A DNA stretch of 64,000 bases from Branchiostoma floridae (taxonomy: Eukaryota; Chordata; Leptocardii; Amphioxiformes; Branchiostomatidae): NCBI RefSeq assembly GCF_000003815.2, contig NC_049983.1, forward strand, positions 17,947,082 to 18,011,081, given 5' to 3'. Both the position numbers and the translations under genes were made by a program. Position 1 is the stretch's first letter; every line of letters begins with the position of its first letter. Of the stretch, positions 1 through 64,000 are shown piece by piece. Below the pieces are notes generated by a model that did no database searches, was not told where the DNA came from, and was given only the letters and a program-made list of their open reading frames with translations.

Positions 1-109
1 TGGGGCAAGTTTCAGTCCCCTAACATTTAATTGAGGAACTGCAGGAGCCTTTTTGTCAAGACACTCCAAAGAGGATTACTGCAGAAAGGAACGGCGGATT
101 GCCTGCATT

Positions 110-480
110 TTAGGTATGCAGGTAGCTTAGGCAAAGATGTTCATAATGATATGCATTTTATGCAAATAAGGACTTAGTTTGCATAATTAATGAGGAAATT
201 ATATAATTCCATTGTTTGCAATAACTGGACTTCGATAAATGTAGCACTTGTTAATTATAATCGGTGGAACATATGCAGATATCAAATATGCAAATGAGGA
301 ACTTATTTGCATAATCTATGCACAAATTGCAAAACAGCTTAATGATTAATGATTTGAATTGGGAATTTTACTTGTGACATGTGTACTGTACATTATTCAA
401 TGATGAAAAACACCATGCATAAATCATGTTAATGTTAAGTCATTTGCATGAAATTAACAAAAGCTCTAAATTTCATGGAG
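110..480. repeat. AT-rich dispersed repeat with octamer motifs
   Basis: This AT-rich stretch repeats the block TATGCAAATNAGGAACTTA followed by TTTGCATAAT about every 130 bases, near 158-195 and 288-320. ATGCAAAT is the POU/octamer consensus, and the block is close to palindromic because ATTTGCAT follows ATGCAAAT. It looks like decayed repeat DNA; a regulatory role is possible but unsupported. No gene was seen in 1-594. Confidence 0.4.
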
Positions 481-596
481 GTATGAGGTCGCCGAACTCT
501 AGTTCTCTAAGGAAAAGAATATAACGTTACCTTTTTCTGAGAAATATGTGTGTAGGCGTATAGGAAACATATAAATAAGAAAATAGAACCCATGTA

Positions 597-1399
597 CAGT
601 GGAAGCCAGTTAATTGCACCTCGGATAAACGCACACTTCGGGTAATTGCACGGAATCCCAAAATCCAAAACCGTCTCCCATTCTCTCCATTGTTAGTGAC
701 TTCGCTTATCTGCACGACAAAAATCACCAACGCCGGATAATTGCACGAAAATTTGTCAAACATCGTCAACAAGTTGACTGAAAATGCGTGCTAAAAATCG
801 TCAGACGCGGTACAAATAAGCCGAACACGGCCTTTGTGAAGTCGCTATACTGACAACCTGTATGAAATTGTTATTGGGATCAAAAGAAAGCGATATTGTG
901 GGGTTGGCACCATGAAGAGACGCCCGCCCGCTAAAGGTCGTCAAAGCCCGCATTTCGATTTGGCAGACAAATAATTACTGTAATTAGGGTCGCGGGGAAA
1001 TACTTATGCAGTGGTTTTATGTTCTTGGCAGCTAGTCGGAAACAACACAGCGACTCGGGGCCTACAGACGGACAACACTCGCCTTCGGTGTTGCAGTGCT
1101 TTAGTTTCGTGATCAGTCAGCTACATAACGCATACAGTAACTTACTTTTAGTTTCGATTTCAAGTGCATTGCAGTACGATGTTTCGTGAAGACATGTATA
1201 TAACGTCCGGAGCACAACAGGTACAGCACTACTGTAACACGTAAATAAACTGTGCGTTGTACTACCTCCCATACCACCTCTCGGCCCCTACGACCTTGGT
1301 GATGCGGTCCAAATGACCAACTCCGCATTATCGCACACGCCCGGCTAATTGCACGGAATTCGCTGGCAAATTGGGTGTGGAATTAAGCGGCTTCCACTG
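597..1399. mobile_element. Non-autonomous pogo/Tigger-like DNA transposon
   Basis: The ends are inverted repeats: CAGTGGAAGCC at the left and GGCTTCCACTG at the right, followed inward by related AATTGCACGGAAT blocks at 648-658 and 1350-1362. A TA dinucleotide flanks each side (595-596 and 1400-1401), the target-site duplication expected of the Tc1/mariner-pogo superfamily. The roughly 800-base interior has only short broken frames and no recognisable transposase, so this is probably a deletion derivative mobilised in trans. Confidence 0.75.
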
Positions 1400-2393
1400 T
1401 ACTCAGTTCTGCTTTGGAGAGAGAGAGAATACAGACGCCTTCTATATAGCTCTGGCTCTGTTTGTCCCTGGTTCGTCGCACATACTATAAGATCTGAGGC
1501 TGTCCCACGAATTCTGTAAGGGACGCCTTCGAAGTCAAGGTCACGACCAAGCACGTCCCTTACAACTAGGCAATACAAGGTGAACAACATGTACAAGTCT
1601 AAGTAAGCACAGTTGTATGAGATGCAAGACATAAGCAAGAAAATATCGTACCTGTCAGGACAGAATGGTCGTCACAAGTCGGCAGTTTCTCGTTGTGTTT
1701 ACGGTCAACCCGTGATCTGAATGTAAGCCCGACAGGTGTAGACTAGACTAATACAATCAACTGTCAGGGAGCATTTGATTGGATCGAGCTTAGAATAACT
1801 CCTCAACGTTACGCAATCATCTCTCCATACCCACCGTCGCCTGATAGGTCTGCTTTGGTGAAATACTAGTATTACATCGTGATTTATAATTTGCTGCAAA
1901 CAGTCCACCTTTTTTTAGCAAACTTAAGACTTTTTTTGCTTCATTGTGACATTGTATTTATAAAAAAAATATCAGTCCTGTATCACACCTGAGTATCAAC
2001 TTGACGTTTTTAACCTAGGTCGATTTGAGTTGCGTTATGGTATAGCTTCTCTCATGTCATGTCTACTCTAAATCGTCTCACGTTTTTCATCAGCAGAAAA
2101 ACAACAACAAGAGAATGACGTGCACAAGGAGACTAGTCTACAGAAAGGATGAGTGAATGTAGTGAGGATTAAAAACAGAAATAGTTCCAAGAGCATGCAG
2201 CCAGTTTATTCTGATTTACAACGCAAATCATACACAGACTGAGAGGCTGTAAACATGTCAGAACGAACATTACGTCTTTTCTTCTTGCTAGGTTCATACG
2301 ACTATTACCGTATTACTAACTACCATTTCAGAACTGGACAGCACCGGACACAAAGTCGTATACAGACACAACAGTGTCCTTGCAGAAACTATC
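1400..2393. other. Gene-free stretch downstream of SOD1
   Basis: No convincing coding exon was seen. A short perfect inverted repeat (GTAAGGGACG at 1516-1525, CGTCCCTTAC at 1554-1563) lies here with a 28-base spacer. The open frames on the minus strand are short and have no family signature. Confidence 0.4.
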
Positions 2394-2399
2394 TTTATT
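2394..2399 (-). terminator. Poly(A) signal for SOD1
   Basis: AATAAA on the minus strand, about 125 bases downstream of the SOD1 stop codon, is the first canonical signal after it. The SOD1 transcript probably ends near 2375. Confidence 0.6.
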
Positions 2400-2521
2400 G
2401 TTGCAGTTAAGTTTTAACATCTGGTACTGTAGTAGTTTTAGCACGTGGCGTGTCATACGATAAGGCACAACTTTTGTTTCACTCTGTAGCCAGTTGAAGA
2501 GCTCCATAGGTGGCCAAATCA

Positions 2522-4323
2522 CTACTTGGTGATGCCGATGATACCGCATGCTAAACGTCCTCCAGAGTTCCCGGTGGTATCGCTTAACTCGTGGCCGCCT
2601 TTCCCAAGGTCGTCCTCATCAGCATGCACCTGCGGGTATCATGATCAATATAATGTGCATTTAGACATACATTATATTGATAGGTTATCATCCCTCCTTA
2701 TTGAAGATTCTTTGCCAATAAAATGCCCTATGCAATTCTTCAAGTCCTTTATGATATATTATACCAACATAGTAGACATACAGGGATCGTATCCTGAATG
2801 GCGTTGATATTTACATATATTTACAGTGACCCGCTCAAGTTCAAAGAATTAATGACAGGTTCCACTATTAGTTTGATCTAAGACATTTAGGGAAGTTTGT
2901 TTACAATGCCTTCACTTTGAGATATAAACATATCAATGACCAACCACCCTTCCTGTTGTCCTTGTCAACTTAAACTTTGTCCTCCATATTTCATTGATGA
3001 TTTACTTGAATGAATGAATGAATGAATGAATGAATGAATGAATGAATGAATGAAATGTTCCTAAGGGAGAATATGTATCAGGTGATTCATTTTGAATTGG
3101 AATAAATTATTTCTCTGGTCTGTCTTACCACCACGCCCCTCCCGATGATGGAGTCTGCCCCATACAGGGATAACTGGTTGTCTGTGATGTCCACTTGGGC
3201 AACGCCTGCGACATTGGCGACGATGTTACCTAGGTCTCCAACATGCCTAGGCAAGGTGAAACAGGTATTTACTCACACAAATATAGTCTCCATGAATTCA
3301 GATTCTAAATCTTTATTCAGAAAAGAATTTCTCAGCAATCTCGAACATTATTGATGATAATTAGATGAAAGTTGAATCTCTTCTTCTGGATAAATCAAAT
3401 TTAATTCAGACGTTTCAAACGACATCCGTCGTTCTTCTTCAGTGAAATAAAAGTTTACAACTCTGCGGAATAAGGAATACTTCTTGTTTGAAACGTCTGA
3501 ATTAAATTTGATTTATCCAGAAGAAGAGATTCCACTTTCATCTATTCATTATATTCCTGGATGTATAAACTTCACAAACGTATTACTGATGATAGATATG
3601 CTATACATAAAAGATCCTGTTATAAAAAAATTATATCAGTCTTTTTGTGGCCACCTGATTATACATCTTTTTTCAGTATTGACAACTGACGATCAAATCA
3701 CAGGCATCATGGCAGATAAGAAAGTTATAGTCTAAGTTGACTGGCTCTGTCTTTTCCATTTATACTTTTGTGATCTTTTGTTTATAATTACTCAACACTG
3801 ACCTTACAGCATCATTGGGACCACCGTGGTTTGTGCCAATGGGGTTGTAGTGGGCACCCATACTGGTGCAACCTATATTACAATGCAAGACGTCCAAAGG
3901 GTAAAAGTCATACGTATCAAAGCCATTTCTAATCTAGCTTTTGCAAACATTTGGCTTAAATATAATCTTGACAAATGACTTAGGTTAAGTCCAGTACATC
4001 TAGTAAAAGGGCATGCTAAATGGTCACTTGATTAAAAAGACTACCATTTGTATAGTCCCCAAACTCATGCACATGAAAGCCATGTGGTCCTTCAGTCAGT
4101 CCTTGCACCTCTCCTGTCACCCTCACTGGACCACCAGGGGACTGCAGGAGCAGGGAAATACTAGTACTTAGACTTGCCAATAGAGCAGCAACTTAAACCC
4201 AATAGACCACAACAGACAACAGACCTACTAACATCATTGCAAGTGCACTGGATTGCCCCCTTACCTTGAACCGTAGATAGGGTCTCCAGATTCAACTCCG
4301 AGGAATTCACATTCTAATTGCAT
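2522..4323 (-). CDS. SOD1: Cu/Zn superoxide dismutase, 5 exons, 156 aa
   Basis: This enzyme dismutates superoxide to oxygen and hydrogen peroxide, probably in the cytosol, since no signal peptide is visible. Coding exons in transcript order are 4265-4323, 4045-4160, 3803-3872, 3129-3246 and 2522-2629. All junctions are GT/AG and the total is 471 nt including TAG. The 70- and 118-nt exons have the sizes known for human SOD1 exons 3 and 4. The copper and zinc ligands are all present: H49, H51, H66, H74, H83, D86 and H123. The C60/C149 disulfide pair, the active-site R146 and the motifs HVHEFGD and GKGGHELS are also present. The start is the first ATG before CEFLGVES, which gives the usual family length. 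The acceptor of exon 2 at 4160 was chosen because it alone keeps the frame. Identity is firm; the N-terminal 20 residues are less certain. Confidence 0.95.
3007..3054. repeat. (TGAA)12 microsatellite
   Basis: Twelve uninterrupted TGAA units lie in the last intron of SOD1. This is likely to vary in length between individuals. Confidence 0.95.
3363..3543. mobile_element. Foldback element in SOD1 intron
   Basis: Two 58-base arms (3363-3420 and 3486-3543) are reverse complements with one mismatch and flank a 65-base spacer. The left arm plus spacer, read on the minus strand, carries a hammerhead-ribozyme-like core. Arms in inverted orientation around a ribozyme fit a Penelope-like retroelement terminal repeat or a non-autonomous relative. 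That family assignment is inference. The element lies in intron 3, between coding exons 3 and 4. Confidence 0.7.
3405..3446 (-). ncRNA. Hammerhead-ribozyme-like motif
   Basis: Read on the minus strand, the order is stem I strand TTCA, core CTGAAGA, a stem II hairpin with AACGAC and GTCGTT around GGAT, core GAAAC, then GTC and the returning stem I strand TGAA. This is the type I hammerhead layout with the very short stem III (AC/GT) known from Penelope-like elements, which usually act as dimers. Stem I pairs perfectly over 4 bp and nearly over 9 bp. Stem II needs a bulged G at its base, so activity is uncertain. Confidence 0.6.
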
Positions 4324-5606
4324 TTTTACCAAATTACTCAATTATAAGAACACACTGTCAAGTTAGTACTGCATGCACATTATAAAATGCATTCCTCAAC
4401 CGTTTCTCTCCCATAGATATTTAGTAAGACTTGGTGTGGATTTGGATTTTGAAGTTAAAAAAACATCAGATGTAGTTAAAGAACAGAGGCAGTCTGGCTA
4501 TTCCCTTCCTAGTCAAATAGGAGTTGCAAACATGCACGTTGTAAACAGTATCTTTGAATATAACAAACTGAAACAGGCCTGTTGTTCGAAGAAGATGGTT
4601 CCAATCACCGAACCGACGAGCATGGCCACAGCCTTCATGACAAAGCAGTTGTTCTATCTCAGGTGCTTCTCTGCCAAAATGGTTACTCAGTGTCACCTAT
4701 GACCCTTTGCTTAGAATACCTGGATGAGCGAGTATCTCAGGTTGCATTCCTTAGCATGTCAGAAGTCAACAAACAAGCAAGTCATTCTACTTCTAGAACT
4801 TGTGCTATGATACGAGTTTATTATAACCTTGTTTCAAATCGTATAGAAAATGGATATTTCTCACATATCTCACATGGTTACACCTGCTTACATTCGAGTG
4901 TGCATCAAGGACATGTCATTGAGTACATCGATCAGCCCTGCTACAAAAGGCCCCAGCCCGGAAGCGTCGTTGACAAAACAAACACAACGATTGTTTCCAT
5001 GTTTAATGTGATATTGATTTGTTCATATTATGGATGATTTCTGGGCGTGCATCAAATTTCACCATGCAAAAAATGGTCGACTTAAATTGGAAAAGAATAT
5101 CAGAAAACAGATACTAAATAAATGTCATATGACGTAAAAGTCGATTCAAAACTTAAAGAAGATGAGAAAGAACAAATTCTGGAGAGCTGTTTCACTATGT
5201 TCTGACATGGCTTGATTCTTGGTCTGTTGAATGCAGTCACATTCATTTGGTGTAGCCTTACATGTTAGTGTTTTAAAGTGTATAATAATACAAAATAAGT
5301 CATGCTTAACACAAAGTTAGTTGTGCAAACACATTGTTTTTAATCAGGAATTACAATCAGGGTGAAGGAACAACAATGTTGGCCTCACATAGAGTAGCAT
5401 TTTACCTCCATCAATTCATAACAAAACTGCAGAGATGTATGCATCATTTTACAAACATACCAATAGGGGACAGTCACAATAGTTCACCACCCACGCCCAG
5501 TATATAGCTAATAGGTCTTAACTTTTCTTCGCCTATATGAAGAATTTTTTTCTAATTTTTTAATCATCAAAGTTGATTTCTCTACAAAGCTTAGTAACTA
5601 CAAGTT
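4324..5606. other. SOD1 upstream region, no gene seen
   Basis: This lies between the SOD1 start codon and the 3' end of DRC11. Overlapping open frames on both strands (4373-5037) have no recognisable domain and no convincing splice sites. The SOD1 promoter and 5' UTR should lie in the first few hundred bases above 4323. Confidence 0.4.
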
Positions 5607-5617
5607 TTTATTTTATT
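5607..5617 (-). terminator. Overlapping poly(A) signals for distal DRC11 end
   Basis: Two overlapping AATAAA hexamers on the minus strand lie about 150 bases past the stop codon of the distal DRC11 last exon (5768-5914). They support that exon as a genuine transcript end. Confidence 0.6.
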
Positions 5618-5767
5618 TCCTGTCTCACTTGGAGTTTCTGTAAATGGTTAAACCCCACTGCATTTATCTCCACAGTAACATTAATGATATAGTACAGCTT
5701 GATATACAAATTATAAGGAGTATGTATACTATACACAGTGTTAATCTCATCCTGGGTGACGTGGCAT

Positions 5768-19118
<13,351 letters not shown>

Positions 19119-19237
19119 CTTTGAGGATTCGTCCCGCTATCTAAGAGAAATCAGGGGAAACTGCTCATATTGCTGAAACCCTTGCACAGTTTGTTGAGTG
19201 CGTTTACACAAGATGGCGACGTCTCGCTGTTGCTGTT

Positions 19238-19252
19238 GTTGTCATGGAGAAC
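19238..19252 (-). promoter_or_regulatory. RFX X-box-like site
   Basis: GTTCTCCATGACAAC on the minus strand fits the X-box form RYYNYY-N(1-3)-RRNRAC with a 3-base spacer. It lies 120-134 bases upstream of the DRC11 start. RFX factors drive ciliary genes through such sites, and DRC11 is a ciliary-axoneme protein, so the match is biologically sensible. Confidence 0.55.
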
Positions 19253-19263
19253 CTCGGTCTCAG

Positions 19264-19410
19264 GGGACCGTGCACGCGCGCCGCCTAGCGGAAATATTAC
19301 ACAAGACAATCCCCACATGGGGCCGTGCACGAGCGCCGCTTAGCGGAAATATTACACAAGACAGCCCCACATGGGACCGTACACGAGCGACCTCTAGCGA
19401 CTTTACTACG
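19264..19410. repeat. 55-bp tandem repeat in bidirectional promoter
   Basis: About two and a half units, starting at ACCGTGCACG near 19267, GCCGTGCACG near 19322 and ACCGTACACG near 19376, each contain TAGCGGAAAT or its remnant. GCGGAA resembles an ETS core. The third unit is shorter and diverged. Confidence 0.8.
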
Positions 19411-19729
19411 AAGTGATATCAAGTTGAGCTGGATTTCAGTTTGCACCAAGCCTGGATTTATAAGTTCCAAGAGAGGCAGAAAGATTGACAAAATGACGAA
19501 GGAAATTATTTTTATGCACTATGTAATTCTTTTTTCCAATTTCTCTGACCTTATTTGGACAAAATATCTTTACGTTGATGTTATCTACCCCTATGATGTA
19601 ATCGAATCGTCCAAGGTCATGTGACTGATAAGATGGCTGCCGTTTGTTAGTTAGGAGTAAAATCGGCGTGTTTCCCTTCATTTCAGCCGAAATTAAGTCG
19701 AAAAGAGGAACAGAAAATCAGCCATCGCT

Positions 19730-22700
19730 ATGGCAGGAGCTGCAGAAGATTACAGCGAATATCTGGGCGCGAAAACAGCTCGGATAGCTTCAGCAGAGCA
19801 GGTGGAAAACTATACGGTAGGTGTGTCCGATTTTATTCAGATGTTGCCAAGTTCGTTGATGACCTGTTCAAAAATAAATATTCCGTGTAAACATTATAGA
19901 AATTGACAGACACACGTGTTCCTCGACCCTTTTATATACTTCCCCGATTAGTGTTTATACAACCCCACTTCCAAGATAAGATAAAAGTGTTATAATTAGG
20001 CTTTTTATTGTGCCTTTATTTTGAAGACTCCTTCAGATTTTGGATGGGCGTAGCCTGGCCTTGATGATAAAAGGTGTCTGTGCGAAGATCTGGCCAGATC
20101 TGGAATCAGAAAAAAAAAATGAGCAGAAGAAGTTGACACAATGATTTAGAGTTGTAAGCAGTGTGATCATATAACTTAAGTTATAATTTGAACCAGTGAA
20201 TGAATGAATGGTCTTTTGCAAAAGCATCATGTAAGGACTTAGCTGTAACCAAATACCATTTTTAAATGACAATCAGACTCTGATCTTTTCCTGCCATGTT
20301 ACTTGTGACAGGTTTATGTAATCGAAGTGACTGCAGGAACGAACACCTGGACAGTCAGACATCGCTACAGCGAATTCAGTGAACTCCATGAAAAGGTACT
20401 CCATTTTTTTTACTTTTAATTTGAGTAGATCAGGTGATCTCTGAAAGATAACTGCCAGCTCATACCTGTAGTATATATGTTCTTGTATCATTCATCTCTT
20501 TTAGAAGTCTTGAATGCTCACATTTTTTTAAAAGGCGATATTTTTCTGATGCATTTGCAATATCATGAAGACAATAACGACTCAAAATCAAATTCATATT
20601 TGGTAAACTGTTTTTCCCCAGCTCTTGTCGGAGAAGAAAGTAGACAAGAATGCACTTCCTCCCAAGAAACTGCTGGGAAACATGTCTAAGTCTTTTGTGG
20701 AGAAGAGACAGAAGGAACTGGAAGCTTATCTACAGATGCTGTTAGAAAAACACCAAGACTGCATCCCCAAAGTTCTCGAACGGTTTTTAGACTTCCATTT
20801 GTATGTAAGTGTCGCAGTTTTTTTCTATATGCACATAGTTTAAGATTTGTCGATTTTGTTAAAACTAAACTCAAAATATACAATGTTTCACTGAAGTAGG
20901 CAATTATTCATCTACCCATGATTTATTACTTCTGACAAGGTTGCTAGGTACAGCACAATTAGATTACCATCGGACATAATTAGATCTTACTAGAGAAACC
21001 TTTTAGATGATAGCAAAGATACAATTAGAGTCTAGACTCTGTTCTTTTTGATATTTGAAGCATTTTATTTAGCACTTTCAGCAGCACTAACTAACGTACA
21101 ATCTTAAAAAGTTAAATGCAGTGTGGGATCCATGGTTAAAAACTAATGAAGAAAGATATCTTGAAAACAACACAACTTAATCTCTACACATACAATATGA
21201 AGAAATTCTGAATTGTACAGTCTTTTAAGTTTCATAAAACATAACGTCAGCAAGTTTTCATGGCCTTCTATCCACTCAGTACCATAAATGGTTGTCAGAC
21301 GAGCTTGCACAGAAAGATAACTTAGATCAGGATATAAGATAAGTAGACTGCCACTAGAGATAAAAGTATTATAAGCCAGGAGACCACTGTAGAGTACAAG
21401 ATATGCTGTCATCAGAGATGGTCTTTTAATTTGAGAGTCCCTTTTAATTTGAATAGATTAAACACTTCATAGCTTTGCATAAGCAGGGCACAGGGCTGAC
21501 AAATTATACATTATACATGTACTCAAATAGTTATTGCTATAACCAGCTGTTGACTTGTGCTTGCATAGCGGATGTGGAAGAATTAGTGCCACATGGCAGT
21601 TATGTCAGCTAGCCAACATAAATCAAAGACAGGAATGTCCCAAAGGTAGAATACATGATTAATCCAGAGTAGAGAACTATCTGCACCTTCATACCCCTTA
21701 GGTTTATGTTGACAGATGCAGAATTCCTTCATAATCTCTTGCCTTTTACAAAATAAGAACCTGTGGAAGTGACTCAACAACTTTCACCTGGTTGTTCTCA
21801 TCTTTGTGGAACTGTGGTCCTTCTATTTCAGATTCTGACTCATCATCCTTCTCATAGTCATAAATAAAAACCTGTGCAGCTGCTCTAGTATCTTTAGCAC
21901 GAGCTAGCACCTGGCTGTTCTTATCTCTGCAGGGCTATGGCATGTCTTTTTCCATTGCAGGAAAAGACATGTAACCTGCCATTATAGACCTGCTTCAGCA
22001 TCGTTAGAAGCTGCAGTCATGTGGCTGTTTTCATTTTTGCAGGACTAAGGATCAGATTTCTTGGTTGTCGTAAAAGACAGGTAGTCATGGCCGTCGTAAT
22101 CCTCCACGATTACCCGTATATCTTCCTCAGCATCTTTAGCGGCTGCTGCCTTCACGTGGCTGTTTTCATAGTGAACATCGTCTTTTACAGCCTCGTATTC
22201 ATTCTCATATATGGGCTCCTGTGGGTTACAGCTATCAGCAGTGTGTGTAGCTGCTGACCCACACTGCTGATCACCCGGGAGACCCGGAATATTTCTAGGC
22301 GGAGGGGAGGGAGGGATAACCTCATAGTCATCTTCTTCTAACATGTCAAAAGCAGGGTTGTCTCTGTGGCCTCTGCCTGTATATGGTCTTTCATACTCCT
22401 CTTCTTCATCATGACTGTGGAGTACAACAGTGCCTCCTGTGTTTTTGTTTTTGAAAAATACTCTTGAGTATGAGCCGGAATGAGGAGTTTGGGACCTCTT
22501 CTTGAGCCAGATGGTAGGAACAATGGCAACAAGCAGGGCAGTGGCAAGGACTGCACCACAGACAGAGCCAATGAGAACAGGCAGGGAGAAGGTGTGAGAA
22601 GTAGGCTCCAGTTTCTTTGAAGGGGGTGGCAGAGTTGTATTTGTAGTATAACTTGTATTTGTGACAGCTGTGGGTACCACGTTCAGTTGGACATCTACAG

Positions 22701-25700
22701 ACAGCCTGGCAGATGAGGAGCCCACGTGACTTGTTGCAGTACAGACATACAGACCAGCATCTGCTGCAGTAACATTGGTTATGGTGATGGTACCATTCAT
22801 ATCCATAGTCACCCTCCCATCTGACTCAACAGTTGCATTCAGTCCAGATGGGAGAATGACTGTTATGTCTGGCGTAGGGATTCCTGAAGCTTCACAGATC
22901 AAGTGAAGAGTCTCTCCCTGTACTACTGTGTTATTGTCACTCCTCCCAAACCTCATGATCTTTGGCTCTGTACAGACACTTGTAAGGTCTTCAGGATTGA
23001 TGTCAACAAGATTTTGTCCATAAAAGTTGCTAGGTCCTTTGCACTTTATTTGGTTTTCAAATGCCCGAGACCCCATCATCTTTTGCCTGAAGGGAAGCAT
23101 CCTACAGTCACACTGCCAGGGGTTATTGTCAATGTATACAGTAGAGATAGAGGACAGCTTGTCGTAGGCTGTTGAGGATAGACTTTCTATTTGGTTGTTC
23201 TGAAGCTGAAGCTCAGATACTGTTGGAAATATCTCTGCTTTAAAGAGTGTCAGTCTATTCTGATAAAGTGTTAAGCTCTTGAGGTTTGATGTTGGACCAA
23301 AAGTTCCAGTCTGAATGTCGCTGATCTCATTATTGTCCAGGAAAAGCTTCTGCAAGTTGCCTAACCCTGTGAACATGCCAGGTCCGAGCCTTGTTAATCT
23401 GTTATGATACAGGTTCAGGCTCCTTAGGCTTGATGTTGGACCAAAAGTTCCAGCCTGAATGTCATTGATCTCATTATTGTCTAGGAAAAGCTTCTGCAAG
23501 TTTTCTAAACCTGTGAACATGCCGGGTCCAAGCCTTGTTAACTTGTTATGATCCAGGTTCAAGTTGCTTAGAGTTGATGTTGGAGTGAAAGTTCCAGCTT
23601 TAATGTTGCTGATCTCATTATTGTACAGGTACAGTTGCTCTAAGTTTTCTAACCCTTGGAAGATGGTAGAATTAAGGCTTGTTAACTTGTTATTATGGAG
23701 AGACAGGACTGTGAGTTGTGATGTTGGAGTGAAAGTTTGAGCCTGAATGTTGCTGATCTCATTATTGTACAGGTAAAGTTTCTCCAAGTTTCCTAACCCC
23801 ATAAACATGTCAGATCTGAGGTTTGTTAACTTGTTATGATGCAAACCCAAGGTTTTCAGGTGAGGTGTTGAATTAAAGGTTCCAGCCTGAATGTCGATGA
23901 TCTCATTATTGTATAAGTAAAGGGTCAGCAAGTTTTCCAGCCCCATAAACATATCAGACGTCAGATTTGTTAACTGGTTATGATGCAAACCCAAGGTTGT
24001 CAAGTTCCCCATCCCTGTAAACATGTCAGATCTGAGGTTTGTTAGGTTGTTATAATCCAGGCTCAATGTTGTCAGTTGAGTGGTTGGAGTAAAAGTTCCA
24101 GCCTGAATGTCGCTGATCTCATTATTGTACAGGAAAAGTTGCTTCAAATTTCCTAGCCCTGTGAACATGTCAGATCTGAGGTTTGTTAACTTGTTATGAT
24201 GTAAAGCCAAGGTTTTCAGTTGAGATGTCGCATTAAAAGTTCCAGCCTGAATGTTGCTGATTTCATTATCATCAAGGTAAAGTGTTTGCAGGTTTCCCAG
24301 TCCTGTAAACATGTCAGACAGGAGGTTTGTTAGGTCATTCCCTAAAAGATCCAAGAAGGTCAAACTTGACAGGTAGTAGAACGCTTGGCTATTGACAGTG
24401 GAAATGCTGTTGTTCCCTAGATCAAGAGTTGTCCAGCTCCTGTACTGGGAGAAGTCAGACTGATTTAGTGTTGTGATCAGGTTGTGCTGCAAGTTGGACC
24501 TAGTGATGTTTGTGGGGAGGTTCTGAGGAACGCTGGTCAGGCCCTGGTTGGTGCAGTCAGCAGTTAAACCAACCAGGTGGCAGGAAGCTTCTGTTGATCC
24601 ACACACCCGCAGGATGATGGGAAGGCATAACAGCAAACATGGCAGCTTTTCACCCATGATGCTCTTTGTGTCCTGCATGATACAAAAAGAAGGCAAAAAC
24701 TGTTACTCCAAGTACAGTTGTACTACATTATGAAATAAGTACTAGTAGCTCTCTTCTTTCTAGACAAGTAAAACAACGTCCAAGGCCCATCAATACTGAA
24801 AATGCATTTATTTTGGAGTTGAATGTGGTATCTCCATAACATTTAAAAATCATTAGTTGTGATGTTGAAATTCATACTAGGTGACATTAGAAACTATCAA
24901 ATCTAAAGCAAGTTTCTTCTGTTGATATATTGATTTAAACAAAAAATGGGCTGGTTGCAAAATGGGTTTACTGTTATGACGTCAAAGAATACAGCTGGAA
25001 CATGTCACGTAGCTGAGAGTGCCAAATGGGTCCAGCTTATCAACTCCCTGAGTAAGGTCCTTGGCACGTTGCCTCCAAAAACCTGATGGAATGCAGCAAA
25101 AACAGGTCAGGAGAAGGTAATCCACCACCTACACGTTTCCTTTGCATCAGGATTTCATTTCAGTTTGATAATGGTAAATCCACTTCAAATTTCTAGTGAT
25201 TCATGTCCTTATTATGTCGCAATACTTGAAACATGCCTTACATCTTATCTATCCATATATAAAATATTACCTTAGTTCATTCATTCCTTATCTTATCATG
25301 GCCCACAAATATACAGAAACAGCCACACAGAAACACCACCAAAGAATAGTGATACATACTAGTACTGTCATGTGTTTTCCCATTAGGTCTCCAATGTGTT
25401 TTTCAATTAACCTGGTCCCAGAAACGCATAGCCTTTGCATACAGACTTTCTTGTCTGCAAAATGTATTCTCAATTTTACCAGATACCAGATATCCTACAA
25501 AAGTACAACCTCCACTTCTCTAACAACTCTACCAAGAGCTATCTACCACTCCAAAAAAACATCACCTTCCATAGCATATGCAACATGCATGGTATCAGTA
25601 GGTTAGAAAGCTGCAAACAGGCCCATTTTCAAATCAACCTTGTTTCAAATACCCTGCCTGTGTACNNNNNNNNNNNNNNNNNNNNNNNNNNNNNNNNNNN

Positions 25701-28700
25701 NNNNNNNNNNNNNNNNNNNNNNNNNNNNNNNNNNNNNNNNNNNNNNNNNNNNNNNNNNNNNNNNNTTTCTACCTCCGCGTAACGTTTATTCTCCACAATG
25801 CGCAGTTGCTAATTGCTTGCCAACTTTTGCCTACTGTTCAACTTTTGCACCTGACTCAGCACTAAGTGTACGTGTATGATAGGAATGCAGAAGGACCCAT
25901 TCACCTAGATACAGGGGTGAGGTTGGTAAAGTAACTCTCCAATTAAAAGACAGTGAAGCCAGGAAAAACAATCACTTCAAAGCTCATTTATTTACCTTTA
26001 GTTCAAACCTCGAGTCTTTATTCCCACAGCATAGCATTTTGAAGAGCTGCACCAAAATATTTAAGTTACACAAGGGTTTCTCCCCCTGTCCAATTGGGAC
26101 AGTCGCAGTTCGAGTACCTAGCCCCTTCCTGTCTTACTAACATTTTTCTTAGAACTCAACAATCCCCGCTCTGGCCATGGGAGCTGTTCCTTGAAAAATC
26201 ACTGATGTGTCAAAATGAATCACTGCATATTTTCTGGTTGTGTAAGAGCCAAAAGACTTTCTCTTCAGGAAGTATATATTTAGTACGTCATGTGTCTATT
26301 TTTAGTACAATATGGCTATTATCATAAAATTAAAGACCATATAGCTCAAATCCATGCCTTGATTTTTTGGTAAAACATAGGTATAGACATCTACAATGTA
26401 AGCTACCGGTATGTAAAAATATATAGGGCTCCCATGTTACAGCACATATGGCTCTATTATAGAGGGTCTGCACTGGGTGTCCTGGCAATGCTTGACACTA
26501 AATTCAGAACACACTGTGTGTATTATGTTAAAATCAAAGAAGGCAATTGCGCAAAATTTGGTCGCCTTACTACGAATTATGTTGATAAGATGGCTTTCCC
26601 AATGGATTATTGGCCTAAGCCTTACAGAAAAGAGTATGCAAACCTACATTATATATATATACCATTGATAATGAAGGCTCTGGTGTACCTCTAACAACTT
26701 TTCCTTTCCGCAGGAAATTTTTGGGGTGACCCACGCTTTGGCTGAGGAGCTCTTCACTAAAGGTAAGTGGTGATACATGTACATGTAAACAGTCTATTCT
26801 CTATAATCATATATAATTTGTTAAAAAAAATGATAATTTGGGGGTTTAGGAGCATTGGTGCATCAGACCTAAAATTAGGGGTGCAGTTTCAAGTTTGGGC
26901 AGCATCCAGTATTTAGTATCATAAGTGTCATCCTACGTACATGCTGGTGATGGAAGAATATAGGTAGTATTAAGTAGGATGATACCCTGGCTAAGTATTT
27001 TGAGGCCTGAAACTATTTTCACCCTGAAAACGGAGGTGTGATGCAAGGCCATACTGTAAGCCTATGATCTTACCCGGTATAATAACAATTTGATTTAACC
27101 TTTCTGCTTGGTGCCCCTACAGGTGACATGATCCTGTCAGCAGGAGAGGTGTTCCACATGACCCCCATGCAGCTGCACGCCATCTCCACCAGGCTGCAGA
27201 TGCCCATATCCCCTTGTCGTAAGTATGCCTCTGATATCCCACACTTTCCTGCCACCAGCACTTAGATCTTCATGATCAGCAAGTCACTTCAGCAAAAAAT
27301 ATGGTTCAATTTATTTCCAGTGTATATATCATAATAGAAGTTTATATAGTGCCCATCAGCCTTGACAGACATGGACATTGGCCTTAAAAATTTCATTCGC
27401 AATGCCAGGTGAAAATGAAAGTAACATGGATCGAATTTAGCTCACTGAAGAGCTCTTTTTCCAATGGTCGCAACAGAGAAGACAGACACTGTGTACAGTT
27501 TTTGCAGGTTTATTGTACCCAAGAAGTTCCCTAGCTCATTTCAACCAGCAAAGTTAATATTGGACCAAGGCCTCCCGTCCCGTCTTAAGGACTGCAACCC
27601 TTTGTGGTGTTGTGCAATTTGGATGAGCGACACAGTCAGGACTTGATTTCACTGGACTACACAAGCTAACAAGAGTTTAAATGTGTTCTTGATATTTTCA
27701 CCACTAGACTCGGAAGATGCCCGGAGTGATCTGAGCCATGTCTTAGACTTTGTCTACAAGTTGAAATACCTCCAGGTAAGAAAAGTCAACAGTGCTTTCC
27801 TCTATAATCATTTGATAGTACTTTTACATGGCTAATATTTAGTGTTACCCAAGGTGCATTTTAGGTACAATTCACTTACAATATCATGTTGCTTGAAACA
27901 TTAGACATGTAGTTTTGCTTTTGTTAGAGCAGCATGTCAAACATATGAAAATTTATCTGTATTACATTAGTCTGAAAGGTGGTAGCTGTTTGTACCTAAT
28001 GTGTAGCATTAAATCCTATTTTTGTTGTTGCTGTTGTTGTTGTTACCTAGGTAACTGGTGCTGAAGGCAACCTGGGCAGCAGCAATATCAGTGTGAGCAG
28101 TCTGTCATTTGACATGGCCATGTTTAAATGTCTGCAGCAGGTGCAGGTGAGTTGTTGTTTAGTTTTTTTGTTTGCTTGTTTGTTTGTTGGTTGGTTGGTT
28201 GGTTTCAGGCACCTTCAACAATTCATCAGGAGCAACCTTTCTGAAATGCACTAACAGTACTTGTAAAATTGAAAGAAAACTAGAACTCGCATAGCAGGAA
28301 AGTTACTAAAAAGTGTTTGACCCAGAATAAGCCCAAGAAACTATGACTGTTTGGGGCTCTTTTCTCACTGGTGAATCCTACCACGACAACATGAAGTTTG
28401 ATGTAGCATTAGCACTTTAAGGGTTAAATCTAAACATGGTGAATTTCTGAATTTCATCTACTATTTCCAGAATTATAGTATTCTATATGTTGATAATGAT
28501 GTCTTTTCCTCAGATCACTCAGTGCAATGCCAAGCTTGTGACAGGCCTAGACTCTCTGAAGAAGACTTTAGCAACGTTAGGGGTGCATCAGTCTACATCA
28601 GCAATCAAGGTAAACATTTTCTATATTTTAGTTGGAAACAACCATTCACAACTTCAGTACTGAATGGTCTGTAAATTTGATGCTAGTTTATACTCTGGTG

Positions 28701-31700
28701 CTGAGTTTGGAGACATTGTATAACTCACACAACAAAATTATTCCAAAAAGGAGGTATGAAAGAAAGTAAAATTTTCTTTAGAATCTCAAATTGTTATAGT
28801 GGAGCAGCTCAATTTCAATTTTTATGAAGAGTTCTAAGTTTTTCTACCCTTCCCTTCACCTACCTAAGATTGTTACTTTATTATACATAATTCCCCAGAA
28901 AGACTTCCTCAGCAGGAGAAAGGTTAATCTATGATGTTGTATTTCAGGATGTCCTGATCCCAGCAGCATCGTCCATCAGCCAGTGGAAGACAGAAGAGGA
29001 GACCCAGGACTACCTGCTGTCCACCGTGGTGCCTGTCTGGGGTGTCATCACTACAGCAGACTTCAGCCACAACCAGATACAGCACATCGATGAATCACTG
29101 GTCAGTTTAGATGTTCAAGTCCATGATAGAGCAGTGCCCATCCCTTTTCTTTTAGCCCTTGGGACACATGGCTTTATAATCACGGATCTAAATAATGCTA
29201 CTTTGGTCACAACCAGATATAGCAAATGCATTCGGGATTCATGTTTCACTGCCATTGTATACAATGTACAATGTATATGAAAACTGATTTTATCTATCCT
29301 GAACTTTCTCTAACTGAACTGTTCTTACAGAAACTGATCCCTAAGGTGGAGTTTCTTAGTCTGAGCCACAATGCCATCTCCACGTTGGACCACTTACAGG
29401 TCAGTCATACAGAAGTACCAAAGTACATTTGTCTACCTGTTTCCGTATTGTTGATACTTTGATACTAGTATAACACACCAGCAAGCACTCTGTCTCAGGA
29501 TGAACAATTATGAGGAAAAGAGATTGAATCTTTTCATGAATCTCTTAGCCTTCCTTGTATATATTTCACTCATTCTCCTGTCATCTTGATTCACTTGATT
29601 GCTTAAATTGGTGTCAAACTTTCATATTTCAGTGAAAGAATTTGAAGTATGCTTCCAAAGGTAGATAAAAACAGTTTTTTTGGCAATGCCTCAGGGTTTT
29701 TTTCCTACTTACTTTTGCAGCACCTCTCGTGTTTGACCCACCTGGACCTGTCCCATAACAACCTGACCACAGTAGATGCCCTCCACACTAAGATAGGCAA
29801 CGTCAAGACTCTCAACCTGGCAGGGAACAAGCTGGAGACGTTAGAGGGGCTGTCTAAGTTGTACTCACTTGTCACACTAGATGTGGGGCATAACACCATC
29901 TATCAGGTGACAAAAGTCTACAAATAATCATGAAGCTTTGGCAGTGGTATTGTTTTTGCAGTGATCTCTCTTTATTACTACTATTCTACAGAATTGTTTT
30001 GATTGCAAGTTTAAAAGATGGAATAAAACTCATCTCCCCTCCTACCATGAAATACAAGTACTGCGGAAGTAAATAAATCTCGTCTTTACGTATTGCAGAA
30101 AGTTTTACGTATACAAATTGACAATCTTTGTCTATCAAAATTTCAGTGTCACACCACATGTAAATGTATATACATTGGACCTCAATAAGATCTTCTTAAT
30201 TTAGTGAAGTATACTAACTTTCTATGTCTCTTCCCAGGTGTCCGACATGAAGCACATTGGTACCCTGCCCTGCATCGAGTCTGTTCTCCTGAATGGTAAC
30301 CCCGTTACCATGGTTACTGACTACCGTACCAAAGTCCTGGCCACATTTTACGACAGATCAAAAGAGGTGAAACTTGCTTTACTTCTGATACTGACATTTT
30401 ATTGGATATGGATAAGTTTTTATGGATGTTGACTGATGTAAATCAGTATTTTGATATGTGCAAGAAATAGATGTAATTTTTTGTTCACCCAGGTATGTTT
30501 GGATGGTGTTACCACAAGTCAGAAGGAACAGGTATGCAAATTTCCTCACATGGCACCACAATGAGCAGTTTAGCCAATAAGCAAGTGTGTCAGCCACAAT
30601 TCACAACCTGCATTTGTGTCTATACTGTATTTCTAAACTAAATTTGTCCCAATTAACCAAAAAGTGAAAAACCACTTCCCTTAAATCCTTTATTCTTCTT
30701 TATCTTTTCCCCAAGGACACAGTTGCAGTTCTACAGGCTATACAGAAGGCAAAACTAGCCAAAGAGAGGGATTCCAAGAGGCACCACAAGGTATTACAAC
30801 AGTTGTTCAGTAGATCATCTGCTGAGGTCCAGTGTCCAGCAGATGTGTCGAAATGTTGAGCAAAGCATAAAGCACAAAAAAATCTCTGTGAATGCTCCAT
30901 CTTTTTAATTTTTTCTTTCTATATTTTTTGACTATCTATCTGTAATTTATTTTTGTGTATATTTCATCTGTATTTTTCTTTTGGAATCTTTTTTGTTAAT
31001 TTTCTGTGATGTGGAGAAGGCTGTTGTGGCTAAACTAACCTGCGGTTTGCGGTGGTGCTGTGCTGGTGTATGTGGCCTTGCAGATGAGGAACTGCCCAAC
31101 TTCTTCCTCTGCTCCTCTCTCTCCCCACAGAAGCTGCATGCTGCGTCCATAGTGGACGCTGACTCGGCAGACACAAGCTCCAATGCTTCCTCCGTCAGCC
31201 AAGGTACTACATAAATGTATGTGGACTTTCCTGTTGCTTTCCTGTGTCTGTGCTATAAGCCTGTTCATGGGCCCAACTGGGCATGCTCAAAGGGATGCAT
31301 TGTGGGTATTGTGTCAAAGGTGAAGGTCCCTGAGACATAAACAAAGCAACCGTGAATAGTTTCATCAGGTTGGTAAGTCACTGAATATAAAGGCTCTTTT
31401 ACACAACCATTCTTTTATTTCCACCAGTATTTCAGTGACTGTCTGTCACCTTCAGGGCAATTCTGAAATGTGGGAGGAAATAAAACAACGGTTGTGTAAA
31501 AAAGAATCTCTTTATTGATATAAAAAAACATGTCTGGACATGTATAAAGTAGGCCCCGTTAAGAACTGTTTACAAGTTAGAGGCCTTAACCTTTGACACA
31601 CTATAATGCATCTCACTATGCGTGTTCAGTTAGACTATGAACAGGCCTACTGTGGGGTGCCTTTAGCTGCAGTGCTGTCACAGGGTTTGTATGCAGAGTG

Positions 31701-34700
31701 GTGCAATCCAGAAACAGATTTCCATGTGTAAATGTCTCCCTAAAGAATTAATTCATTTGTCTTTCTTTCTTTCTAACTTCAGCTGTCTGTGTGAGGAAAC
31801 TTTTAACATGGCTGACTGATAATTTTCTTACCTAGCCTATGACTAACATCTGCGCACACACAGCAAGTGCATTTGGTAGCTACTAAATCAGCAAATGAAT
31901 CAAAAGCTACTGATCCTAGACATATTGTCTGCATACAACCTATTGTTGTAATTTTTTCTCTTTGTGTACAGACCCTGTCTTTCTGATAAGGCTAACTTTT
32001 GTGTATCCTGAACCATTACTTGTGATTTTAGCAAATCTTTTTGTTGTGCTATATGTATATGCTGTGATGCCTCCTTTTCTGTAAACTAAAATGAACTTTA
32101 TCATATTTAGATAATTGCTGCAATTATTAATCTGTAGTATTTTGCTATTTGCATATTGCTACATGACATATTGTATAGTAAAATTACTTTTAAACAAGAT
32201 TATCAAATCTGAAAATTCTTCTGTCTGTGGTCATTCTTCTTCATCTGTTTCATTCCAAAAAAGTGATTTTTAGTGCCCTTTTCAAGAAATAAAATCATGA
32301 CAACAAATTTTCAGATTGTTGAAATGCCTATTTTAGAATCATAGTTTTACTTGTGTGTTGCTCTTCTCTGTAGAAGCTCCAAGATCTTCCTGTTAACTTT
32401 TTCCTTGATAACTGACAAAGTAAGGTGCCAAGAGACCTCCACAGCCTGGAGATAGTTAAGAAATAGGGTTAAACTGCCGAGTTCCCTCTGCAGGAGTAGA
32501 TGTGTTGTCCACCAGTGAAGAGTACTTACGGTTTGAAGTTGAGGCACTCCGACAACAGGGGGGAGAGAATTGGTTGACAGCATTCAACGTCAGGCAAGAG
32601 GATCCACAGGTAAGTTATCATTTTCATAATGTATTAATAGGCGTGTTTGTGTATTCATGTGTGAACGTGGTGTTCAGCACCAAGGACAGATGTGGTCACC
32701 TGTGTGTGGATAATGTTTACCATTAGGAACAGGTTTGTTTTCCCTGTTTATGGATGGTGTTCAGCAATGGGGACAGGAATGTTTGCATCTGTGTGAATGA
32801 TTATGGTGTTAAGCACCAAGGACAGGTGTAAACATCTGTGTGTGGATAATGTTCAACATTAGGAACAGGTTTGTTTGCCTGTGTGTGGATGGTGTTTGGC
32901 ACGAAGAACAGGAATGTTTGTGTGTTGTTGGTGTCAAGTACCAAGAACAGTTGTGTTTGCCTGTATGTCAATGTTGTTCAGCACCAGGGACATGTGTGCT
33001 TACTTATATGGAGACAGTATTCAGCACCAAGGCCAGGTATGTTTGCATATGTGTGGATGGTGTTCAGCACCAAGGACAGGTATGTTTGTATCTGTGGGGA
33101 TGCTGTTCAGCACTAAGGACAGGTATTGTGGATGGTATTCAGTACCAAGGACAGGAATGTTTTCCTGTGTATAGAAGGTGTTCATCACCAAGGTCAGGAA
33201 TGCGTGTCTGTGTGTAGATAGTGTTCAGCACCAAGGACAAGTTAATTTTTTCTAGGTACAGGGAGTACTTTGCTATTCTCCTTTTACCTTTTTGTGTTGT
33301 TGAATTTTTTGAATGTAGGCCAATTTGAGCTTTCATGAATAAACAAAGGTTCAAACAAACAAACAAACTGATCCACCCATTGTAAAAATGCCACTATTCT
33401 CACTACCACATCTCTCACTACGACCTTTTGCTCAGCCTCATCATTGCTTGTCTTCTGTTACTGCAGCCATTGCTTCTCAGTCCACAAAGGTCTCCTCGCC
33501 AGTCCCCAGTGTCATCTCCGTCCACCAAGCGCCGCTCACGTCATCGTCATTCAGGTCACAGGTCACCAGCCAGGGCACGATCGCCTGCGCCATCTCAGGG
33601 CAGTAACCCAGCACACGTGCACCCCATCCAGGATGTCAGGTCAACTCTTGACATCTCACCTCTCGCTAGGTGCTGATCTTTTTCACTCATTGCAAAGCTG
33701 CTCTTGAGTTTCTTTGTTTTGGATAGGATGTTAAATGATGGTCCAGTGTTTGAGGAAAGCCACACCTCAAGCATGTCAAAAAAAACCCAGGACAATTATT
33801 GAAAAGAGTACGAATGGGGTCCTTCCCGTTGTGAGCTGATCAAATTTTACAGTAGGTTTATACTTATAGGGTACCAATCATTCAGCAGGATAAGATTGGT
33901 AGCCTCAAAACAAAAGAAAAGCTATGAGTTATATCTTTGTAAATGACTACATTGTACGACAAGGTATTAATCCGAGGCTATAAATGATGATTAATAGATA
34001 AATCCTATAACTCTATTTACTATGATTTAGCTTTGTAGAATGATTTGTTTATGTCCTTCTTTCCTTATGTAGGCCAACCTCTCTTCCACTGCTGCAAAAG
34101 ACAGACCTGCCAAAAGTCAATGTGGAAGAGGAGAAGCCAAAGGAAACTCCTAATTTGGCAACCCTGGAGAATGCTGGGTTTGCTGACTATCTGAAACAGG
34201 TCATCCACCAGAAACATGAAGAAACTGAAAATTCATCAGATGAAAGCGAACATTTGAAGCACATTCTCTTTGCCGGTTGCCTCTCCAAAGACAGTCCTTA
34301 TTCAGAGTTTCCAGCATGCTTTGTGACAACAAGCAAAGCTGTGCATGTCCTAAAAGCTTTGGAATTCCCATCAGCCATTGCAGGTGTACCCATGATGCAG
34401 CACTTCTGCAGTGTGCCTTTGGCGACGTTGCAACAAATGGTGGTAGGCCTGTTCAGCCAGACTGTTACAATAGAAGGTACAGACACAAGAGTCACTGTGA
34501 TCACTGGTAGCTCATACAAAACACAGGCTATGGTGAAAGTGATATCAGAAAGCTTTGAGGAGGAAACTAAGGAAAAGGCTATGGTAGCACAGCAAGGTGA
34601 GGAAAGCTTGGACCGACTCACAAAGATCTTGAGCATCACAGAAAACAGAGAGGGAAAGTCACCAGTGGAGATCAACAACTTTGTTGTCATCCAAGGACCC

Positions 34701-36395
34701 AATCAGGATCCTTGTATTGCTATCCTCACAAAGAAGTATCTGTACATCTGCAGAGAGGACCACTCTTATTGGCCAGTTATCAGACACACATTGTCCAAGT
34801 CTTACAAGTTGAGCAGCATTCTGGGTTGGAAGACAGAGAGAAGGGAATCAGGGCAGCAATTTCAGACCTGTGTCTCTAAGATACAACTGGAGAACACACA
34901 GGGGTTGGACTTGAACTTCAGAACAAAAGAACAGCAAGACAGTTTCTTGGCATGCTTGTCGCAGCTAGTTGGTGACAAAGAACAGAAAGTGGGTACTGAC
35001 AGGCCATGGAATGAAGCCGAAGGAAAAAATATGTCTCCTGTGAAGGAGATAAGAACACCCAAAAGTCGCAAGCCTGTGAGCATCGAGGTCCTCTACTCCA
35101 GTCCAGATGTCCTAGACAGACTCTCCGCAAGCAACGACTTCAAAAGTCTGAGTGTGAGCGAGCCTCTGCAGCAGCTGGCAAGTCTGAAGGGTATGTCATT
35201 GGTCAGGTACTTTCACGACAAGGTGGCCCAGATCAGTGCAGACAGTGAGGAGTTGAAGCATGTGATGTGGAGCGTGGTCGTGCCTCATGTGGACCCCAAA
35301 CAGGAAATCACATCCTGCATCATGCTAAGTACAAAAGCAGTCTACTTCTTGTCCGATGACTCCATCTCGAAGAAGGCACCTCTCAGTGTGCCATCCCACG
35401 TCCGTACGCACAGGAGAACATCTTCAGACTACTCCGGGGTGAGGAAACTTCACAGCGACAAACAGGTCCACAAAACGTCCCCTCACTCTAGTGGCATAGT
35501 GGAGCCAGGGACACCTTCCTTGAGAAAAGTCGTGAGGTGCATCCATACACAGTACATCGCCGACCTGAAACAGGTGACTGTGGGGCTGTTTGACCAGAGC
35601 TTTCGCCTGACGGGTGACTCAAGCGAGAACACGTTTGCCTGCGTCACGCGCGACTTTGACTCGACCCATAACTTCATAGAGCAGCTGATGGGTGTGCTGA
35701 GTCTGGGTCTTTCCTCCACAACCACCACCACGCCAACCCCCGATTTCACATCCAGTGGCTCCGATACTGACATCTATAAGGAGTTTCTGAAGGCCAGGAA
35801 CAGTTTGGACGAGTACACCCATCCTAGCGGTGTGAAGTTCATCTACCCTAACGAGGAGCTTGTGTCGGATCTGACCTATCTTCTAGTGGAGAAGATGCCT
35901 GCGCCAAAACCGGACTACACCAAAGTGACCATCCTGATGTACATGTTAACCTACCAGATGCAGAGGTCTGACGACGTCTTCACGCTGGGAAAGTTGGAGC
36001 CACGTACTGTCGTCATCACAGACTCGCATGTTGCTCTTTGTGTGGAAGACCACGTCAGCTATCCCCTCCCTGACTTCGTCATCAGCCCTCCCGAGCATCC
36101 CCATCACGAGGTTCTGGACATCCAAACCATCGAGAACCTCAAACGGGTCGCGGTAAGCGATGAGTCCCCACAGGATCTCACACTGGTGTTCCACAACGAG
36201 GGGGACTTTGTGGTGGATGTGGCAAAAGAGTACTTCCGGTCTGACGACAGGAGTCCTGGAACGCCAGGAGACGAGAATGAAATGTGCTGGATACTGATCA
36301 TGCAGAGTAGAAAGGATCGGGAACGGGTGGTGTCAATGTTGATGAAGCAATGGGGCGACGTACATGGCAAGGGCCTTCCATTGGTCAAGACTTAG
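19730..36395 (+). CDS. NISCH: Nischarin, 18 coding exons, 1364 aa
   Basis: Nischarin is a PX-domain and leucine-rich-repeat protein of endosomes that binds integrin alpha5 and PAK/Rac signalling partners. Exons: 19730-19816, 20312-20395, 20622-20804, 26713-26761, 27123-27218, 27708-27775, 28051-28146, 28514-28609, 28948-29100, 29331-29399, 29721-29906, 30238-30366, 30493-30531, 30716-30790, 31131-31203, 32494-32609, 33467-33639, 34073-36395. Frame closes at 4095 nt. The PX domain covers residues 25-125 ([28 protein letters not shown]). LRRs run about 285-440 ([32 protein letters not shown]). A coiled-coil-like [18 protein letters not shown] follows. Exon 17 is Ser/Arg/Pro-rich. The last exon alone encodes 774 residues, including two related segments with GLFSQTVTI and [11 protein letters not shown]. 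It is shorter than the roughly 1500-aa human protein because the acidic middle region is reduced. Confidence 0.95.
21764..22042 (-). pseudogene. Degenerate tandem copies of LRR-Ig tail module
   Basis: Three decayed copies of the last coding module of the neighbouring LRR-Ig gene lie just past its stop: 21998-22042, 21888-21932 and 21764-21809. Each keeps the plus-strand core TGGCTGTT or TGGTTGTT, complement of the ENSHVK/ENNQVK codons. The copy at 21790-21890 still reads [18 protein letters not shown], related to [11 protein letters not shown] of the real tail. The unit is about 110-130 bases. Confidence 0.6.
22045..24657 (-). CDS. LRR-Ig single-pass receptor, intronless, nested
   Basis: A type I membrane protein of 870 aa if translation starts at [20 protein letters not shown], a clear signal peptide; the frame is open 13 codons further to 24696. 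The order is LRRNT cap ([19 protein letters not shown]), about 16 LRRs of 24 residues ([15 protein letters not shown] type), LRRCT cap ([12 protein letters not shown]), one Ig domain ([11 protein letters not shown] ... [14 protein letters not shown]), a transmembrane helix ([20 protein letters not shown]) and a 150-residue tail. The tail carries tyrosines in [29 protein letters not shown] and YLSF. Two YEN sites fit the Grb2 SH2 motif YxN. The architecture resembles LRIG- or AMIGO-like receptors, but no one-to-one family is evident. A TTTTTGTATCATGCAG tract just above the start may be the acceptor of a 5' UTR intron, supporting the downstream Met. It lies antisense in nischarin intron 3. Confidence 0.85.
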   Translation of the reverse strand: MGEKLPCLLLCLPIILRVCGSTEASCHLVGLTADCTNQGLTSVPQNLPTNITRSNLQHNLITTLNQSDFSQYRSWTTLDLGNNSISTVNSQAFYYLSSLTFLDLLGNDLTNLLSDMFTGLGNLQTLYLDDNEISNIQAGTFNATSQLKTLALHHNKLTNLRSDMFTGLGNLKQLFLYNNEISDIQAGTFTPTTQLTTLSLDYNNLTNLRSDMFTGMGNLTTLGLHHNQLTNLTSDMFMGLENLLTLYLYNNEIIDIQAGTFNSTPHLKTLGLHHNKLTNLRSDMFMGLGNLEKLYLYNNEISNIQAQTFTPTSQLTVLSLHNNKLTSLNSTIFQGLENLEQLYLYNNEISNIKAGTFTPTSTLSNLNLDHNKLTRLGPGMFTGLENLQKLFLDNNEINDIQAGTFGPTSSLRSLNLYHNRLTRLGPGMFTGLGNLQKLFLDNNEISDIQTGTFGPTSNLKSLTLYQNRLTLFKAEIFPTVSELQLQNNQIESLSSTAYDKLSSISTVYIDNNPWQCDCRMLPFRQKMMGSRAFENQIKCKGPSNFYGQNLVDINPEDLTSVCTEPKIMRFGRSDNNTVVQGETLHLICEASGIPTPDITVILPSGLNATVESDGRVTMDMNGTITITNVTAADAGLYVCTATSHVGSSSARLSVDVQLNVVPTAVTNTSYTTNTTLPPPSKKLEPTSHTFSLPVLIGSVCGAVLATALLVAIVPTIWLKKRSQTPHSGSYSRVFFKNKNTGGTVVLHSHDEEEEYERPYTGRGHRDNPAFDMLEEDDYEVIPPSPPPRNIPGLPGDQQCGSAATHTADSCNPQEPIYENEYEAVKDDVHYENSHVKAAAAKDAEEDIRVIVEDYDGHDYLSFTTTKKSDP
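25666..25765. other. Assembly gap (100 N)
   Basis: Exactly 100 N are present, a conventional gap of unknown size, inside nischarin intron 3. Anything between the flanks, including part of the LRR-Ig upstream region, may be missing. Confidence 1.
31258..31647. mobile_element. Long foldback element in nischarin intron 15
   Basis: A roughly 390-base element with arms near 190 bases. The left end AGCCTGTTCAT and the right end ATGAACAGGCC are flanked by TA (31256-31257 and 31648-31649). Internal matches include TTTTACACAACCATT against AACGGTTGTGTAAAA and GTGTCAAAGGTGAAGG against CCTTAACCTTTGACAC. It has no coding capacity and looks like a Tc1/mariner-type MITE. Confidence 0.75.
32660..33245 (+). 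repeat. 43-bp minisatellite, about 14 units
   Basis: The unit is GTGTTCAGCACCAAGGACAG followed by GTATGTTTGCATCTGTGTGGATG. Its CAGCACC core starts near 32675, 32762, 32811, 32979, 33022, 33065, 33108, 33183 and 33226, with diverged units between. Most steps are 42-45 bases. Because 43 is not a multiple of three, long open frames appear in all three plus frames. It lies in nischarin intron 16. The core is shared with the CCAAT repeats of DRC11 introns. Confidence 0.85.
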
Positions 36396-37795
36396 TCTTG
36401 CTGAACTTCACTGTGAGTGTAAACACTACTGACAATCTAAACAAGGATTGATGCTTTGCAACCAAGATCACACTCAAAATAACAGTATTTGCAAAATGGG
36501 GTGGGTTTGATTTTATCTATTTCAATCGAAAGGATGTCCAAAAAAATCATGACTTGTAGAAAACTACTCTAACTTGAGATGCTGTGGATTTGATAAAAAT
36601 TAGAAAACACGAACAGAGAGAGATGTTATGAAATCTTTGTGATTGTAAACTGTAATGTTAACCAATTCTCTTCCCAATGTTGTCAATGGAAAAATTGAAC
36701 AGCAAAATGTTCTGTGCATTTTGTAGCTCTTGTACATATGTATGAAGTCTGAATTTTAATTCCTGAGTGCCCAACAAAAGCTGCCTTATGTATTCTAGGC
36801 TCTATAGTTCTAATGAAAACACCAAAAAAAATGTTATTTTCGCTGGGAGGTTTTTAATACACAGTTGTACAGAATGAAGGAAAGCCAATTGGACAGTGCA
36901 CAGAAATTTACAACATTCAGCGTCTTTATAGGATACTTTTTATTGTTAATACAAAATGTACATGTAGTGTGTACAGGTATTTTAACTTATTTTACCCATA
37001 GTTATGTAAATACTATTAGCCAAAATAGTCTTTGTTTCATCATAGAATGTGGAGACAAACATGACTCTGAATGTGCCTCAGTGAAAAAATAGTGCAGTAT
37101 CATATCAATTTATTTGACATTTCAATCATCAAAGTGCAATGCCTTTGCAGTAAGATACATGTTTACTTTGTTGGTTAAAAGACCAATGCATTTGTGTTGG
37201 GATTGCATAGTAAAACTTATTACTGCATAGTTTAAGGTTGTTGGATAGTCTATGTTGTAATAAATATGTCAGCAATGTGTACACTATTGTCTGTTTTTGT
37301 TTTCAGCAAAAGTCACCTGTTGTTCCAGGTTTGCCAAAATATTCCCAAGATTAATTATGCTCTATGTGCTTACACGTATTTACAGAATATAAGTGTCAAA
37401 CCATGCAACCGAACAATTTATGGTGTATTTGCAATGTAGTACATAATATATATCAAAAAGTACAACCAAGAATGTGCATTAAACCAAAACTAAATATGAA
37501 CATTATTGCATGGCAAATTTTGGGTAATATTTTGGCCTATTTTGGAGATTTGTTTGAACTGCCCATAACAGCTGGTCTGGAAATATAAAGAAAAATATAC
37601 ATGGAAACAAAAACTATGCTTGTAGCTACGACATTTTGCAGTTCAAAGTACCTACTGAACATACAGCTCAAAATGTTCCATCATTGTAGGATACCTAAAA
37701 TTGAATGACATTGTACAAAGTCCATACAATGCAGTTCCCATTGTCGACCATTTTTTTTCCCTTTAGTTACACAATTTTTGTCACAGAGAAACGTC
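36396..37795. other. Convergent 3' region of nischarin and thioredoxin-fold gene
   Basis: AT-rich 3' UTR sequence. A canonical AATAAA at 37259-37264 probably ends the nischarin mRNA, giving a 3' UTR of about 0.9 kb. No separate gene was seen. The opposing gene ends at 37796, so the two are tail to tail. Confidence 0.6.
37259..37264 (+). terminator. NISCH: Poly(A) signal for nischarin
   Basis: AATAAA in GTTGTAATAAATATG lies 864 bases past the nischarin stop, followed by a T/G-rich run (TGTCTGTTTTTGTTTT) about 20-35 bases on, as expected of a cleavage site. Confidence 0.6.
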
Positions 37796-40700
37796 CTAGA
37801 ACATTTCTGTTCTAGTCAGTAATTTCTCTGGGTCCTCCAGAAAGTCCTCAGCAAACTTCACAATCTCACTGCTCGTGAAGCTCCTGTGCTGCCTCTGCCA
37901 TCGTTTCTCCTCTAAGTCTGGATAAAAAGCCGCAAATCTGTGGTCATGCCACCTTACAATACACAGTCGGGGGTAGGTGTACAGAGTGGGAGGGTTCAAG
38001 TGCAACGAGCCGGTGTCTGTGGTCTCCAGCATCTCTCTCCTGTACCCCAATGGCACAAACTGTCCCGCCCACATTGGATACATGTCCACATCAAGTGTAG
38101 CAAAGCTCATGAACTTGTACATGCTCAGGGCTGCGGAGTACAGGTTCTTATAGAAGGGGGACTCCTGTGTGAAGTTACTGGCGTGGCCTAGTGCGATGAG
38201 TATGGGCATGTCTGTGTTAAAGAGCAGCTGTCTCTGCTGCGTGTGGAACACTTGCTGGGTGATGTGCATGACAGGGAGTCTCGAGTGGTCCCGTATGAAA
38301 CTCAGTAGGGTGTCGGTACAGAACGCTGCGTCATCTTCACACAGGGTGTCCGGCATGAGGTTGTACTTGTGAGGGGAGTGGAAGTGGTGTAGCTGCGTCT
38401 CTGATTCACTCTCCATAACCAACGCAAGAGGCTGTCCTGCCACAAAGACTGGTGCCTTCAAACCATCACTGCGGTACAAGGATACACGTAACATTGCTGC
38501 TTCACCGACTGCATCTTGTTTGGACAGGACATAACAAGCTACCTGGCCATAGAGCTGCTCACACAAATACTCTAAGCATTTGAAGGGATAACCCTTAGCT
38601 ATGTCAGGAGCTACCTCTGCAAATAGGGCGACATCTTGAAAATCAGATTCCTTCGTTTTTGAGACATAGCGTGTTGCTGGTTCCGTTACTTGTGACAGCC
38701 ATTCTAAGACTTTTATGGCTCCTAATACATCATGGTAGTCAAGCCTGATACTGTTGTACGTACTGTCTTGGGTACAATGTTCGACTCTCTTGTTTTGAAC
38801 AACTCTGTATGCTGTAAGTGTGGGGAACCCTCTAATCCCTTGGTGTTCACACCTCCCAGGGTCTGAGGAACAGTTGAAAATGTAAAAGGAAACACCTGTC
38901 ATCCTTTCTACTGCCTTGTGAACAAGTTCAAGTTCAGGCATCTTTTTAGCACAAGTGCCACAGTTGGCTTTGATGAATGTCACTGCAACAACTTGTACAA
39001 GGCTGGTGCTTCCTGGCAGACCATAAGAGGAAGGGGCGGCGTGGGTGGTGCTGATGACTTGGTCCCAGTTTGAGCCTGTCAGAACCGGTATCCCTCCTGT
39101 TTCCTTCACTGCTTTGACCTGGTAAAAAAATACAGTATTCATGAGATCAAATTCATCTGTCATTGCTTGGGAAGTGCAAGAGACAGATGCATTCCATTTT
39201 ATAACCTTTAATTAGTTGATGGAATGATGAGCAGATGGATAAAGTCTACCCGATATCTAAGAAAATTCCATGCATGGAAGTTAAGATTATGATATCACAT
39301 CTTCATGTGGGTACATTTTCTACATCTATCCTTATTAAGAATTCCACAACATTACCAATCAGAATACATGTATTACAAACTAAAGTTTAGTGACAAAGTT
39401 TTTTGATGTAACTGCATACATACTTTTCTCTTTCTTTTACCAACAGATTTTTTATTGTGTATCTGTAAGCCAAGTACTTCAGTTGAAGCTGTCTCGTTTT
39501 GCCACATGACACACATACTGTTCAACACTCCTGGGCTAAAGGGAGCTCCCATTTCACACATAGGGGTGTCCAAGTGTGTGACAATCTGCATCCCTTTGTG
39601 ATCCTTCAATGGAATGGCAACTTCCTCCAAAAACATCAGTACGTTGACTGGTTCTGGTGAGCTATGCGAAAACAACCGTTGCTTTGTCAGTGTGTTCCCG
39701 TCCTGGTCTGTTTTTTCATTGCTAAACAAGACAATGAATGGGATTTGATGGACAAGTGTTGAGTCAACCCAACCCTTTGCCAAGATGTCTCTTTGTTCAG
39801 AAAGGTCCACAAGTCCAAATCTAAAGGCAGCTCCCAGTTTTCTTATCATTTCTGCTGTAAACAGGAAGGACTGGACATAACCGAGGCTTCTTTTTTCTCT
39901 ATGGGAGTAGAAGCACACCAGGATTGGTCCGGCATATCTTTGCTCGAGAACTCTGGATTGAAAATTTTCTGAGGTCAACTGCACTGCAACCTTCTGTAGT
40001 GTAGCCTCTATGTGAAGCTCAATGGTTGATAAGGTTAAATCGTGTCCAATCAGATGCTTGAATGGCTGATGCGGATTGGCCTTACTGACAAGTAAGACAG
40101 CAGGAAAAGTGTTCACAGAAAACTGCTGAGTAATCTTCCTCGTATCAGGTGATTCCCATGGGACAATCAAGGTCTTAACTTTCACTGGAAAAAGCTTTTC
40201 AAGACGCTGAAAGATTTTGCACAGCCGAACGGACTGGTCTTCTGTTCTCGCAAAGCCAAGCACAGTGACCTCATTGGTGTGCAGCTCTCTGTCCACGGAT
40301 ATAGCATGAATGTCGGTCTTCAAATTTTCTGCTTCATTCTTCTGCATGTACAACCAGTCTTTCAACCTTGCTGCAGAGTGATCGCCATAGAAACAGACAG
40401 GAGTTTCTCCCCGGTAGCAGCACAACGACGGCCGCGCTCGCGGAATGCTGATGATACTTGCTACGTCCATCAGTGTGGGATCATATATCTTTCCAACAGA
40501 GAACACAGAGGAAAGCTCTTCCTGCACTTCAGAAGTTGCCAACACTTGGAGGAAAACTTTTTCGATGACTGATGCTCCCCTTCTCTGTGATGAGAATAAG
40601 ATACAGGCAGGCTGGGAGAAGGCGTTTGTTATCAGTGAGTCGTAGTCTGAGGCTGTCAGCTCCTTTATATCCCACAGCTTTGGGGAAGATGGTGATTCTT

Positions 40701-41340
40701 CAGCTGTATCTGTGGGGAAATATGATAGGAACAGTAAAGCAACAGCAAAACCTTAATGTTTTATTACTTCGATGAAGCTGAATGATAACATTAACAGTTA
40801 CAATGGGCTCTCAATGGACTTGCTAATTTCGATCCGTTATCTAAGGTTCTGTTCAAGTGCATTTTGATACGTCTTTTGATACTGTGTGTATACATCAGTT
40901 AAAGTGCCTGTGTCGACAATTTACATATCAAGAATTTTTATTACATCATAAAACGGCCAGTATCCAAAGCAACATTTTGAAGTAAATGTATACCACAATG
41001 GTGTGTTAAGTACATTCATAGCGTTACGTTCTCACAACAACATCTCACCCTCTTTGACACCTGACAAAGGGCTCGGTCTTGCAGGTGCACCTGTGGTCGT
41101 AGCTGCACCTGCAACAGGTGGTCGATTTGCTTCCGGGTGCGTTCGCGCCAGCTTCGTTTCAAAAGAAACGGAACCATCCTCTAGTGTTATCTCTAGAATG
41201 TCATCTTTAGGGCCTCCTACAGTCTGGGAATAGGCTTTTGTATCTTGAAGTGTCGAGGAACTCTGTGCCGCAAGTAAACATGGAGAAATCGCAAGAAAAC
41301 AACACAGCGTAGCAACGAAAGCGTCATTTTTGGAAGCCAT
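37796..41340 (-). CDS. Secretory thioredoxin-fold protein, 3 exons, 966 aa
   Basis: Exons 41049-41340, 39424-40709 and 37796-39118; phases match and 967 codons close with TAG. The N terminus (MASKNDAFVATLCCFLAIS, then PCLLAAQ) is a probable signal peptide. Exon 2 encodes about 430 residues of alpha/beta sequence with segments such as PILVCFYSHREKRS and FPAVLLVSKANP that look like redox-dead thioredoxin folds. Exon 3 begins with a thioredoxin-like domain with CGTC (residues 579-582) in VTFIKANCGTCAKKMPELE and the cis-Pro-like RGFPTLTAY. This suggests an ER-lumen disulfide or chaperone-related protein. I compared it mentally with TXNDC11 and TXNDC16 and found no convincing match, so I leave it unnamed. 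No clear KDEL-type ending is present (it ends RTEMF). Confidence 0.85.
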
Positions 41341-41639
41341 GTTGGGTCATACTAAATCAACGTTGATAGGGGTGATGAAAATAATGTATTTCATAGTAAA
41401 AAGATAACGCTAACTTTGTAAGAAAACAATTAATTTATCATTTACAACTCGATTGTAGTAAGAGAAATGTGATAGATAACAGTGTTTTGATAATTTTTTC
41501 TTCTTATCAAATAATTTTATACAACCCTTTCCACTATTGGATTATTCTACTGTCATGGCGGCGCACATGTGAAAGTTTCGCCGTGTTTTGCTCCCAGCAA
41601 TATTTCGGTGATTTGCTACTTTCAAAGCACAAAGACCAC
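41341..41639. promoter_or_regulatory. Bidirectional promoter of thioredoxin-fold gene and NOL9
   Basis: Start codons of the two genes diverge with 299 bases between them. CATGGCGGCGCAC at 41554-41566 resembles a YY1 site. It also opens a 6-codon upstream ORF (41555-41572, MAAHM then TGA), 68 bases before the NOL9 start, which could damp NOL9 translation. No TATA box was seen. Confidence 0.65.
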
Positions 41640-44600
41640 ATGGATCATGCAATGGTGAAGAAGAGGAAAAGAAGGCCAAGGAAGTCGAAAGCAGAACAAC
41701 GCGCAAAGGCTCTGCGGTAGGGCATCTGTGTGACCATCTGTGTGCACATGCATGGGGGGATGGGAGGGGGGAGGGGGGGATGGGAGGGGGGAGGGGGGGA
41801 TGGGAGGGGGGAGGGGGGCATGTGCCTAGCTAAACTTTAGACTAGTTAGTTCTTGATAAAACCTCCTTGGTTAGAGTTAATCAATACATTTAAAAAGTGG
41901 TGGTGTTAAACAACCTCAGAGTTTACGACCCCTGGATTATGTGATGTCATGTCTTTCCAGTTTTACTCTTTTATAAAAGTATGATAAGTTGAGAAAATCA
42001 GTTTGTGATGGAATGTGTTTTTTAATTTTATATCTCACATGTTACTTGGTGAAGTCTCCTCAACCATTTATTTGTACTGTACTCTTAAATCTATGACCTA
42101 TTTTCGCCTATGTCAATGCCAACAGGTCTATTAAAGATTCCAAAGGTTCTGACGTGCAGACGACCGTGTCACGGAAAGCCATCGCAACAGCAGCCAGCTT
42201 GATACCTAACCAGAACATGGTAAAAAATGTCCAGTCAAAACTGGGGACAAAACATGAGAGATTAAAACTTAAAAAGGCCAAGAGTAAGACTCTGGCACCT
42301 AACGGCCATGACACACAACATGGGAATAGAGTGAGCAGTTCTACTTCGCCTGCCTCATTATCAACTGCGTCTTCAACTTTAGTTCCTGCAACTTGTAGGT
42401 AAGTTTGACAATAGTATTGTACATGTATCTTGTTCTGCAAATTGTAAATGTATCCTACTACAGTACTGTAACAATAGAGGAATACTCAATTTCCCTTCGT
42501 TCTTTTATTATATTGTATTGTGCTCTCATGATTTTGATAAATGTTACTGTTGTTTGTCTAGGGTAATTGAGCAGAAGCATGCAGAGGAGTATATCTTAGT
42601 GATAGAGCATTGCCAGGTACGTAATGATCTTTTATAGGTGCCAAAAATACTGATGTTATCAATTCTACTAATAGAAATATACTGTATGCTACAAGCAGAC
42701 AATCATGTATTCAAAATTATGCTGTAAAAACAAAGTAATTGCTGTAGTGATATAGGTATTTATGAAGTCTTTGTAAGCATTAATTCTTAAATTACTTCAG
42801 CTAGAACTGGAATTTGAATAGTTGAAAAGGTTGTTTTGGAATTGATTTATAGCAAATATCTGATCAGAATGCAGATGTGACTAATCTTGTAGCTTCCCTA
42901 CCTTAAAGAATTACTAATGCAAAAATCTGACTGATTGTGCCAAGAAGCTACACTGTACTGTCCAATTGACTGAGCTGCCAATTTGATTGACAACCAGTAT
43001 TGGTCTATTGTACAGTTTGATCAGGAACTTGAGGAAGGGCAGTGTGAAGACTAGATGACTGCTGCCAACCTCTGTGTCAGGGATACACACTGCAATATAA
43101 TCTAAAACTGGACACTACTTCCACTTCTACTGCTACATTGTTTTGTACTTGACATTAATGCTTGTATTTTGATTTCTATTTAGGAGGTTTGTTTCCATGG
43201 AAAAGCCTTGGTCAGCTGTCTACATGGATCTGTATTCATCTATGGATGCACCCTCCACCCTGGACAGAAACCTTTACCTGTTTATGCACCAAGGACTCAC
43301 TCAGCTCTGTTCATCACTCCTCTTCCACACGAGGAAAAAGAAGTAGTGTCAGAGCATGTGAAACAACTTTTAGGGAAGGATATCAAGGAGGACACTGTTG
43401 TTGTGCTGCTTCAGAAGCTGACGTGTCCAATGGTGGATTATGTGACAAGTGTGAAGGAGTATGCTAATGTCTTCTACTGGGTAAGTGGTCATTAGGTGTG
43501 ATTTCCAGTAAAAACTGACCCCAGTAAATCTGGACTTTGTGAATAGATGATTAGTACACAGACAGGATTTTATCAACAGGGAAAATTATCTTTAACAAGA
43601 CTGGCAATAAAAATGTATCATTGCCATGACGACGATTGAGGGTCCAACAATACAGCTCAAATCAGAAATAGACTGGAACTTCCCTGTCGCACTATCCCTG
43701 GCACAATATACTAGCCCACCTGTAACATAAACCTACAGCCAGCAGAAATGTACTATCCCCGGTACAGCACAATGGTCTGCCAGTGACCTAAACCTACAGC
43801 TGAGCACTACAGAAGTATTTCCTGTCTGCCTGTGGCGTATGGCTTGAACAAGCTCTAGAAAAGAAAATGTATCCTTCATAACATAACATAACAACCAAGA
43901 CAACGTGATCCATTGTGCAGAGTTCCCTGTCTAGTTTCAAAGGACAAATTCCTCCAGGGAGCAAGTGTGACCTACATTCCACCATTGCATACCAGAGATA
44001 CATCTGGAACAGATTTGGGGGGGGAGGGCTTGCATACCCAGCATACTGCATTCCTGTGGAAATGCCTGTGCAATTCCTAGAATTTTTGCAGACTGAATGC
44101 AAAATATACCACTTGACAACTCCCCTGAGGCGTCGTCAAAAAAGTCCACCAAAAAGTGGCACATTCGCCAGGTGGTCAGTTGTACTAGGTTTGATGGTAC
44201 ATTGTGTTGCATGTTCATGTGTATTTCATTATCGTAAGATTCTTCGCACTGAACCGATTATCCATCTATTATATGATCTAATTCTTCCGTCTCTTTTCAT
44301 TAAGATCATTTTGACAGCAACTGTTAATGTCTAAAAAGATAGCGATGAAAACTTTTCTGACCAAACAGTGTAAATTAGATTCTATTGGAGATTCGTTGCT
44401 CAATATTATACAGCCATTCATAATACGATTGTCATATTTTGTTTCTTATTGAATTTGCTCAATGCACAAAATTCCCATTTCATATACAGGAAAACAAGAG
44501 CAAGGATAAAGAGGTAGAAAGAGTGATGTCATTGGAGGATAGTAAGCTCCTGGAGTCCATCGGTTTCCACGTGGTGGACGACCTCTCCTCACCTCGGCTG

Positions 44601-47600
44601 TTCACACCTGACCCTGTCAGGTCAGCCCTGTCAGACGTCTTGGAACAGGTGGAACTTGCAGGTGGGCAGATTTCCTTTGTTCTTTCAAAATGCAATGTAG
44701 GAACAAAATGTTGTTACGGTAGTGTAAGTGGGACTGGTGTAACAGCCCAGAATATACCCTTTGCCAAAATATATTCAGGTACATTCTGGCCTGGGGTATA
44801 TTCTAGCCTGGGTTTGGTAACGGAGATATAGTAATGGTCGTTTTATTTTGCCAGCTTTCTCCCCTATAAAATTTCCAACTTGTACTGTCTCCGCGACCCA
44901 ACCTCTGTTTGGAGAATATATTCTGGCCTGTTACACTGGGAACATTATTCACATTGGACAAGTGGCTGCTTTCAGTAGACAGGACTCTTAATGTCTGTGT
45001 TAGTGGGAGGAATTCTAGGGACTGCCAAAAAGTGTCCTTATTGGCCAGTTTGTGCCATTGCAGAAGTGGTCACTATGAACAAAAAATGATACTTTACCAC
45101 AATTGATGTGGTCAAGTATCATTTTATGGCAGTTTTTGTAAGCATCTGTATAGTTATTTGTGTAATGTGTAAAGTGATACGGTACCTCCAGATAAAGACT
45201 GCTAGGAAAATCATACTGTTTTGTTTTCATACACATGTAGTCACCAAGGGCACCGCAGCACCAGTCATCCTGTTGTGTGGAGGCAAGAATGCAGGGAAGT
45301 CCACTCTGGCAAGATTTCTCATCAATCTTATTCTTTCCAGGTGGGAAAAAAATTAATTATAATGTGTAATTCGTAGTTACCTATCTTAATACATTTTTGA
45401 AGGCATCCACAGCAGAAAAACACTTTATGAAGCCTTTACAATTATCCTGGTCTACTAAATTTTACTTTGTAATGTCCAGAAACCAAGGAAACAAACTATT
45501 GTTGCCTCAGTTATGACAACTTGCAATGGCTTGATACCGTTTTTCTCTTTTCCCCCTGCACATATTAAGTTGTGGAGAGGTGTACCATCTAGAGTGTGAC
45601 ATTGGGCAGACAGAGTTCACTCCGTCTGGGTTTGTGTCCCTGACCCACGTGAACACACCCACGGTCGGCCCACCCTTCACCCATCAGAAGACACCTGACA
45701 GGTAAGATAGATGGGGTAGTCCAGATTTGGTATGGTGGTGGTTTTGGAAAGGTTAATTTTGGGACTGAGACAATGTTGGATTGGTCAATTTTTGCATGGG
45801 AATAATCTTGAAATTGTTTTTTTTTTATGGTGGTAATTTTGGTAATTATCAATTTCTACATGAGGGAGCAAAGAGTGCTTGTAAGTTGAAAATATTGGTT
45901 TTGAAGTTAAGTGGTATCTTGATTATTCTAATTTTGATCAGACAATTTCAACTATCAACAGTTAATAGGAATCTGATGAACAAGCTTTCTGAACCACCGG
46001 TTATTGAATAACTGAAAAAATGAAAGTTAAATCATCAGACATGTAATTGGCTTAGGAAGACAAACCTTTTGTGTCCTCCTCAGGTGTTGTTACTATGGTC
46101 ACCTAAGCCCAGGTGATGACCCAGACAGGTATGTCAGGACAGTAAGGTATGTGCACCAGGGGTACAGGGGTGATGCACCACTCATTGTTAACACCATGGG
46201 GTGGACACAAGGTGAGAAACTTAGAGACATCTGTATGTATTAAGTTACAATCAAATGTGATTTTTCATACTCAATGAGAAACTGCCGTGTTTTTCATTTT
46301 CTTAGAAACATATCAACTTTTAAGTTTAAACCCTTTTTTGACTTCAAATGATGAGCAACCATTTTTAGGTATAGTTTTAAAAGTTGAATCCAGCATATTT
46401 TTCTCCAAAGATATGATGATTTTATTTACTATTTTAAAAGTACATGTATACCTACTACAGTATATATTTCTTTATGTGCAGAATTCTCTGATAATGTTTG
46501 TGGAAGGTATATTAATGTACTATAGATGTCAGTGCATAGCAGTCAGCATGTAGAATGTATACATTGACCAGAACCAATAGACTAGTATTGCTGTAATGAC
46601 AGAAGCGGTTATTTTGACAACACTGCAATCTCTCCCTGTTAGGTATGGGATTACACCTGCTGATGGACACGATACACCTGGTGCACCCCTCCCACATTCT
46701 GCAGCTGAAGGGGAGGAAATCAGCTCAAGACTTACCACAGCTCTCTCCTGAGTTCCTACATACACAGCCTGGCTGGACATATGCTAATATACAGGTACTA
46801 ATGGTTGACGTTTAGTGGAAAGCTTTTCTTACTGGTAAGGTGTGAAAACAAACTGTCCAGTTCAGAAGCATGTGTCCAATTTGCAACAGAAAATGTGTAG
46901 AAATGCAACATTATTTTTGTGTGTCATAAAATGTACCATAATTCTTTCAATGTCTGGATTTTCTTTTAACAGGGAGAGAAAAACAAGAATGATGATGATG
47001 ATGACACTGTGCCTGTCAACCCAGAATTGGTGTACCTACAAGTTGGGAATGACATGCCACGGCAGTATGTCACCTTTGTTTGTTCAAACTCTCAACCATA
47101 GGATTTAAATACCTTGCTACCTAACACTTAGCTCTAGTTGAATTGACTAATGTTGGATTTTTAGGGAACATAAAAACTTTTGTTTCAGACATTTCTCTGT
47201 TCACTTTCTCTATAATCATACATTTTCAGAACCTTTCACAACCAGGTAAAATCATGCATGCTGAACTTGATTTGAAAAAAATAGTAAGTCTTAAGAAAAT
47301 ACGTTGATTACAATCATTACTTGGCACATGATTTTACATAACTGTGTAACAATAACATGATGAGTATACAAATACAGTATATACTTAACAACTGTGGTAT
47401 TTCAGTGTCTGTATTCCTGTGTGTTAGCACAACGCTAGTTGGAAAGCTATAGCATACATTGACTGATACTAATGAGTCTGTCCCTTTGTTAGTACATGGT
47501 TCACAGCATCCGAGTTTCGCTCCATGGCCCTGATGGCCACCCTCCGCTCCCTCCAGCCAGACAGAGGTGTCCTCCCCCTGAACGCCCTCACCCCCAGGGT

Positions 47601-50600
47601 GGTCCCCTGGAGCGCAGTGGCAGTGCACGCCTGCAACGCTGACGTTCCCCCTACACAGATCATGTACGTGCTGAATGCCAGTTTGGTAGCCTTGTGCCAG
47701 GCAGATGATAATGAGGTACACCTTTTTCATTTTCGTCTCTAACATAAATTGTGCATGTATTCAAGAATAAGATTAAATCTAACATTTCTGATTGATAGTG
47801 TGCTTACTCGGAAGTTCCTTACTTATATGGATACTACTAATAATCATCAGTTTTTTTTTATCAAACATGGCTAAGAAAATGATAAGAAAATGAATTTTGA
47901 GAACTTTTCATTACACATCCTTTAACCAGTTTGACCCAATGTCAGTACACAAATTTATTAGAGCAACACTCGAGCATATCAAAACTCACCACTGTACAAC
48001 ACATAAAAAAATGGGTCCATCCACTTGTGAATTTATCAAACCTTACAGCCTGGTGTTGTTTAGCTTGCACCTTCTTTACGCAAGCTGGTGTGCTAAGACT
48101 AGTGATGTCCCTCTAATAAGTTTTACATGTATGCTGCAGTTGTCCAGGCTGAGACAGAGGGCGCTGCCAGATGGGCCAGTTGTGCTACAGGACACACCCA
48201 TCTGCCAGGCTGTTGGCATAGGTAAGGAAGGAACTAACACTTCAGACTTCCTCTGCTCACTTGTTTCAAACGTTTTGGCTTGCACTTAGAAAATAGATAA
48301 TGTTTGAATTTTACCCTTCAGCTGTTGTACACACTCACATTTTTCTTTGACACCAGAACTCTTGGCTTGTACCATATCCATTTAATCTTCGATAAACAGT
48401 ATTGACCAAATGATTAGAATGTGTACCATTTGTATTAAATCTTTTTGTGTTTGGTTTTCATTTATCTAACTCAGGCACTAAAAGGCCCATGTTTAAGGGT
48501 AATGCTATATATGTTGTTTTTAAAACAAGGTATTTAACGATATCAGGTTGACAGATATGTGCTGTCAAAACATTGCAGTTTAAAATCACTGTCTGTAAAC
48601 TTGATATCCCTAAAAACCCTGTCTTTAAAAACAATGGATATAGGTTCCCCTGTGGGTATGGGTTATTCCGATAAATACAATAATGATAACACAATTCAGA
48701 GACAACACAAAATCAACATTAATATTATGTACATTAAAGATATACACATACATGTGCAACCCAAAATCCTTTAATTTGATACCATTTCCTGTGCATTTCT
48801 CAGGTGTAATCCGAGGCATAGACATGGAGAGGAGACTGTTCTACCTCCTGACGCCTGTGGAAGAGGATAGGCTACCAAGGGTTAACGTCCTACTGTGTGG
48901 TGCGCTGTCAGTCCCCACACCCCTCATGTTGCAACAAGTAAGTACAGGTCCAGACTGAATGTACCTGCATAACCATGGATAGGCTACCAAGGGTTAACGT
49001 CCTACTGTGTGGTGCCCTGTCAGTCCCCACACCCCTTATGTTACAACAGGTAAGTACAGGTCCAGTCTGAATGTACCTGCACAGCCATGGAATGTTTTAT
49101 GACACTCTCAAACCTCAGCAACCACTCAATGGACTGAGGAAAAGTGGTTGCTGAGGAGGGGTGGTTGCCCCAGATAAAGGGATGCTAAAAAGAAGGTTAC
49201 ATTTTAATCTGTTGTTCAACTGCATCAATCTTTACCATGATGGTGTTATCGTTATGAAGATGACAGGGTGTGAGAGTGTACCAGAACATATTGTTTCTAA
49301 TCCTGGTGTTATGATAAAGTCAATGGTGCCAGCATCCGCAGGAATCCTATAACTTAGAATGGCTGCTGCTGGGCTGGGTGTTGATGTCAACCAATTTTTG
49401 CTGTTCAGTGGGGTATGAATGCCCCCTAGGGATTGCAAAAAATGGTTGCTGGTGGGTTAAAAAAGATGGTTGCTCAGCAGTGTAATGTAGCTTGTGACTG
49501 GAAGTGGCTGGCTGTGCCAAGGGGATGGACAGCCAGGTTTGACTGTAGGTTTAATATTAGATAATTCTAGGTTTAGGGTACATTGACATTATTAGCCTTT
49601 TTCCTAACTGAGGTAGCTTTTCGGCAGAAAATTGTCATTGGTTATGGTATTATGCAGCAGAGAGAAGGTTTAAGATACCACAGCCTGCTGTGTTGTACAT
49701 AGCATGAGTTCAAAGACCATTGTCTGTTAGAATTAACAATTTACATATACTTCTTAGACTGGTGCCATTCCTACATGTGTAGGTACCACTACTTGATTAG
49801 TAACAGACAGGTATTGTTACATCCCACTAATTAATTGATTTACAATATTAACATGTAAATACAGTCATGCCACAGTGTATATGACAAATGCTTTTTTCAA
49901 ATCCCCCTGTACGAAAGTCCACTTTGGAAACTCAAAATTGTACTTGACAACTTGACCTTATGCTAATTTTAAGTCTCCACTCCCACTTAATTTGTCTGGT
50001 GGCCATCAGAGGAGCTTACTGTAGGCCTTCTTGGATGGTTAGTTTTAAACTGTATATTTATCTTGGATTACTCACAAGAAAAAAAAAATTAAGACCAAAG
50101 TAGTCAGAACTGACCAATTAAAGATGGGGGTCTGCATTCCTTTATCTTGAGGAATAGTGAGGTATTCTAACTCACTATTAATCATAGCCAGGCTATAATA
50201 TTCTAATTCAATGTATGTGTTCTCTGTAAAATTATTAGTGAAGAATAATTGGTCACTTTAAGTCAACATAGCATGTTAGTTGTCACCCTGAATTAATCAT
50301 AATGCGTTACTGACAAATTATTTGCATTGGGACGTTGCCCAGAAATCACAACGGAGTGTCTGGTCAAGTCGGTATTTGTAGTCTAATTTCGCCAGATACA
50401 GCACAATTTGATAAAAGTCAGTGGTTCTCCTGAATTAAGAGTTGTAAGCCTTGCTAAATGTACCGTTGAATGTTAGAAGGATCCACCCATATAGACCCTC
50501 AAAGATGGTCAAGGTGAGGGGTGTTAACATTCCAGAGTAAAGAATAATGGGAGATTCTGTACTTAGTCCAGGATTGAGTCATTGATATGTGCAAGCTGTA

Positions 50601-53600
50601 TGTTGAGCACTGCCAAGTTGTGTGGCCATCAGCCAATTAGGCTTGGGAAAATTAATTTTTTGTTTCTGATTATGGTCGTGAAAAAAATGTCGGTCTTTAT
50701 TTAGGCATTCTTTTTTTATCCATTTTTATAGATTTCTGCTGAAATACAGTTTAACAAATTCAATGCAAATATGAAATGTATCATATTATAACTGCAGATA
50801 TACATGTACATTGTACAAGCACAAGTATATCAATAATTAGGACAGAGAAACACGGTGTTTAATTACACATTCGTACAGTTGTATAATATTAACTGTTTAA
50901 AGCCTTCATCTCTTAACAGATTGAGTGTGAAGTACAGGAAGTCTGTCAATTTCATCACTCAGATGTGAGATTGAAAATTTTATGTCCCTTGCCAGGGGTC
51001 GACTGCCCCCCAAAAGGCTAGGGTTGACAGGTTTCTGCAGGGCAGGTCGAGTAACAAGAAACACAACATTTTTTTCCAAGGCCTTTAATGCATTATTCCT
51101 TGGCTAAGGTAAACCATGACTCCAGCCCTCAAATATTTCATCTCAGAAAACAATGCAATGGCTGTTTTGATGTTGTAACAAGTTTACAGCTCTTAGAGCA
51201 CATGGTACGTAATCAGTCATTTCTTTGCCCCACATGTAGGCCAAAGTCCTGGCTCTGTACATGTTCTCATATTCATTGATTTTGATTTTGTTAAAACAAA
51301 TGAGCTCGAGACTTCTTATCAGTAACATGCTTTGAAAATCCAGGCATTTTAAGATTTGTCATGTTTTTACATAAATGTTTTAAATTTTATTGAGATTAGT
51401 ACTGATGAAAGTTTTTTTCTAGTGGTTGCAACATTCTTATGATACAAGTTTTTTTTCAAAAGTGTAAAAGTGTTACAGATTAACTGCCAATTAAAATTTC
51501 CCTTGACAATGTCACATGAATGCATAATGTGACAAAAGAGAAAATACCACTTGACCCCACATGTCTTTCTGCAACCATCTTTCATATTTTCTGCTTTAAA
51601 TTTGAATTAGTACCTTGCAAATTAACTGCCTGTACATGTATCTCAAATGACAATTGCGTAATAGCATGAAAATATTTTTACGTTAAAACAGCTTGAATTC
51701 TTTGAGACGCTCCCTTTACAAAATATTCTGCAGATTTTTCCATATCTTTGATGCATTAGCAACACTACTCTTTTACAACTGCTATACTGAATGAGTCAGT
51801 AGTTCACCATACCTCAGTGAACATTTGATAAAGGTAGTCACTTTGTATGCAGCACAGATAAAGACTTGCAGGATTGTGAAATGAATCTGAGAATAGAGGT
51901 TCAGCAAGGATGGCAGGGAGCAGTGTATTATATTAGTCTGGATATTGAATAGATGTTCAGCCAAGCATGACTGACAAGTTGCCATCTTACAGGGAACTTA
52001 AAGCTGATATTATATTGTACTTGTCACATAGAATACATATCAAAACAGTTTGTTAGCCATAGGTTTGGAGTGTTTCCTTGATTTGTTGCAAAGAACATTT
52101 TTCAGATTTAATGTAAATGCAATGCGATTTTGTGTAGGGATCTGTCTGCATGGAGAGAAGGTGGTCTGACTAGCCCATGCTTAATGGTGAACGTCTAAAA
52201 ACTACACACAAGCTGTTGTACAAAATGGTCTTTGTCAGAACAGACTTTGGCTAATGGCAATCCTTCTTATTTGATACATTTTTTCTTTGTTATTTTTCAC
52301 TTAGAAATGTATTTGGTGATACATGTGATAGCATTGTGAATTTTTTTACACGTTATTCTTTCTGGTCCCTGTAGCAAGTTACAAAAACAACCCATCGATA
52401 GGCAATGAGACAAACTACTGCATTTAAAATTGTCAAGTTGTGAGTTTAATTCACATTAAGTGTATTTGTCAAGTTGCAAGTTTATTTCACATTAAGTGCA
52501 TTTGTGTTGGAGTCCAAGGTATGTTAAGCTGGTTGTTGAACAGGTCATTGGCACACAGGCTAGACATGTCAATCATTAGTCCTATTTACAGCTGTCTACA
52601 GCACTTAGTACATCTAATCAATTAAAAACACATGAGTTTGCAGGGTGACTCATATAGCATGCATGAGTCTCTAAACATTCTGTAGATTACAGTATTAGTA
52701 CATTTTAGATGTATTTTGTGTTTGAATACATTGTGTTTAATACATTTATTTAGTAATGATGAACTTTAAGTGTCTATAGTAAATTGTCCAAAATTGCATT
52801 GCAGAGTAAAAGCAAGAAAGAAGGACATTATAACTTATATACATTTTTGTACACATATATCCATTCTAAAATTACCACACACACACCCGGCACAGACAAA
52901 ATGTTCCTCAATCATCTGAAAATAGCAAAAAATGAGTACATGACACTAAAATTCCACTAGAGACTGTGACCACAGAGCGGACACATATTTAATGAATTTC
53001 GTTTGGTGATCATTGTTATGTTTTCTTTGTTTTTCTCCCTTTTAAATCATTATTTTTCATCATGCATTTAAGCTTCATATCCAGAATTTTAAAACAAGAC
53101 TCACACAAGTTTGATTTTGGTCACTCAATTGTCACTCAGGAATAGCTGTATAGTGGAAAGTCACTTACTAGTACTGCTGCAGCAGTGTTTTATTGTCCAT
53201 CTCATTCCAGATCAGAAGTGCTCAAAAATGGTGACTGTATCTTCCTGTTCATCAGTCACCACGAGGTGGCCCTGTGTTGCCATGGCAACGGCACTGGGTC
53301 CACTACTGTCTGTAGTTATGGATTTGAGGAATTTGCCTGTTTTGTCAAATACTTGTAAGCACCCATTCCTACTATCAGCAACAATGATGTTACCTGAAAG
53401 GTCTGTACAGATGCCACGGGGATACTTCAGACGATGCCCACTGCTTGCACCATCTCCAAATTTGAACTGGAAGTTTCCGCTGTTGTCGTAGACATAGACA
53501 CAGTCGTGAAAGAAATCCGACACGAAAATGTTCCCCTCCCTGTCCACAGCCATGTACTGAGGGTGGTTCATGCCCTGTTGCTTACCCACCATTTTTACTA

Positions 53601-56560
53601 GAGTTCCGTCAGGCCTGAACTCAAGTACAACCCCTTGTTGTAGATACGTTCCAACTGTTTGTGTGACAAGGATACAATCTCTTGTCTTGTCCACTGCTAT
53701 CCCTCTGCAGGCTCTTGTCTTCTGTAGCTCTATCTTGGTCAGCATATTGCCCTGTGTGGTGTACTCAACTGCAAAGTCAGAACTATCTGTATCTCCCACC
53801 ACCCACAAGTTTCCATCTCCGTCTATGGCTACGTCATGTGGGGACATCACCTCATTGTATCTATGCCGTGTTCTTTGGCGGAGGAAACCCTTGGTTTTCC
53901 TGCCGTGGCCTGACAGGCTTGTAACCATGCTGTGCATGAATGTCCCCTGTAAATCGAAGACTTGGATTCTGTTGTTACCACAGTCTGCTACAAAGATATG
54001 TCCATCCTCTGACACAGCCACACCAAGAGGTCTTGTAAACTTGCCTTTCTTGACACCTTTCCCACCAAATGTTAGTCTCTTTGGCAGATTTGGACTCTGG
54101 ATTTCACTGTCACTGTTACCTATTGGTTCTTGCCTATGTGCTTCTTCAGTTAGTAATGCAGACTGCAGGGGCTGAATGGTAAGTTGCCCTAAAGTTTGGA
54201 CAACACTGCTTAAGTCTGCAGGTTGGAAGACAGCAACATCTGTTGGTAAGGGGGAAGGAGCTGCTCTATCTCTATGTTTCCCCACAACTTGGATAAGACC
54301 ATTGTCCTGCTCAAAAATCGCCATCCTTCCCTGCTGTATGTTGTTCTCTGCACTGTCACAGGCAGCGGACAGCTCGGATAAATCCGCCAAAATGCCATTC
54401 CGCTGACTCTGTATCGAGTCCAAGTTCTGGTTGTACTTTTTCTCGACCTTACTGAGCGTGTCATCTTTTGCCTCCCTGAGTTTCTGCATGCTCTGATTGT
54501 AGGCTTGAGTGATGTAATGTTCTGTCTGCTGCCTTTGTTCCTCTAACTGTTTCTCTGTGCCTCTCAAACTTATAACAAAGTCACAATAGGTCTCCAGTAC
54601 ACTCCTACCCTCAGCGATCAAACCCTGTTCTTCCATTATCCTTCCTTCCAGAGTTTTCTCCAAGTTTTCAGTCCTGTGGCCTTGGTGGACTTTTTCCAGA
54701 CATTTAATACAGATTGCTTTATGGCAATCCTTACAGTACAAATTCAGTTCTTCTTGTGGGTGATTGTTGCACCTGTGTGTTAAGTGTGGCTGCTCAGCAG
54801 TTTCTTCCATAACAGCTGCCTGCATGCGGATTTGTTCACACAGGTTTTCGACAAGTTTGTCGTCCGGTAGATCAGGTACCCCTTCAGTCGGCGGCCCTGC
54901 CCAAATGTGACAGACAGGGCATTTGAAACACTCTTGGCCCTCAGCCCAGTCCAGTAGACAGTCCTGACAGAAGGTGTGCTTACAAGGCAGCACTTTGGGC
55001 ATGTAGAACAGCTCCAGGCAGATGCGACAGCAAAGTTCTTCTCTGAGTTTCCCGCACAAATGTGACTTAACACCTTCAGCCATGATCTTAGCCTCCTCCT
55101 ACAGAAGTGCCGCTTGTTCAAGCTTAGGTCCAGGGTTGTATCAGAAAGGAGCGGACAAATCCATGGCTAGGTTATGGGTAGATACATTTTGTTTTTTATC
55201 TTTACATTTCAAATGCATGTAGATACTACTTATACAGAGACACAGTGACAAGTTTACTTTGCCTGCTCTGAGTTTGGAGGGTAAAAGCTGTACTACTTAT
55301 GCCAAAGGGCATGGTTGAACAAAATGGGTATAGAAAGTGGTTTAGTGATCTTTAACCAGTTGAAAGAACCTTCCATGGTCAAGATAGTTGGTATAACCCT
55401 GTGTAAAGCAATTAAACCGGTAGTTCACTTTGAATCAATTACCGGTTATCACAAGTCAATGTTTACTTACAGTTGAGAAGACAACATGACCTTTGTCAAT
55501 GTTTGTTTTAGTCAATGCCATCAATTAAAAGCATAAGACCAGTACAGTGGTAAGTCAACAAAGATTAGAAGAGGTATAATGGGTTTTGGTCCCAACATTC
55601 CTTGTTCCCATGCTGAGCACAAAAAGTGTACGTGTAACACAGTCAAGCATACCTGGTGGTCAGACAAACGTTTGAACTCGGATTGATTTATAGACCTACC
55701 TTTAATGCTGTACAGCCATGCAGACTTTCAAGCCCAGGTAAAAGTAGAATCTTATTAGTATAAATTAGTCTTTGATTACCCCACAGGGCGGCACAGCAAA
55801 ATATACATTTGGATGATGTCAGTAGAACTACAAAGAAAAAGTACAGGTGGTTAAGAACAGAATGGGGGGTCCTGTAAAAAAATTCCTCATGTAGCATAGA
55901 AACCAGCATAGCTCAACTTGACCTTTTAACCCTCTTCCTGCTAAGGTACATGTACATGTACATGTACATGTACCTGTTTAGGCCACACCAATTTTATTTG
56001 TTGCGTCTTGGGTTCTTCTTCTCTTCTTCAATTCCTTGGCAAGGCCTCTACTGTCGCAGTGCCTGTACAAGATGACCTACATGTAGCCTGGAACCAGATT
56101 GACACCCAGGGGTGGCAAGTGGTTTCTTCGGCAGCTCAATGCAGTCTGTCCACCAATCTAACTCATGGCTTTGGGGTGGTTTAGTCCAAGGGAGTTCTGC
56201 CAGGCTCCTGGCTCAGGGAAAGGGCACCAAAAACCCTCCTTTGGGCTTAACTCCCTAGAGCACTGATTTTAGATTGGCAGGTACACTGCCTTGGGCCACC
56301 AAAGAAACTGGCTGGCACCCAGGGTAAAGATGGCCTGGCAGCTGATTCCACTTTCTAATTCCCTGTTTCCACCTTGTTTGTCTTCTCTACAGACTGTAGA
56401 AGGACCTGTGCCTTATGTGACGTCAGACTTCTCACCGGATGGAGACATCTTTGGTGCCACTCCACTAAGGATCAGAAAGAATCTACAGAGGGAACGTCGC
56501 CAAACTGGGGGAACATCAGGAATGGGATTTGCCAGTCTCAACCAACAGGAACTTACTTAA
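41640..56560 (+). CDS. NOL9: NOL9/Grc3 polynucleotide 5'-hydroxyl kinase, 14 exons, 694 aa
   Basis: A nucleolar kinase that phosphorylates 5'-OH RNA ends during ITS2 removal in 28S/5.8S rRNA maturation, with the LAS1 nuclease. Exons: 41640-41716, 42126-42398, 42562-42616, 43184-43480, 44490-44661, 45241-45340, 45570-45701, 46084-46211, 46643-46794, 46973-47064, 47493-47715, 48140-48221, 48804-48937, 56393-56560. Frame closes at 2085 nt, near the roughly 700-aa human length. The N terminus is strongly basic (MDHAMVKKRKRRPRKSKAEQ), a likely nucleolar signal. Walker A is GGKNAGKS (305-312). The Clp1/Grc3 signature DIGQTEFTPSG starts at D335. VNTMGWTQGMGLHLLMDTI and the terminal VPYVTSDF are also family features. 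The last intron is 7.5 kb and contains a nested gene. Confidence 0.95.
41754..41820 (+). repeat. NOL9: G-rich 20-bp tandem repeat, G-quadruplex-prone
   Basis: Three perfect copies of TGGGAGGGGGGAGGGGGGGA-type units (41761-41820) follow a partial one, only about 40 bases past the exon 1 donor of NOL9. The sense strand is nearly pure G in runs of 3-7, so the nascent intron RNA could form G-quadruplexes. Confidence 0.9.
44730..44941. mobile_element. MITE in NOL9 intron 5
   Basis: The terminal inverted repeats are GGTGTAACAGCCCAGAATAT at the left and ATATTCTGGCCTGTTACACT at the right, about 26 bases with a few mismatches. Internal segments repeat the ATTCTGGCCTGGGGTATA motif. It is non-coding and about 210 bases long. 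Confidence 0.65.
48513..48645. mobile_element. Palindromic MITE, family 1, truncated copy C
   Basis: GTTTTTAAAACAAGGTATTT and AACTTGATATCCCTAAAAAC match the inner palindrome of the copies in DRC11 introns. Terminal repeats are lost or diverged. It lies in NOL9 intron 12. Confidence 0.55.
48866..49089 (+). repeat. NOL9: 112-bp tandem duplication across NOL9 exon 13 edge
   Basis: Two near-identical 112-base units (48866-48977 and 48978-49089) each hold the last 72 bases of exon 13, the GTAAGT donor and 40 bases of intron. The second copy lacks an acceptor and reading into it hits a stop (CCAGACTGA), so it should be inert except as a competing donor. Confidence 0.9.
53188..53193 (-). terminator. 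Poly(A) signal for TRIM-NHL gene
   Basis: AATAAA on the minus strand lies only 19 bases after the TRIM stop codon, implying a very short 3' UTR. Confidence 0.6.
53212..55083 (-). CDS. TRIM-NHL protein, intronless, nested in NOL9 intron
   Basis: A 623-aa RING E3-ligase-type protein. The RING spans about residues 18-62 (CCRICLELF, CKHTFCQDC, CPVC). A B-box 2 follows at about 103-146 (CNNHPQEELNLYCKDCHKAI). A coiled coil covers about 150-270, with no filamin domain. A C-terminal beta-propeller of NHL repeats covers about 345-620 (FTRPLGVAVSEDGHIFVADC, YPRGICTDLSGNIIVADSRN). It resembles the TRIM2/3/32/56/71 NHL class but has no filamin domain and is probably from a lineage-expanded set; exact orthology is not claimed. 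Single exon, antisense in NOL9 intron 13, so it may have arrived by retroposition. The start is the first Met before the RING. Confidence 0.9.
   Translation of the reverse strand: MAEGVKSHLCGKLREELCCRICLELFYMPKVLPCKHTFCQDCLLDWAEGQECFKCPVCHIWAGPPTEGVPDLPDDKLVENLCEQIRMQAAVMEETAEQPHLTHRCNNHPQEELNLYCKDCHKAICIKCLEKVHQGHRTENLEKTLEGRIMEEQGLIAEGRSVLETYCDFVISLRGTEKQLEEQRQQTEHYITQAYNQSMQKLREAKDDTLSKVEKKYNQNLDSIQSQRNGILADLSELSAACDSAENNIQQGRMAIFEQDNGLIQVVGKHRDRAAPSPLPTDVAVFQPADLSSVVQTLGQLTIQPLQSALLTEEAHRQEPIGNSDSEIQSPNLPKRLTFGGKGVKKGKFTRPLGVAVSEDGHIFVADCGNNRIQVFDLQGTFMHSMVTSLSGHGRKTKGFLRQRTRHRYNEVMSPHDVAIDGDGNLWVVGDTDSSDFAVEYTTQGNMLTKIELQKTRACRGIAVDKTRDCILVTQTVGTYLQQGVVLEFRPDGTLVKMVGKQQGMNHPQYMAVDREGNIFVSDFFHDCVYVYDNSGNFQFKFGDGASSGHRLKYPRGICTDLSGNIIVADSRNGCLQVFDKTGKFLKSITTDSSGPSAVAMATQGHLVVTDEQEDTVTIFEHF
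55945..55974. repeat. (ACATGT)n palindromic microsatellite
   Basis: GTACATGTACATGTACATGT and continuing repeats form a self-complementary simple repeat of about 30 bases in NOL9 intron 13, upstream of the TRIM gene. Confidence 0.85.
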
Positions 56561-57918
56561 TATACTTTCTGAACTATCTAATGTAACAGGATGGATATTT
56601 CTTCAATTAAATGGGCCAGAAATGATCAGTCCTTAAATCAGAAGTACAAAATCTATTTTTATAGATGTTTTCACATTTACACCAAGTGCACCAAGCTGCA
56701 TTGGGTTTTTTTTTGGGGGGGGGGGTTCAAACATTGTCCCTTTGAAAAATTCAATCATTAGGAACTCACTTTATGTATTTTTTTTCATGCAACAACAATG
56801 ATTTTTTTAATTGTATGAGCCAGAAATGTAGCATCAGTTCTCAAATCAAAAATACAAAATGTAACGTTAGTGTATATGAAATATTAAAACATGTTTTTGC
56901 TGGTTATTTGCTAAATACTTTCAAACGCGGTATGTGTTCGAACTCACTCAAGTGTGGGCAGAAGTGTGAACTGATGCCTATTTCAAAGTCAACTACTGAA
57001 AAATAAGTTCAACTGCTTTGTAAGGAAGGTCATAGAATTTCAAATCAACTCCATATGAGGAGTACCTCTAGATGCACTGGTACAAAGGTCAAGTGCCTAG
57101 GGCCATGGACATCACCCAGGACTGCAGTAAAATGATAAGCTTGGTGTGCCAATCATCAGGATTTAAGATGAACTTTGCTGACCCCTGTACCTTGCCTGGA
57201 GGAACCTTGCTGTCATTGATAGACAGAAACAATTATTGGACACAACAGGACAATTGATCACTCACCATGGCCAGGGATAAACGTTACTGTTTTGAGCCCA
57301 ACAATGTGGAGTCATGGTTGCCTCAGGGGACCCATGAACTTGTAGACTTAGTGTAGGTTTGGTGTACACAGATGTGTACGAGATAACCAAGCTTGTAAAG
57401 GCTTAGTGCAGGTTAAACCAGAACAACATTGTGCAATGCTGTACCATGACATAAATATACACGGGTGCAAAATCCAGTATATTTCCCTATTTATACTTAT
57501 ACATAGTATATGGGAAACAAATTAATTCTTTGATAGGACATAAGAGAGCTACATGTACATTGTAACTTAAAATCTAGTTTAATTGTAATTTTTTACTCCT
57601 ATAATTATAATGATAAGGTTGGCACTTACTCAATACATGTATATCCTTTTGATTTCTACTTCATAATATTCTCTAGGTCCCTATATTTACATAGCTGATG
57701 TTTGCAAGATGAACAAAGTTGCCGTATATTTGTTGTGTCTCTTACCTCTTTTGATCATTCCTTATGGCAGCATAAAGTTATCTTCTAGTCAGGTAGTCTG
57801 TTCTCTATTGCTGAGCATGTAATTTGTTTGGTAAATCAGTGTGGAGAAATTTAACTTTGCAGTGTTAGGGTATAGAAAACATTCTCAGTCACAGATCTAG
57901 ATACTATTCTGAAAACCA
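56561..57918. other. NOL9 3' UTR and gene-free flank
   Basis: This region follows the NOL9 stop. ATTAAA near 56605 is a possible weak poly(A) signal, and a T/G homopolymer run lies at about 56706-56726. Open frames are short and lack domains. Confidence 0.45.
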
Positions 57919-58096
57919 GACTTTTAGCCAGGGCTGGCAGAGAATTTGTAAAGGCAGGTTTTCCCGAGGACCTTAGATAAGCTGGCAAACTCTCCCTGCA
58001 TGACAAATCGCTGGTGTGCTTATCTAAGGTCCTCGGGAAGACCTGCTTTGGCTGCCCAACAATTTCTCTGCCGGCCTTGGTGAAACGTCTGGTATT
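57919..58096. mobile_element. Foldback element
   Basis: The left arm (about 57919-57991) and right arm (about 58016-58096) are inverted copies. The inner match GAGGACCTTAGATAAGC against GCTTATCTAAGGTCCTC is perfect, while the outer match (CCAGAC ... GGCTGGCAGAGAA against TTCTCTGCCGGCC ... GTCTGG) is diverged. It is non-coding and MITE-like; TATTCT near both ends may be a target duplication. Confidence 0.65.
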
Positions 58097-59718
58097 CTAG
58101 GGTTCCAGAAACCCAAGTTCGACATAAAACCATTATATGATGAATATTACAAGATTTACAGTGCTCTGCTAAGCAGACACATCAGTAGGACAGTAAACAC
58201 ACCAGATTGATGGGGTAACAGGTGGTTTTCTAAATCACTGCTGCAGACGTCTGGCTAAAAGCCAGCACTGACAGGATCAGAGGGTTTCTGAGTATCACCA
58301 ACTTCAAACAACATTAAAGGAAATGGCAATATTTATAGGAACATTCCCACAGTGTTCTCTTTGCATGGGTTTGCTGTATGATCTCGTTTCCAGTTTGGTT
58401 TTGTGCAGGAAAATGTGATTCTTTCCGAGTGCCATGTGTCCCATGAACCAACAGGCACTAGTAGTACTACATGTAGTAGGGAGACAATAGCCCCTCCACC
58501 ATCACGTATGGACTTTTGTCAATTCATTAGATTTAATCAAACTTCCTCCGGATTCATATAATCAAAGCTGATGTGAGATGTTCACATTCACAAGATTTAC
58601 CCCATTTAGAAATTGAATTTGACCAAAATCTAATTTGAGTCCAATTTAACAAACCCCAATGTGAACAGGGCCTATGGCTTCACATGTGCATTGGGTGGGG
58701 TTAATTGATTGTTGTTTGTGGGTTGCTGGGCAGAATGTGGTATAAGGCAGTGATGTCACCTACAAATAGTTTTAACCTCCCACCACCTGTGTTAGAGTGT
58801 ATCTGTTTGCCACGATTGCAACCTCTGACACCAATTAACATATCCAGCTTTGTTTCCTCAACTGTAGAATTAGTTCCCACACTTGTACATCATCACATGT
58901 GGGTGGATCCTGTGTTAGCTGAGCCAGGTTAACAATTCTGCCAGTGTTTTCTGCATAACTGAACCGCACTAGCTACGTATGTATGATTCACCAGTCTTGA
59001 ATGTAGGAGGGGACTTAACATTGTATCCAATGGCACTTTTACTCTCATATGTCACAGGAATGTGAGCACTGAGCTCTTCCCCAAGCTTTCGCCCACAGCA
59101 CTTAAGCACTCGAGAGGAATGCATACCAAAATGTTTACTTTTCTACGATGTCAACCATCACAGGAAGAATACTGAGAAAATGAAATGTACATGTATTTCC
59201 TTCAATACCTCCTTTATACTCCATAGATATATGCAGTCTTCCTAGAGCCTAAGGCATTGAGTTGTATTTGATGTTCCACTGAATATACTGAAGTTGATAT
59301 TTGAGAAATTCTTCTTAATCTGAATTTCAAGCCCTGGATTTCAAGGAGGATTCCATTCGTGTGTAAAGACGATAGATGGAGTGAGCAATATGCTGGCATA
59401 ATTGTGCAGTTCCAGTAATGCACATTAATGCGACATAATTCCACGTCACTCACTTTTCAGCAGGTGTGTGTATGAGATAACCTTATGGTAAAAGCTCAGT
59501 CTACATTCACCACCACCTGGGTTTGAATAGTATAAATGTGGTATTGAAAATGTTATATGGATTTAAGTTTATCCCTTAACATTCACTGAGGTGCATAATC
59601 ATATCACCTGCATCGTTAATAGACTGATGAGTTGTAGCAGCCAGTCAACATCATTTGAATGGTCCTTAGAATTTACATTGTTAAGTGTAGACAAAATGTT
59701 TTGCTCCATTTAGATATA
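58097..59718. other. Gene-free intergenic stretch
   Basis: No exon, RNA gene or clear mobile element was recognised between the two foldback elements. Confidence 0.4.
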
Positions 59719-59822
59719 AACGATAACATTACATTTTGTGTTTTCAAGTTGTTTTGTGTGGATTAAATGAAATAATTTAATCCACACAAGGTAAAGCAAA
59801 CCACAAAATGTAATGTTATTAC
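59719..59822. repeat. Short palindromic hairpin element
   Basis: ATAACATTACATTTTGTG on the left faces CACAAAATGTAATGTTAT on the right, and inside GTGTGGATTAAAT faces ATTTAATCCACAC. The arms are about 48 bases with a short AT loop. It could be a small MITE. Confidence 0.7.
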
Positions 59823-60822
59823 AGTGAATATTTCATAGCTGAAAACCTTAGACATGAATAAGTAGACTTTAATTGTCTACATAACCTGGGGTTGTATTCA
59901 GTTTTAGTATTTTGAGTATCAGAGGTGTATACTCACTTACAAAATGTTTATTTGGAACTTGGTGTGTTTAAGAAAACTTACATAGATAAGTTAGTACAGA
60001 CAGACGGACAAAAAGCAACACTGGTTGGGGGTGATGTGACCTTGGTGACTGAAGGCAAGGTGCAGAGTAATAAATAACTCATTGCACACTTTCCCATCAT
60101 GCCTTGACAAAACAAATTGTACAGTAGCTGCTAGTCCAAGTTCCAGTCTTAAGGTCACAATTGAACATTTTACTTACCCATAATTCCTCATTGAGACAGA
60201 TATTTTGAATAAAAGACGTTGTTCAGGAAACAGTCTTTGAAATAAATGAAAATCGAATTATATGCAGGTATTTATCCTGAAAAGGTGACCAATAGAAAAT
60301 GTTAGACTTTTGTTCTTGCTAGGTTTCAGTACTACTCGTGTGGTATGTATGGCGATACGTCAGTTCTGTACATTCTATTGTGCATGTAGCATTTCCGGGT
60401 AAAGTTACCTTTGACCACCACAGGAGGTACAGCAGTATCTAAAGTGGACAGAAAACTACGGTAGACCATAAACACAACAACAAAAAGAAGAACTACATGT
60501 ATTATAGTCTTCTTGACCTTAAAGATCAACATCCAGGACAAACAGGAGCGATTAAAAAGCCAGTAAGTATTTCTATATACCTCAATTGTGCTGAATGAAA
60601 ATTATTTTCCCCATTGATGGAAAATGTCGACTGTTTGTTACTTTATTTCGACTTAGCATTTAATTGCTGTAAGATTTTTTCATCATTAATGTTGGTTTGG
60701 GTAGTCATGTAAAATGCAGAGTTGTTAAAAGGGTCAAGGACACTACAGAAAGTTTCCCCTTTCTTACATACTACATTAAGTTATGCCAAATATTTTAAAA
60801 GTCACCTTCTTCTGGGTTACAG

Positions 60823-63183
60823 TCTTGAAGCTGACCTACCAAAGACTTCCGAACCAGTCATGCCACTATCCAAGTTAGCCCAACTGTTCGTTAAGATTTC
60901 TGACAACCTGTCAAAGAAAGATGTCAGAAATCTACGTTCTTTAGTAGTTCATGAAGGGATTCTTGGCAAGGCAAGAGTTGAACGTGCGACACCTCTGGAA
61001 ATCTTCAACATGTTAGACGACAACAGGACGATAGGAGAGGGAAATCTGGAGTTCCTTGAGCAGCTTCTAAGGAGTTTTGGGAAGAAAAAGTTGGCAGATG
61101 AAGTCAAACTCCTTGAACAAGAGCAGAAAACAAAAGGTAAATGTTGATGGCACTTGATCATAATTCTCAATACTATGAATTCATTTTCGAGTTCATGGTT
61201 AGAACAGTCCTGTTGTAAACATACAAAGGAAACATACATACATTCAAGGTAGAGGGGTCACTTCAAAAACGGCCACCGTAAACACTTCAAGATGTACACG
61301 TACTGTTCTTACGCTTGTCATTAGAGATAGATGCTTTTGAATAAGACTTACTTTGAATGATATCATATAGTATCAAAATATCTAAATAAAAGCATACAAC
61401 ATTACTGTAAGGTAACATGCAATGTCACATTTATCCAAACAATAGGAAACAGCCAATCCGATGAAGCTGCCAAACCAACAGCAGCCTCCCCATCAACACA
61501 TTTACCAGCAGCCGCCGAATCAACTGGGTCCCCTCAAACAAAGGAGGCTATCCAATGCACAGGAACCACCCAATCAACAACGGCTAGTCAACCGTCAGGA
61601 ACAACCCAGTCATCAGGAACCTCCCAATCTACAACAACACCCATCCAATCGGCAACAACCGGTCAACTACCATCAGAAACCATTCAATTGAATAGAAAAA
61701 CTCAATCGCATGGAAATAGCAAAACGTCAGAAAACATCCAGTTCTTGAATTCAACAGCTGCAGGTGTGTTGATTGAAGTAGAAAAAAGTCGTTCAGAGTT
61801 ATGAGAGCAATAACCGCTTCTTATCAATGATTACCAATAGTCACTCTTTATTTTGGGTTAAAGATCAAATATTAAAACAGTCAACAGACATGTTGCAGTA
61901 CTGAAATACATATGACAGAGATGCCTATACGGATCCATCCATAGATATTTGTGGCTTTAAAATTTTCATATTTTTCAGATGACCAGGACACCCAAGTCAG
62001 CTTAAATCACCTACATATCGAACTGAACAGCCCCCACGTGAAACAAGACAAAGTGCGCCAGTTTGACCTGTACTGTCAGATAGGAGACCTCTACAGGACG
62101 AAAGTACACCTGTTACAGTCAGCTCTGAAGTACTACCAGAAGATGCTCGAGTGTTCGCAGGCACTGTCAGACGACACAAAACAAGCCGAGGCCTACAACA
62201 GAATAGGTTTGACATGCAACATCTTAGGGATGCACCAGAAAGCGTCTATAAACTACGACAGAGCTCTAAGCATCTTTAAGGCGACAGGAAAGCAAACTGA
62301 CACTTGCACAGCTTACAAGAACCTGGCATCATCTTTGGCAATGTCAGGCCAAGTAACAGACGCAAAACGTCATTATGAATCAGCCTTGGTTGCTGCAACA
62401 GAGACAGGAAACAAGACTGAACAGTTAGATATTAACTGTAAGCTAGGTGATCTACACAGGGAACATCTAGAGGAACCACAAGTCTCACACATGTATCACA
62501 CCGAGATGTTGGCACTAGCCAGGGACTTGGGGAGGAAGGACCAGGAGGGTCATGCTTACAACAGACTGGGTTTATCTTGTGAGGACATGCAGGACAACAA
62601 GTCAGCTCTAAAGTGGCATCGGAAAGGCCTAAAAATCAGTCAGGATGACGGAGACAAGAAAGCGCAGATAGCAGCACACACAAATGTGGGTAATACGTAC
62701 AGATTATTGGGTAAACAGGCCCAGGCAACATCCCACTTCGACACAGCCTTACAGATGGCACAGCAGACAGGAGATCAACATGGCCAGATGGACGTTTGCC
62801 TCAAGATGGGTGACATGCACAGGGAACAACTCCACGCCACACAAACAGCCATGCAGTATTATGAACAGTATCTTGCACTAGCCAGGCAGTTAATGGACAG
62901 GAATAATGAAGGACTGGCTTACAACAGGCTTGGACTGACGCATACTGACATGGGAGATTATGAGGCGGCTCTGAGGTGGTATGAAAGGGCTCTGAAGATG
63001 CAGCAAGACGATGCCGACCAGGAAGCGCAGATGGTACAGCATACAAACATGGGCGATACATACAGGTTACTGGGTCAACTGGACCATGCCAGATCTCACT
63101 ATCAGTCCGCGATGGCTATTGCCAAGGCCACAGACAACGAACAGGAAATAACGAACATTGCCAATGAGCTGACAAGCCTGTAA
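60823..63183 (+). CDS. DED-linker-TPR adaptor protein (5' incomplete)
   Basis: Exons 60823-61136, 61446-61763 and 61979-63183; junctions are GT/AG and phase 1 is kept through to TAA. Exon 1 encodes a death-effector domain (KLAQLFVKISDNLSKKDVRN, ATPLEIFNMLDDN, GNLEFLEQLLRSF), the module of FADD and caspase-8. Exon 2 is a 106-residue Ser/Thr/Gln-rich linker of TTQSTTASQPSGTTQSSGTS type. Exon 3 encodes nine TPRs of about 40 residues arranged as three 120-residue super-repeats. Each starts with a CKLGDLHRE-like motif, then AYNRLGL, then HTNVGNTYRLLG. The first exon is unresolved: TTCTTCTGGGTTACAG before 60823 looks like an acceptor, but ATG at 60858 (MPLSKLAQLF) could be the start. It probably links death-fold signalling to a protein scaffold; the function is inferred. 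Confidence 0.8.
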
Positions 63184-64000
63184 CAATGCTGGTTAGCAAT
63201 ACATAGCTATAGAAATTACATTATGTACTTTGCCACAATGTAAAGTAACTTGTCTAAATATGTATTACTTTGCCTTGTTGCCTACTACAATGTTTCAATT
63301 AATTATTCAAGTATTTGATCATGAAGAACAAGTCTGTATCAACATGCAACAAAGAGTCAACATGCAAGCAAAATGTGGTGCAAGTAACAGTGTTAGTAAT
63401 TAGCACGTGCGATTTATGGAAGTCCACATGCTAACCCTAAACCAAGGTATTGCATGACCAATACTTGAAGTTCAATTCAGTTGCCAATACCTTCCATTTA
63501 TTTTTAGATTTCAATGAAATAAAAAAAATCAAATGAAGTTATTGATAGTGACTGACATCAGCGGGAACGGCTAATATGATCTAGTATGTGGGACGGACCG
63601 GTAATCCATCATTTTGTCAGGAATTATTTCTCGCCAGATAGATAGGAAATAAATCATCCCGGGAGGCCTGGCCACAAGCATGCTCGGCACGCACATATCA
63701 TCCAGGCAGAAGTTATGCTATACATTTCGGAGTGTACCGACCCCTTATCTCGTTTACAGATATCGGATAACCTCAGAATTTCACCGTCGACAGACGATGG
63801 CATCATCGTCATGGCCCCCTTTCCACTAGACGGCGATCGCGCTGCGCTCTCACTGCGATCTACATAGGATATGTGTATCCTTCACTTTCACACTCGGTAT
63901 ATTCTACAAAATGTAACGTTAAAAGTGTGACCGAGAAGACATCAAAACACACAAAGTGTAAAAAGATTCGTTTCTTTTCTATACAATTCGTTGGGCGATC
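63184..64000. other. 3' UTR and right-hand flank
   Basis: No gene was seen after the DED-TPR stop. Near 63813-63860, CCCCCTTTCCACTAGACGGC and CGATCGCGCTGCGCTC look like the edge of a GC-rich dispersed repeat cut by the window end; this is only an impression. Confidence 0.3.
63518..63523 (+). terminator. Poly(A) signal for DED-TPR gene
   Basis: AATAAA lies 335 bases past the DED-TPR stop codon and is the first canonical signal after it. Confidence 0.5.

Follow-up and report, generated by a model that had tools for sequence, protein, structure and literature searches.

Exon structure and coding potential

The window, by which we mean the whole 64,000-nucleotide stretch of Branchiostoma floridae DNA that was analysed, lies on contig C5 of the 513-Mb assembly. 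It carries three exons on the forward strand for a death effector domain (DED), a linker and an array of TPRs, and these features are listed below.

60823..61136, + strand: DED exon, with an acceptor before 60823, an ATG at 60860 and a donor after 61136 in phase 1 (from PF01335 and the splice borders)
60878..61120, + strand: death effector domain (46.9 bits in the genome-wide PF01335 search; six-helix model)
61446..61763, + strand: Ser/Thr/Gln-rich linker exon, symmetric phase 1-1, with no Pfam domain at E ≤ 1
61979..63183, + strand: single TPR exon with TAA at its end (nine TPRs; TPR_12 132.8 bits; 121-residue period)
62059..62424, + strand: TPR block 1 (repeats 1-3), the most diverged, boundaries by eye
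62425..62787, + strand: TPR block 2 (repeats 4-6), boundaries by eye
62788..63147, + strand: TPR block 3 (repeats 7-9), boundaries by eye
63148-63180, + strand: C-terminal remainder after TPR block 3

When the splice borders on the forward strand are followed, positions 60860-61136, 61446-61763 and 61979-63183 give one frame of 599 amino acids with a stop, and both joins have GT/AG borders in phase 1. The initial annotation had proposed that the three exons can be joined in one frame with matching phases, which agrees with this reading, and the junctions it named (61136/61446 and 61763/61979) are also the ones favoured by the sequence. The DED, linker and TPR exons thus read would share one transcript, and the locus looks like a real gene.

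According to the Pfam scan, the three exons carry no catalytic domain, no death or caspase domain and no NTPase domain, where the TPR exon was judged by 25 of the 26 families with matches at E ≤ 1. Two TRADD-N-like queries found no tblastn match in the window at E ≤ 1, and together with the Pfam-blank linker this led us to reject a TRADD-N between the DED and the TPRs here.

The dN/dS ratios were below 1 in each computed pair, as fits protein-coding exons. With the NG86 method, the window DED gave 0.16-0.26 against its relatives in all four pairs and TPR block 1 gave 0.22-0.37 in all 13, and YN00 gave 0.29-0.52 in 15 of the 17 DED and TPR pairs, with synonymous distances above 1 in several pairs. 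This supports a coding function and speaks for no particular role.

Two further frames were noted in the window, both on the reverse strand. A single frame of 628 amino acids with RING, B-box and NHL (TRIM-NHL type) occupies 53215-55098, some 6 kb away from the DED-TPR locus. The other, of 885 amino acids at 22048-24702, combines an Ig domain with numerous leucine-rich repeats and may encode an LRR-Ig protein of the cell surface.

A DED with an altered RxDL site

The assignment of exon 1 to the DED family, as initially annotated, was confirmed by Pfam: positions 60860-61135 reach 47.7 bits with PF01335 (E 1.9e-12) at a cut-off of 35.9, and no other Pfam family matches exon 1 at E ≤ 1. The nearest solved relatives are caspase-8 (E 5.4e-5) and FADD (E 4.3e-4). 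A single-sequence AlphaFold2 model of the domain has six helices, with a mean pLDDT of 85.7 and a pTM of 0.73 for the best of five models and mean pLDDT values of 73-78 for the remaining four.

RxDL is a surface motif of vertebrate DEDs. In the window DED the site reads KKKL, and the motif is kept in none of the 29 DED subfamily rows with letters at the site, window included; one of the subfamily rows stops inside it. RQDL is kept in both C17 DED rows of the same alignment, which belong to the C17 array described below, and the DED of L047, a DED/TRADD-N/TPR locus outside the aligned rows, reads RHDY. Since the motif is absent, the partners of this DED may differ from the classical ones.

Repeat architecture of the TPR exon

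The TPR exon scores 132.8 bits with TPR_12 (cut-off 30.1), and six separate stretches exceed the cut-off for TPR_12 and likewise for TPR_1. With boundaries placed by eye, nine TPRs of 42, 40 and 40, of 41, 40 and 40, and of 41, 40 and 39 residues can be delimited. The self-identity of the array is 0.33 at a lag of 121 and 0.28 at a lag of 242 residues, compared with a maximum of 0.164 at the best lag of 200 shuffles. Blocks 2 and 3 share 17, 22 and 17 identities in the repeat pairs 4/7, 5/8 and 6/9, and the second and third units are clearly block copies. For blocks 1 and 2, the identities amount to 11+11+11 in register and to 14+12+6 when shifted by one repeat, so the register is not the better fit. 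The view of the array as three copies of a 120-residue three-TPR unit therefore needs to be amended: the nine TPRs and the copied blocks 2 and 3 stand, but the period is 121 residues and block 1 is diverged.

No direct repeat of 30 or more bases was found in the TPR exon, which lets the blocks of the window copy look old, and a recent block duplication at the DNA level was rejected for this copy on the same ground. In three relatives the identity at lag 121 is higher than in the window (0.49 in L039, 0.43 in L041 and 0.45 in L043), and the open frames of the 18 TPR clusters described below range from 111 to 1292 amino acids, a few of them with internal stops. The stronger period and the frames of up to 1292 amino acids indicate that block duplication and variable length, both suggested at the outset for the TPR part, are real in the family.

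The nearest solved structures are Pins (E 5.9e-32) and GPSM2/LGN (E 6.6e-29). LGN/Pins (GPSM) proteins carry C-terminal GoLoco motifs; none was present among the 25 of 26 Pfam families listed for the TPR exon at E ≤ 1, and the frame stops right after the TPRs.

Recurrence of the DED-TPR order in the genome

A genome-wide TPR search returned at least 178 matches with 104 of 661 candidates scored, and its counts are lower bounds. The strongest matches (63 of the 178 rows, E ≤ 1.5e-25) fall into 18 clusters, and the 15 kb upstream of each cluster were inspected for DEDs (20 rows on C5, C8 and C19, two of them at one place) and for TRADD-N-like exons (11 of 43 rows, comprising the C19 rows and a single C13 row). 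At four of the 18 clusters, on C5, C8 and C19, a related DED lies 0.8-2.1 kb upstream on the same strand and no TRADD-N-like match was found; these are the window, C8:24.297, C8:24.259 and C19:7.927 Mb. At C19:8.181 a DED within 3 kb is followed by a TRADD-N-like exon and then by the TPRs, at C19:13.682 the TRADD-N-like exon lies at 2 kb and the DED, at 12 kb, is broken in frame, and C19:9.932 has a DED alone, 9 kb off, with a linker that resembles the kind in TRADD-N-like loci. Seven clusters lack a DED match and show a TRADD-N-like exon at a distance of 1.8-7.9 kb, which brings the clusters with such an exon upstream to nine overall, and four have neither. A run of N lies just upstream of C8:24.315 (L057), and the missing upstream match there consequently says little.

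We use the wording "TRADD-N-like" because three of the four scanned exons remain below the Pfam cut-off of 23.7 (16.4 to 17.4 bits) and the exon of L050 has no TRADD match; the label also rests on the place of these exons and on the published description. Upstream of the TRADD-N-like exon at C19:13.703, a complete GT4-conflict glycosyltransferase exon (PF20706, 245.7 bits) was found, and a GT4 tail fragment upstream of that at C19:5.597. The window gene contains the same TPR cassette as the TRADD-N-like loci, with borders that read by eye as phase 1. The DED-TPR gene is not a lone oddity but belongs to a small group of related loci in which death-signalling modules seem to be combined with sensor-like repeats, as the TPR cassette also follows TRADD-N-like exons, a DED with a TRADD-N-like exon, and GT4 with a TRADD-N-like exon. 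A chance join of unrelated exons was rejected, since the DED-then-TPR order is repeated at three other loci and the phases fit where checked. In the TPR tree, two of the 11 inner branches are starred, and the window row is placed nowhere with support.

The four DED-TPR loci are not uniform, given the short TPR-like exon with a hydrophobic start at L040 (C8:24255600-24261100, - strand). Here the DED exon is followed by a TPR frame that opens with a strongly hydrophobic, transmembrane-like stretch, and a second frame with a hydrophobic start occurs farther along. Judged by eye, L040 is possibly a membrane-anchored DED-TPR variant.

Variation was also observed in and beside linkers elsewhere. The linker exon of L052 (C19:5515300-5518900) contains a long run of PPDDTDV-type heptads at 883-1446, which is a tandem-repeat expansion. 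At L048 (C19:13684800-13686400, - strand), the interval that separates the linker from the TRADD-N-like exon holds a long low-complexity tandem stretch, which is rich in Cys, His and Pro in one frame.

Apparent modularity of the DED and TPR exons

The Pfam DED search of the genome yielded at least 150 matches (150 of 172 candidates scored), 138 of them over the cut-off, and at least 65 matches were obtained with the window DED as query (143 candidates). Among the matches listed, the largest cluster is a dense array of DED exons at C17:18.28-18.90 Mb (L003, L005-L008). Within this array, the exon downstream of the DED at L005 scores 38.7 bits for NCOA6_TRADD-N, in line with the amphioxus expansion published in PMC8195603. 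For the midpoint-rooted DED tree, 39 loci were entered and 32 rows kept by match length, with L047 among those dropped. The split between two C17 rows and the other 30 is fully supported; seven of the 29 inner branches are starred and 13 open, and TPR-type and NHL-type rows are intermixed.

With regards to the partner modules, NHL repeats (rows at E ≤ 1e-30) follow a related DED within 8 kb downstream at ten of the 12 C15 loci. At L042, which is of the NHL type, filamin is matched weakly, under the cut-off, in the exon preceding the NHL exon. TRADD-N-like matches lie near the DED at C15:19.643 and C15:19.621 (compare L022 and L026), and the NHL-type loci are thus not all free of TRADD-N. A NACHT domain (95.8 bits) was detected downstream of a DED of the window subfamily at L023 and a partial GBP domain (23.6 bits, cut-off 21.1) downstream of a related DED at L034; a look-alike open reading frame at L021 had no Pfam match. 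At these loci the DEDs and the NHL, NACHT or GBP-like modules lie in order on one strand, and they would share a transcript. At L030 (C19:13695858-13696028, - strand), the two halves of a DED exon of the same subfamily are in different frames, and this is likely a broken copy.

The splice phases were read by eye for DED donors at five loci and for TPR acceptors at four. The donor is in phase 1 throughout (window, L039, L040, L041 and L042); the acceptor is in phase 1 in the window, L039 and L043, with L041 allowing such a reading. The readable borders of the TRADD-N-like, second-type linker and TPR exons are consistent with phase 1 as well.

With somewhat more doubt than belief, we propose a two-way system of exon cassettes in cephalochordates. 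One DED plug would be combined with TPR, filamin-NHL, NACHT or GBP-like sensors, and one TPR sensor with DED, DED+TRADD-N or GT4+TRADD-N heads, all through phase-1 introns, and duplication of the 121-residue three-TPR block would yield a receptor-like repertoire of TPR recognition arrays. Interchangeable phase-1 cassettes would offer a simple route for module swaps. In PMC8195603, retrotransposition was proposed for part of this diversity, and the present sequence data appear compatible with either process.

Functional interpretation

On balance, and in keeping with the invertebrate adaptor suggested by the initial annotation, we lean towards a locus that encodes a DED-TPR adaptor, probably cytosolic, with an innate-immune or cell-death role. 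In sequence the nine TPRs are nearest to LGN/Pins, and their superhelix would hold a peptide or protein ligand in its concave groove, which could be a host partner or one linked to a microbe or to damage. As the proteins cluster on this ligand, the flexibility of the Ser/Thr/Gln linker might allow their N-terminal DEDs to come together, and the assembled DEDs could recruit further DED proteins, such as caspase-8-like proteases and FADD-like or DED-NACHT proteins, which would start a death or inflammatory response. The cytosolic site, the ligand binding, the DED partners and the immune role are all features that we infer. The adaptor is suggested by the DED over the cut-off, by the DED-then-TPR order at four of the 18 clusters and by DED relatives beside sensor-type modules. 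The TPR cassette that recurs after TRADD-N-like exons, once with a complete exon of the GT4-conflict family (PF20706), which is named for conflict systems, points in the same direction. The loss of RxDL, the unsupported placement in the TPR tree, the kinship with LGN/Pins and the non-uniform DED-TPR loci count against it.

A protein with a DED and no caspase could also act as a decoy or brake, which caps or sequesters DED filaments in the manner of c-FLIP and uses the TPRs merely for localisation. The three exons hold no catalytic domain, and the missing RxDL motif might suit a chain-ending DED. However, the motif is equally lost in relatives beside NACHT or NHL, and since these resemble sensors more than decoys, we consider this role unlikely. 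LGN/Pins act in spindle orientation, not immunity. With Pins and GPSM2/LGN as the nearest solved TPRs, a non-immune scaffold for polarity, spindle or trafficking comes into view, in which the DED would serve solely for self-association. Such a scaffold is decidedly unlikely in our judgement, as the 25 of 26 families listed include no GoLoco, the frame ends directly after the TPRs, and relatives adjoin GT4-conflict, TRADD-N-like, NACHT and GBP modules.

Finally, the DED and the TPRs might belong to two separate genes or gene fragments that lie side by side and have been joined by eye. The joins are read from genomic sequence, and the frame-split DED of L030 at C19:13.69 Mb illustrates that fragments occur in the family. 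However, merely 846 bp separate the DED match from the TPR match, the phases fit, the earliest ATG of the TPR frame sits within repeat 1, and the DED-then-TPR order is found again at three further loci, all of which makes two separate genes very improbable. The significance of the locus lies in the indication that, at several places in the genome, a DED is linked straight to TPRs and lacks the TRADD-N typical of the described set. It also suggests a way in which new death-domain receptors could be assembled, through phase-1 exon swaps that combine a DED head with repeat-type sensors. Should the DED-TPR genes prove to be expressed and inducible, they would show directly whether TPR arrays act in recognition within the innate immunity of animals.

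Comparison with previous work

Expansions of DED/TRADD-N proteins with variable C-termini, TPRs among them, are described for Branchiostoma in PMC8195603, where DEDD2-clade TRADD-N proteins carry TTC28-like TPRs. Amphioxus DED expansions are in print, with a figure of 57 for a Branchiostoma species, and PMC12373286 lists death and death effector domains as those with the highest enrichment among the dispensable genes of B. floridae. A caution on B. floridae gene models is given in PMC3499355. Among the titles, abstracts and passages covered, no paper that names a direct DED-TPR protein was found, and an earlier listing in supplements is possible. The general theme is thus already in print in PMC8195603, and the form not found there or in the other texts covered is DED-TPR without TRADD-N.

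Among the closest known systems, LGN/Pins represent the nearest solved TPR array and have TPRs of about 40 residues like the window gene, which differs in the DED in front, the 121-residue three-TPR blocks and the absence of a visible GoLoco. The DEDs of FADD and caspase-8 belong to a common sequence family with the window DED, for which the model shows six helices; in contrast to these proteins, the window gene lacks a death domain, a caspase and RxDL. As for the amphioxus DED-NACHT receptors described in PMC2575513, a DED of the same subfamily precedes the NACHT exon at L023, whereas the DED-TPR gene has TPRs in the place of the sensor and no NTPase was found in it. A likeness in overall design is shared with the DEDD2- and NCOA6-clade TRADD-N proteins, for which PMC8195603 reports lineage-specific expansion, a constant N-terminal DED, variable C-terminal repeats including TTC28-like TPRs, and GT4 glycosyltransferases in the same clade. 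Unlike these proteins, the DED-TPR gene has no TRADD-N that could be found, and the Ser/Thr/Gln linker alone joins its DED to the TPRs.
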